DNA from: Pyrocephalus nanus
Lineage: Eukaryota > Chordata > Aves > Passeriformes > Tyrannidae
DNA length: 64,000 nucleotides
NCBI GenBank assembly: GCA_038380795.1
Contig: CM076267.1
Span: 36,642,232 to 36,706,231, forward strand
Direction of reading: 5' to 3'
Below, one piece after another: positions 1 through 64,000 of the stretch. The translations under genes were made by a program, and so were the position numbers. Below the pieces are notes generated by a model. That model made no database searches, had not been told where the DNA came from, and worked only from the letters and a program-made list of their open reading frames with translations. Position 1 is the first letter of the stretch, and every line of letters begins with the position of its first letter.

Positions 1-355
1 CCACGTTGGCTGCAAGGGCTTCCACACCAATCTCTGTGTAATTCAACCTTCCTCTCCTTCAGGAGTACCTTCTCATAATGCTGTTCCTGAGGCAAACCCA
101 TGGAAAATAAAAACTTGGAGAACCTTGGAGAACCAGGGGTGCTTTCCAGCCTTGTGGAAAGCACTTTGAAACACATCCCCCTGTCTGCTCTGCCCCATAA
201 ATGCTTCCTTCTCCTCTTCCATCAAACAGAAGGTCCATGTTTCTGATAAGGGCACAGGGAGATCCCCAGAACCTCAGAAGGCTTAAAATACAATTTATCT
301 CCCTGAAATTACATTTAAGATCATCAGTTTCAACCACTGACCACTAAACATGTCC

Positions 356-480
356 CCAAGTGCCACATCCACACGTCTCTTCAGTCCCCCCAGGAATGGC
401 TCTGCTCTAGTGGGAGAGGTCCCTGCCCTGGGCAGGGAGTTGGAGCTGGATGAGCCTTAAGGTCCCTTCTCACCCCAAAC
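356..480. mobile_element. CR1 fragments, mixed orientation
   Basis: 'agtgccacatccacacgtctcttcagtcc' resembles an antisense CR1 piece and is joined to a sense 3' end with 'gagccttaaggtccctt'. Confidence 0.6.
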
Positions 481-1682
481 TAGCAGACAACACCTCTGGG
501 AAAACCCCCAAAACCATTTTTGCAAAAGGATTAATGGGAAAATAAGAGGAGCACGAGCCAAGTGATGTGTTTGTTATTCCCACCGGGCTTCCCTGGGGAA
601 GGACTGTCAGCAAGGAAACAGCACAGCTTACCTGAGTCCAGCAGCAACCTGAGTTTTCCAAAGAAAACCTTCATTTTGGGCACCTGGTGTGGGACACAAG
701 GAAAGAAAAACTCCTGCCTCCATAGAAAGGCAGCCCAGGTGAAAATTCCTGGGGCTTGCTTGTTTGAATGTGATATTCCTGCCTCTTCCACCGAAAGCTT
801 TCCCTGCCCTCCACAGGCTTGTCCTGTTACTCAGGCCGTGATTTTTTTTAAGGGTTTTATATTATTTTTTAAGGGATTTATAAAAATAAGATGAAATTCA
901 GGGGGGTTTTGTCCAATTTGAGCTCGAAAGGAAGCAAATTCAGGCTGTTTTTTTGGGGTGAAACCGAAGCACAAAGAAAAACCCCGAGAGGGAAACCAGG
1001 TAAGGGGGGGGGGAGGTTTTCCCCTGAACTCGCGTGACCCCAAACCACATAAACCCAACCCTGAACTCAGAGCTGAGCTCCAACCACATGCAATTAGCCC
1101 AATAAAGGAGATTTTATTTTTTTTTAATTTTGTTTTTTAAGGCCCTGCCAGCATTTTAAGTGGGAGCAAAGTTGCTTTGCCAGCGGATGTTGCCACTTCT
1201 GGAGTTTGGGGCCACGTCGGCTCGGAAAAGTTGCGTGTCGGGGCTGTCGGCGAAGGCAGGGACAAGGTTCCCTGGCAAGATGAAATGCATTAAAAAAAGC
1301 CTCACATGGTCTCTGATCCTGCTGTGCCAGGAAACGGGAAACCAGCTGAAACTGCCTCCAAAAAAAAAAAAAAATTCCAAGTAAGGCGGTGGTGGGACTG
1401 CTGGAACCCGGGAGGGCTGGAAAAGCAAAGGAAACCTGGGAATGTTGGCCCATGAATGAAGGCAGATTTGGGAGAGTCATTTTGTAATTAGTCCTGGTTG
1501 AAGGCACAGGGAAAAAAATATCCATGATTTAAATGTGCTTGTTTGTTGGTTTGTTTGTTTGCTGGAGTCCAAATGTTGATGGGGATGGTTTGGGGAGGGG
1601 GGAAGGAAGAAATGGGTCTAATTGATGGGCAGCTGCTGCTGCCCTGCACATCTGCAGCACAAACCGGGAGGACTCCACACAA

Positions 1683-1900
1683 CACAGGATCCCAGAGTGC
1701 TTTGGGTGGGAAAGGACCTTAAGGATCAGCCCATCCCACCCTCTGCCATGGGCAGGGACACCTCCCACTAGCCCAGGTTGCTCCAAGCCCTGTCCAACCT
1801 GGCCTTGGACACTTCCAGGGATGGGGCAGCCACAGCTTCTCTGGGAATTCCATCCCAGCCCCTCCCCACCCTCCCAGGGACAAATTCCTTCCCTGCACAG
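1683..1900 (-). mobile_element. CR1 LINE 3' fragment
   Basis: Antisense CR1 end: 'tgggaaaggaccttaagg', 'ccatgggcagggacacctcc', 'aggttgctccaagccctg', 'ttccagggatggggcagcc'. Confidence 0.9.
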
Positions 1901-4900
1901 GATCAGGTGGAAAAGGAAGGGAGAAACTACTTAAAGCCCTGAAATAACAGATACAACCCAAACCCTGAGACAAACAGAAGGAATTTCAGTTCCCTGGGAA
2001 GGACAGCAGATCCACTTGGTAAATATTGGACCTGTCCCCTCCCTGTGTCCCGCTGAACCACACTTGAGGAGCTCTGGGTGGGAAGGAACAGCCCTGGCTT
2101 TCCATCCATAGGGAAGCCATTCCCTCATCCCGTCCCCCCAGGCCCTCGCCCAGAGCCCCTCTCCATCACCAACACCAGGATGGCCCGCTCAGGGAAATGT
2201 CCCGCTGGCTCAGGAGCTGACAGGTTTTCCCAGCGGCCATCAGGGATTTGGGAACACACATTCCCTGACACCTCAGCCCTGGAAGTACCTCTGGAAATGC
2301 AGAAGAAGCCTGTGCTCCTCAAACCACGGCCTCGGGCTGGATCAGGCCGAGAGCTCCCCAGGTCCCGGCCGTGATGTCCCGGCCGTGATGTCTCGGCCGT
2401 GTCCAACGCCTTCCTCCCACCCTCCTGCCTCCTGCAAGAGCAGCCACCGCCCGAGGCTGTTCCTGCTTCCTGCTGGAAGCTGCCCCAGCCACGAACCAAC
2501 CCCGTGGGTGGGCACCGAAACCTCCAAGCCGAGGGTTCCTTCCTAGACGTGGGAGCGTCGCGCTCAGGGTGCCTCCAGACGGGGCAGCGCGGGGAGACTT
2601 GGCAGCTCGACTGCCCAGGCCTGCAGTGGTGACATCTTTGAGCAATTGACTCCGGTCCGGGATGGCTGAGAGGGTTTCTCCCATCCAGCGACCTCATCCC
2701 GGCCCCTGTGGATGAAACACTCAGGGAAGCCGTGCCCTCCTCCCACAGCCTGGCTTGGGGGGGGCCTTAAACTGCGGCCACGTGGGCTCAGCTCGGGAAT
2801 CAGGGACAACTTGCTGTGAGGAAGGACAGACAAGCACAGGGATTCGTTTCCTGGAGCCATGGCCACGCAAGCCCCTTCCTGAGGGATGGATTTGGGGCTC
2901 CTCGGGAGAAGAGCTGAAGGAGCCTCCTGGGATGGAAATGCCGACCACAGAAGCAGCTTCCCCCTCGTCTGTCCCTCCCCAGGGCGCAGGGAGGGACACC
3001 TCCCGTGGTGTCCCCAGAGCAGCAGCAGCGGGTGCTCCATTTCCAGCCCCTCCCGGTGATCCCAGTTGGAAAGATCCCGTTGAGGCCCGTTTTCTCAGGG
3101 ACATTCGACAACCCCCTCCTCGCAGACCACTGGCACGAGCTGGATTTATAGTGGGGCTTTATCTGTTGCCTGCAATTCTAATTTGTGGCTCAAGGGCCAT
3201 AAAACTCCCAGTTTTCCAGGCAGAGGGGGGAAAAAAAAGTGACGATTGACTGTTAGTGCTGCCGCTGGTTTTTTTCCACTCGAGCTGTTCCTTCTGCAGT
3301 TGTAACCAAATAGTGACCAAACACTGTCTAATGGCCAGGGCTGTTTATTCCTAACCGGGATGGATTTCCCATTTGTGATGCAAAAACCACAGGGTGTAAC
3401 TCCGAGGGCACAGAGAGGGTCCCCAGGAAAACTATTCCTGCCCGAAATCCATGAGAATTCAAGTGCCTTTGGCTGCTTTGGGAGCGATGGAGTTTGGAAA
3501 AGCACCTCCAGCCTGAGCTGCAAACCAGCCCTTTGTTCCCCAAAGTGAGCGTTCCTTAGGCCCTGCACAGATAAAGGGGTTTAATTCCCACTTAAAACCC
3601 CACTTTTCTTGGACAAGCTTCCATTGACCCTGGAAACTGGGGGGGGCTGAAAGGAGCCCCAGCAATATCACCAAAGCCAGGGCTGTGGCCACACAAGGAC
3701 AGGGCCTTGCTGAGCTCCACCTGCTGCAATCTGGGGGATGAGGAGCAAAACTCCCCTCCCCCCCGATCCAGGAGAAAACCTGGGAGCGTCTTAAAGCTTG
3801 AAAAATAAGTCACAAAGCTGCAGGGACCAGAGGGAAGGTGGAGGGAAACACAACAGCTCAGAAAGATGGGGTTTGCCAGGTTGGGGGGTTCCATATTCCC
3901 ACGAATCCTGAAAGCCTGAAAAGCATTGGCACGTTTCCCTTGGCACTGAGGGGGGGAAGAACCCAGGTTCTGGTGTGTTATTCAGCGCAGGTGAGATCAG
4001 GGATTTGGGCTTGGATTTCAGGGAAGGTTGCAGAGTAGTGGGAAGGTGCAGACAAAGGCTCAGGAGAAAAGAGCTGTGGAGTGGGATCAGATCCCGTCGC
4101 AGCTCCGTGGGAAGGACCCCATGGAAAGGACAACCTCAGCAGGGCTGTTAGGGAAGCTTTCTCACGAGGAACACCAAGGAGTGGAACTGAATGCACGAGG
4201 AGAGGGTGGGGCTCCTGGGCAGGAGGCTCAGGGCACATCCCTGGGAATAGGTTGGCCAGGGTGGAATGGACTGGGCAGAGGAACAGCGTCCAGCCCAGGC
4301 TCAGCTCAGGGGACCACAAAGCATTTTGGCAGGGAGAGCCTGGCTTGGATGGGCTTTTGGCTGCCTGGGATCCAAGGGGCAGAGCAGGGAAGCTTCCTTG
4401 CAGTCCAATTACCTCGGCAGGAATGTCAGAGATATTCCCATTGCCTGCGAAGCCGCGGGCCAAGTCTGCTGGTTGTTTGTGTCTGCGTGGGTTTTTTTTC
4501 TCGGAGAGCTTCTTGCTCTGCACCCCAGGGAACTGGCTGGATGCAAGCTCTGGCCTTCTCATGGAAGAAGAATTAACTCCTGGATCTTGGCAGCCTTGGG
4601 AAGAGAGCGGCTCCTGCTGAATCGCTGCCTGACACGAGTCCCACGAGACACTGGATCCTCAAAAGTCGGGCTCTGCATTCCCTCATCTGGCTAGAGACCC
4701 CAAAAACCCAGTCCTGTGGTTCTGTGCTGCTTCCAGCACTACCTGGGCACCTGCTGTGCCCACTGGGAACTCCACGAGTCCATGACCCACTGCTCCTCGG
4801 GACCTGCCGTGTTCACTGGGACCTCCAAGCGTCCGGGATCCACTGCTCTGTGACAGATTGGCAGGTGAACAGAGGAGGGAAGACCAGGAGTGAAAGGCCC

Positions 4901-5852
4901 AGCTCTGTCTCACCAGCAGAATAAAAACTGCCCAAGCCCAGTTTCTCCCGGCCTGAATCCATTAAACTCTTCCGGCACAAACTGGTTTTGCTTCTCCGGC
5001 GGCCGCCGTCGACTTGCAGGAAGGGAGGCTCTGACCCACCCTCTGGGCCACCACTCCTGTGAGTAAGAGCTGAAACACGGGGGCACTTCAACATCTGAGG
5101 TCATCTGGTTACAAATCCTCTCTCCCTGTTATTCCCACTGGGAACAAAGCAACGTCAGCTGTGGGGAAATGAACGGCCGGAATCTTAGACCTGCCTCGTC
5201 CCGGAATCCCACGCTCCCGTGGTGAATCACAGGCACCAGGCAGGGCACCTGCCCACTGTTTGGGAGTCTGGGCAGAGAGGGGGAACGGGAGGAGAAGGAA
5301 AACATTCCTGAATCAAGGGGAAAGGGTCTGGATGCTCCCAGGCTCGGAGGTCCCTGTGGGATCTGAGCCTGAGCCAGGCGGAGCTGCAGAGCTCGGTGCT
5401 CAATTCCCTGGATGCAGAGGGGGCAGAGAGGGAGCTTTAGGCACTGGGAAGGCAAAGTGCTCTGTGCACACCTGGAGTCACCCCCATAGGGATTGGGAAT
5501 CCCTTCCTGCAAGCACTGGTAGGAATGGGATGTAGGCTTGACCCTCAGTTGGCATCCCAGCTCCACGGGGTATCCCATACCTCCTGTTAAAGGGCCTCTG
5601 GAAGCTCCCAAGATCCATCTGACTTGTAATTGAACCTTCAAATGACATAGGAACTCTGCAATCTAATCTCCACGGTGTAGGAAGTGTTTTCCATGGAAGG
5701 CTACGTTCAGGATGACATCCCTGCCAGAGGCCTTGACTTAATCAGCTCCTGTAACACCCCCAGCCCTGTCCGAGCATCTGCCCCTGCCACAAGGACTGGG
5801 CACTTCAAAGCCAGGGGAAACGTTTTTCATCCCAGAGAAAACAATCAGGGAA

Positions 5853-6060
5853 TAACAGAATCTCCTGAGCTGGGAGGGATCCACAGGGATCACCCAGCCC
5901 AGCTCCTGGCCCTGCCCAGGACACCCCAACAATCCCACCCTGTCCAGATGCTCCTTGAGTGCCCACCACCCTGGGGAGGCTGTTCCAGTGCCCCACCACC
6001 CTCTGGGGAAGAACCTTTTCCTTATCTGGATGGGCACCACAGTTGGGAGCCTAAAAGCAT
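5853..6060 (-). mobile_element. CR1 LINE fragment, older subfamily
   Basis: 'gagctgggagggatccacag', 'atcacccagcccagctcctg', 'tccagatgctccttgagtgc' and 'ttccagtgccccaccaccct' are typical of an older antisense CR1. Confidence 0.88.
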
Positions 6061-6692
6061 CGATCCCGTGGGGAATCTCAGCCCAGGTTTCCCTGTGCTG
6101 GTTCAGGGTGGAATGATGCATATCCACCCTGTTTCCATGGCTCCTGCTGGGAAACACAAACCTGCAGCAGTCCCCAGCAGCTCCTCTCAGTGTTACAGAA
6201 GTCTGAGAGCACAAATAACCTCCAACTGGCCTGGGTTTTTTGTCTTTGGACAGCACAAAAATATGGGATTTATGTTTACCTGCACCTCTTGGCCTCTCTG
6301 GATGCACAGCCACATCCAGAGAGGGAAGAAGGTTCCCAGCAATGGGAACAATAAAACTTCCTGGCCTTGTTTGCCTTGGCACAGGAGCTTTTTTGCTGAC
6401 ATCTCTGCATCCTTCACGGGCTACGAGGCACGAAATATTTGGGGTTATCACTGAGCTGAGAGTTTATGGATCCAACCCAAAGTTCACTGAACACCCAGCA
6501 AGAACAACTCCCAGCAAGAGGGACCAGACACTGGCTCGGGCTGCTGGGCTCAAAATAGCTCCCATCTGCCAGATTGCACAGATTTGGGGCTGTTTGAGCG
6601 AGGGGTCACTCGGACAGACACCGTGGGGGGGTGGCACGAAGGTCATGGAGATGCTGCAGGGGCAGCCTTTGGGCACAGGAGAGAGCACAGAT

Positions 6693-6830
6693 GGAATCAT
6701 GGAATAACTTAGGTTGGAAAAGACCTGTGAGATCATGGAGTGCAGCCCAGCACTGCCCAGTCCAACAGGTCCCAGACAACTCCCCTCCAAGCTGGTCACC
6801 AGCTGGGGCAAAGAACCTCTGCTCAGGTGC
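6693..6830 (-). mobile_element. CR1 LINE fragment
   Basis: Starts 'atcatggaataacttagg' with 'ttggaaaagacctgtgagat'; abuts a sense CR1, forming a head-to-head pair. Confidence 0.88.
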
Positions 6831-6990
6831 CCAGAGAAGCTGTGGCTGCCCTGGGAGTGTCCAAGGCCAGGTTGGACGGGGCTTGGAGCAACCTAGGCTG
6901 GTGGAAGGTGTCCCTGCCCATGGCAGGGGGTGGCACTGGGTCATCTTTAAGGTCCCTTCCCACCCAAACAGGTCTGGGATTCTGGGATGC
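6831..6990 (+). mobile_element. CR1 LINE 3' fragment
   Basis: Sense end: 'aaggccaggttggacggggc', 'ggtgtccctgcccatggca', 'aaggtcccttcccaccca'. Confidence 0.9.
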
Positions 6991-7198
6991 TTCAGCTTTA
7001 AGGAAGTTTGTACTGATGGAGAGGGAAGATAGGACAGCTGGAAGCTTCTGCTTTCCTGGGTAGTACTTCTAGGATTTATTGGCTGCTTTGAGGTGGGTAA
7101 AGACTTGAACACCTTCAAGCAACAGAAAGTCTCACAACATATTTATTGTAAAGCCAAATTCTTTTCCAGCTCAAGAAGTACCTGAGGGTGACAAATGC

Positions 7199-7410
7199 CA
7201 CGAGCAGGGACACCTCCCACTAGCCCAGGTTGCTCCAACCTGGCCTTGAAGACACTTCCAGGGATGGGGCAGCCACAGCTTCTCTGGGAATTCCATCCCT
7301 GCCCCTCCCCACCTTCCCAGGGAAGAATTCCTTCCCAACATCCCACCTAACCCTGCCCTCTGGCAGTAGGAAGCCATTCCCTGTGTCCTGTCCCTCCAGG
7401 CCTTTGTGAA
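7199..7410 (-). mobile_element. CR1 LINE 3' fragment
   Basis: Antisense, extending further 5' than most ('attccctgtgtcctgtccct'). Confidence 0.9.
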
Positions 7411-8071
7411 AAGTCCTTGTAGGAAGAGATGATCAAATGGATCAAACCTCCACCAGCTGCTCCCACACCGATACAAAAATGCTCCACAGCCCAAACTTTC
7501 CAAAATAAAGACCTTTTTGGTAAAAAAACTGCCTTCTGTGGGAATTAAAACAAAGGATGCCCCTATTAATACATTCCAACTGCAAACAAAAGCCAGGCTC
7601 AGAAAGGCTGGGAACACCCACAAAACAATCCCCCCACTCCCAAACCTTCCGTGCCTCCAAGGGGCACCGTGAGCTCCCAGCGCTCCCGACACCACTACGG
7701 GGGGCTTAAGTGCACTCAGGGCTCTTAAAACCAGTTCTTAATTTAACTTCCAGTTTCTGCAGGCATTTTACCAGCCTTCCACTCTCATTTTCTCTGAGGA
7801 AAAGCAGCCCCTGGCTTGGAAAGACGTTCAAATAAAGGGATGTCACCAAATTATTCAAATTAAAGGCAAGTGCTGAGTTGGCCGAGCTGGAACTCGGGGC
7901 TGGGAAGCAGCTGCCAAAACTCCCTCGGCAGCCTGCAGGGGACTGCAAGGATCACCTCAGCCTGGGATGTCTGGAAAACTCATGGAAAGCCTGGGGGGGT
8001 GAATGAAGCCATTAATCGGGGACAGTGGTGTCCCACTCCATCTTATCCATCTCCCCGACTCGGGTCAAGGA

Positions 8072-8200
8072 ATGCCAGGATGGTTTGGGTGGGAAGAGAC
8101 CTCAAGGACCATCTTAAGGACCTTAAGGGCATCTTAAAGACCTTAAGGACCCCCTGCCATGGGACACCTTCCACTAGTCCAGGTTGCTCTGAGCCCTTTA
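8072..8200 (-). mobile_element. CR1 fragment with internal repeat
   Basis: Antisense CR1 start, then 'accttaaggacc' repeated several times before 'ccactagtccaggttgctct'. Confidence 0.8.
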
Positions 8201-8544
8201 CTACGTGGTTGGGATTTCCCAGGACCTTTTTAGGATGAAGATGTGGTGGCACATGTGGATTCCTGGCCAGGCACAGCCAGGCCAGAGGGTTTTCTGCTGG
8301 GAAGAGCTGTCATTCCCCTCACAAACACCAGATGCTGGGAAAACAAAGAGCCCTTTCCTGTAAACAACAGCACATTTCGTTTGGCTCAAGAGCAGCAGCA
8401 ACAAAACACCCCCTCCCCCCAAAAAAAAAAAAAAAAGTGGGAAAAGGTGGAAAATGGAACAAGGGGGGGAAGTGCTGGATGCAGAGGGAAATGGAGGCAG
8501 GAGAATGACTCCCCAGTGCGACTGTGGGCTCGGGGGCTGCAGAT

Positions 8545-8690
8545 TAGGGTTGGAAAGGACCTTAAACACCACCCAGTGCCACCCCCTGCCATGGGCAGGG
8601 ACACCTCCCACCAGCCCAGGTTGCTCCAAGCCCCATCCAACCTGGCCTGGGACACTTCCAGGGATGGGGCAGCCACAACCTCTTCCTTCT
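8545..8690 (-). mobile_element. CR1 LINE 3' fragment
   Basis: Antisense; 'ggaaaggaccttaaacacca' to 'gggatggggcagccacaac'. Followed by a TTC/CTT-rich stretch to about 8755. Confidence 0.9.
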
Positions 8691-9988
8691 TCTTTTTCTT
8701 CCACAGCCTTTTCCTTCTTTTTTCCACCTCCACAACCTTTCTCCTTCTTCTTCCAGGGACCAAAGACCTCCTCTGGGAGGGAAGACACAAAGGAGCTGAT
8801 GGGGAATGCCAACAAGTTAAATCAGGAGGGGCTTGCCCAGCAGTGGGAATAACGGATCCTACAGGAATTCCTTGGACACTGCCTGAGATTTGGTGGGTTC
8901 TCAAAGCCCAGAGCAAATATCTGAGCACCACATGGTGCAAGAAGAGATCTTTTGTCTTCCTTAAAGGTTCCTGAGCGTGATAAGAAGGAAAATGCCGCAA
9001 TGACAGGCTCAGAGGGGAGTCTGTCACAGCTGGAATTCACGGAGAGGCGACCAGAATTCCCAGCTCCTCCGCCCTGGAGGGACAGTTGAGGGAAACAGGT
9101 GGATTACCTGCGATTCCTTTCAACAATTCCACGTTGCTTGTGCTGGGATGGGCATCTCAGACACACAGGCTCTCTCAGCTGAGGAGAAACCCCCAGAGAT
9201 GCACCAGGAGGTACCACATTTGGGGGGCCATGGAGGGAGATGCCCAGAGAGCCAGGAGGGTCCTGCTCCATGTCAGAGGAATTTCAAGGCTGGAGTTGGG
9301 AAAATTTAAGATTAGGGCTCGTTTGGCTTTGTTTGTCAGCACTGGAATTCCAAAACCATTGGATGGGTTTTTTTCTTCCAGTTGGGGAGAAACTCTGGTT
9401 TTGCCATCAGAGAGAAGGCTGGCACCGGAGCAGACGAGCACTTCCCAAATGGGAAAAGCAGGAGTCCTGAAAAAAGGGACTGTACCCTGGACTGGAGGCA
9501 CTTACAGGGACTAAATCCACCTGCTGACCCTTGGGAAGAACAAAGCAACCAGCAGGAGCTCCTGCAGCTGAAGCTCGGAGGGAGTTCTCCCGTGAAAATG
9601 CTGCAAAAATGAAAGCTAAGTTATAAAAATCCAAACATTTTGAGGAATTCCACGTGTTTTCATGCCGGGACACACAGAGGAGCTGCATTTCCAGAGCTCC
9701 CAAGGAGGCAGGAGCAGGAATGAGAGGTCTGTTTGGAGGGAGCAGGTGGAAAGTTTTCAGGCTCTCCTGAAAAACCGGGGAAAAAAAAAATCAGGATCTC
9801 CCGGGGTGGCAAGGCAGGAGCTGGCACCGCAGCATTCCCGGTTCTCCGGCCCCCTCCAGTGGCTACAGAACACGGAGAGGAGGCAGCCACAGCCTCCACA
9901 GCCGGCAGGATCCAGGCTTTCCCAAATCCAGAGCCATCTCCTGAAGCAAAGAATTAGGCACCAAGCCAAGCTCTTGCACCGGAATATC

Positions 9989-9994
9989 TTTATT
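9989..9994 (-). promoter_or_regulatory. ASB1: Candidate poly(A) signal for ASB1
   Basis: Minus-strand AATAAA in the context CCCAATAAAGATATTCC, about 3 kb past the ASB1 stop. Other minus-strand AATAAA hexamers lie at 10649-10654 and about 7140-7145. Sequence alone cannot say which is used. Confidence 0.3.
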
Positions 9995-11189
9995 GGGCTC
10001 CACGTGGATACAGAACCACCACAGGGATGATTTTTTTTTTTTTTTCCCCCACTGAGAAAAGCCAACAAACCACTGATTGGCACCTCTGGAAGTGGGATTC
10101 TGTCCCCTCTGTTCCCTCCTGGTGTTTTCCTCCCTGGAAGAAGAAAAGCTAAAAAGGTGCTGCACCTTTTGGGGGGTTAAAAGGGCTTTAATATTTGACT
10201 TTGGGGATTGAACGACATGAAGGAAACCCCCCCAAAAAAAACCCACCCAAAACAACCCAAAAATTGCTTCAACTCAACAGATGCTCTTCCTCCACCTTTT
10301 GGAAAATTCCCATAGAGCAGGGAATCTTTGGGTCCCAGCATTCCATGGCCTTGAATTTTTTTCCCTGAGCCACAAAGACAAGAGGAAAGCCCACAGGGAA
10401 AAAAAAGGCTGCTTTGGATCTGCTTGGCTTATCCCAGATCTGCTTTGGCTCTGTTTATGTGGTGTGAAAATACATAAATGCCTAAAATATTATTAGAATA
10501 TACCTGAATATTATTAGAATACAACTAATATTTAGATCAGATTGCCTAAATATTATTTGGATTTTATATTGGAAGACTCTCGTTTCCTGGGTTTAGAAGG
10601 ACAGGGACAGCCAGAGAATGGACACTGAGGCCCAATCATTATCATTAATTTATTTTTTCAGATTCATTATTATCTCTCTACAAGGAAAATTCCAGCTCTC
10701 CTGTGTGTAAAACCACTTGGCAAAGCTGGGTTTAAGTAGCAACCAGTGTCCAAAGGGATAAGAGAAGTCTGGCACTTACAGCTTAATACTGAGTTGTCCC
10801 TAAGCTGGACCCCTTTGAAGCCAAAAGAAAGACCATCCAGGTTGACCAGACCTTTCCCAGGGCACATTCCCTCAGGGAAGATGGAAGCTGGACGGATGAT
10901 CCAGGAAAAACGTGTCCTGCACTTCCAAGCTCTGATTCTGCACTTGGCCAAGGGATTGATGAACTCCAGGCTTGGGCTGGGAGAGGCATCCTTTGACCTG
11001 CACAGATCCATGGTCAGGGGGATCCTTGGGATGGAATCCAGAATTAATATTGTGACAGGCTGAGCTTTAATTACCCTGGAGTTACATCAGGCAGCAAATT
11101 AACCAAATCCTCCCCATTTCCTGGGGGGAATTCCCACTGGGGCACTGCACCAGAGCTCGTTCCAGGTGGAAGGAGCACCTAGAGGGTGG

Positions 11190-11345
11190 TTGGGCCCTGG
11201 AAGAGCCTCCCCAGGTTTGGTCAGAGCACCAAGAGCTTGGAGAACGCTCCCAGGGACTGGGTGGGATTGCTGGGGTGCCCCGAGCAGGGCCAGGAGCTGC
11301 CTGGATGGTCCTTGTGGATCCAGCTCCAGAGATTCTGTGATTCCC
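11190..11345 (+). mobile_element. CR1 LINE fragment, older subfamily
   Basis: 'gattgctggggtgccccgag', 'cagggccaggagctgcctgg', ending 'gagattctgtgattcc', sense orientation. Confidence 0.8.
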
Positions 11346-11929
11346 TCTGCCCACACCTTCACCCAGGAGCCCCCTGTTTGCACAGCAACTAAAAATCCAG
11401 GGGGAAAAGCCACCCCAAAAAAAGCCCCTTCCGTGGCTTTGCCCCAACCCAACCCACCCCAATTCCCGCCCCTCTGCTCCGGAGCTCCTGGAGCACGTCC
11501 ATCCCGTGCTCCTGCAAAACATTAGGGATCCCCCAGCAAGGTGCCAAGAGGCTTTTACAACCTGTTTGCATCTCCCAGGCATGTTAACACCTCCATAAAG
11601 CCAGCACACGACTCGCAGGCACCGGGAAAACCGAAACCAGCTGCTCGCCTGGAGCAGGGACGGGGAAAAGCTGCTGCCTCCTCACCTGCTCACAGCTCCA
11701 CATCCACCCCATCCCACCCAGGCAGGGCTCAGGAACGTCCTCTGCTTTTGCCACCTCAAGCTAAAATCAGGAGGGAAGGGGCCAGCTGGATTTTCCAGGC
11801 CATGGAACTGATTGGGATTTTCCTGCCCTCCATTTATCCTGCCCTTGGGATTGGGTTTTTCCTGCCCTCCATTTATCTGTGGCTCTGGGTAAAGAACATT
11901 TGTCAAGGCCTGTGGGGTAAATCCACAGG

Positions 11930-12050
11930 GATGGGGCTTGGAACAACCTGGGCTAGTGGAAGGTGTCCCTGCCCATGGCAGGGGGTTGGAATGAGAAGAG
12001 CTTTTTAAGATTCCTTCCAATCCAAACCAGTCTGGGATTTGATGATCTTT
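11930..12050 (+). mobile_element. CR1 LINE 3' fragment
   Basis: Sense end from 'gatggggcttggaacaacct' to 'tccaaaccagtctgggattt'. Confidence 0.9.
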
Positions 12051-12976
12051 AAAGCCCCATCTGGAAAAACCCCCTTTGCCCACTGGATGAGCACGGGAAG
12101 AACGTCTGGCAGAGTAAAACTGTCCAAAAAAACTTCTAATACAGAAAGAACCTGAAGCAGTGAAGTAAAAGCAAGTACCAATTATCACCTGAGCTTCTTC
12201 CCAAGATCCCGAGGGACCATCACCTCTGCCCTCCTGATGCTGGGATTTTGACAGGGATTCCTCTACACTGACCCTGAGCCTTTAAGGAGCCGACCCTGAG
12301 ATCCTGAGGAAAGGCTGCTGGCTCCCTGGAGAAGGCACTTTCCTGGGAGCCCATGGCATGAAGAGGCACTAGGAATCAAAGGAGTCCAGGCACAGAATCT
12401 CCCAGTTGGAGTCTCCCACCTCAAGCCCAAAAGCCCTTTCTTCTCCCTTTTCCACGAGCAAACCAGAGCTGGAAAGTGGATCTGGGAGGGGTTTCCCTGA
12501 CCATGCCATGGGATCCGGAGTCAAAGGGAAGTGGCAACTGCTGGTTTTCTGTGCCACCAGAAGAGGACAGAGGGAAACACCCCCAATTTTACTCACAAAC
12601 TTCCCACAGGAGGAAAAGGCCAAGTGCCGGTGCCAGAGAGAGACTTCCCGGTATCCTGCAGGGAGAGGAAAGGCTCCAGCAGGGAGAGCCAGGAGTGTGG
12701 TACAGGGGAGTGACAGAGTTACACTTGTGCCAGCAGCTCCGGGATATACTGTATTTACTCAGCAACACCCACACACCTCGCTCAGCCTCATTCCCAGCAA
12801 ATCCCCGGGGGAAATGCGAGGGACACACAGAACCACCACCCCTGAAATCCGGAAGGGCAGGAAAAAATCCCCAGAGCGGGGAATGACGCACACTCCATGG
12901 GGAAAGGCTTGGGATCGGCACCCGGCTTCGGCAAACCGACCAAACCAAAGCATCCAGGGAAGCAGCCGACTGTCCT

Positions 12977-13110
12977 TTAGGTGTGTTCGTGGAGCAGGAA
13001 TTGTTTGATGGGGTCTGGGACGGGCAGGATGTGGATGAGGTCCAGGCGGGATTTGCCGAGGGTTCTCCGGATGGCGATGCGGCACAGGGACAGGAGGCTG
13101 CGGGGCCGGC
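12977..13110 (-). CDS. ASB1: ASB1 exon 5 (SOCS box, stop)
   Basis: Acceptor CTTGCAG, phase 1 in; encodes RPRSLLSLCRIAIRRTLGK and LPVPDPIKQFLLHEHT, stop TAA at 12977-12979. This is the whole elongin/CUL5 binding SOCS box. The acceptor just upstream is the last of five copies in a 35-36 bp tandem repeat. Confidence 0.95.
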
Positions 13111-16100
13111 CTGCAAGGAAAACATGGAATCACTGAGGGGATGGCCTGCAAGGAAAACATGGAATCACTGAGGGGATGGCCTGCAAGGGAAAACATGGAA
13201 TCACTGAGGGGATGGTCTGCAAGGGAAAACATGGAATCACTGAGGGACGGGGACAGGAGATGTGGGGATGGCCTGCAAGGGAGAACACAGAATCGCTGCG
13301 GGATGGGGACAACGGCACAAATCCTCCGCTCCGGGAACTCCAACCTCACTTACCCCTGGCTTCCCTGAACACCTCCAGCGCCTCGGGGTTGACTCTGACC
13401 CTCGCCGTGGACTCCACCGCCAAGGCCTCCAGCTTGACCAGGCTGAGGTCTGCCCCGAAGTCGACCAGCAGGCGGACGAAGGCGGCGTCGCAGCCGTGGC
13501 GCAGCACGGCGTCCATCACGCACACCGGCGAGCCCCTGGAGAAGCCCTGCAGGTTGACGGGCCCGCAGCAGTTGAAGTCGGGGTCGGCTCCCGCCCGGAG
13601 CAGCAGCTGGAAGCACGGCAGGTTGTGGTAGGCAGCGCTGATGTACAGCGGGCACACCACCAGCGTGGTGAGGGGCCGCGAGCAGTGGCCGCGGGCGGGC
13701 GGGTGGTGGTTCACGTCCACGTCCGCGCCGTACCTGCGTGGGCACAGGGAAGTGAGCACCCAGGGAGAACCCCTGCCTGTCTCTGGCACCTCTGGGTCCC
13801 ACCAGCCATGAAGTGCCACCCTCAGGTGGGGCTGGAGGGGTTTCGGATTAGGGACAACCCGGCCGGCCGCGGGAGGATCTTTCGGAAGCAAAGCTGGTTT
13901 TCCCAGGATTTGGGAAGAGGAGGAGCAGCTGGGAAACATCTTCCCTTGCCCTCCTGTGTTGGGTTTGAATGGCCAGGTTTTGCTAGTTGGGGGGGGGGGG
14001 GGGGGGGGGGGCTCCAAGTGTGGTTTTTCCAACAGCTTTTCCATGTCCGGCAGAGGCAATTCCAGCCCCAGGACTGACCTGCCACTGGCCAAGGCAGAGC
14101 CCATCGGGAATGAGAGCAGTGCCTCTGGGATAACAAATTTAAGAAGGAAAAAAATAGATGGAAGATGAAACTGGAGCAGTTCCTGAAGGACTGACCCCAT
14201 GGAACAGTGGAGGCACTAATTTCCATCTCCTTCCCATACAGCTTGGATGGGAAGAAGGAGGAAGTCACCCCAATCCCTAAGGAATGGCTGGTTTTAACCA
14301 CTGCAGACCGAGCAAAGCCCTGCCCCTTCTCCCCACAGAGGGATAAAAGGTTTTCTCACCCACCAATTCCCCTCCCCAAATTGCAAACTGGGTGCTCAGA
14401 GATCCTCCTGGCTTCCTAGACACCATTATATCCCTTGCAGGAGCCGATAAAAACAAGGAAAATCCCAGGGGACAAACCCTGCCTCAGAACAAGCCCAGTT
14501 CTCCCTGAGACTGGCAACTCTTTACCCAAATCCTTCAATTCTGAGAGGGGGAAGAGCCCCAGGCACACCCAGACCCAGGGCTGAGACTCCTCCAAGAGCT
14601 GCCAATGGCACGAAGTGGATTTTCCGCTTGAAATAACATTCCAGGAGCATTTGGATGGAGTGCCACTTCCATAGGGTGAACTCCTGAGCAGGGAGCAGGT
14701 ATCCCTTCATTTCAGTCCTTCTTTTTTCCCCCAAAAAACCCTCAGAGGAAACCCTCAATTCCAAGCAAAACCCCAAATTCCACTTTGTCAGACAGGCACC
14801 TGAAGCAGCAGGGGGATGTGCCAGCTCTCCTTTTTCCCTGTTTTAACCTGGAGAAAGGATCCTCTCATCCTTGCCGGATCAGCCACTGCAACCCATCCCG
14901 TCCCCAGCTGTGAGGGAAGTCATCTCCCCCCGAAATATTTCCAGCAGCTGCCTCCTGAAACGGATCACCATCCCAGAGATGTGTGGATTTACTACCAATG
15001 GATACGATTCTCCCTCCTCCTTGGGTCGGGAATGCTCAGGGATCCCGACTGTGCTATGGTGTGTGATTTTAAACCCAGAATTAACCAGGTGAGGTTTATA
15101 CAACCTGACTCAGCTGGGCTGTCTGGGGCCTGCAATATTTCCTTATATCCTAGGAAAAGTGTCCCTTCCCCATGGCATTCCCTCTGCCAGCTCCAAAACC
15201 TCGGAGAGAGCTGCACCTTTAACTAAGTCACTGCCTGGACCTGTGAAATCCCTGCTCAGGGTTACCTGACATTTTGGGCAATCTGACAATTTGGTATTAA
15301 CTGAGCAGCCTTGGGAGAGACATTCCCAAATAAAAAATAATAATAAAAAAAAAAGGGACTGGACAAACTCCAGTTCATTTTTAAGCCTGAAAGTTTTCCA
15401 AAAATCTTGCTTTTAATATTGCTGGCAAGGTATCCCGAGGAGCAGACACATAAATCAAGGCACCAGCTCTCTCTGGGCTGCTGAAAATCCCATTTGCTGC
15501 ATTCCAGCCTGGCTGGGGGGAGTGGATCAGGGGAGATTTTTGGGAATCAACAAGCCCAGGGTGAAGAAGGACCAGTGGGACACCGCTGGATGCACAGCTG
15601 GGGATGATCTCCTGCTTGGTGTTCCTCTCTCCTTTCCCCCCCCTAGCTCCTTTCTGCTGCTTTCCATCTCCCTCCCTCACATTTACTGTGCCCTAAAATC
15701 CCTGCTGTGGATTCAGCACAGGGCCCAAAATCACCACATCTGCTGCCACACCTGGATTTGGGCAGAGGCACCTCTCGATAGCCACACCATGACAACCCCT
15801 GTCCCCACTCCAGGCTGTCCCCAGCTCCCACCTGATGAGCTCCTGCAGGATTTCTGTGCCATAACCACACTTGTCCCCACTCCGTGGTGTCCCTGAGTTC
15901 CCACCTGATGAGCTCCTGCAGGATGTCCAGCCCTGTCCCCAGCTCCCACCTGATGAGCTCCTGCAGGATGTCCAGCCCTGTCCCCAGCTCCCACCTGATG
16001 AGCTCCTGCAGGATGTCCAGCCCTGTCCCCAGCTCCCACCTGATGAGCTCCTGCAGGATGTCCAGCCCTGTCCCCAGCTCCCACCTGATGAGCTCCTGCA

Positions 16101-18718
16101 GGATGTCCGCCCGTCCCACTCTCGCCGCGTGGTACACGGGAGTGCTGCGGTGGTGGCGGCTCCCGTTGGGATCAGCCCCGGCCTCCAGCAGGATCTTGGC
16201 GCACTCCAGGTGCCCGTTGACCACGGCCACGTAGAGGGCCGTCTGTCCCTTGACGTCCACCAGGTCGATCTCGGCCCCTTTCTGCAGCAGGAAGTCCACG
16301 CAGGGCCCGTGGCCGGCGGTGGCCGCGATGCGCAGGGGGGTGCAGGGCAGCCACCCGCAGCACCACACCGACTTCTCGTTGATCCGGCTGCTCCACGGCG
16401 AGAACCGGGCGTCAGAGAGGCCTTCCAGCTCCCAGAGGGGACGCTGGGACAGCCCAAAGTGCCCCCCTGGCACACGGGCATTGAGCAGGCTCCCTGGGGC
16501 AGCGGTGCCAGGGCTGTCCCGTTCGGACACACCTCAGGGACAGGGGGGGATTGTTGGGGTGGCCTGGGCAGGGCCAGGGGTGGGGTCAGGTGATCCCTTC
16601 CAGCTCAGGATATCCCAGGATTTTGGGCACTTTTTCAGCAACCCTAAAAAGCCCCTGTCAGTAACCTGAGAGGTGCTGCATGGAGACATAGCTGGGAGCA
16701 GGGCCTGGAATTTGGGCTTGCTCCCAGCTCTGCCCCAAAACTCAGGCAAAGTCATTAGTAAAGAATATAAACCACTGCCCTACTCCCCTTTGGCAGGGAA
16801 ATATCCCACATTGCTGGGGCTGCCCTGCCCCTGGAAGTGTTCAGGGCCAGGTTGGAGCAACCTGGGACAGTGGAAGGTGTCCCTGCCCATGGAACAGGAT
16901 GAGCTTTAGGGGCCTCCCAACCCAAACCAGTCTGTGATCCCATGGCTCCATGAAATCAGCAGTGACCAAGCTGGGGATCACAACCAAGCTGCTCCAAAGG
17001 GTGCAGAAAGCCACCAAAGCTGCAGGGAAACGGCAAGAGGACACAGGAGAAAGGGGGAAAGGTATGGAAAATGTCGGGATGCAGCTCTGTCACAGCACCA
17101 GCAACATCCACACTCAGCCAGGGACCACGGCATGACTTAATCACAAATCCAGGGAAACTCAGTTTGGGAGGAGCAGCCATCCTAAGAAAGGGTATCCAAC
17201 CCTTGCTGGATGGCTGGACAGGGATAAAGGCCTTTCCCAATTTACAGAAGGAGATGGCTCTGGTAAAGGAGCAGTATAACCCCCCACATCGAGCCCTAAG
17301 CTGTCGAGTCTTAAAATTAAAGTGCTCCCTTTATCCTTGGGGATTTGGGGAACTCCAGATCCACCCCCACAATCAAAGACATCCCTTCCCTGCTCCCTCC
17401 GTCACCTGTGTGATGGTGCTGTGGGTCCAGCCCTCCTCTTCCTGTCAAGCTCTGCTTTTTCCTGCACAGAACCCCTCAGGCCAAGGGTCCAAAGAGCCCC
17501 AGCTGCCCAGGGGGCAGAAAGAGGGTCTGGCTCATTCTCCTTTTTTGCTGAATTGACACTTTTTTTGAGACCAGGACACACTTAGCCCTCCAAGCAGATT
17601 TCTCCATGGTGCAGGAAAATTAATTAACTATCCCCAGGGTTGGCACTGGGCAGAGTTTGTAGCATGGGGTGTTTCGGGTTTACAGCTGATTGTAATCCCT
17701 TCTGTGTGTTTTTCCCGCTATCCGTGGGCTGCAGTTTTCATGGGATCACATTCCTACCCTGACCTGAAAAGAGTTTGTGCACGGCCACCACACTCTGGTG
17801 TGAGATCTGTGTCCTGGGAGACCAGGGGGGATGATCTGGGGAGGGGTGAATGGAGCATCCTCTCACCCTGACATCTCTCCCACAAAAACCCTCAGCCCTG
17901 GAAGTGTCCAAGGCCAGGTCGGAGGGACATGCGAGTTCAGTGGGAGGTGTCCCTGCCCACGGCAGGGGGTGGGACTGGATGAGCTTTAAGGTCCCTCCCG
18001 ACCCAAACCACTCTATGAAAAGCAGGTTGAGATGACAGTCCCTAAAGGTGCAGGCTGTGGGGACAGAGAGCAGAGCATCCTTGGAGACACGTCTCCACAA
18101 AAAATGAGGTGAAATGGGGGTCCCCAAAAGGCACAGGCTGTGGGGATGGAGAGTGGAGCATCCTTCCACCCTGACACCTCTCCCGTTAAAACCCCATCCC
18201 TGGAAGTGTCCAAGGCCGGCTTGGAGCAACCTGGGCTGGTGGGAGGTGTCCCTGCCCGTGGCACGGGGCGATGGAACGAGATGATCTTTAAGGTCCCTCC
18301 CAACCCAGCCCGCTCTGCGCGCACCGGGGTGCGATGGGGTCCCCAAAAGGCGCCGGGACGCACCGTCGCCGCATCCTCGGGAGCTCGCCGTGCCCCCCCA
18401 GGGTCTCCCCGCCCTCGCCCCCGGGAGCTCTCCTCACCTCTGGAAGCTCTCGTCCTGGAGCAGGCTGCGCAGGGTGGGCAGGTCCCCCACGAAGGCGGCG
18501 TCGTGCAGCCGGGTGTCCTCGCAGTGCTCCAGGGGGTGGTCGCAGAACTGCTCCTTCAGCCATTCCTTCAGGTTCCGACCTGCGCTGGAGGGAGACACGG
18601 CGGGGAGCCGGGATGAGCCCCGGGATGAGCCCTGCGTGCGTGTCCCGGCACAGCCCCCCGAGCCCCCCTGCCCACGGTACCTGCCCGGGGCGGGCGGGGG
18701 GTCCCCGCCCTCCGCCAT
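12977..18718 (-). CDS. ASB1: ASB1, ankyrin repeat and SOCS box protein 1 (complete, 5 coding exons)
   Basis: Join of 18681-18718, 18438-18584, 16085-16387, 13354-13733 and 12977-13110 gives 1002 nt, 333 residues, against 335 in human ASB1. All borders are GT/AG and all phases close. The protein starts MAEGG, has ankyrin-type repeats at about residues 35-280 (HDAAFVGD, TPLRIAATAGHG, TALYVAVVNGH, TPVYHAARVGRA, PLYISAAYHN) and a C-terminal SOCS box with a BC-box (SLLSLCRIA, 294-302) and Cul5-box (LPVP, 318-321). In the family, the SOCS box binds elongin B/C and CUL5-RBX2 while the ankyrin repeats choose the substrate for ubiquitination. The exact residues recalled for human ASB1 (for example EQFCDHPLEHCEDTRLHDAA) make the assignment firm. 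The odd features are the minisatellites on the exon 3 donor and the exon 5 acceptor, described separately. Confidence 0.96.
13111..13312 (-). repeat. 35-36 bp minisatellite covering the ASB1 intron 4 acceptor
   Basis: Copies of the acceptor motif (minus strand TTCCTTGCAG or TTCCCTTGCAG) occur with plus-strand 'ctgcaagg' starting at 13111, 13146, 13181, 13217 and 13273. The repeat occupies most of the 243-nt intron between exon 4 and exon 5. Copies are near-identical apart from single-base changes and a longer fourth interval (56 bp). Confidence 0.95.
13354..13733 (-). CDS. ASB1: ASB1 exon 4 (ankyrin repeats 5-6)
   Basis: Acceptor CACGCAG, donor GTAAGT, phase 2 in and 1 out. Reads YGADVDVNHH, VCPLYISAAYHN, GADPDFNC and VMDAVLRHGCDAAFVRLLVD in order, closely matching human ASB1 from residue 163 to about 290. 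Confidence 0.95.
13989..14011 (+). repeat. Homopolymer G23 in ASB1 intron 3
   Basis: Uninterrupted run of 23 G on the plus strand, so C23 in the ASB1 transcript. Could form quadruplex DNA, and is a likely place for assembly or sequencing error. Confidence 0.9.
15896..16108 (-). repeat. 45-bp minisatellite spanning the ASB1 exon 3 donor
   Basis: A 45-bp unit with donors at 16083-16084, 16038-16039, 15993-15994, 15948-15949 and 15903-15904, exactly 45 apart. Each unit holds the exon end (GACATCCTGCAGGAGCTCATCAG) and donor GTGGGAGCTG. A sixth, displaced copy of the donor lies at 15830-15831. The unit is 15 codons and stays open in the exon 3 frame (DILQELIRWELGTGL per unit). Confidence 0.97.
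16085..16387 (-). CDS. ASB1: ASB1 exon 3 (ankyrin repeats 2-4)
   Basis: Encodes residues 62-162, starting SRINEKSVWCCGWLPCTPLR and ending ...RADILQELI. The chosen end (donor GT at 16083-16084) reproduces human ASB1, where this exon joins to the YGADVDVN exon. The acceptor is a tandem GAGCAG; the downstream AG is chosen because it keeps the human length. The last 23 nt of the exon with the donor are the founder unit of a 45-bp minisatellite running into intron 3. Confidence 0.93.
16545..16625 (+). mobile_element. CR1 fragment, older subfamily (ASB1 intron 2)
   Basis: 'ggattgttggggtggcctgg' and 'gatcccttccagctcaggat', sense. Confidence 0.75.
16820..16945 (+). mobile_element. CR1 LINE 3' fragment (ASB1 intron 2)
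   Basis: Sense; 'ggttggagcaacctgggaca' to 'aaaccagtctgtgatccc'. Confidence 0.9.
17890..18020 (+). mobile_element. CR1 LINE 3' fragment (first copy of duplication)
   Basis: Sense; carried in the intron 2 tandem duplication, 'aaaccactctatga' end. Confidence 0.9.
18195..18318 (+). mobile_element. CR1 LINE 3' fragment (second copy of duplication)
   Basis: Sense; same upstream flank as the copy at 17890, consistent with duplication rather than separate insertion. Confidence 0.9.
18438..18584 (-). CDS. ASB1: ASB1 exon 2
   Basis: Acceptor CTCCAG, donor GTGAGG, phase 2 in and out. Encodes residues 13-61, including NLKEWLKEQFCDHPLEHCED and the first ankyrin repeat (RLHDAAFVGDLPTLRSLLQ). Intron 1 is only 96 nt and GC-rich. 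Confidence 0.95.
18681..18718 (-). CDS. ASB1: ASB1 exon 1 (coding part)
   Basis: Start codon at 18716-18718 in a CpG-rich setting; reads MAEGGDPPPAPG and ends in phase 2 at donor GTACCG. No in-frame alternative start is needed because human ASB1 also begins MAEGG. Confidence 0.92.
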
Positions 18719-19099
18719 CTCTCCCCGCCGGCCCCGCTCGCCCTCCCTCCCTCCGGCCCTCCCTCCCCGTCTCTCTCCCTCCCTCCCTCTCTCCCTTCCC
18801 GGCCTGATTGGCGCCCGGCCGCTTCCTGCCTGGGCGTTAAGGTGGATTTTCCCGGCGCTCCGGGGGCATCTCCCGAGCCTTTCCTCCTTCAGCGGGAGGA
18901 GCCGGCCGCCAGCGCCTCAGCATCCCCCGTGTTCCTGCGGGAACCGCTGCTCCTGCTTCCAGCGGCGCTCCGCGGAGCAGCTGGGGGGCAAAAAAGACTC
19001 TTTCCTGATCTCCATCCTGACCCTCCCCTGGCGCAGCTCCGGCCGTGCCCTCGGGTCCCGTCCCCGCCCCCCGTGAGACCCCGATGGGTCTCCGCTCCC

Positions 19100-19215
19100 T
19101 TCTCCTGCTGAACAATCCGAGTGCCCTCAGCCGCTCCTCAGCCGGCTTCTCCTCCAGACCCTGCACCACCTTCACGGCCTTTCCTCGGACACTCCGATAG
19201 CTCTGCATCCTCCTT
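19100..19215 (-). mobile_element. CR1 LINE internal fragment
   Basis: Antisense of the CR1 segment with 'tgctgaacaatccgagtgcc' and 'ccaccttcacggcctttcct'; inside the CpG-rich upstream region. Confidence 0.75.
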
Positions 19216-20344
19216 ACCGCCCTGGCACAGAGCGTTTAGAACACGCCCTCGCTCCTGAGTGCCCGGGTTTGAGTGCCCGCTGCCAGCGGGGAATGGTGGG
19301 GGTGGTTCCAACCCGTTCTCTTTGCCCGCTGGAACAGCAGACGCGGATTGGGATGGATGGGAATCTCAGAAACCACCTTCCCCTGCCTGCAGCCCTTATG
19401 CCATTATGGATGAGGCAAAACTGAGGCCAGGAATTTCTTCCTCGGTTTCCAACCCCAGTTTACAGCTCTGTCCCCCTCCACGTCCACTCCAGCAGCCAGG
19501 CACATCCCATTTCCCTGGGGGCAGCACAAGACAGACCAGAGCAGCTTTCCGGCCCCTGCGTCCCTTACAGATTGAACGGGAGATTTAATGGGAATAGATT
19601 TAATGGGCTCCTTCAGCTGCAAAGTGTGCCCAGCAACAGGAGCTCATCCAGAGGAAAAAGCATTTGTCCGTGGGCTTTTATTTCCTTCAGAGCTGACTCT
19701 TCTCCCTGTGGACAGAGGGAAGAAAGGGGAGCAGAGCACACAGCAGTGTTTACTTGCATTATGGTTGCTGTCCCTGTGGGCAAAGCAGAGCCCCAGAGAG
19801 GAATAAAATGATGGATAAACAGGGCAGACGAAGCTGGAATCGCTCATGGTTTGAGGTCCCTTCAGTTCCACAGCAAGTGCCTCTGTTCAGCCACTGTCTC
19901 CTCTCCCAGCCCCATGTTTATGAGTATTTATGTTCTTGCACACATACTGCAGTGAGGGCAGAAGGTTCTTACACACCGTACCCCGCTGTGTTTTCCAGCA
20001 GGTTATCTCCTGAACCAGGCTTTTTTCCCCTTTCTGTTTTCCCCCCATTAAACTCACGTGAAAAGCAGCCCATCCCAAGTTGTCCTCATGAATTCTTGTG
20101 CTGGGGTGGTGGAAAGAGCGTGACTGTGCTGCCTCAGCCTCCAGCTTGGGAATTCCCTGGGTGTTCAGAAGAAATCCCATGGAGAAATACACTCTGCTGC
20201 CGATCTCTGTCACTGAGATGGGAAGGCAGAACTTTGCAAACAGGTCAGCAGTTGGCCAAGACCTCGGAAGTGTTTTTGCCAAGTCTGGAGAAACCGTTTT
20301 GCCCAGCACACCTGACTGCTCCCACCAGATTCACCCCTCACAAG

Positions 20345-20420
20345 CTGAGGGCACAGCCTGTGCTCCAGGAGGTTGGACTGGATGACCTCCTGAGGTTCCT
20401 TTCAGCCTGGATTAGTCCAT
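20345..20420 (+). mobile_element. CR1 LINE 3' fragment
   Basis: Sense; 'aggttggactggatgacctc' and 'ttcagcctggatta', then the AAT microsatellite. Confidence 0.85.
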
Positions 20421-20506
20421 AACAATAACAATAATAATAATAATGATGATAATAATGATAATAACAATAACAACAACAACAACATAATAATAATAATAAT
20501 AATGTC
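20419..20506 (+). repeat. AAT/AAC trinucleotide microsatellite
   Basis: Mixed (AAT)n, (GAT)n and (AAC)n directly following a sense CR1 3' end, a common place for microsatellites to grow from the LINE tail. Confidence 0.9.
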
Positions 20507-20937
20507 AGTGCTTCCTGGAACTGGGACAGTGCTGAGGTCCATGGACTGTTTCCAAAGGGAGTTGCTGAATGATGGGGTCCCCCAGTGCCACCAGACAGCG
20601 GATCCAGAGGAACTGGGTCCTGCTGGCTCCCTGTCCTGAAAGGCATCACTGCCAGAACCCTTCCCTGGCCATGCCCAGCCCCAGCAGGGAGAAGCAGCCA
20701 GGGAAGGTGGGCTCACCTTGTCCCCCCTTTCCCTCCATTCCAGCAGTGTGTTATCCACGGGTGGCCTTTCAGGCTGATCCCACCCAGCCTGGAAACCAAT
20801 CTGCCTGGAAATTGGAGCCTCCAGGAGGAGGAGGAGGAGGCTTCCAGGATCTAAAAATAGCCCCTTATCCAACACAGCCAACACACACTGACTTGCCCCT
20901 CAGGCAGGACCTTTCCTCCACTCCCAAACCTTGAAGT

Positions 20938-21076
20938 GACAAAAAGAAACAAGGAAAGGAGGAAAGGAAGAGAGGAAAGGAAGAGGAGGAGAGGAGGGAA
21001 GGAGGGAAAGAGGGAAGGGAAGGTTTGGGAAGGGAAGAAAAGAAAGCCAAGGCAAGGAAAAAAAAGAAAAAAGATA
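20938..21076 (+). repeat. Polypurine tract of about 139 bp
   Basis: Almost only A and G on the plus strand (aaggaaaggaggaaagg type). Contains mirror-like segments compatible with triplex DNA. Intergenic. Confidence 0.9.
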
Positions 21077-22603
21077 ACTCCTCTAAATGCTCCAGAGGAG
21101 CCCTCAATCACCCCTCCACGTTCCCCACCAAGTGATTGAAAAGGACAATTATTTACAGCCGGTGCTAACACCAGTGGTTACTCCCCCCACCACTGCCCTT
21201 TTCCAGAGGCACCAACACCTTCTAAATCCCTCAAGGTTCCTCCCAGACCTGCCAGGCAGCAGGAAAAAAAAAAAAAAAAAAATCTGTGCCAGAGTCCCAG
21301 TCACGGGAAAGGAAGAAAGAAAGGAAGGAAGGGGGGGGGGGAACAAATGCCGTGACCAGAACTGTAATTCACACTTAGCTCAGCCCATAAAACTTCTCCC
21401 TCCCTGGATCTAAGCCAAGGGCTTGGATTTTTAGTGAACTCTGAAGTGAAGTTGCCCTGGTGATAAATACATCTGGGGGGAAAGAGGGAGGGGGGGAAAT
21501 CCTTCATCCCTCCCCCCCCCATTTTTAGCACAGCTCAGGGGTTTTCTGGGGAATTTGTGTGGTGGACATTAAGAAGAAAACAGGGATGAGAGACAGGAGG
21601 AGGATTTAATTGCAGCATCCAGGCCTGTCTTTAGGGCTGTAACGACAGGTTGCTTGGAGTGCAGGGAGTTAATTATGCTGCAAATGAGCCTTGATGGGCC
21701 GAAAACAGGAGCGTCCTGAGGGAAAACAGGCAGGACTGATGAACTGTAACCTTCCAGCAGGTGTCCAGGGCTTTGCTCCTTCCACCCTGACCAGGAGAAG
21801 GTGGAGATTACACTGTAACACCCCAGTAACCACCAGGATAAACACAGGTCCTGGAATCAGGGAATATCCTGAGCTGGGAGATCCAGGAGCCTGGACCTGC
21901 ATGGTCATGGATGGCCATGGATGGGGGATGCCAGCCCCAACATGGTCCCAAAGGAAAGTTTACAGTGACTTCACCATTTTTTTTTTGTGGAAAAATGGCC
22001 CAAACCCCCGAGTATTTCCCACTGGCTGTGCCCAAAGAGGGGTGGGTCACACATCTCTGATCCTTGGAGTCTTCCTAGGTGGTATTTTAAGCCCTGACCA
22101 CTGGATGCCAGTTTGGAAGGAAACAGGACAATGGTTGTCCTACACATCCCTTTCATATCTCCCAGGAAAATTATGGAATTACCTGAGAGAGCAGGATTCC
22201 TTGGGATGGCCTGGGAGAGAGCAGGACTTCCTAACCCCATGCCCTGGAAAGCACAGCCAGAGGTGCTGGAAAAGGCACTCAGCTCTCATTCCAAAACACA
22301 CCGAGGGATTCCAGTAGAAGCTCTGGAACTGTGACTGGGAAGGCCAAAACGAAAGAACTAAACAGATGAGTTGTTTTTAATCTGGTGCTTTGGGAAATCA
22401 CTCCCAGAATGGGAACTCCAGGTCAGGAGAGATCTGATGCCCCAGCACTTTATTGCTGCCATGCCACGTCCTGTGCCTGGTGGCTCTGGCTGGAGGTCTC
22501 TCAGGCAGGGAAAGTGGTTCATTCTGGGAATGTTCAGTGCTGGACCCAAAGGGAACAGGACTCACCGTGAACTCCTGGCACTGGAATGCACCCAAATTTT
22601 CTG

Positions 22604-22686
22604 CATCCATCCATCCATCCATCCATCCATCCATCCATCCATCCATCCATCCATCCATCCATCCATCCATCCATCCATCCATCCAT
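22604..22686 (+). repeat. (ATCC)n tetranucleotide microsatellite, about 20 copies
   Basis: Perfect 'atcc' repeat on the plus strand; intergenic. The same tetranucleotide occurs in opposite orientation at 43093-43158. Confidence 0.98.
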
Positions 22687-23739
22687 TCTCAGGGGTCTCA
22701 AACCAGTGTTTGTCTCTGAAACACACAGAGAGAGGAAACAGCGAAGATTTCATCGTGGTGTTGGGCATTTCTGGACAGAGCACACTGGGAAGGGAGGGAG
22801 CTCTGTCCAAAGGTGGAAAGCTCCATGACCTGAGCAGCAAGGCCTTTGGGAAAAGAGGAGCCTGCTCCATAATGTGCTCCCATAAACAGATGGATTAAGC
22901 CAGCTCTCCGGGCCGTATCTGCCTTGCAAGTGCTTGACTTTCCCACCTTAACACCGGGCTGGTTTTCCCAAGCTCCCTGGAAGTGCAGCCGGCTGTGCAG
23001 TGCTGAGTGAGCGCAGCCCCTCCCGGCTGCCCCGGCATTCCCGGCCAGGCACAAGGGGCTCTTTATGGAGCTCTCCGGGCACACACGACCTGCAGCAGCA
23101 GAGAAAAACAAACATCCTGCTCTTGGAAGTGCCTCCCGCAATTTCATTAAGGCTCCCGAGGAGCCGGATGTGTATTTATTGAATTGAGCAGCAAAAAAAG
23201 GGGGAAAAGAAGCCCCCGGGCAGTTCCAGGGAAGGGGGGATTGAAGGGAACCAAACAAAGCAAGAACCACTTCCCCCCCTGCTCAAACCCCAGTGCTAAA
23301 AAAAGACCCGAAAAAGCCGTGATTTCCCTGGACACGCCGCGGGGTCGGAACAATTAGCCGGAGAAAGGTGTCTTTGGGAAGGGGGGAGGCAGGAATCCCG
23401 AGCGGCTCTCCAGGCAGCGGCATTCCTGCCTGTTTGACAGCGGGAGCTGCGCTCCGAGGTGGGGCGTGAACATAAAACACTCGCCCCCTTGTTTTCCTGC
23501 TCCCGGCCCCGCTCCAGCTAATTAGGGAATGACAATTAACTCTCCACTCCACGCGTCCGGCCACCTCCCTCTGCTCCTGGGGAAGGGGGTTCTGCTTCCA
23601 GGGGTTTGGAAAAGATCGTTTTTCTCTGGTTATTTTGTCTCTCTTGGTAAGTGGAAGCGGCTCCAGAGCTGTTTAAAATGGCTCGGTTTACCAAAAATCA
23701 GCTCCCAGGCTTGGGGCTCCCTGAGGTTGCGGCCTCCCC

Positions 23740-23852
23740 ATCCCTGGAAGTGTCCAAGGAGGGGGCTTGGAACAACCTGGGATAGTGGGAGGTGTCCCTG
23801 CACGTGGGACGAGCTTTGAGGTCCCTCCCAATGCAAACAATTCCATGATTTA
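23740..23852 (+). mobile_element. CR1 LINE 3' fragment
   Basis: Sense; 'gcttggaacaacctgggata' to 'caattccatgattta'. Confidence 0.9.
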
Positions 23853-24278
23853 TATAAAAAAACAACCCTGAGGGCTGTGCTGGTCCTTCTTCCACCTCTG
23901 CTGCCAGTGATGCTTTTAACAAATGACCCAAATTTCCTCCTTCTCCACTCAAAACCAGGTCATGGGGTGGGGGTACGTCAGAAATGTCCCCCTGATGGGC
24001 TTGAGAGAGCCAGGGCAAATAAACCCCGAGGGACAGAAAGGTGTTTGAGTTGTGCCCGTGGAGAGAGGGGGAAACCCGGGCTGGAGCAGGTTTTTCCCGG
24101 GAAGGACTCCCTGTGGATTCAGCTCATCCCTGAGGGATGGACTCACCCCTAGTTCTGGATTCCTGGATCAGCACAAAGCCCTCAGGGTTTGGTTCCTCCA
24201 AGGTGGGATGTTGGAGCCTGGCACAGCACAGGGGCCTCTGCCTTTCCTTCCTTTGGTCAGCGGAGAACTCAGCGACAG

Positions 24279-25175
24279 AAAAATGGAAAAACTGAAAAAC
24301 TGAAAGGGAAACGAAATAAAATGAAATAAAGAATGAAAGTTAAAAAGTAAATTCAACAACAACAACCACCACCACCCAAAAAAAAAAAAAACCCCACAAA
24401 AAAAAAAAAACAAAACAAAAAAACCCCCCAAAAAACCCTAAACTAAATAAAAAATGAAAAACTGAAAGGAAAATGAAATAAAATGAAATAAATAATGAAA
24501 GCTAAAAAATAAATAATAAAAAAAATCCAAAAAACCCCTAAAAAACCCAAATAAAAACTAAACTAAATAAAACCTGAAAAATTGAAAGGAAAATGAAATG
24601 AAATGAAATAAAGAAAGAAGGCTAAAAAATAAATTAAAAGAAAAATGAAAAAATTAGAAAATTAAACAAAACAAAACAAAAAAACACCTAAATAAAAACT
24701 AAACTAAATAAAATAAAATAAAGAAATGGAAACTAAGAAGTAAATTAACTCCCCCCCCCAAAAAAAAAAAAAACAAAACACCAAAAAGCCTGCTGAACTA
24801 AATAAAAACAAAAAAAAAAGAAAACTAAATCAAAATTAAAAGAAATAATGAAAATTAAAAAGTAAATTAAAACCAACAAATCTAAAAAACTAAAAAAAAT
24901 TATAAAAAGCCCTAAAGAAACTAAATAAAAACTCAACTAGATAAAAATGAAAAAACTAAAAGAAAAACTAAATAAAATAAAATAAATAAATGAAAATTAA
25001 AAAGTAAATTAAAAAACCTGAGAAAACCTAAAAAAAAAATCCTACAAACCCCCTTATAAAACCCACTAAAAATAAATAAAACCTGAACTAAATAAAAATA
25101 AACTAAAAGAAAAATGTAATAAAATAAAATTAAAAAATAAATGAAAACTAAAAAATAAATTAAAAACAAAACAAA
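24279..25175 (+). repeat. A-rich degenerate tandem array
   Basis: About 0.9 kb nearly free of G and T. A core like 'aaatgaaataaaatgaaataaa' followed by 'taaaaa-taaatt' recurs near 24290, 24455, 24573, 24700, 24825, 24945 and 25095, separated by short C-containing linkers with 'ctaaactaaataaa'. Roughly seven units of 105-165 bp. Open frames across it encode only low-complexity K/N or F/L residues and are not genes. Confidence 0.85.
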
Positions 25176-25424
25176 AACCACCCTACCTCCCCCCTCCCCA
25201 ATTTAAAAAAACCCTAACAAACGTATCATTTGCCTTGTTTGAACCTGTCACTGGAGCCCCCAGGCCCTGGACAGGGCAAACAGGACAGTCCTGATCCCAG
25301 CCTTGGGGTTTGGCTGCCCCCAACACCACTTGGCTCCTCCTGCCCTGGAGAGCTGTCCCAGTGATCACCCCCAGGGATTAATTCCTGGTGGGAATTCACT
25401 TTTGAGCTCTGGCTTGGAAACCCA

Positions 25425-25555
25425 TCCCTGAAAGTGTCCAAGGCCACCTGGAACAACCTGGGCAAGTGGAAGGTGTCCCTGCCCGTGGCAGGGGGTGGCA
25501 CTGGAGGGGTTTTAGGGTCCCTTCCAACCCAAGCCACTCTGTGATTGATTCCATG
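25425..25555 (+). mobile_element. CR1 LINE 3' fragment
   Basis: Sense; lies shortly after the A-rich array, 'gccactctgtgattgatt' end. Confidence 0.9.
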
Positions 25556-26734
25556 TCCAGTTTGCAGCTGCCAGAAGACAGGGAGAAAGACCCCTGGAAT
25601 CTCACATGCCCACGTGGATTGATCCCTGCTGGGAGCACTGGGAGGATGGGAAGGTCTGGGGGTTTGCAGTGGGACAGGTGAAGGTGTGGCAGGTCCACAC
25701 TTGAACACTGGACACAACAAAGGGCACAGAATGAGGGCAAATTTTCAGGAATTGAACCCCAAAGGGCACCAGACACTTCCCACAAAAGCCACTCCCCCCT
25801 TGGCAAATTTCAGCCCTGACTGGGCACCAAAATCTGCACTGAACATCCCAACTCTCCCCAAATTGCTGTGCAACAAACCCCCCCTGCCCCCCAGCTCTGT
25901 CCCTGCAGGGGAGTGGCACTCACCCTGGGCCACCTCCAGGGCTCTGGGAAGGACTTTATCCCTCCTGGAGGGGCTCCAAGCACACTTGGGAGTCACCCCC
26001 TCCCTCCTGCACCCCACAGAAGCTTCCCCCAAAGCCCAGGCACGGCAGTGGGAGCAGCTGGATGCCTTGGGGTGGTCCTGCTGCTCGGGGAGAGCCCACC
26101 AAAGGTGCAAAGCCAGCCCGTGATACCTGAGAAAGTGCCATTTTCATGGGATAACACCTTTCCCCCGCAGCTCCCGGTGGCTCCAGCAGCAGGAATAAAG
26201 CCCAGCACAATAGAACAGTCTTTAGCCGGGAGGCAGCCGGGGCTCCCACCCTTCATTCCGGCTCCAGAAGACAAGGATCCCATTAATGGGAGCTCCCAGT
26301 TTGCAGCCCGGGGCAGTTAAACACAAACCCAGCCCTTTCCTGACACTTCCGAGCACGGGAGGGAAATGCCGGGGCTGAGACTGGAGGAGAACCCCCCTCC
26401 CTGCTCCCAGCTTGCCTGATCAGCCACCTTGGGTGGCCTGGGAATGCTTCCTGGCTCCAGGGCTGGCCTCCAGCACAGGATCCCACCAGGGATGCTGAGG
26501 CCGCCGAGGCTCTCCTGTGCCTCGTCCCACTGCCCTCAGGGGTGGGGACACAGCTTTCCCCCTGAAAACCTGCCCCTGATGGAAAATCTCCACTGGATCA
26601 GCAGCTTTTGATTTCCCCAGTGGGGTCTGTCCTGCCTGGGATGGTAACCGGGGTGTGATCTCTCCCTGTCCTTATCCCACTCCATGAGCTTTTCCTTATT
26701 ATTTCTTCCCCTTGTGGTTGAGGGGAGGAGCTCA

Positions 26735-26775
26735 TCATGGGATGAGCTTCAAGGTCCCTTCCAACCCAAAGGCCT
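26735..26775 (+). mobile_element. CR1 3' tail remnant
   Basis: Only 'gatgagcttcaaggtccctt' and 'ccaacccaa' remain. Confidence 0.7.
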
Positions 26776-27411
26776 CCAGGATTATGAAAGCCCAGCTCAC
26801 AGTGCTCCAGCTGCTCACTCCCAATCCATCAGTGCCACTTGTCATTCCTGCCCCTTCCTCCACTTCCTCCACTGCTGCTGACCCAGGACCTACCTCAGGT
26901 TCCCTCCATTTCCAGCTTTGGAACGTGCATTGGAAGCTGTGCCCAGATTTTGTTTGAACTGGACTGGAAAACTTCCCTTCTCCCTCTCCAGGTTGAAGCC
27001 AGACCGGTTTGGAACCTCCTGCACCTTCTCATCCCAACAGCTTCCCCTTCCCAGCCGTGGATCCCCAGCTCCTCCCAAGCACTGCCCGCCCCTGGGCTCC
27101 AAAGAGCATCCCAAAAAGCAGAGGAACCTGAAAGCAGAGAAGAAATGAAGCAGCCCCTGCCTCCAGCCTGATCCAGGGGAAAGCTCTGGGAGCCAGAGAG
27201 TGATCCCTGTGGCCGATGCTCCAAGGCTGTCCCGCTTCCCATCCCCTTCCCTCTGCACCGGCTCAGTCCTCTGGGACAAAGGGAGCTCTGTTCAAGTGCA
27301 CCTTTGCCATGAAATCCATGCCAGGTTATATCCCACTCACCCGGAATGGGCTCCTCTGGCCTCCAGGGGATTCTGTGGATGGAACCCTGAGATCCCGATG
27401 TCCCTGAGATC

Positions 27412-27722
27412 CACCAAAAATTGGGATTTTGCAGAGAAAAATGGAATTTTTATGAGGAGAACGGGATTTTTTTGAGGAAAGGAAATTGGGGTTTTCTGGG
27501 AGTTAAATGAGGACTTTTTTGGAGGGAAATGTTTTTTTGGGTGTGAAATGGTTTTTTTTGGGGGGGGAGTGGGGGACTGGGGAAAAAAATAGGCTTTTTG
27601 TGGGAAGGAAATGGGGATTTTTTTTGGAGGGGAGTGGGTTTTTTGGGAGGAAAATGAGGATTTTGGGAGAGAGAAATTGGGATTTTTTTGGAGGAAAATG
27701 GGGTTTTCAGGGAGGGAAAGGC
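27412..27722 (+). repeat. G/T-rich degenerate tandem array
   Basis: Repeats of blocks such as 'ggaaatgggga' plus a T run plus 'ggaggggagtggg', about 28-35 bp each, continuing for 0.3 kb. Strong strand asymmetry (almost no C on the plus strand). Intergenic, about 1.6 kb beyond the TRAF3IP1 stop. Confidence 0.85.
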
Positions 27723-29040
27723 CAAGAACCCCCAGGGACACGAGCAGGGACAGGAGGAGCAGGAGGAGCAGGAGGAGGATGTGGGGAAGTGAACACTTCA
27801 TGGAATAGCTGAGGGAAAGGAAAAGTCCGGATTTCCATCCTGTTTAACCCAGGGCAGAGCTGAGATCTTTGGAGAACACCCAGAACACCCTGGGGCTGCT
27901 CCAGCAGGATTTTGTGGATGCAGGAGGGGCGTGGGGGGGAGCCAAGGGGTGACAAAGGGTGACAAAGCCAAAGGGGGACAGGGGACAAATCTCTCCGTGC
28001 CCTTCAAGGGTGGATTTTAACACTGGGGAGCTCTGAGGGGCTCGAGGGGACAAACAGCACCTGAGCAGGAGCCTAAGCAATCCAGGAGTTTTCAATCCAG
28101 GCATTTAAAGGGAAAAATGGACCCCAGAAGCTTTCACCACAGGTTCTGGGGGTCCTGGGGGGCATCCTGACCCCCTTTTCCTTTGGGGATGCAGTTCCAG
28201 GAATCAGAAAACCGGCGTGGCAAACACAAAGGGTTCTGCCAACACACCCAAGTGCCACAGGCTGGTGAGGAGAGAACAAAACATCTCTCCTCTTCCTCCC
28301 CAGCTCCCCTCATTCCTCTCCCAAAGCCCCCCACCCTTTCCAGTGTCTGCATCTGACCTGCTGAATCCTCTCCTGGTGCTGATGATCCGTTTAGTGGGTC
28401 TGCAGGTCCAGACAGCAGAGAAAGAAACCAAGAAGCAAAAAAAAAAAATCAAACAAAAAAACCAACCCCCCAAAAAACCCCCATAGAAACATCAAACAAT
28501 AAGGAAAAATAAGGCCACTGGCACTTCATCCATGATCCAAGCAATTAAAAACCCTGGGAAGAGCCTTGCAGGGGACCAAAGCCCTGCACCCAGTTGTGTC
28601 CACACTGCTGCTATTTGCAGGTTTAGGGGTAACCCAAGCTGGAGTCTCCTGGGCAGAATACCGAGAGGGCACGAGGAAAGCACTCCTGACACCTGCAGCT
28701 CGCTGAAAAAAATATCCCTGGAGTTATTCCCGCAGGCAAAGTCACCAGGACACCCACTGGGGAGGAAACAGGTGCTTAAATTAATCCTTTCCAAAGGAAC
28801 ATACGCAATAAAAATGGAATTAACACCCGTGCAGATAAAACATTCCAGCTCCCTGACAGGGTGATGCTCCAACTGCGTTTTCACTTGGTCCTCATCAGAT
28901 TCCTGATAGCTCTGAGCAGGATTCAGGAACCTTCTGCCATTATTTAATCCCCATTTATCCTGTACCTCGTGGAGATGAGGAGAAGGAGATGTTGGGAGAA
29001 GCGGCCACAGAGGGAAAGAGGGCTCTGAAAACCTGGGAAT

Positions 29041-29321
29041 GAGAAACAGCAGCTCCCATTTAAACAAACAAGTTATTTTAATAGCTCTGCAACTTGAACA
29101 TTCAAGTGAATATCATTTTAACCTGCAGAATAACATCTAAAAATCAATGCAATAACATTTTTTAACACAATTTTAGGGTTCCAGTCCCTAAACCTTTTAA
29201 ATCTGAACAAGGCATATCTGCTATTTGGGATTTGGGGGTGGATTTTTTTTTGGTAGGAATGTCTGTGAGTCCCAAGGCTTTTTTTTTTTTTTTTTTTTAA
29301 GTCTTCTCTTTTCTCTCTGCT
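29041..29321 (-). other. TRAF3IP1: Probable start of TRAF3IP1 3' UTR
   Basis: AT-rich sequence directly after the stop, with an A20 tract at 29279-29298 and a variant hexamer ATTAAA at 29077-29082. No canonical AATAAA was seen near it, so the true 3' end is not placed. Confidence 0.4.
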
Positions 29322-29487
29322 TCACTTTCTTGCAGCCTGGTTTATGCTGAGAACCATCCTCTGGATTTTTTCATCATTCCTTAAGATATTGGCTTTGACA
29401 GCACGAATCTTGTCCTGCTGGTCGTTCATCAGCTGGTCCAGCTCGGCCAGCTCAGCCTTCAGAGGTTCCAAAACACTGTCTGTGATG
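29322..29487 (-). CDS. TRAF3IP1: TRAF3IP1 exon 15 and stop
   Basis: Reads [20 protein letters not shown] and [19 protein letters not shown], stop TGA at 29322-29324. Human ends VYSINLTSRR. Acceptor TTTCAG. A run of 20 A (transcript strand, 29279-29298) begins 23 bases after the stop. Confidence 0.96.
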
Positions 29488-32400
29488 CTGAAAGACAACA
29501 GCAGGATGTTGTGGGGAACTCTGAGCTGCCTCAGGTTATTTACTCCTAAAAAAAAATCAGGGCACTGCAACACCTGAAAGGCTGCAAAGCATTTCATGGA
29601 ATCATCGAATCCCAGAACGGTTTGGGTTGGGAGGGACCTTTACCCGTCCTGTTCCAGCCCTGCCACGGGCAGGGACACCTTTCCCTAGGCCAGGTTGCTC
29701 CAAGCCTTGTCCAACCCGGCCTTTAAGTTGTTCCCAACTTTCCTGAGAGAAAGTTTGGCAGAAGAAGCACAAAGACATGGATAGGGGAGAACATTGTCCA
29801 GGAGAGATCCCCACGAGGCAACAGCATCGCTCACGTCTGGGCTCACCTGGAGCAGCTGTGGCTGCCCCATCTCTGGAAGAGTTCGAGGCCAGGATGGGGC
29901 TTGGAGCAACTTGGGATGGTGAAAGGTGTCCCTGCCCGTGGCAGGGGCTGGAATGGGATGTTTAAGGTCCCTTCCAACCCAAACCATTCTCACCTTTGTG
30001 AGAAGGAAGCCAAGGCAGCCCCGAGATGGCCCCACCATTTCCCCTCTGCTCTGCCCACACCACCTCAAACTGGGCTGGAGGGACTTGGCCACTCCAAACC
30101 CCAACTCCAAAGCCCCAAACCATGGCAGGGACTGCTGGCAAGCTGGCTTTGAAGAACAAGTGCAGCCCTCCCAGAGGCAGGAATGCCCCCTGAGTTCAGC
30201 CCAGCCCCCCTGAGCACACACTGACCTCTGCTCTCTCCTCAGGGCCTCCTCGTGCTGCCTGTTCTCCTGCCTCCACATCTCCAGCTCGTTCTTCATGGCA
30301 TCCATGTCCTCCTGGATGTAATCCACGATCCTGCCAAGGGCTAAGGTGTTCTGGCACAGGGTCTGGATGGAGGCCTGAGGCTTCCGGATTTCTTTGGCTA
30401 CCAAGTCCCTCTCTCTCTTCCTGGATCCTTCCGAAACAACCGGCTTCTCCTGAGGGAAAGGATCGACAAGGAAAGCATCAAAATTAGGGGAAAATGAAGA
30501 ATGTTTGAAGGAGCTGGAACAAGTGCTTATGAAAGGGTGAAATGGAAGAGGAAAACCATGGAATCACAGGGTGGTTTCAGTTGGAATGCTCCCACTGTCC
30601 CAGCTTGCTCCAAGCCCTGTCCAACCTGACCTTGGATACTCCAAGGGATCCAGGGGCAGCCACAACTTTCTGGGCAAGCTTGGAGAGCAGCAGCAAGTTT
30701 TGGGAGCTCCAGCAGATGCTGGAGGGCAAAGCCTCCTCCTGGTTCTCTAAACTCCTTCTCTCCCTCCACTGTTCCATACCTGGATTTCCAGCTCCTAATG
30801 CTGGTCCCAGTAACAGCCCTTCCCAGTTCCAATACCTGGTGGTGATTCCCTACCTTGCCCTCCTGCTAAGGGCTGGAAAACCGTACAGGCTGCAGGTGTG
30901 GCCTCAAAAAACTGCCAAAGAATTCCTACTGCCTCCCTCCTGTGCAGCCAGCAGAGTCCCTGTGGGGCAGCTCCTGAGGCCTCTTGGGTTGCTGCAAGTT
31001 AAATAGGAATTTCCTATAGTGGGAAAGCCAGGAAGAGCAAAGGGATGCCATAAAAAGAGCAAAGTGATGCCACATTGTTAATTCACTGGAATAAGATTAT
31101 TCCAGGAAAACCACCACCGTGAAGGGAAAGCCCACTGGGTTTTTTCATCCCCACCAAGAAAAAACAACCTGGTTTTTCTTTCTTTCTTTCCAACACTCTC
31201 ACAGGTCAAATTCCCAAACCCAGCCCCCAGGAGCTGGAAGTGCAGCTATTTAAAGCCATTTAAGGAGTGCCAGAAAACTGGAGAGGCCTTTTCTCTCCCC
31301 CCTAACCGCAGGGTGAACCAATTCCTGGGCACAGATCCTGGCTGCTGGGGAAGCAGGGAGGTGGCACAGGCTCCTCCCTGGTGCTGGGACACGGAATCCA
31401 TCCTCTTCCCAACCTGGCCTGGCTTCCTGTGTGAGCCAGGGGCTGTTTGCTCAGCTGGGTTTTGGAGGCAGCAGCAGCTCCTGCCAAACTCGGAGGCTTT
31501 AGTGGGAGAGAGAGAGACGGAGTTTAGAAAAGCACTTTGGGGAAGATTCAAAGGCTGGGCTTGCCTTAGGTTGGGCTTGTGCTTTGCCACACACGTGGTG
31601 CAGGAGAACAGTGGGATCTGGGAGTTTACTGGGAGTTTATGCTGCAGTTGTTTCATCAGGAACGGGGCCGGGGTGACAAACGCGCCGAACTCGTGACCTT
31701 CGCTTCCGAAGGGGCTCCGTGAGCTGCTAAAAACAACACTCCCTCAACTCCCTCCCTCCCAGCAGCAGGTGTTTCATTACACCCAGCACATAAACCACGG
31801 CATTCCGTGTCTTCTGCAGCCATCCACGTGTTTGTTATCCCGTAGGATGCAGGGATGAAAGCGCTGTGCTCCCCCCGGGCTTCAGAGCCCTTCCCTCCCC
31901 ATCCAAACTCTGGGTTCCTACTCCTCGTGCTCCTTCCACAGGGAAGGCTTTTAGTCCCTGGCACTGGACTTTCCACAGGGAGCTGGGAGCTTTAAAGACA
32001 ACCAGCACAGCTGGATCAGAGCCACCAGCTTCCCAGGATAAAGTCCCTTGTTCTTCCTAAGTGCTCCAAACCCTCCTCACTCCCCTCCCCATCGTCCATT
32101 CTCCAAAGCCTCAGCCAAGAAATAAGGAATTCATTCCCAACACAGCCATGGCAGAAGGGAGAGGACTCAGCCAGCCCTTTATCTGAGGGTTGGTGTGTGG
32201 AAACCCAGGGAATGCTTCCTTTTTACTTTCCAAATGCCGAGCTTGGGAATGTTTCTCCTGGAAATTCTCCTGGAAAAGCTGGCAGCCAGGATTGTGTACT
32301 TCAGGTACAGAATATATCTAGATATAGATCTGTAAATGCACAGACCTCTCAAACACAGAGCCAGCCAACAATTTGTAACATTCCCCCCCCCCCCCCAAAA

Positions 32401-35400
32401 TACAGGGCTGCCTGAAGAGCTCAAGTGGCAATAAAACACCACGGAATGTTTGGGATGAATCAGGAAAACACCCTTAAAGTTACACCAGCAAATATTCCAA
32501 ACTAATTCTAGTGTCCCTGGAATTCCAGCACGTTCTTTGTGCAGCTGAATTCCTCAAAACTGACTCAGAAAGGGCAAAATATCGTCCCATCCCAAGCCAG
32601 CCACAGAATCCCAGGATCATTAAGGCTGGAAACGACTTTTTAAGGTCACCAGCCACCCTTTCTCCATTTAATTAACACTGCCAAGATCACAGAGTGGTTT
32701 ATTCTGGAAGGGACCCTAAAGAACACCCAGTTCCATCCAGGGACACCTTCCACCAGACCAGGTTGCTCCAGGCTGTCCTTGAACACTTCCAGGGATGGAG
32801 CAGCCCCAATTCCACATGTCCTGCAGCCCAGGAGAGATCAGCACCAATCCCTCAGGCTTTGCCCACTCTCACTAATTATGAGTAATTAAGAGGGACACAA
32901 ACCCTTTACTGTGTCCCCCCCAGATCTCCAGTTCCAGTTTTGGGTTGAAATCCATGCGGGACACACTTGGAAATCCCTGGGAATCCTGGCAGGTGGTTCA
33001 TTACAGGCAAGGTGGGTGGTTTGCTCCCTCTGCACGAAGGTGGAACTGGATATCTCCAGGAAAGTGCCAGGATCTGGATTAGCCCAGGCTATTTCATTAG
33101 GCCCTGCACCTCAACCAGCTCTCCCTTCCACACCACGACCCACAAATTATCCCCACAGAAAAGGAGGTCCCACACCCTCCCCCCCTTCCCTCCATGCTTT
33201 CCAGGAGGCACCAAGATCAATGTTTAGTTTGGATTCCCAGGAAAAGGCACCTTTCCCATCACCAGAGCAGGAATTTTCTTTTTTTTCCCCATCAGTAAGG
33301 GGGGAAATTACCAACAAGGATATCCAGAAACCACTGGAATTTCTAGGAACAGCCTTTCCTTACTTTTACAGCCACTCCTTTGTTCCCTTTTTTTTCTTTT
33401 TTTTTTTTAATTAACAGCTTTTAAAATATGCATCAAACTAATCCAAACATCCATCAAGCACTTAATAGTTTCTACAGCCCTTTTTAACTCTATTATTGTG
33501 CCCCACTATGAAAACAGGCCCAAGCAATCAGAGTTTTATTGAGCTCCCCCATCTCCCCCCATGTCTTTCCAGGGGACAGGGCAGAAACTTCACTTTGGAC
33601 AAGTAATTTCGATCCATTCCCTGCAAAACCAACAAGGTAGGAGCCTTTTTTTTTTTTTTTTTCCTCTCTCCTGTGTAAAATATGTTTTTCCATCATAAAG
33701 GCTGTTTTCTTTTCCTGCTTTTTACAGGGGCTGCATTTTAAGGAGATTGGAACTATCCACAAGGGAGCCCCCCAGAAGGAACTCTTTCCCAGGAACAGGG
33801 AGGGGGACAGTAAATGTGGACTCAGCTGAAAGGAGCAGGATGCTTTTCCTGCTGGTGCCAGGTATGGAGTTCAGCCTCAGGCCAAGGAGCTGGAGACACA
33901 ATGTTCTTTCCCCACTGGATTTGCCAGACTCAGTCTGAGCTGGAAGGCACCACAGGACAATAAAAGAATGGCTCTTTCAAGGGGGATTTGTAATTCTTCG
34001 TTCTTCCTTTCTTTCTTTTTTTTTTTTTTTTTTTTTTTTTCTGGAAAGAAAAGTTCCTATTTGATCCCTCTAAAAAGAGCTGGACTTTGCACCTGGCCAT
34101 GGACACCCAGCTTAGCCCCCAGAGCTGCTCTGCTTTCCCTCACACTCAGCCTGTGCTGGGGAGAAAAATCTTCCCCAAATGTCCTGTATTTGGGGCAGAA
34201 TTGCACACACTGATGGAATCATGGAATTCCAGGATGGTTTGGCTTGGGAGGGACCTTAAAGCTCATCCCATCCCACCCCTACCATGGGCAGGGACACCTT
34301 CCATAGCCCAGGTTGCTCCAACCTGGCCTTGGACACTTCCAGGGATGGGGCAGCCCCAGCTTCTCTGGGAATCCCATCCCTCCCCACCCTCCCAGCCAAG
34401 AATTCCTTCCTAATATCCCATCTAACCCTCTGGCACTGGGAAGCCATTCCCTGTGTCCTGTCCCTCCATGCCTTGTCCCCAGTCCCTCTCCAGCTCTCCT
34501 GGAGCCCCTTTAGGGCCTGGAAGGGCCTCTCAGGTCTCCCTGGAGCCTTCCCTTCTCCAGGCTGCACATTGCCTGCTCTCTCCATTCCCAGGATGGAGCC
34601 TGGCTCCATCCTTGTGAATCCAGTCTGACCACACACACACCCCCAGGAGACAACTCCAGCTGGAATTGATGCCATTAACTGATGGCACATTGGGTGCCAG
34701 TCCTGCCTTCCCTTCCTGCTCACCCCACTGGAACTTTGCATCCACAAGTTCCTCCTGTGGGAAAAAAAAACAAACCAACACTTTTTTCCCATTGAAAAAG
34801 AACTTGGAATGAACCTGGTCCCTGTGGTAACCAAGCTGGGAGTCCTGGGACACACTCCTCCCTCTCCCAGGGATGGAACCACTGCATTCCCACTTCTCTC
34901 CCTCCCTTCTGGTACCACTTCCATCTGCTGCCTTGTTTGGATTTATCCTGGACCCACAGGAGAGAAACTCCATGGGTTTGCATGCAAAGGAGCCAGGACT
35001 CCAGGATTATCCTTGGGGACCACATAATTTCCCCTGGGACACCCCAGGATGGTGTGGTTCGACTGGGAAACCTCTCCCAGACACCCAAATTCTGGGATAT
35101 CTCAGTCCCAGTTAACACCCCTGTGCTGCAGGCGAGGGATTAATTTAAAAACCACTGACCTGCCGAGCTTTGAACAACCACAATCAGCAATAATTATATT
35201 TTTTCTAAGCCTCCAAGTGCCCAATGTATCCCAGTTTAATTAATGGCATTAATATTAAATTAATCTCCCAATGCAAAGCTATCTAATAGCACTTTTTCCT
35301 CACAGGAAACCTCCAAGCTCCTGCTTTTCCAAAGCCCCCGTGGTGGGGCAAAGGTGGGAATTCCAGGATTTCAAGCTATTTAATAACCTGCCTCCATTCT

Positions 35401-38400
35401 TCCCACCCCTCGAATAAGAGGAGTGGAATCCAAAAGGGAACATTTCTTTCTTTCCCTGCTTAACACCTCTCACGTGGATCAGCACTCCAGGAAAACTGCA
35501 CAATCTCCAGGCAAGCTACACCTTTCCTGGATCACCCTTTCAGGGAAAAGGACACCCGTCCCTGGATCCCAAAGCCCTCCACGGAGCAGCTGGAAAAGCA
35601 GGACCTCCCCTGCAGGGGCAGCCCTGGCTGCTTTGGAAAGGCCATCCCACGATATTCCAGGGGCTCAGGCAGGCTGGCAGTGCCAGAGTGGGAAGTCAGC
35701 AGGATTTTTCCAGCCCCAGCTGACACAGCTCCGGGCTCAAAAGGTGCCACAAAACCCAAGCAGGGATTGAATGGCTGCTGGAGAGGCTCCAAATGAGGAG
35801 GGAACGCCCTGGTTGTTGGGGAAGGGACAATTGGCCTTTGCAAACGTTCTGAGGGGTTAAAAGGGCCTTTTTTTTTTTTAGCGTGTTCTCTTAGTTTGAA
35901 AGAAAAACCATCCAGAAAATGCAGCACAAACAGCAGGGGAAGCTTCCCGAGCTGGGAATCCATGGGACTGTGTCAATCCTGCCCCGTTATCCCATCCTGT
36001 GACCCGAACCGCTGATGCTGCTCCCAAATTCCGGCTGGAGTGATGGTCCAACAGCACCACCTAGTCAGGAATCCAGGAACAGGAGCAGCTGAGCTCGTTC
36101 TCCAGGGCTCAGGAACGAGCTGAAGCATCACCAGAGCACAGTCCACTTCTAATCCTCCTTTTTCTCCGGGGAAATTTCCCCCTCAAGCTCCTGCCCAACA
36201 GCCAAGGATCACTTTGCTGGATCCCACCCCATTCCTTAGAAATGTGCAGCTCTGGGATCACCGATCACCAGAGCTGCACATTTCTAAGGAATGGGGTGGG
36301 ATCCAGCAAGGTGGATAAAGAGGGGTAATTCCTTTTTATACCCTTTATAAGGGAGCAAAACAACAACAACAACAACAACAAAAAAAATCCAGCAAACCCC
36401 AAAACTAACTTCCCTTTCACAGCTACTGACTGTGGGAAAAAAAATCACAGCAGCAGGATAAGACTTGACAGAGGAAAAGGCTGGCTGGAAATGGGGAAAA
36501 AACCCCACATTTAAGGCAAAGAAAAAGGTCATGATTGCCATATTCAGTCTCAGAGTTCCTTGAAAGGAATTCCATTCCCACCTTACCCTGTCTGCTGTCT
36601 GGGATGGCTTCTGGGAGGCCTCATAATCCTTCTTGGTTTCCAGGATTCCTTTTACCAGCCCACCTGTTGAAAAAGCAGGATATTCCTCAGCCTTGCTCGG
36701 CACCAAACTTGGGTCAAACATCCAAATCAGACCCAACTGCTTCCACTTCTTTTAATGCAAACAGCTTTTTAGGGCAAGCTTTAGGGCAAGTTTCTTTAGT
36801 CAGCATTTGAAGTGTTCAGCACTTGCTTTAAACCAAGTTGATTATATAGATATAGATAGATATATATATATATTTATAAAATAAAATCTAAATCTATATA
36901 TTTATATTTATAAAATCTAAATCTAAATGTCGATATATTTATGGAATCTAAATCTATATATATTTATAAAATCTAAACAAAAACTATCAATAAATATATT
37001 TATAAAAGCTAAATCTAAATCTACATACCTAAATCTAAATCTACGTCTCTTTAGATTTATATTTATAAAATCTAAATCTATATTAAAAATATATGTATAT
37101 AACATACCATGCTTCTGATCCTCAACCAGCTCCACTTCAGGCTCCTGAACAGGCAGGAAGAGAGCTTTAGTTGGATAAAGTTGTTGCTGTACAATTATTG
37201 CACTATAAAGTACAATTATTCAAAAATACTCAGCTGGAAGCTGAGTCCATTCCAGAATCCCAGACTGGTTGGCCTCGGAAGGACCTTAAAGCTCATCCCA
37301 TTCCACCCCCTGCCATGGCAAGGGACACCTTTCCCTATCTCAGGTTGCTCCAACCCAGCCTTGGACACTTCCAGGGATGGGGCAGCCCCAGCTTCTCTGG
37401 GAATCCCATCCCAGCCCCTCCCCACCCTCCCAGCCAAGAATTCCTTCCCAATATCCCTCTGGCAGTGGGAAGCCATTCCCTGTGTCCTGTCCCTCCATCC
37501 CTTGTCCCCAGTCCCTCTCCAGCTCTCCCAGACCCCCTTGAGGCCCTGGGAGGGACTCTCAGGTCTCCTCTCCACCAAGCTGAACGTTCCAAACAAACCA
37601 GGGAAGAATGCTCTGTGATTTGCAGCGTGCCCAGACCTTTATCCCCTGTGGCAGAGGCCCCGCTGCCTCCACCACAAACTGCTCATCATCCTCCTCCTCA
37701 TTGACCTGCTGGTCCAGGATCACGCTCGGGACGGTTTTGGCGCTGCCGCTCCTGCAGGAGACACGAGGGAAAGGGGAACCTTCGGGAGCTCTGCCCAGGA
37801 CAAAGCCAAACAAGCAACTCAAATAAACAAGCAGCTGAAAGCCAGCTGCAATCCCAGGAGCAGCGAGGCTGGAAAAGCCCTCCAAGGCCACGGAGGGCGA
37901 TTCCCACCTTCACCCAGAGCGGAGTCCCCGCCACGGGCGGTGGGGTGACCACCCACCCAGAGCTGCTGAGGCCCAGCAGGGCTGAGGGGCAGCTGCTCCC
38001 ACCTTGCCCACCTTTCTGGGAGCAGGGGCTCCGAGCTCTCCTGTCGCTTCACCCGGGGAGGGGCCGGCCGGGCACTGCCAGGGCGGGGGATCCGCCTGCA
38101 ACCACAGCGGGACAGGGGTTGGCACAGCACAGCAACCAAGCACGCCTCACCCGCACCATCCCCCCATGGAGGCCATGGAATGCCCTTCCCAACATCCCAA
38201 ACCTCCACGGGTTAACAACAGGATGAAGGATTAAAAAAAACCCACCTTTGTGGGGGCACCTCGGGAGGCGCTTCCCCGCCTGCGGGTCTGTCGGGAGCCA
38301 CGTCCTCCACTTCCCTCCCTGCTGGATAAAGCAACAGAAATCGGGGGCTTGGCTGGCAAGGAAAGGGCTGATTTGTCCCATGGCAGTATTTGGAGTTTTA

Positions 38401-41400
38401 TATCAGCACCTGGGATACGTGATCGTGGAAACCCAGCACGCGCCAAGCTGCTTAAATCAGAAATAAAATCCTATATAAAATCCTATATATCTTGGGGGGC
38501 TGCCAGTTTTTAACCAATTCAAAAGGGGGACACTGAAAAATTAAATTAAAAAAAAAAAATTTAGATTTTTTTAACTGAGAAGTTTCTTCATTTTTATATA
38601 TTGGGAGGGTTTTATATATTAGGAGGGGGTTTTTGCATATTGGGAGGGTTTTTTATATATTGGGAGTTTCCCTCAGCTGTGAAAATACAATGGCCTCACT
38701 CAATTTTTCCAGAGGATTTTAGGATTTGAGGATTTCTTCTGCAATCCCCCCCCCTTCCCCCCAGTCCAGATATTTAATTTAATACCGACAAGGAGAAGGA
38801 GGAAGAGAAAAAAAAATTCACATACTGGCATTCCCAAAATGGAAAACTGACCCTGTATTAATGTGGCTGTTCAAGAGCTCCCTGGAACAGATTTCAAAAC
38901 ATTCCCAACAGGTTTTGATTTTCAAGTGAGAACCCACAAAGTGTTTATAAACTACCTGGATAAAGTTGCTCAGAGCACTTAAACACAACCCACTCGTGCT
39001 TTGTTACAGTTTAAAACTTCTGAAATCCGTAAAATAAAGGGGGGAAAAAAGCATTGGATGCTCCCAAATAAAACGTGGAGCAAAATACAGGAATAATACT
39101 CTAGAAGAGGCAGGAAAAGAAGTTTATTTCAGCTGAAGGAGTTTATTTCAGCTGAAAAAGTTGATTTCAGCTAACAAACCACGTGTTTGTATCACAGAAT
39201 CATAGGATGGCTTGGGTTGGAAGGGACCTTAAAGGCCCTGAACCTAAAAAATTCAGGTTCACTAATGCATTGTTGTTCCACTGCCTCATGGGACAAAGCT
39301 GAAAATAAAGAATAGTCAATAAAATAAAGGTTGGATTGGTGATAAAGGCTGGACTTGATGCTCCTGGAGGTGTTTTCCAACCTTATTTGTTCTATGATCC
39401 TGAATATTTGGTTCTTCTACCACCTGAGGATCCCAACTGGGTCAGTAATGAACCTCTGGGTACTCACTCCTCTTACATCCCTTCAAACTACAGAGGGACA
39501 CAAATCCCAAATAAATCAAACATGCACAAATATTCCAGCACAGACACATTCCAATGGACAGGGCAGCTCCAAGAGATGCCAAGGAATCCGTGTGGAAGCT
39601 CTCCCAGCCGTGGAAGGTCCCAAAAACATCCTGGCCATCCTTCTCTGCTTCCTCAGACTGGCACAGGAGGGCTGGGAAACAGCCTTTGCTATCTCACATC
39701 CCTGGGATCAACTTTCCCAACTAAGCCAAGCATCTGGAGCTGGAGAAAACAAAAATGCAGCTTTTTTTTTTTTTCCTTCAACCTCAGCTCTTCCTCCTAC
39801 ATTTTGCTTTTCCAGGGCCCCAAGGAGCTGGATACAAATATCCATGTCTTTGGGAGCTAGGATCAGCTTGGGGGCAGGAAAAAAAGGAGGAATCAGAATG
39901 CAGAGGTGGAATTTTCCTCTGGAATCCTGTAAAATGCAAACACTGAGGCTCCCAAACCTTTCCAAAAAGGCCACGTGCAGTGATTGAGTTCCTGCAGAGG
40001 GAATCCCAAGGGACTGAGGTGCAGCATTTTCCTTGGGACGCTGCCTCCTGGAAAACTTGCCAAAGGACAGGAAAAAGAAAATAAAAGCAATTGTTTTATG
40101 AAGGAAAGTACATTTTTCAACCCAGCTGTGAGTAAAGCACAGAGGCAGAGGTTGGATTAAGTGTAAAACCCCCTCCTTTAATCATTTACCTGCAGGGGTT
40201 TGATCCCAAAGCCCCCAGGTCAGACATTCCATGGCAGTGGAATTCCAGCTTTCCCTACCTTTGTGTTTTCCTGCAGGTGCTGCCTCAGTTTTCTGCTGTG
40301 GTTCAGCAGCTCCATCCTGTGCAGTCCCACTCCTGGTGTCCACAGCTCCTGGAACAAACCATGGATGGCCAAAGAAAAGGCCAGGCTAAACCCCTGACAG
40401 CATTTTTTGAAGGGCTGCCCCAGTTTGATAAACCCTCCTGAGTGGAAATAAATCACTTCCCAAGGGCACAAAGGCTCTTTCAGGGGAGTGCTGAGTGAAC
40501 TCCTGACGCTCCCCCAAATTACTGGTGACTCCTTCAATTCAGAAGCAATTTACAGATATTATTTATTAGCCTGGTCAAACAATACAATAATAAGAGCATT
40601 TGACCTCATAATTATCCCTAGTTAATTCCCTAAGTTAAAAGGATCCAAAGCCAAGTAACACCCAGCGGAAAAAAGCTGAAATATTCGGTATAAATCTGAT
40701 TTTTAACTGGAGAAGAGACATTCCCTCCCAAAGAAAATGTGGGGTTTTGGGAAGGTTCAGCAACACTCAGCTCTTCCTGTTAACTGGTAACAGTGCCATG
40801 GGCACATTAAGTGGATGAAGATCTTCATTAGTCTAAAAAGCAGCAGATTTTAACCAGAACTGGTGATTTTTCAACAGGCATCAGTAACAGGGGGCATTTT
40901 AGCCCCTGAACACAGACATTAAGGTGATTTCTGGACTTCTAGGCTAGAATTAAAACATCATCAAGCCCTGAAGGAAAATTAGAATCCAGCAGGTCACTGA
41001 AATAAAAATAGGGGGGGGGAAGGCATTTATTTAAAATTTCTTTCTTTGTTTTCTTAGGTAGAAGTGAGGTCTGGGGAGCAGCCAGTTTTATTCCCTGTCC
41101 ATGTGTTTCTCCAGGCTCTTCCTCTTGGTTTCCCACACAAAGCTTGGATTCCTTTCTCCCTGCTGTGTAAGTACTAAGCACTTGGGATATTCTAAAGATA
41201 ATCCAGTTCCATATATTAAATATTTCATAGATTTCAATACAAAAGCTGGGGAAACAACCAATGGAAACAAAGCACCTTGACAGATAAATAACTGGATTAT
41301 TTGGAAAGCCTGGTTTAATGTCTCTTAAGCTCAGTTCAAACCACCTTAAGGTTAAAACCCTCCCTTAAATCCCATCTGGAGAGACAAAAATGCAGGTGTG

Positions 41401-44400
41401 AGATGGCTGCTGATGGTTGTCCCAGCTGTCAAACAGCTCCAGGGAACAAAGCCAGAGGTTTCCATCCCAAGGCACTGCAATCCATACCCGGCCCATCTTC
41501 CCTGCTCCAACTCCCACCACGAGGTCACCCCTGGAATATCTGAAGTGTCCCAAGCTCTGGAAATCCCTCACAAAGCTTTGCCTTGCCTTGCTTTCCCCCA
41601 GCTGGCTCTTCAACTCAAAGAAAACCCAGGAAGGGGAACACAAACACAGAACGAATATCCCGGGAAATTCCTTTTTGCACCGGCCAAAAGTTCATCCCTG
41701 GGAATCCCAGGATCACCGAGGTTGGAAAAGACCAGACCTCCAAGATCATCAGGTCCAACCTCTGGCCTTGCCTGTTTTGGTGGGGTTTTTTTAACAAGTA
41801 TCATCTTTTCCTTTATAACCCCCAAAATTCCCAAAGAGCGAAGGGCAAGATTTTCAGATCCTTGAGAAATGACTGAATGGTTCAGAAAAGAAGTGAAGTT
41901 TGGATTCCCCGAGTAAATTTAGGAAGGGCAAATATTAGTGAGTGATAAAATGATCAACTTAGAGTCCATGGCTGTAGGATTTTTATACAGAACAGCACAT
42001 TTTGCCTCACAAACCCCTTCCATCTTCTCAAACAACCTTAAATGACATATCCTAAGCCTTACTAAAGCACTGTGCTTTTACAAATTCTGAATTTACAAGT
42101 GTTAAATATGCCAGGAACAGCTGCAGACAATTCAAAAAGCCCATTTAGAGAGAACACAATAATTACCAAGACAAGAGAATTAATCCCTGCATGAGAAACG
42201 TGAGCAAACTGAACCGAATTTCACTTTTTCTGGTCCAAATCGAGGCAGGAAAATTGCCTCTTGGATTCATAAATGCAGGCTGGGAGTATAAACAGAGGCC
42301 TGACAATAATAAACAAGGATATTGCAGCATTTCTGCTGCTCCTATTCCAGCACACTGGATAGAAATAATCATATCCTGCCCCTGGTTACCTTCTCCTGTG
42401 GGTTTGGAGCGTTGCCTCGATCCTTTGGTTGAAGGCTGCCTCGATGTCCCTGCAGGGCTTTCACTCTGGAAAAGAAATCCCAGAAATTTATCCAACTGCA
42501 GATCTAAAAATCCTGTCATTACATCTAAAATTTACTCCTTATGCATCGAAATGGTTCTCTTCAGAACTGACCCCCACATTTTGAGTTTGCTTCCCTCATA
42601 GGCTGCCGGTTTTCTTTTTTCCTGGATATATCCAGGGTCAGACTTCCTAAGTGTAAAAACCAACTTCCAAATGGGAATCAGGAGTGTCCAACCCTGTGGA
42701 AGTTGTGGAGCATCCGTGAGGCCACTGCTGCTCTTGGGATCTGATGTTTGGCTCCTGAAAGGAGTCAGACGCTTCCAACCCCCTCACAACCTGCCAGGAA
42801 ATCTCCTAAATTTCCTTCCAAAACAGAAACAAGGACAAGTGGATTTATTTGTTTATTTACGTCAGGCAGGGGCCACAAACACCGGCTTTGCAGAGCCCCT
42901 GTCAGCAGGTGCAGGGTAAAAACTGACATTTCCTCAAAATCCCACAGTATTTACGATTTGGGGCTTTCCAAAGGGAAGGAAAAGAGGTCATTTCCCTTTC
43001 TTAGGGATTCCCGGGCTTTGAAAAGCAGCCACTGGAGCCACTGAAGGGAAATCTTACACTTCAACCTGGAAAAAACACATTTTGTGGAATCCTGGATGGA
43101 TGGATGGATGGATGGATGGATGGATGGATGGATGGATGGATGGATGGATGGATGGATGCTTCCCAGTTCTGAGTGATTACAGAGAGAGGATCCAGCAAAC
43201 CATCCATTCTGCTGCTCTGGCCTCATTATTAACCTCTGAATAGCTTGAATTTCACTTTAAAACATGGGAAAATGAGTTTTGCTGATGTTATAACACTCAT
43301 TAGATCATTCTCCTATCCAAATCATCACCTCCACCAATAGGTAGAGAATAATAACTAAGAATAAACAAATAATAAAAAATAAGAATGAAGCAAGTGAACA
43401 GAAACTCAATTCCATCAGCCCTCAAAAAAATACCTTTTCTTTTTCCCCTGCTGAGATCCCCAGGGCCAGGAGGTGTACCTGCATTTCCACCACAGATAAT
43501 GTGTGCCAGGATCATTTTATGTAAATTAAACAGACACAGGGGAAGATCTCGACTCGCTAAGGCCGATTTCAGTGCTGTGGGTGAGGAGGCTTATCAGGAA
43601 AACACCCCTCAATCACCTCACAAGACGAGGTTCATCTGCACATTAAACACTTTGCAAAGACAGAAAGATTGGGAAAACCCCTCATTTTGAAGCCTGAGCT
43701 GAAATGGTGGATTTCCAACCAAAATGAGGGGGTCACTCCCAGCAGATTTCCATGGAATGATTCTCTCTGCTGGCTTTTTTCATTCCATAGTTTGGTTATA
43801 ACATCCAGACAGGCTCCAGCAGAAGGAGAAGTTCATCAGATCTCATTCAAGGGACCATTTCCAGAGCGCTGTGGTCCGGAGGGCACCAATAAAACTCATT
43901 TTCTGAGTGGCCAAAAGTGACAGGATATTAAAAAAAAACCCTTTAGCCAAGAGTTTCAGCAGCCACAGGAAACAGGGAGGAGCCTTTTCCAAGGTGTTTG
44001 GCCTCAGGGATAAACGACAAACCTGTCCTGTTCCCCTTCCAGCCCAGGAGCACCACGTGCTCCGTGACCTCCAGCACCTTCTGTGCAAAGGCAAAGACAT
44101 CCTGATTATTGACAAGGTCAAAAAAAAAGCCATTTTAAATATGATTTTTTTTTTGTTTGGTTTTATGCAAGGTGGACTGAGAGTGAACAGAACAACTCCA
44201 TCCTGATCCCAAACTGTGGAATGCAAGAGCCAGCCCTGAGGCAGCTTCTGATGGCCACGTGTTGCCCAAATGTCTCTTAATTCCTGCTTATCCTTGCTTT
44301 CTTCTAGCTCCAGAAAATTAGAGATATGCCCACGGGATGGCTATTGCACAACATACAGAATTGCTTTTCAGGGACAGAAAAATACACTGAAATTAAAAAA

Positions 44401-47400
44401 AAAATAAAAAATAAAGACAACCTGTCAAAATTTAAGTAGATATTCAAGCTTGGATAATCAGCGACAAGAGGAATTAAGACTTTGCCCCAGTGCACAGAGA
44501 ATCTTGTTAAGATCCTTAATTTTACAGGAGCAAAGCCAAGGGCTAAACTTTGAAGGCTTTGCTGCACATGTAGAACATGAATTAAAAAAAAAAAAAAAGG
44601 CTGAATTGATTTGTTTTTTAAAGGAAACCCAGAGAAAAGGTAAAAAGGTTTAATCTCATTTTTGCCTTCCACAACCTTTTGTCCTGCACTGCTTTAAAGG
44701 GTGTGTTTTCATCACCCAAAAAACCCCACAATAAATCAGCAGCCTCTGCTCTTACACAAGCAAAGAGAGGCAGGAATGTCCTCTAGATCTCAGGGAATAA
44801 AACCCACTTCCAAGCCTTGGAATCCCTCCCAAAAGCACTTCAGAGGGGAAATGAAACTTGACTGCCCCGTGGATGATCGTGGTGCCCAAGAGCAGGACGA
44901 GAGCTCGGGATGAGGCTCCCAATTTCCATCAGAGCCCCCACCTGCAGGAAGTTTGACTTAGCCAGGAACGTTTTCTTGGGGCTTAAAACAAAAACAAAAC
45001 AAAACAAAACAACAAAACTTATTTCATAAGCTCTGCCTCCAAGTGGCAGCAATTTAAAAGGTTTTGCTTGGATTGCAGCCAAGGAAGAGCTGTGGATTTG
45101 TCACCCAAACTAGTGTTAAGGCATGATAATAAATAAATAAAAAACCCCAACAGTTTCCCAGGGAAGATCCTGAGGAATAAGGAGAACCCCCAGGGCAGGG
45201 GGTTGGAAGGAGATGAGCTTTAAGGTCCCTCCCAACTCGAGCCACCCTGGGATTTTGGGAACTTGGAACAAACAAATCTTTCCCCTGGAGCACCCAACAC
45301 ATCAGCACCCAGGAATTAAATATGGAAAATGAAATAAACTGAGCACATCTTTAATAAATAAATAACCAACCAACCAGACAAGTATCTGTTCTGTGTCATT
45401 TACAGCCCTGTGTCATTTACAGCCCTAAAAACTTGCTATCTACCTACCTTTCCATCAAAATCTTTCCAAGGAGACTCCCAAATCATTCTAAGGTGCAACA
45501 CTCTCAATATTCCTGTATTTCCCACTACTGACCTCATTATCTGGCTGGCACTTGCTGTCTTTAGTTGGCCTCTGTGCTTTCCTAAGTGTGGATTCCTCAG
45601 GATCTGTGGGCTGCAAAAGGAATGATCTGGTTTAGATTCCATTTACCAAAATTAAGCTCCCTCCTAACACAGAAGCATCTCTGATGCCCATCAGTCCTGA
45701 ATTTCTGCCATGAAGAGAGCAGAAGAGGAGAACAGGAATTATTTAGGGGAGAAAGAGAAGATAAGAACAACAACAAAACGAAAGGCAATGAAGAGATGGC
45801 TCTTAAGGAAGTTTAGGATTTAGAATCAGGGAATCCCAGAATGGTTTGGGTTGGAAGGGACCTTACAGACCAACCCCTTCCAGCCTTCTGACAGGCTGGG
45901 AGAGCTGGGGATGGAGAAAAGAAGACCCCAGGGAGACCTTAGAGCCCCTTCCAGGGCCTAAAGGGGCTCCAGGAGAGCTGGAAAGGGACTGGGGACAAGG
46001 GATGGAGGGACAGGACACAGGGAATGGCTTCCCACTGCCAAAGGGCAGGGAGAGATGGGATATTGGGAGGTAATTGTTCCCTGTGAGGGTGGGGAGGGAC
46101 TGGGATGGAATTCCCAGAGAAGCTGTGGCTGCCCCATCCCTGGAGGTGTCCAAGACCAGGATGGAGCACCCTGGGCTGGTGGAAAGTGTCCCTGCCCATG
46201 GCAGGGGGTGGGACTGGATGGTGTTGAAGTCACCTCCACAAGAATCCAGATGGGCTTCCCAGCAGTTCTCCCAATTAAAAAAAAAAAAAAAACAAAAAAC
46301 AAAAAAAAAAAAAAAACCAAAAAAACAAACCAAAGGACAAAAAGCCAAGCAGCTTAATCTAGAAAGTCAGAAAAAAATAATACAGAAGTGCAACCCCAGG
46401 CTTTGTGTCCTGCTCCCGAATCCACCCCAGGACCTTCCCCTCAGCAGAGGAGCTGCTGCTGCAGGGAGGACTGAATTACCAAAGGGGCAGAGATAGAACC
46501 AGGGGAGGTCTCTGGAACAACCACAGCATGGGCAAAGTTCTTCTCTGCAGTGACACTGCCCTTACCTTTCTCTCTGCTCTCTCCTTGCCACGTTCCCAGA
46601 GATGCTCCTCGTCCTTCTCCTTGTCCCTGTGTCTGTCCCAGTCTCTTCCTCTCTCTCTGTCCTTCTCTCCTTCCCTGTCCCTGGCCTTCTCTTTGCCTCT
46701 TCCTTTCACTCTGTCCTTTTCTCTTTCTCCTTCATGTTTCTTCTCTCTTTCCTGTCCTTTCTCACGCTCCAGATCATCTTCTGCATCCCCTTTTCCTCTG
46801 CTTTTTTCCGCTTCTCTTCCTTGCTTGGTTGTTTTTCTGCTCCTTTCCCTTTCTTGTTTTTCTCCTTCCCTCGAGGTCTCACGTTCAGGCTCTTTGTGCC
46901 TCTCTTTATTATCCTTCTGTTTCTCACCTTCCTTCTCCCTTTCTCTGCCCTCTTTGGGTTTGCTGTCTCTGCTCGAGCTCCTGTCTTTGATTTCAGGGTC
47001 TCTCCTGCTCTAAAAACAAAGTCAACACTCCAAGTGAATTCCAGTGTCACTCAGTGACTTTACACAGACAACAATACAAGTTAGAAAAACCCAAACAAAT
47101 AAATAACACCCTCCAAAAAACCAACCAACCAACCAAACAAACAAACCCAAAACACCAAAAAAAGCAAATTCTACCTCTTTCTCCCTGTGGCTTTTTGGTT
47201 CTTCTGGTTTGGACTCCCTGCTTTCTTTCTCCCGAGGTTTGGAGGATGGAGGTTTCCCTTTAGGATCAGCTCTTTCCCCAGCTAAGACCCTTTTCACAGC
47301 AGCATCACTGGAGAGCTGCAAGGAACAGGAAAATAGCAGGGAAATGAGGAAATTCTTTTAGGAAATGTCTCCTTTTTTCCCAACTCTGTGATCGGCATGA

Positions 47401-50400
47401 CCTGACTGGGGGGTTGGGATTTTCTCCTGGGTTTGCTGCTGTTGTTGTTATAAACAAAGCTCTTTTTTTCTTTCCTCCTTCACACAATCCATCAGAGAAG
47501 AGGCCTCTGAGACCACTGAATTCTTTCCCAGAAGCTCTTTTATATCAAACACCTCCCTCTAAGGTCCTAATTAATTAATTCTTGTCATAATTCCATTAAA
47601 TGAACCAGAACTAGAGAAACTTATGGTGCCTTTTTTTTTTTAGTGTATTACAATTCTCATTGCAGCTGCTTAAATATATTTCAAAATGATGAAAAACCTG
47701 TCAAATGCTTATAGCAGGACGGTGAGATTGGTTAAACATCCTTAAAATCACCCAGTGTTGGATCTGCATCCACTCTCAGGCCACTCCACTGTCCCCCAGT
47801 ACTTGTTCTATCATTTTCCTTCCAGGGAATTTTCCTCCCTGAAACAGGAATAGCTTTGGGATCACTCCACTGAGGCTGACTCCTGATTCCCTCCTGGTTT
47901 GTCAATGCACGTATTTATCAATATTCCCCTTCCCTCATCTCAAGCAATTCATAAGGAATTAACACAGCTAATTAAAACAAAATCATTTCAATTATTAACA
48001 GGCAAAGATAGTGCAAAGCAAACTGCCAGGCAGCCTGTAAACACTGCAATACTTCACTGCTAAAGAGACACCATTTCTCCACACCCCTTAATTCAGGGGG
48101 CTCTGAAACATCTTTGAAGGGCATTTTTGAAGAGTTTTGAAATACCTTTGTAGTTTTGAAATACCTTTTAATTTACTTTTAATTTGATTTTAATTTAATT
48201 TTATTTAATTTATTATATTTATTATTTAATATTATTGTATCTTTATATGATATTTATTATATATAATAAAAATATAGTATAAATAATATATAAATATCTA
48301 ATGAATATATTATATTTTATATTATATTTAATATTATATTTAATTTATTTTTTATTTAATTTTAAATTTAATTTTTTTAATTTTGATTTTTTAAGCATTA
48401 CTTTTAATGTAAGAATTATTTTAACAGGAGTAATTCCATACCAGAACGTAATAATTCCATGTAAGAGCTGACCATGCAGTTGTTTTCAACCACTCATCAA
48501 ATATCTCCTTTGCTGCATTTCCATATTCAGAAAAGGCCCGGTGGAAAATTACTTTTGTTCCAGAATTAAGAGATTTCACTGATGTTTTAAAGGAGAGAAA
48601 GTCAGAGGAGGCAGCACCTGGATATTTAATTATTGTGCCCACACCCCAGAGTTTTAAAGCTTCTGAAGCTTCATTTTGTGCTTCAGATCTAAGAAATGCT
48701 ATTAAATGGCCAATGAATAAAGTAAAAAAAAAACAAAACAAATATAGATTAAAATCATTAATTCTGAGCAAAGATCCACCTGTCCAAGCCACGGGCTGCC
48801 AGCTTTTCCAGGAGAATTTCCAGGAGAAACATTCCCAAGCTCGGCATTTGGAAAGTAAAAAGGAAGCATTCCCTGGGTTTCCACACACCAACCCTCAGAT
48901 AAAGGGCTGGCTGAGTCCTCTCCCTTCTGCCATGGCTGTGTTGGGAATGAATTCCTTATTTCTTGGCTGAGGCTTTGGAGAATGGAGGGTGGGGAGGGCA
49001 GTGGGGAGGGTTTGGAGCACTTGGGAAGAACAAGGGACTTTATCCTGGGAAGCTGCTGGGCCACCCATAAATAGCAACCAAACTGCTCCAATCCCACTGG
49101 GTAGCCAGAAGGCAGAGAGTGGGGTCCCACCTTGTTCAAGCAACACTTCCCAATGGCTTGCAGGAATTCGTTGGTTTTCTCTGGCTCGTGCCCAGCCACG
49201 ACACGCACTGGTTTCACTGCCAGCGGCTCCCCCGTCACCAGCACTACCACGTCGATGGCCTTCTGAAGGAAGTTGATTTTGGAATCTTTATCCTGCCAAA
49301 AGAGCAAAGCCAGAGGTGTTTTTATCTCCGGGATGAGCAGACGTGCTTGGGGTTCAGAACTGGACTCCACAACCTGCCTCGAGGACCCTTGGACGGAGAC
49401 GACGTCGTGGAAAAGCAGAAGTGAAAAATAAACAGCAAATAAACAAATTAAAACTTTATTGGAGAGTTTCTGGCCCAGAGAATGAAATCCTGGGGTGAAG
49501 GAGAAAATCCAGTGGAGAGAAAACAGGGTTTTGTTAATAAAATGTAACAAAATCTTCCCTCCATTCAGAAATAAAAAGGAAGGGAAAGAAATGCTGCAAC
49601 CTCCTCTTAAATAGTTGTCCATCCTTCCTGAAATCTAATAATTTATGGAAGGAGACAGGACATTATTCTAAACCAAACATGTTTGCAAATAAAGACCCAA
49701 ACTCTCCTCCTCCATCCTCATCATTTCCAGGAGTTATCTGTGTGTTCTGTCCATGTAAGAAATCCTCATGGACCACACAGATTTTTAATATTTATTTATA
49801 TATATATACACATACAAAATATTTATATAAATACGTATATATACACAAAATATTTATATACACAAAATATTTACATTTATAAAATTATGTAAATAGATTA
49901 TATAAAAAGTTATATAAAGGATGGTGTAAAAAAATGACAAAATCAAGCCTGATATCCGATATTTGCATTTATAAGATAACATTTTACTAGACCTTAAAAG
50001 ATGAACCTCCCTGATAACCAGAGTGCCGTCCAGTGCAGCCGGTGCAGGAGGTGAATTTCTTCCAGACAAATCCCAGCAATTAAGGAATCCAACTGATTTC
50101 ACCCCTCCTGTTGATAACTCAGCTAAAAATGACTCTCCTGGTCTGCCACTCCAACAGAAACCCCAGCAGGGGAGCAGCCAAGTGCTCCTCCTGAGCAGTG
50201 GGTTTGGGATGGGGAACACAACCTGGAGACATCTTCCCCCACACTCCAGGACTGGGATCTCCTCTGCAAAACCACCTCATGGACTGGGGAAAGAAATTCT
50301 CAGCAATAATTGCCTGCAACAAGTGCCTCAAACATGCAAGAAGTGGTTGGAGGGAGGAGAAATTGGGCTCCCAAACCTGCTATTTCAGTTGCTACATTAA

Positions 50401-52140
50401 ACAAACACCCAGGGATGCAGCTGCCTAAACAGCAACACCCAAACACTGCCTCGTTTGCCAGGAACCAGCAACTCCAAATCAACTGGGGAGCTGGAGAGCT
50501 CAGGGAGCTCAGCCAAGAGCCAAGCAGAAAGCAGCAAATACAGAGGTTAAAGTCACCCCTGCACTTGAGAAAAGCAGTTTTCAGGGACAACATTCCCCTC
50601 CTCTCTCAGCAATGAGCCATTTTTACACTGCAATAAAGCTCCTGGGGAATGCAGCTCCTAAAGAAACGCCTCAGCAAGTCCTGGGATACTGAACAGGAAT
50701 ATTCCATGGATATGTGCACGTACACACAGATATATAAAGCCATAAAGCCACAGACTCCACTGAGAGACCACAAGGCTCTTTAAACCAGCAGCTTGTTCGT
50801 GTCCCAGCCACAAATCAATCTGTAGCTGTTCACCCCATGCAGTGCATCATAAAAAACCCACAGGCAGGAACTTCCACAGCTAAACTGAAGACAGATCCCT
50901 GGTGCAGAACACGGAAAAGGCCAGAAGAACCTCGTGGCAGCTTTCAAAGAAGCTTTTTACTTTAAAGCTAAGGAAGTTAGGAAGTCTCAGACCCACCTTA
51001 ACATTGTCTGACTTCAACTCAAAATCGGTGTAAAGTCCTTTCAGGAAACCTGTCACCCTGATTACCTAAAAAACAAGAGAAGGAGCAGGTTAAGAACACT
51101 TCAAGTAATAAATTAGTAAGTAACAAATAGTAATACAGCTCCTGGGGAGGGCTTTTCCAACCTCAGTCATTTTGGGATTCTGGGACTTAATTTCCAACCA
51201 TCCGCTGTTATGAACTGCACAACAGAAATGTTTGGTCACCGTTTAAACAACAATAATAACGACAGGCAGAGAGCACAGGACCTTCAGCAGAGTTAGAGCC
51301 TGGTCTCCAAAGAAATATGCTCTGAATGTTATTGATTTTTACCTGTATTGTTCATTTTTCACGTCATTCACTGGCCATTTAGTACCCTTTATTAGATCTG
51401 AAGCTTCAGAGCGTTTAAAACTTTGGGATACGGACACACTGATCATATGACCAGGTGCTCTCACCTTTATCTCCAGGGAAATTTCCCCCTCCAGCTCCTG
51501 CCCAACAGCCGAGGGCGTGTCAGTGATCCCAGAGCTGCCCGTTTCTAAGGAATGGGGTGCGATCCAGCAAGGTGGATAAAGAGGGGTAATTCCTAGTGGA
51601 TTTACGAGCGGGAACCTAAAGGCGTTTTCCTGGTTTCTGGAAGGATTTGGTTTCTCCATTCACAGAATCATCACAGCCGGGTTTGGGTTGGGACGGACCT
51701 TAAAGCTGATCCCATTCACGGGCACGGACACCTCCCGCTATCCCAGGCTGCTCCCACCTGGCCTTGCAGGCACTTCCAAGGATGGAGCAGCCACAGCATC
51801 TCTGAGAATTCCATCCCCACCCTCCCAATATCCCCACCTTCCCAATATTCCTTCCCGATATCCCACCCAACCCTGTCCTCTGCCAGCGCGAACCCCTTTT
51901 CCCCATCACCCCGCGTTTCCCCGACCCCTCGGCCCAGAGCAGTGCCCGGGGGTGTCCCCAGCGCGGGGGGTTGTCCCGGGGATGCCGTGTGCCCCCGGGG
52001 GTGGCATCCTGTCCCACCTCGGCGATGAGGTCGTGCAGGTAGCGGAACGGGGGCTTGTTGAGCAGCGCGTCCGTGAGCGGCGGCTTGCGGATCACCTGCC
52101 CCAGGCTCTCCCGCGTCCGCCGCGCCACCGCCTCGTTCAT
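29322..52140 (-). CDS. TRAF3IP1: TRAF3IP1 (IFT54 / MIP-T3), complete, 15 coding exons
   Basis: Join of 52018-52140, 50997-51065, 49131-49292, 47175-47315, 46566-47009, 45533-45610, 42390-42465, 40259-40348, 38246-38318, 38012-38095, 37637-37751, 37108-37144, 36587-36663, 30226-30449 and 29322-29487: 1959 nt, 652 residues, human 691. The family product is the IFT-B subunit IFT54: an N-terminal calponin-homology-like domain (about 1-120) that binds tubulin, a long basic/acidic K-E-R-rich linker (about 140-340), a conserved middle segment ([19 protein letters not shown]) and a C-terminal coiled coil (about 525-650) that pairs with IFT20; it also binds TRAF3. Identity rests on strong similarity to human along the whole length. 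The shortfall against human is in the poorly conserved linker, where one more exon may exist in intron 7. Confidence 0.95.
29598..29735 (-). mobile_element. CR1 LINE 3' fragment (TRAF3IP1 intron 14)
   Basis: Antisense to plus, same strand as the gene; 'atcatcgaatcccagaacgg' to 'ccaacccggccttt'. Confidence 0.9.
29855..29998 (+). mobile_element. CR1 LINE 3' fragment (TRAF3IP1 intron 14)
   Basis: Sense on plus; forms inverted pairs with the CR1 at 29598 and with that at 30558 across exon 14. Confidence 0.9.
30226..30449 (-). CDS. TRAF3IP1: TRAF3IP1 exon 14 (coiled coil)
   Basis: 75 codons with [20 protein letters not shown] and [20 protein letters not shown]; heptad-like, aligned to the human IFT20-binding coiled coil. 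Acceptor CCCTCAG, donor GTCAGT, phase 0 in and 2 out. Flanked by CR1 copies in opposite orientations. Confidence 0.96.
30558..30680 (-). mobile_element. CR1 LINE 3' fragment (TRAF3IP1 intron 13)
   Basis: 'ggaatcacagggtggtttca' to 'gggatccaggggcagccaca'. Confidence 0.9.
32022..32287 (+). repeat. Left arm of a long-range inverted repeat (TRAF3IP1 intron 13)
   Basis: About 266 bp from 'ccaccagcttcccaggataa' to 'ctggaaaagctggcagcc' that is nearly identical, in reverse complement, to 48794-49060. Differences are a handful of single bases. Family not recognised. Confidence 0.93.
32605..32812 (-). mobile_element. Two adjoining CR1 fragments (TRAF3IP1 intron 13)
   Basis: 'cacagaatcccaggatcatt' start of one, then 'agatcacagagtggtttatt' to 'agggatggagcagcccca' of a second. 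Confidence 0.85.
34016..34040 (+). repeat. Poly(T)25, TRAF3IP1 intron 13
   Basis: Uninterrupted T run, A25 in the transcript. Confidence 0.9.
34212..34585 (-). mobile_element. CR1 LINE, one of the longest copies (TRAF3IP1 intron 13)
   Basis: Extends from 'gatggaatcatggaattcca' through 'tccctgtgtcctgtccctcc' to 'ttcccttctccaggctgcac'. Confidence 0.92.
36214..36309. repeat. Perfect 42-bp foldback with 12-nt loop
   Basis: Arm 36214-36255 (ttgctggatcccaccccatt...) is the exact reverse complement of 36268-36309; loop 36256-36267. Lies in TRAF3IP1 intron 13, 278 bp downstream of exon 13 in the transcript. The right arm and its flank are also found at 51549-51595. Confidence 0.96.
36587..36663 (-). 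CDS. TRAF3IP1: TRAF3IP1 exon 13
   Basis: Reads [20 protein letters not shown] then QTADR; human [20 protein letters not shown]. Acceptor CAACAG, donor GTAAGG, phase 1 in and 0 out. Confidence 0.95.
36843..37100. repeat. AT-rich (TA)n and (AAATCT)n array, TRAF3IP1 intron 12
   Basis: Alternating 'tatata', 'atttataaaatctaaatct' units fill most of the 444-bp intron and begin within 10 bp of the exon 12 donor. Confidence 0.9.
37108..37144 (-). CDS. TRAF3IP1: TRAF3IP1 exon 12 (micro-exon, 37 nt)
   Basis: Encodes [12 protein letters not shown] plus one base; human VELEEEEKHGG. Acceptor GTTCAG, donor GTATGT. The donor is followed at once by the AT-rich repeat of intron 12. Confidence 0.9.
37250..37590 (-). 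mobile_element. CR1 LINE, long copy (TRAF3IP1 intron 11)
   Basis: Same arrangement as 34212-34585, ending 47 bp from the exon 11 donor. Confidence 0.92.
37637..37751 (-). CDS. TRAF3IP1: TRAF3IP1 exon 11
   Basis: Reads [20 protein letters not shown] then [18 protein letters not shown]; human has EEDDQFVVEAA at this place. Acceptor CCTGCAG, donor GTCTGG, phase 2 in and 0 out. Confidence 0.95.
38012..38095 (-). CDS. TRAF3IP1: TRAF3IP1 exon 10
   Basis: Reads [20 protein letters not shown] then SEPLLPE; same as human apart from the last residues. Acceptor GTTGCAG, donor GTGGGC, phase 2 on both sides. Confidence 0.96.
38246..38318 (-). CDS. TRAF3IP1: TRAF3IP1 exon 9
   Basis: Reads [20 protein letters not shown] then PPQ; phase 1 in, 2 out, donor GTGGGT. 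The acceptor is a tandem CAGCAG; using the upstream AG (exon from 38321) adds one alanine in frame. Confidence 0.88.
38585..38665. repeat. Short tandem repeat in TRAF3IP1 intron 8
   Basis: About four units of 'tttatatattgggaggg' with varying T runs. Confidence 0.85.
39194..39405. mobile_element. CR1 tails in opposite orientations (TRAF3IP1 intron 8)
   Basis: 39194-39234 is antisense ('cacagaatcataggatggct'); 39335-39405 is a sense 3' end of another subfamily ('gctggacttgatgctcctgg', 'ttgttctatgatcctga'). Confidence 0.85.
40259..40348 (-). CDS. TRAF3IP1: TRAF3IP1 exon 8
   Basis: 30 codons in phase 1, [20 protein letters not shown] then [10 protein letters not shown]. Acceptor GTTCCAG, donor GTAGGG. 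Linker region, weak similarity to human. Confidence 0.8.
41700..41768 (-). mobile_element. CR1 tail fragment (TRAF3IP1 intron 7)
   Basis: 'aggttggaaaagaccagacc' and 'atcatcaggtccaacct'. Confidence 0.85.
42390..42465 (-). CDS. TRAF3IP1: TRAF3IP1 exon 7
   Basis: Reads [20 protein letters not shown] then KPTGEG, resembling human [20 protein letters not shown]. Acceptor TTTTCCAG, donor GTAACC, phase 0 in and 1 out. Confidence 0.88.
43093..43158 (+). repeat. (GGAT)n microsatellite, about 16 copies, TRAF3IP1 intron 6
   Basis: Perfect 'ggat' repeat on the plus strand, (ATCC)n in the transcript. Confidence 0.98.
45190..45262 (+). mobile_element. CR1 3' tail (TRAF3IP1 intron 6)
   Basis: 'gatgagctttaaggtccctc' and 'gccaccctgggattttggga'. 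Confidence 0.85.
45533..45610 (-). CDS. TRAF3IP1: TRAF3IP1 exon 6
   Basis: 26 codons, [20 protein letters not shown] then CQPDNE; acceptor TTTTGCAG, donor GTCAGT, phase 0. Poorly conserved linker, so support comes mainly from borders and frame. Confidence 0.8.
45828..46240. mobile_element. CR1 pair, antisense tail joined to a long sense copy (TRAF3IP1 intron 5)
   Basis: 45828-45890 antisense ('gaatcccagaatggtttggg'); 45893-46240 sense from 'ctgacaggctgggagagctg' to 'gggtgggactggatggtgtt'. Confidence 0.9.
46278..46330 (+). repeat. A-rich tract following a CR1, TRAF3IP1 intron 5
   Basis: Two A runs of about 17 separated by 'caaaaaac', then further A/C repeats. Confidence 0.9.
46566..47009 (-). 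CDS. TRAF3IP1: TRAF3IP1 exon 5 (K/E/R-rich linker)
   Basis: 148 codons, nearly all charged (starts [20 protein letters not shown], ends [10 protein letters not shown]). Acceptor TTTTTAG, donor GTAAGG, phase 0. The coding strand is almost pure purine for 0.44 kb. Human has the same kind of RDRERDRDKGKDRD linker. Confidence 0.92.
47175..47315 (-). CDS. TRAF3IP1: TRAF3IP1 exon 4
   Basis: 47 codons, [20 protein letters not shown] followed by a charged stretch ending SHREKE; acceptor CCTTGCAG, donor GTAGAA. Human has [20 protein letters not shown]. Confidence 0.94.
48150..48420. repeat. AT-rich low-complexity stretch, TRAF3IP1 intron 3
   Basis: Nearly only A and T with runs of 'tttaatttaattttatttaa' and 'atataata' type. 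Confidence 0.9.
48603..48760 (+). repeat. Unidentified repeat module, inverted relative to 51339-51460
   Basis: Shares 'gcacctgg', 'agttttaaa', 'tctgaagcttca', 'cttcagatcta' and 'aaatggccaatgaat' with the reverse complement of 51339-51460. More diverged than the 266-bp pair and joined to it on the right, suggesting pieces of one larger old element. Confidence 0.75.
48794..49060 (-). repeat. Right arm of the long-range inverted repeat (TRAF3IP1 intron 3)
   Basis: Reverse complement partner of 32022-32287, ending 70 bp from the exon 3 donor. Nearly identical, so either a recent mobile-element pair or a recent duplication. Confidence 0.93.
49131..49292 (-). CDS. TRAF3IP1: TRAF3IP1 exon 3
   Basis: 54 codons with [20 protein letters not shown] and [20 protein letters not shown], the most conserved part of the CH-like domain. 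Donor GTGGGA; both borders phase 0. Confidence 0.96.
49785..49920. repeat. TA-rich repeat, TRAF3IP1 intron 2
   Basis: Repeats of 'tatatacacaaaatatttata' spaced about 28 bp. Confidence 0.9.
50997..51065 (-). CDS. TRAF3IP1: TRAF3IP1 exon 2
   Basis: 23 codons, [20 protein letters not shown] then NVK; acceptor TTTTTTAG, donor GTGGGT, phase 0 on both sides. Confidence 0.95.
51145..51190 (+). mobile_element. CR1 3' tail remnant (TRAF3IP1 intron 1)
   Basis: 'gggcttttccaacctcagtc' and 'ttttgggattctggga'. Confidence 0.65.
51339..51460 (-). repeat. Unidentified repeat module, partner of 48603-48760
   Basis: Reverse complement similarity to 48603-48760 as described there; directly adjoins the 51473-51600 module, supporting a single composite element in TRAF3IP1 intron 1. 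Confidence 0.75.
51473..51600 (+). repeat. Unidentified repeat module, copy related to 36171-36330
   Basis: Shares 'gggaaatttccccct', 'agctcctgcccaacagcc' and 'gatccagcaaggtggataaa' with 36171-36330 in the same order and orientation, but lacks the extra arm that makes the foldback there. TRAF3IP1 intron 1. Confidence 0.85.
51660..51890 (-). mobile_element. CR1 LINE 3' fragment (TRAF3IP1 intron 1)
   Basis: Antisense; 'cacagaatcatcacagccgg' to 'ccctgtcctctgccag'. Abuts the CpG-rich promoter block. Confidence 0.9.
52018..52140 (-). CDS. TRAF3IP1: TRAF3IP1 exon 1
   Basis: Starts at 52138-52140 with [20 protein letters not shown], then [12 protein letters not shown]; donor GTGGGA, phase 0. Start agrees with human (MNAAVVRRTQEALGKVI). 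First piece of the CH-like domain. Confidence 0.95.
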
Positions 52141-52204
52141 GGCGGCGGCACCGCGGCCCGGCGCTCAGCCGGGGCTCATCCCAGGGGATCCAGGCGGGAC
52201 AAGC

Positions 52205-52277
52205 AGGGGATTCCAGCCGGGATCGCCCCGGGAATCCAGCCGGGATCGCCCCGGGAATCCAGCCGGGATCGGCCGCG
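52205..52277. repeat. 23-bp tandem repeat in the TRAF3IP1 5' flank
   Basis: Three copies of 'ggaatccagccgggatcgccccg' (the first with ggatt, the last with ggccg) starting about 65 bp upstream of the start codon, so in the 5' UTR or core promoter. Confidence 0.9.
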
Positions 52278-52567
52278 CTCCCGGCGTGCCCCGCGCTGCG
52301 CATGCGCGCCGCCCGTTGCTAAGGGCAGCGCGGCCATGGCAACCGCAGCGCCCAGAGGGAAAAAAAACCTCCCGGAATAATCAGGGAATAAATAAACGCT
52401 GCGGCACAGGGAGGGGGGGATAACAGCGGGGAACGCGGGAGGTTTCAGTGCGGTGACAGTGGACTTTATCGCTAAGGGTGTTCCCGTGATCCCGTCGTTG
52501 TGAGCCGGCACGGGAAGGACGCGGAGATGCTGGAGCGAAGCCACAGGAGGCTCCAAGGCGTTCCCCG

Positions 52568-52730
52568 GGGATGGAATTCCCAAAGGAGCTGTGGCGGCCC
52601 CTGGATCCCTGGAAGCGTCCAAGGCCAGGTTGGACGGGGCTTGGAGCCACCTGGGCTGGTGGAAGGTGTCCCTGCCCATGGATGAGCTTTAAGGTCCCTT
52701 CCAACCCCATCCAGGCTGGGATTGTGGGGG
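52568..52730 (+). mobile_element. CR1 LINE 3' fragment upstream of TRAF3IP1
   Basis: Sense, opposite to TRAF3IP1 and about 430 bp upstream of its start codon, bounding the promoter. Confidence 0.9.
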
Positions 52731-53294
52731 TGCTGAGAGCCACAGTACAGCCCAGGCTGGATATTTTCCATGATATCCAAATCAAACCTCCCCTGGCACA
52801 GCTTGAGGCTGTTTCCTCTCCTCCTGTCCCTTGATCCCCAGGAGCAGAGCCCGACCCCACCTGGATTCACCCTCCTGTCAGGGAGCTGTGGAGAACATTA
52901 AAATTGCCCCTGAGAGACAGGAAAGAGTCTGAAAGTCATTAATGTGGTAACTGAAGTCTGTATTAAGATTGAATTATACAGCAAAAGTTTTAATAAACAA
53001 AAAGGAAGGATCAGCCCATTTGCTTTCCAGTAAACATCAGACTGTGCTTCTGCAAATGGGGAAAAAAACCCCCACACTAAAAGAACTTTAACTTGCATCA
53101 AAATCCCAATTCTCCAGCTGAACCCAGGTCTTTGCATAGTGCAATCCCACCCAGGTTGGGAACACCTCACACAGACATGGGAATGTTGGCTTAGGAACCG
53201 ACTGGAACATTAAAGCCAATTAAGACTGTGCCCCCCTCCAATGTCAAACACCACTTTGTGCCATTGCCAGTGAGACATCCAGAGACAAAGCAAC

Positions 53295-55224
53295 TAAGCA
53301 TCTAGAAATGACATTTTATTTTGTGAAGAACACTTGAAAAATAAAGATGAAAGCTTTTCCAGGCTTTGCAATATAACCATCATAACCCATGGAATCACAA
53401 AGACTCCGTTTTCCAAAGGGGTTCCCTTTCCCTAACACCACCACCCTCCCCCCATTTTCCACGAACTCTCATCCTGTGGAACAAGCCACAAGAGTTTTAA
53501 GGAAAAAAAAACGAAAGATACGCATTTTTTAGCCAATATTAAAAATAATCCAAGATTGGTTCAGTGCAGGTGCTGCTACATCACACTTGAACAAAGGCAC
53601 GAAATCCCCTCTCGGAATTCACACTTGGATTTCTCCCCGCTCACTGTTCTCAGGGAGAAAGCAGAGTCAGCAAAAGGGGAAGGCTGAGCTCAGTCCAGCT
53701 CTCCAGCAGCAGCTGGAGGAGCCAAAGGGACAGCAGAGAAGTGCAATGCAGTGGAACCGCCTGGAAACACAAACCTTTCCAACCAGCACCTGGATCCCTC
53801 CTGGAAACCTGGGCTCCCAAGAACACTTGATTTGGAAGAAGGCGACAAAACAAGATAGGAAAGCATCAGCTGCCCTCACCTCAGGCAGGATATCTATATC
53901 CATGAAACCAGGATTTCAGGATTCCAGTGGATTCAAGGACATCAAACAGCCCCTTCTGGAGCGATGGGCCCCAAAAAGCACAGAAGCTGAACTTTAAAGA
54001 TATGCACAGAAATAAATAAATACTGATCATGTGCTTTCTGGTGCTTTTCACTTCTCTTTTTTTTTTTTTTTTTTTTGGCTGATATCTGAGTGTCAGTTTT
54101 TAATCTCTCAGCTGTCTGAAATGCCAGACTATTCTAAAAAAGGAAAAAAATCCCACCTTAGGCAAAGTTTTAGGAGTCTGCTGAACCCGCAGCTCCTGCT
54201 ACATCCACCGTCAGATATTTGCTGCAGTTCCCAAAAGCAACTGGTATTTTGTCCTCTCGTTATTATCAATTAGGGATAATCAGGCTTACTTCTGACCTTA
54301 ATACTTGAGGACCTTGGGCACACAGAGTCCTGCTGTCAGACAGAGGCTCCACACGAGCCCTGTGACACCAGGGGAAACACCTTGTCAAACGTGACAGAGC
54401 GTCAGAACCACTGGAAAGGTGAGAAATGAGGGAAATTCCTCTGAAAAAAGAGCACTGAAGAGAAATACAAGCCCTTTTCCTGAGTCCAGGAAAACCCACT
54501 TAACTCCAAACACTGGATCTGGCAATTCTGTCTCACCGTTTTGTCTGTTAATGAAACTTCTGGACAGCAAGAAAAGTCCTAGAAACTGCAAAACTCGATT
54601 TAGTGGCAACAACAACAACAAACTTCAAAATGTAGGAGTACCACACTCTTGTTCCAGGTCACAAAAGCCCTCTGGGTTTTGCATCTCGACAGCTCCTGAA
54701 TTTGCCCTTTTTTCAGCCAGTTCTGTGCACTTTGTTCAGAGATTTCCTTCATTCCTCCAGTCTGGCTCCAGCTCCTACAGACTCAGGTTTATGTAGAGAG
54801 AGAAAAGCAAATTCTGGTACTGGCAGTAACTTCAGTGATGAGGGATGGGGAAAAAAAAAAAATTCTCCAGAGGGATGGTTCTGACTGGATCAAACCTCAG
54901 CAGTGATGGTGCAACATGTCAGATCTGCCCCCAAAAAATCCATTCAGGGAGAACACAGAAGAGCCACCAATATTATTGAATGCATCACTCCATTTCCTCC
55001 CAGATAAAGTGCATTTACCCAGCCTGAGAGCAGGTACCACGAGGAGAAAGGGACACTAAAGCACTTCCCCAAGAGAGAGCAGAAGAAAAATCAGAGTTTT
55101 CCTGAATCCTACCCCCAGTGTGGCTCCGGGAATTCTCGAGGATGCCATGGGAAAGCCCCTCTGGCTGCTCCATGGTGGTAGATGGATACAGTGTGCTGTG
55201 GTGAGCAAAGCCCCTCCTCCTGTG
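53295..55224 (-). other. USP40: USP40 3' UTR (probable extent)
   Basis: Runs from the stop to just past the minus-strand AATAAA at 53315-53320 (context CACAAAATAAAATG). CR1-free, and shows no coding exon. Contains a T18 run at about 54059-54076. Confidence 0.6.
53315..53320 (-). promoter_or_regulatory. USP40: Probable USP40 poly(A) signal
   Basis: AATAAA on the minus strand about 1.9 kb after the stop, the first canonical hexamer in a setting without A-repeats. The end would lie about 1.15 kb from the TRAF3IP1 start codon. Confidence 0.55.
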
Positions 55225-55333
55225 CTATCTGAAAACCCCCACGTTGATGGAAAGAGCCACCTCTGGTTTCCGGGGCTTCATGTGGAGCTTCTCCTCTGGG
55301 AAAAAGGGATCCTGGGCGCTCCTGGCTTGGCGG
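55225..55333 (-). CDS. USP40: USP40 last exon, coding part
   Basis: Encodes ...SAQDPFFPEEKLHMKPRKPE then VALSINVGVFR, stop TAG at 55225-55227. Acceptor CCTGCAG. Confidence 0.93.
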
Positions 55334-58300
55334 CTGCAGGAAGAGAACAGTCAGGAAGGGGGTTAATCCCAGTCCAGAGCTTCAGCACCCACAGCAGATG
55401 AGCCTGGACTGATCCCCAGCTCCCAGGGAGGTGTAAGAATGAACCACATGTAAGAATGAATGACAAACAAAGTCAAGGAATTCACTTTTCCTCATCCCCA
55501 CAGGGTTGCAACAGAAAAAACGGGAGGCTCCCTGGAGGAACTCAGAGCCAGCAGTTGGAATGATCCCAGGGCTTCCTGCGGGACCACTGGAATTCTGTGC
55601 TCTGAGAGCACCCTGTACCAGTGGCCCAAAAAACCAGCCAGGTATCAAACTAATAAATGGAATCCCACACTGGTTGGAGTTTGGAAGGGACCTGAAAGCC
55701 CATCCAGTGCCATCCCCTGCCATGGGCAGGGACACCTTCCACCAGCCCAGGTTGCTCCAAGCCCTGTCCAACCTGGCCTTGGACACTCCCAGGGATCCAG
55801 GGGCAGCCACAGCTGCTCTGAAGAGCAGCACAGAACAGTTTTTGTAACAACAAAGAAATGCAAACACTCAGTACCTTTTCTTTTTTTCCAGGGCCAGCTG
55901 CCTTTGCTTCTCTTTCCCAATGTCATCTCTCACGGTGCTGAAGTCCTTGGTGTCATCAAGGAGAAGGTTCTGTCGTGGAGAAGGATTTGACAGCCATGAA
56001 AGTCAGAAGGTCAAACCATTCCCCACCTGTTGCTCTGCTGGCTGCTTTAAACCCCAGCCAGTATGTTCTTTCCTTCTCCTAAACAAGCCTGGTTGCTAAC
56101 TCAGAGCTCAGTACACTGCTGGGCAAGTCTTGTTTTACATCTTTAAGTAGATCTGGTTTTTTTTTGGAATATGTAATGGGTTTATACATCTATAATGAGA
56201 TTTTTAAAAGGGCACTGTCCTTGGATTTTACTCAGAATTAGAAAAATAAAAAAAACCAAACCAAAATACAGGCAATTAAATGAGGGCAAGAAAAAAAGAA
56301 CCAGGAGGAAAAGGAGCAGCAGCAGCAGCACATTCCCCATCCACGTGTCCAAACCCACATCCCAGCACTTCCAGAGATTCTGCAGGAAAACCAGGAAGAC
56401 TAAATCCCAGATGACTTACCTTCACCCCAATGATGTCTCCATCCCTCAGGTGATAAGGTGCTGACTGCAAACTCTCCTGCTTTTTCCTCCTTTTCCTCTT
56501 GGAAATCTGCTGTGTCTAAATAATAAATAAATAAATAAATAAATAAAACCAGGAGATTTTCGGAATTCTCCTGAAATACAATCTCAAAGGAAGTGCAGCA
56601 CAAACCAGCACATTCCTCTCCAACAGCTGTTGGACTGTGTCACTGCAGATCTTACCCAGCTGGATATTGGCAGCCACTCAAATCTCTCAGGGAAGTACTT
56701 GGCTATTTCAATTTTCTCTACAGGGAGACAGTAGTGAGAAGCCACTCTCTGCCTCAGTGCCCAGGCGGTGCATTCCTTGGAGATATCCCACACCAAATCC
56801 CTGCAGTCAGAGTAGTCCCTTTCTCCTGGAATTCCCATCTGGACTCGCAGCAGCAGCTCCTGGGGGCTGGCAGCAGGAGGAGAGAACGGACATTCTGAAA
56901 GCAGGACTCACGAGAATTCCCAGTTTTCACTCCCTCCTGCCTTCCCTCACAAAAAACAAGCTCCAAATCTTCCTGAATCCTCCCATTTCTAATCCTGCCA
57001 GCACTGGAGTTAGAAGCTGCTCAGTGCAGGCTCCTCTTAAAGGCAGAGCTGGAAGAAATAAAGTGTCTTGAGCTCTTACCCCAAATTCTCTTCTTTTTGC
57101 AAAGGTTCCATGCAGATTCCCATACTGGCACCCAGCTTGTAGTCACTGCAAACAAAAGAGATCCTCTGCAGCCAGGCTGGGAGAGCTGGGGCTGGAGAAG
57201 GGAAGGCTCCAGGGAGACCTGAGAGCCCCTTGCAGGGCCTAAAGGGGCTCCAGGAGAGCTGGAGAGGGATTGAGGACAAGGGATGGAGGGACAGGACACA
57301 GGGAATGGCTTCCCACTGCCAGAGGGCAGGGAGAGATGGGAGGAATTGTTCCCTGGGAGGGTAGGGAGGGACTGGGATGGGATTCCCAGAGAAGCTGTGG
57401 CTGCCCCATCCCTGGCAGTGTCCAAGGCCAGGTTGGAGCAACCTGGGCTGGTGGAAGGTGTCCCTGCCCATGGCAGGGGTGGGATGGGATGAGCTGTAAG
57501 GTCCCTCCCAACCCAAACCAGTCTCTCATTCCTGTCATCTATCCTGAATCACTCCTTTAATGGATTTGTGCTCACCTGGAACACCACAGCAAGAGGCCAC
57601 TCAAATGAAAAAGCCAGAAAAGCACAAAAATTACTTTAATTAAAACACCTAAATTAAAGCTTAGCAGAATCCTAGAATCCCAGAATGGTTTGGGGTGGGA
57701 GGGACCTTACAGACCATCTCCTTCCAACCTCCTGCCTTGGGCAGGGACACCTTCCACTGGAACAACCGTGGTCCCAGTTTATCCCAATTTAAAAACACGC
57801 TCAGCAAAACTGAAGCAACCAGAAATGGGCTTTCTGCTGACAGGCACCTGATTTATTTCCCCACCAATCCCTCCCACAGTTGCACATTGCCCAGAATAAC
57901 CTACTTGAGTCTCTGCTTGTTGTTCCTCAGGAGCTTTCCCGGGCGTTTGCTGTCCACTGTCCAGGCCCTGAGGAACGAGGGCAGGGGCACAACCTGCTCC
58001 TGGCAGCACGGCAAGGTCAGGGCCTGAAAGAAAGGAACACCTTGTCAGCAACTTCAGCAGCCATTCTCCTTGGAAAAAAAGAGAAAACCACTGGATTAAC
58101 CCCCAAGGCAACACTCAAAATTGCCTTTACTGCACACCAGCTGTTGCCTGTGGTTATGATCAAAATACTCCCTTTTCAACCTCAAAGGGAGTTGGGCTTC
58201 ACTCCCTCCCAACAATTCTCGGCTCAACTTATATTCCAAGAGTACCACATTTCTTTTTTTTAACCAAAATGTGAACATCTGGGAGGGAATGAGGCTGCTG

Positions 58301-58759
58301 GAATCGTTTCCCAGTCTCTACAAGCTCCTCTAAGCCCTCACCAAAGTGCTCAGACAATTCTCCTGTTCCCAAGCTGCAAACAGGCACTTTTCCATAGCAG
58401 GAGCTTGGCAGAGCCTGAATCCAAAGGCATTCCCAAAGAATAAGTGTTGGGATGGACCAGAATCCAATGAGATATCCTTCCCCGTGCAGTTCAGGACAAC
58501 AAAGAGCCTTCTGGCAGGACCAGCTGATGTATTTTTGTGGGGGTTTTTTGGTTGGGTTTTGTGTTTAGTTTGGTTTTGGGGGTTTGGTGTGTTAAAATTT
58601 TATGTTTCTGGTTAAAAAGAAAAAGCAAAGGCACCTTAGTTTCTAGCCAAAGAAACTAAGCCAGACCTTCCTGACTGACCAACGTGACCTTCTGTGCAGT
58701 CAGAGCAGTTCCTTATCCATCAGCTTCAACACCAAAAAACCAAACCAAAACAAAAATAA

Positions 58760-58790
<31 letters not shown>

Positions 58791-61700
58791 ATAAAAAAAA
58801 AAAAAAGCAGAAAACTAAGAGGAACAAGGTGGGAATGGAAAGTGGCTTTTTTAGGAAGTGCCTATATGTGTGTGCTTTTCATGGGGACACAGTGATGCAG
58901 AGCTCCAGGTGAAGTGCAACGAGGCTTCCACAGGCTGGGAATCCCGAGGGGGAGGATAGGAATGGCAGGAGCCACATGCTCCAAATGCCCCTTGGTACTC
59001 ACCCCTGAGCAGGGCACAAAAGAAATGCCACAACACACTGGAGACAGGGGAGAAGGGAGTGGAAAGGAGGTGTTAGCAGAGCTTGAGTCCCCACAGCGCT
59101 GCCGCTCACCCCCCACGGGAGAACATCTCACCTGCACCTTCAGCTCTTCCAGAGAAGCCTCTCCTGCTATTTCTATCCTGCCAGCATAACAAAGGTCCAT
59201 GGCTGGGTGGGGGGCTTCTGGTGGAGCTTTTGGAAGGGGTGGGGGGGGAAGAAGAAACAAACAGAGGAGTCACCATGACTTTGTTCATAATCCTGAGAGA
59301 CCCCAGTCCCACCACGGGGAGATTCCACTCCCAGAAGGGACCTGCCCTCCAGCCCTTCTGAGTATCATGGAATTCCAGAATGCTTGGGCTTGGAAGGGAT
59401 CTTAAAGATCCAACTCCTTGCCACGTCCTTCCACTAGAATAAGCCCAGTAGATGAAATCCATCCCAATGGTTTCCAAACAAGGAGCGTTCCAACAGATCC
59501 CAGAGGGCCAGCTTTTAAACTAGGAGCAGTTATTCCCATTGATAAATAGGATTAGTTGTTGGTTATGACTCTGAAACATAAATCCTACTGCAAGGAAAAG
59601 GTAAATCTGCCCCCAGCTACTGAAATCATCAGAGGAGAAAGTGGAACTCAAAACAGGTTTGAGAGAGAGGAGAAAAATGCAAAGAAATCTCCAAGGAGAG
59701 GGGTCCTGCCCTCCAAAACAACTCAGCAGCAAAGAAATACTCTTTTCTTGTAGAAAGGAAAATCTGTTTCCTTCCCATTTTCCAATTTAGTGATTCCCAC
59801 TTCATTTCCCTCTCCCTTCTCAACCCTCACTTGGTTTTCCTGCCTAAGCTGGTTTTTGATGGGACCTTTAAAAGAGCAAACCCAGTTAAAATCCTGCATG
59901 TGAGGTCTCTTATACCATGGGAGCTTTACTCATCACTCCTCTTCCAGCTTCCCAAAAAGCCAAACAGCCTGAAGGGAATTAAACGTGCTGTTGGGAGTCT
60001 GGCATTTGAAGCCAAATCACCTCTGGGCTTTGAAATGCTGCCACTTCCTTCAGGGACAGAGTTAAGAGCCCGTGCTTCAAAATTTACCGGGACCTCGAGC
60101 AAATCCACCTGAGGAACATCACAACAGGATTATCCAGCATTTGTGGACTTGTCACAAACTCCATTTGTCTCCTTTCACCATAAACCTGCTGCCACTTGTA
60201 CAGTCCTTGGTGGATTTCAGAAGGATTTAAGGCTTTGCATTAAAACTTTGGGGTGCACTCCAAGCCCCCAGAGCAACCAGAGGCGATTCCTTTCCAAGCC
60301 TGGCCAAGCTCACCTGTGCCAGCAGACACCTGCAAAGCTTCCATCTGGCAGGTTATCCCATTCACTTGGTCTTGAGCATTCTCTCCACGTTTCTTACGGC
60401 TTGAAGGCTTCAGCCACCAGATGGGAATTTTCAGGAAACCCTGGAAAGTGAACAGAGAGCAGCGGGAAGTTTCTGTTTCAGCGCAAAGAGCACCAAATTC
60501 CCCTTTATCACAGGAAGGAGGAAAAAACTCCTTCAAATGGGAGTTTTGGCACAGGTTGCCCAGGGAGTGGTGGAGATACCATCCCTGGAAGTGTTCAGGA
60601 GTGTGGATGTGGCACTTGGGGACATGGTTTAGTGGTGAACACGATAGTACTGGGCTAAAGGTTGAACCTGATGACCTTAAAGGGCTTTTCCAGCCCTAGT
60701 GATGCTACAGTTTTGCAAGGGACACCTCCCACTATCCCAGGTTGCTCCAGCCTGGCCTGGGACACTTCCAGGCCCTGGCACAGGTTGCCCAGAGAAGCTG
60801 TGGCTGCCCCTGGATCCCTGGAAGTGTCCAAGGCCAGGTTGGATGGGACTTGGAGCAACCTGGGCTGGTGGAAGAGTCCCTGCCCATGGCAGGGGTTGGA
60901 ATGAGAAGATCTTTAAGGTCCCTCCCATCCCAAACCACTCTGGGATTCTGGGACTCCAAGTCTCTGTCCACTGACTAAAACCACAGTCCCTCTTGTTTTA
61001 CCTTTTCTGGAAGTTTCCCTTCCGTTACGACCAAAGTGTCTCCCCTGCAAACGTTGAGTTCCTTCAGGGTGGCATTCTGTGGGAAGAGAAAAACCAGGAT
61101 ATTTGTGAATCCCCCAGTTGTTGGATGCAGCTCTGCCCAGGGAAAGTCTCTACAGAACAGGGAGGAAAGAAACTCAAGGCAAAAAGAGGATCCTCTTACT
61201 TCCTGACTTAGTGCTTCCCCTGCTTCATAGCACCAGTCAAGCCTTCTCAAATGCCAGTTATCACCTACCAAAAACCAAAAAATACACATGCAAAACTAAT
61301 TAAACAGTGATGCTGGTTTGGGAAAACATGACACAACGTCCTAAGGGTGAAAAGTTCTTTTTTCTTGGGTGTTTGGTTTGGTTTTTAAAAACAACTCTGA
61401 CTAAATGAAATATGGCCTTCATGCCCTCCCCCAGACCCAAGAAACGCTTTCCTATTTGAAAACACTTCACATAAATGTCTTTTCCTCACCTGCCTAACAA
61501 TTTTCCCCGGTTTAAGAGGAAAGAGAAGGAATTCCAATGTCAATTTACCATTTGAATCTATGACAAGGTCTTTAAAATGAAAATTGCATTATAAAGACAG
61601 TGAGTTTAGAATTCTGTCCTCACAGATCACTGCAACAAATAGACAAGGTTCAGGGTGGCAAGAGCTGTCTAAGAAATATGAAAAATTCCCTCTAAAAGTA

Positions 61701-64000
61701 AATAACAACACAACAAACCTGATAATCCACATTTCTGCAGCATTAAATTGAGACACTGAAAAAAAGAAACACGGGGTGAGATTTGTCTCAATGCCCAGGT
61801 TGGGAAATAAAAGTTTTCAGCACATTTTCAGTCAAAGACTGACTGAGTCCTGGGCAATTCTTTAAACAATATAATTAGATAGACAAGATGTTTGGGTGTT
61901 TTGGTTTTTTTTTGAGCTGTATATTAAACCCTTCAGGGAGATGAGATGGTTTTCAGGCAAGAAATTCCCATCAGCTCAGTCAGCTTTTCCAAGCTGTTTA
62001 AAAAAACCCATCAGTTTGTTCCTTCTTTGAATAAATTTTGAAGAAATTCTTCTTTGAATAAATTGTGGCCCTGAGTTTGCAGATGAACTTTTTAAATATC
62101 TAAACCTTGCAAACTCCACCCTTTCCAGCCACCCTTTGCCACCACTGGAAGCACCAAGAGTTTCCTCTTCCCAACTCCTCTCCCTCCAGTTCTGTGCAAA
62201 GCAAAGGGTGTAGGGAATGTTCTCCAGGAGCAGCAGAGCCAGGAATTCCCAGAGCTGCCTCACCTCTCTGACAGAAGCAGTCTCCTCCACAACTATCTCC
62301 ATCTCAGGGCTCGAGTTCGGGTCGCTCCCAACCATAAAGTACAGGAAGAGCTAAAAATGGGATCAGAATAAATATGGGAATAGCGAGAAATAACCACTCC
62401 CTGCTGCAGGAATGGCATCAAACTGCACTGCAGCACCTCTGGGCTAAAGCAACCCATCCAAGCAGCACAAACAGAGCAGCAAAGACACTGAGTTATCCAT
62501 TAACTCCACAACTCCTCCTCCTGGACAGGGCTTGGAGCAACCTGGGCTAGTGGAAGGTGTCCCTGCCCACGGCATGGGGTGGAATGGGATCAGCTTTAAG
62601 GTCCCTTCCAATCCAATCCATTCTGGGATTCCAGGATGTTTACAGCTTGTAGATTCCAGGAGCAATATTCCCCCCTCCCCATCATCCTTTGCAAAAGCAG
62701 ATGCACCAGAGACCCTTTCCCTCACGGCTCTACCTGAGTGGAAGTTGGAGCTTTCCCACGGCACAACCCCAGCAAGCTTCCCATCTTCAGCTCTGCTTCC
62801 TTGACAGTGTAATCCTCAGGCACTTCAGGGAGGATAAAAACATGGAGAACATCATCAGCCTCTGCTGCCTGGAAACACCAATTCTATCAAGCTGCCCTTG
62901 AGAGCAAGATAAAAACATTCCATGGCCTTTGGAGAGCTTCCCTTCCCCAGCTCTGCCAGCAGATCTCCAGCTCTCCCATGATGACAGCAAGGGGATGGAG
63001 ATCTCCCAGGGCTCCCTGTCTATTGTTGGGACCATTCCCACTGTGAATCCCTTTCTTTGCCCCTCACCACCAGAGCAGCTGGAATTTCCCCTGCTGAAGC
63101 TGCCTCTGACCCTTTCCATGTGCTGCTCTGGGAAGAATCTGCCTCTGCCTTCTCTAAGATCCCACATTAAGGAATTAAAGATGGCAATCAAGATTCCTCC
63201 CTAGCTTCCCCCTCCTTTTCCATCCATCCCAGCTCCCGTTCCCTCTGGGTGCTCTGCTCTGGACAGGTTTTACTTTGCAAAGGCTTCTTTCTCCTGCTGA
63301 GCCCCCAGAACAGGAACAACATTCCAGGTGTTGTGTGACAAGCACTGACTGGAAGGGAATTAATCTCTCCTGGGCTTTTATTAATGCAGGGTATGAATAG
63401 AAGAGCAAAGCCACGGAAAAATGTTTCCCAGGAAGCTTCTCTCCACTGCTCCAACACCACCAAAACCAAAGCTGGGGGTCCCTTTCCTGCCAGCTCTGCC
63501 CCTCAGGAGCACAGTTAAACACTGACAGGTGGAATTAGGGATGGAAAAAAATAAACCCAAGCTGAACATTTGAGTTCAACCTCTACCTCTGTATTGCTGC
63601 TGTTAATGAACCTAAAAACTGGGGGGAAAAAAACCCACCCAGCTGCCTCAGTTAAGTCTGGAAATCAGTGAAGTTCTTCTCCCAGGGAAGGACAAAGGGG
63701 AGCTCTAAATCTCCTCAGTGGTTCCTTACAGAAAAAGGATGGAATAAATCAATTTACCTGGAGACAGAAGTTTCCCATTCCCACTAACAGGTCGAAGACA
63801 GCTCTCATTTGCTGTAACAAAAAGGGCAGGAAAGAGAGATTACTAAATAATTCAAGTAAGAAACTTGGCTCATAATTAAGATTAATTACCAGTAGATTAA
63901 TTACAACAAGTCTCCCACCCATGACATCAAAAGCCCACCTGGAGAAATTCCCAGAAAGTCCCTGAACAATCTTTTATTCTTTTGCTGAAGGATCATTTTT
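55225..64000 (-). CDS. USP40: USP40, C-terminal part (partial; continues beyond the window)
   Basis: Fourteen exons read in one frame: 63758-63811, 62734-62868, 62264-62350, 61719-61755, 61200-61264, 61002-61076, 60314-60440, 59132-59202, 57905-58023, 57080-57145, 56656-56866, 56420-56509, 55875-55969 and 55225-55333; 446 residues of a family protein of about 1235. All phases close. Diagnostic matches to human USP40 include GFLKIPIWW, QRVASHYCLPVEKIEIAKYF (human QRVADFYRLPVEKIEIAKYF), PERFEWLPISSW, DFSTVRDD-GKEKQ and the terminal LSINVGVFR (human LSIHVGSFR). USP40 is a ubiquitin-specific protease; the catalytic domain is N-terminal and not in the window. The part seen is the C-terminal region with ubiquitin-like folds. 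Same strand as TRAF3IP1, with about 1.2 kb between its poly(A) signal and the TRAF3IP1 start codon. Confidence 0.95.
55660..55822 (-). mobile_element. CR1 LINE 3' fragment (USP40 last intron)
   Basis: 'ggaatcccacactggttgga' to 'gggatccaggggcagccaca'. Confidence 0.9.
55875..55969 (-). CDS. USP40: USP40 exon m
   Basis: NLLLDDTKDFSTVRDDIGKE then KQRQLALEKK; human DFSTIRDDTGKEKQKQRAL. Acceptor CGACAG, donor GTACTG, phase 0 in and 2 out. Confidence 0.96.
56420..56509 (-). CDS. USP40: USP40 exon l
   Basis: ISKRKRRKKQESLQSAPYHL then RDGDIIGVK; human ITKRKKKKKQDYLQGAPYYL. Donor GTAAGT. The acceptor is a tandem CAGCAG, so the leading Q is optional (exon from 56506 or 56509). Confidence 0.95.
56518..56549 (+). 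repeat. (AAAT)n microsatellite in USP40
   Basis: About seven 'aaat' units just upstream (transcript sense) of the exon l acceptor, giving a T-rich polypyrimidine context. Confidence 0.9.
56656..56866 (-). CDS. USP40: USP40 exon k
   Basis: 71 codons, PQELLLRVQMGIPGERDYSD through EIAKYFPERFEWLPISSW; among the best conserved parts. Acceptor CTGCCAG, donor GTAAGA, phase 2 in and 0 out. Confidence 0.96.
57080..57145 (-). CDS. USP40: USP40 exon j
   Basis: DYKLGASMGICMEPLQKEEN then L; human YKLG and ICLEPLQKGENLG. Acceptor TTTGCAG, donor GTAAGA, phase 2 on both sides. Confidence 0.95.
57172..57540 (+). mobile_element. CR1 LINE, long copy (USP40)
   Basis: From 'ccaggctgggagagctgggg' to 'aaccagtctctcattcctgt', next to exon j. 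Confidence 0.92.
57668..57768 (-). mobile_element. CR1 LINE 3' fragment (USP40)
   Basis: Antisense; inverted with respect to the copy at 57172 and 127 bp from it. Confidence 0.88.
57905..58023 (-). CDS. USP40: USP40 exon i
   Basis: ALTLPCCQEQVVPLPSFLRA then WTVDSKRPGKLLRNNKQRL; human LRAWTVERKRPGRLLR. Acceptor CTTTCAG, donor GTAGGT, phase 0 in and 2 out. Confidence 0.95.
58748..58806 (+). repeat. A-rich (AAAAT)n tract in USP40 intron
   Basis: Runs of A separated by single T or C. Confidence 0.9.
59132..59202 (-). CDS. USP40: USP40 exon h
   Basis: AMDLCYAGRIEIAGEASLEE then LKVQ, matching human LLYLGDIEISEDATLAELKS; acceptor CACCCAG, donor GTGAGA, phase 1 in and 0 out. Confidence 0.93.
59367..59442 (-). 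mobile_element. CR1 3' fragment (USP40)
   Basis: 'tcatggaattccagaatgct' and 'ttggaagggatcttaaagat'. Confidence 0.85.
60314..60440 (-). CDS. USP40: USP40 exon g
   Basis: Starts GFLKIPIWWLKPSSRKKRGE and ends VSAGT plus one base. Acceptor TTTCCAG, donor GTGAGC. A weaker earlier donor (GTGTCT) would break the phase with the next exon. Confidence 0.93.
60548..60955. mobile_element. Three nested or adjoining CR1 pieces (USP40)
   Basis: 60548-60712 sense, older subfamily ('tttagtggtgaacacgatag'); 60718-60776 antisense piece; 60778-60955 sense 3' end. The last ends 47 bp from the exon f donor. Confidence 0.88.
61002..61076 (-). CDS. USP40: USP40 exon f
   Basis: 25 codons, NATLKELNVCRGDTLVVTEG then KLPEK; acceptor CCCACAG, donor GTAAAA, phase 0. 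Confidence 0.93.
61200..61264 (-). CDS. USP40: USP40 exon e
   Basis: GDNWHLRRLDWCYEAGEALS then QE; acceptor TTGGTAG, donor GTAAGA, phase 1 in and 0 out. Confidence 0.92.
61719..61755 (-). CDS. USP40: USP40 exon d (37 nt)
   Basis: CLNLMLQKCGLS plus one base; acceptor TTTTTTTCAG, donor GTTTGT, phase 0 in and 1 out. Joins to the DNWHLR exon. Confidence 0.9.
62264..62350 (-). CDS. USP40: USP40 exon c
   Basis: 29 codons, LFLYFMVGSDPNSSPEMEIV then VEETASVRE; acceptor TTTTTAG, donor GTGAGG, phase 0. Confidence 0.92.
62522..62642 (+). mobile_element. CR1 LINE 3' fragment (USP40)
   Basis: Sense; 'gggcttggagcaacctgggc' to 'ccattctgggattccagg'. Confidence 0.9.
62734..62868 (-). CDS. USP40: USP40 exon b
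   Basis: 45 codons, AAEADDVLHVFILPEVPEDY then TVKEAELKMGSLLGLCRGKA; acceptor TTTCCAG, donor GTAGAG, phase 0. Confidence 0.9.
63758..63811 (-). CDS. USP40: USP40 exon a (first secure exon in window)
   Basis: 18 codons, QMRAVFDLLVGMGNFCLQ; acceptor GTTACAG, donor GTAAAT, phase 0. Confidence 0.88.
63939..63984 (-). CDS. USP40: Tentative USP40 exon at the window edge
   Basis: 46 nt between CTTCAG and donor GTGGGC; phase 2 in, 0 out, would read KRIKDCSGTFWEFLQ before the next exon. The frame fits, but the polypyrimidine tract is cut off by the window end and I cannot confirm the peptide against a homologue. Confidence 0.4.

Follow-up and report, generated by a model that had tools for sequence, protein, structure and literature searches.

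In chicken, Hron et al. (2026) described introns through which an exon border is copied together with its splice donor or acceptor, a phenomenon named exon stuttering that creates potential alternative transcripts. According to the accessible text of that study, 190 of 236 stuttering introns lie on dot chromosomes and 36 on macrochromosomes, which makes the location a preference and not an obligation (PMC12954441). A related human case is the variable number tandem repeat (VNTR) in intron 18 of ABCA7, which begins at the splice donor, is wholly intronic and consists of 12 to ~427 out-of-frame units of 25 bp. In the available portions of the report on this VNTR, the first of the two reported donors is the main one and the second accounts for 2 ± 1% of the transcripts in those tissues that were examined, a value that is lowered by decay of the out-of-frame product and may therefore underestimate how often this donor is chosen; longer alleles show lower expression, and exon 19 skipping rises 3.2-fold between the extremes (PMC5954066). 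Where donors compete, the intron-proximal site can win, and SRSF1 is reported in the accessible part of the source to help it (PMC5585400). ASB1 is not named in the main text of the chicken study (PMC12954441), and the literature searched, which covers few subscription journals, yielded no report of an array at an ASB1 splice site.

Here we analyzed a stretch of 64,000 nucleotides from Pyrocephalus nanus (GCA_038380795.1, contig CM076267.1, positions 36,642,232 to 36,706,231 of the forward strand), hereafter the window. In a preliminary description of the window, the end of ASB1 exon 3 had been reported to be amplified, splice donor included, into a minisatellite, and our analysis supports this report.

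ASB1 gene and its neighbor

The ASB1 coding sequence spans 12977-18718 on the minus strand of the window, where five exons join into a protein of 333 aa: exons 1 and 2 (18681-18718 and 18438-18584), exon 3 (16085-16387, up to its canonical end), exon 4 (13354-13733), whose acceptor is shared by the exon 3 donors, and exon 5 (12977-13110), which encodes the SOCS box. The protein contains the Pfam domains Ank and SOCS_box and is 80-95% identical to 20 aligned bird records. As expected of an ASB1 ortholog, it combines ankyrin repeats with a C-terminal SOCS box and has ASB1 proteins as its best matches. Among the best 120 of 1459 passing proteins, the closest was that of Pitangus sulphuratus, which shares 284 of 290 residues over exons 1-4. 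The window lies at 36.64-36.71 Mb on a 39.13-Mb contig of the 1.07-Gb assembly.

The upstream neighbor of ASB1 on the same strand is TRAF3IP1 (29325-52140, minus strand), with 13 exons placed approximately by tblastn. Its top protein relatives come from Myiozetetes cayanensis, Tyrannus savana and Mionectes macconnelli, which are tyrant flycatchers, as is Pitangus sulphuratus. Residues ~306-441 of the Mionectes TRAF3IP1 record match scattered places in the window, including 7227-7403, 45893-46153 and 57228-57425, which suggests that this part of the record may be a dispersed repeat absorbed into the gene model.

Identical donors repeated at the end of exon 3

TRF placed the donor array of ASB1 at 15899-16117, with a period of 45, 4.9 copies and 98% matches. 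Exon 3 terminates in GACATCCTGCAGGAGCTCATCAG and intron 3 begins with GTGGGAGCTGGGGACAGGGCTG; each 45-nt unit consists of 23 exonic nt, which are the final 23 nt of exon 3, and 22 intronic nt. The first four units (16063-16107, 16018-16062, 15973-16017 and 15928-15972, minus strand) are without a single difference. The fifth is represented by its exonic part (15905-15927, minus strand); its 23 exonic nt and its donor are intact, and its intron part has diverged after GTGGGA. The minus-strand CAGGTGGGA donors have their GT at 16084, 16039, 15994, 15949 and 15904, and these five positions, as well as the identity of the CAG/GTGGGA donors and their spacing of exactly 45 nt, were confirmed by TRF and by the sequence as they had been claimed. 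Five is, however, not the full count: an older copy of the exon end (15830-15854, minus strand), missed in the preliminary description, carries the same donor 9-mer with its GT at 15831, 73 nt past donor 5, and shifts the frame.

We applied the published exon-stuttering screen, in which a blastn-short match in a neighboring intron must be 20 nt or longer and reach 42.1 bits or more (PMC12954441). The end of exon 3 passed it with four 24-nt matches in intron 3, each at 48.1 bits and each running to the exon border (base 303 of 303); the sixth copy, at 40.1 bits, stayed under the threshold. When the ASB1 introns were mononucleotide-shuffled 200 times, the best exon-to-intron match reached 34.2 bits, against 48.1 bits in the real sequence. 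The similarity within the donor array is more than chance by this measure. By the published criterion, one of the five ASB1 exons scores and none of the 13 exons of TRAF3IP1.

Pairing energy with U1 was equal at all six exon 3 donors (-10.3 kcal/mol), and the donors of exons 1, 2 and 4 gave -7.1, -10.2 and -10.5 kcal/mol, respectively. Predicted accessibility was likewise similar across the six donors (0.27-0.40 unpaired), and masking of some donors by RNA structure was rejected because no clear difference appeared. Within 15780-16200, no G-quadruplex with G-runs of at least three and loops of 1-7 was found; when loops of up to 12 were allowed, one appeared, at the sixth copy, and two-G patterns are present.

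Predicted products of the exon 3 donors

All of donors 1-5 are in frame when spliced to exon 4 at 13733 and keep a normal SOCS box. The canonical donor 1 (GT at 16083-16084, minus strand, as for all donors) gives 333 aa, donor 2 (16038-16039) 348 aa, donor 3 (15993-15994) 363 aa, donor 4 (15948-15949) 378 aa and donor 5 (15903-15904) 393 aa, in agreement with the 0-60 extra residues proposed earlier. The proposed repeat unit of the longer forms, DILQELIRWELGTGL, and its place in the protein, helix 2 of ankyrin repeat 4, also stood. Donor 6 joined to exon 4 shifts the frame and meets no stop before the last exon. Because 45 nt equals 15 codons, use of donors 2-5 would add 15-60 residues and the message would not be destroyed, and changes in copy number would likely be tolerated almost neutrally on the donor side.

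The frame of exon 3 had been described as open on to 15643, and we found the stop there; the openness itself is, however, weak evidence of coding, because all three sense frames are open across the donor array, as are two of the three frames of the opposite strand. We therefore rejected the open frame as proof of coding. Divisibility of a unit by three arises by luck one time in three, which counts against a mainly coding role, and the donor array may owe its frame neutrality to such luck, since the acceptor array of the same gene breaks the frame. Copies 2-5 show no codon change in the window, which a coding role would also explain.

A second array at the exon 5 acceptor

ASB1 contains a second array, which is absent from the preliminary description. 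Intron 4 is 243 nt long and its 3' part is built of 35/36-nt units in which a pyrimidine tract leads up to TTGCAG, an array that TRF delimits at 13108-13246 (minus strand). Exon 5 could start at the canonical 13110 or at 13145, 13180, 13216 or 13272, the last of which sits just beyond the TRF bounds. Starts at 13145, 13180 and 13216 shift the frame and read past the normal stop, and a start at 13272 is in frame and meets a stop at 13132. In predicted translation, exon 5 is no longer read in its normal frame whichever of the four upstream acceptors is used, the SOCS box is lost, and the stops fall in the last exon. No match of exon 5 in intron 4 with an exon part of at least 20 nt passes the exon-stuttering screen, and we therefore regard this array as probable repetition of intronic sequence together with its acceptor rather than exon stuttering. 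The acceptor-array query matched the 1.07-Gb assembly at its own locus only, in a search that skips simple repeats.

Frequency and uniqueness of the arrays

Together, ASB1 and TRAF3IP1 have 18 exons with 36 ends, of which two fall inside a TRF array of whatever type, both of them in ASB1; the TRAF3IP1 ends in this count are approximate positions from tblastn. The 264 kb around ASB1 contains ten distinct TRF arrays (period of at least 20, at least 3 copies, at least 85% matches), too small a number for firm statistics on the pair at ASB1 splice sites. A 501-bp donor-array query (E ≤ 0.001, simple repeats skipped) matched the 1.07-Gb assembly at its own locus and at one other place, and this second match stops 17 nt into the first copy. 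A dispersed repeat was rejected as the source of the donor array, since the one other match lies outside the extra copies.

Other tandem repeats occur at and near the locus. Strong minisatellites lie near the window at contig positions 36608490-36608939 (21 bp x 21), 36712809-36713269 (20 bp x 23, 99%) and 36781200-36781479 (35 bp x 8, 99%), and the window itself contains perfect tetranucleotide repeats at 22604-22686 (CATC, x 20.8) and 43093-43158 (TGGA, x 16.5).

A related array in Pitangus sulphuratus

The preliminary description had proposed to look for the array in sister species. The ASB1 record of Pitangus sulphuratus holds an array that is related to that of the window but different from it, which makes an artifact unlikely. 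The exon 3-4 junction was surveyed in the best 120 of 1459 passing proteins, of which 89 were readable by a simple pattern and 31 were unmatched and dropped. Among the 89 readable proteins, 81 had no insert, 2 had one extra Ser, 5 had unrelated inserts and 1, that of Pitangus, had the array. When the array region alone served as the query, Pitangus was again the only carrier among 7997 candidates scored, in a database whose clustering at 90% identity may hide others, for example in Myiozetetes or Tyrannus. Phainopepla nitens and Mimus melanotis have the extra Ser (ELISRYGADV), which, judging from the protein sequences, may come from a NAGNAG acceptor.

Back-translated units of 62, 61, 45 and 45 nt, derived from the protein, exactly reproduce the Pitangus insert. 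The first copy is intact, and three of the four extra copies carry altered codons in this back-translation. The intron part of the 61-nt form is converted into that of the 45-nt form by the loss of 16 nt, for which there are nine equivalent positions, as expected of a loss between direct repeats. The history of the array may have started with units of ~61-73 nt, from which the 61-nt form would have been cut to 45 nt by the loss of 16 nt between direct repeats, and the 45-nt form would then have multiplied as identical copies.

The Pitangus gene model takes the last donor of its array. This model lacks exon 5, and its residues 361-398 match the window at 1159-1272 with 94.7% identity; its last exon is doubtful because these final 38 residues match ~11.8 kb downstream of exon 5.

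Predicted consequences for the ankyrin repeats

In an AlphaFold2 model of the Pitangus long form (46 sequences, mean pLDDT 71.8), the ankyrin fold is kept on either side of the insert, the last copy is modeled as the repeat-completing helix (block means 83 and 94), and the preceding copies have pLDDT block means of 30-60. The preference for the last copy may come from the alignment, in which the relatives had been matched to that copy. A model of exon 3 of the window with five copies (23 sequences, mean pLDDT 70.6) shows a helical first copy, followed by copies modeled as short helices with block means of 41-64. The groove of ANK3-6 binds the degron in ASB7, according to the accessible text (PMC11263391), and by inference ASB1 substrate binding might be disturbed when residues are inserted at helix 2 of ankyrin repeat 4.

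Discussion

We estimate a probability of about 60% that the donor array is an exon-stuttering minisatellite of which the first donor is predicted to be the main one, with longer proteins, still in frame, likely made as a minor fraction from the spare donors. The end of exon 3 and its donor would have been repeated head to tail into intron 3, and because U1 pairs equally with every donor, position and neighboring factors, not strength, would decide which one is used. The first donor is expected to be the main one from its intact copy in Pitangus and from the ABCA7 precedent, as far as the latter is documented in the available text (PMC5954066). If splicing slipped to one of donors 2-5, the protein would gain 15-60 residues; if it slipped within the acceptor array, the SOCS box would be lost. 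Against dominance of the first donor, intron-proximal choice aided by SRSF1 would, by analogy with the part of PMC5585400 that was available, favor donors 4-6, and the Pitangus model uses the last donor, though its last exon is doubtful. Against the class itself, the 39.13-Mb contig is not a dot chromosome and the sixth copy scores only 40.1 bits.

Frequent use of the intron-proximal donors is unlikely in our estimate, yet it would make the array a working coding VNTR, with much of the ASB1 protein carrying 15-60 extra residues and copy number tuning the ankyrin surface and the choice of substrate. This explanation stays alive because competing donors elsewhere can favor the intron-proximal site, as SRSF1 does in the accessible account (PMC5585400), and it agrees with five in-frame donors in intact units, with a Pitangus gene model that reads through the array as far as its last donor, and with a unit that holds a whole second-helix sequence, the last Pitangus copy being modeled confidently (83 and 94) where the alignment was matched to it. 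Much of the same evidence turns the other way: the open frame is uninformative, the extra copies in Pitangus combine frame-breaking 62- and 61-nt units with altered codons (back-translated), the acceptor array of ASB1 breaks the frame, the other copies are modeled at low confidence (30-60 in Pitangus and 41-64 past the first in the window), and the second ABCA7 donor reaches ~2% in the available text (PMC5954066). Less probable again is that array length, not the donors, is what matters, so that the donor array would lower expression or cause skipping of exon 4 and the acceptor array would shift the SOCS-less share. Such an effect has a precedent in ABCA7, where longer VNTR alleles reduce expression and increase skipping of exon 19, by 3.2-fold between the extremes (PMC5954066, available text), and ASB1 has arrays at both a donor and an acceptor; the donor array is, however, ~0.2 kb, short like the shortest ABCA7 alleles (~0.3 kb) in the same text. 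Multiplication of a single true copy by assembly or sequencing might be suspected from four units that are identical letter for letter, but we consider it highly improbable and reject it, since the Pitangus record has a related array with other unit lengths, and since copies 5 and 6 of the window have diverged, which means that the array has a history.

As an exon-stuttering minisatellite, the ASB1 array would show that a phenomenon described mainly for dot chromosomes of the chicken also occurs in another bird lineage and on a large contig, and it is short enough to be read base by base. The inferred change from a 61-nt to a 45-nt unit would be a route by which a splice-site repeat turns frame-neutral and hence tolerable. 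ASB1 also offers a natural competition of identical donors at a fixed spacing of 45 nt, with a series of acceptors in the next intron. A wider proposal, which we put forward as speculative and rather doubtful, is that in tyrant flycatchers splice junctions are the mutating unit of ASB1, a ubiquitin-ligase receptor whose donor and acceptor arrays occupy adjacent introns; VNTR alleles would set a graded series of ankyrin lengths and the SOCS-less share, in ratios that are inherited and vary between species and individuals. The ASB1 locus combines an unusual, frame-neutral unit with an acceptor array in the next intron, and exon stuttering itself was already known.

Ordinary coding VNTRs are length-variable, in-frame protein repeats inside an exon, whereas the ASB1 array spans an exon-intron border. 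Tandem overlapping alternative donors and acceptors resemble it as neighboring sites that give slightly different exon lengths, but in the accessible description they come as two sites with extensions of 3-6 nt (PMC2423196), whereas ASB1 has an array of duplicated exon-intron borders. Donor and acceptor competition constructs pose the same choice among donors as ASB1, but, in the available text, in man-made pairs (PMC5585400, PMC1877881). ABCA7 is alike in carrying a donor in every unit, and splicing at the second unit has been observed there; the effect mainly measured in the available part of that work is exon skipping (PMC5954066).

The closest likeness is to exon stuttering in chicken, as described in the accessible text (PMC12954441). 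In both, an exon border with its splice site is tandem-repeated in the adjacent intron, and units of tens of bases, GC-rich exons and potential alternative transcripts are common to the two. Copy number has a median of 4 in chicken and is 5-6 in ASB1; the chicken repeats are imperfect, whereas the ASB1 array has four perfect copies; the chicken cases lie mostly on dot chromosomes, whereas ASB1, on its 39.13-Mb contig, departs from that preference. Length variation within the species is central in chicken, and ASB1 is known from one assembly and a difference between two species. The 15-codon unit with its five in-frame donors sets ASB1 apart from the chicken cases in the accessible text, and exon stuttering, whose published BLAST threshold the locus passes, would be the best class for its donor array.
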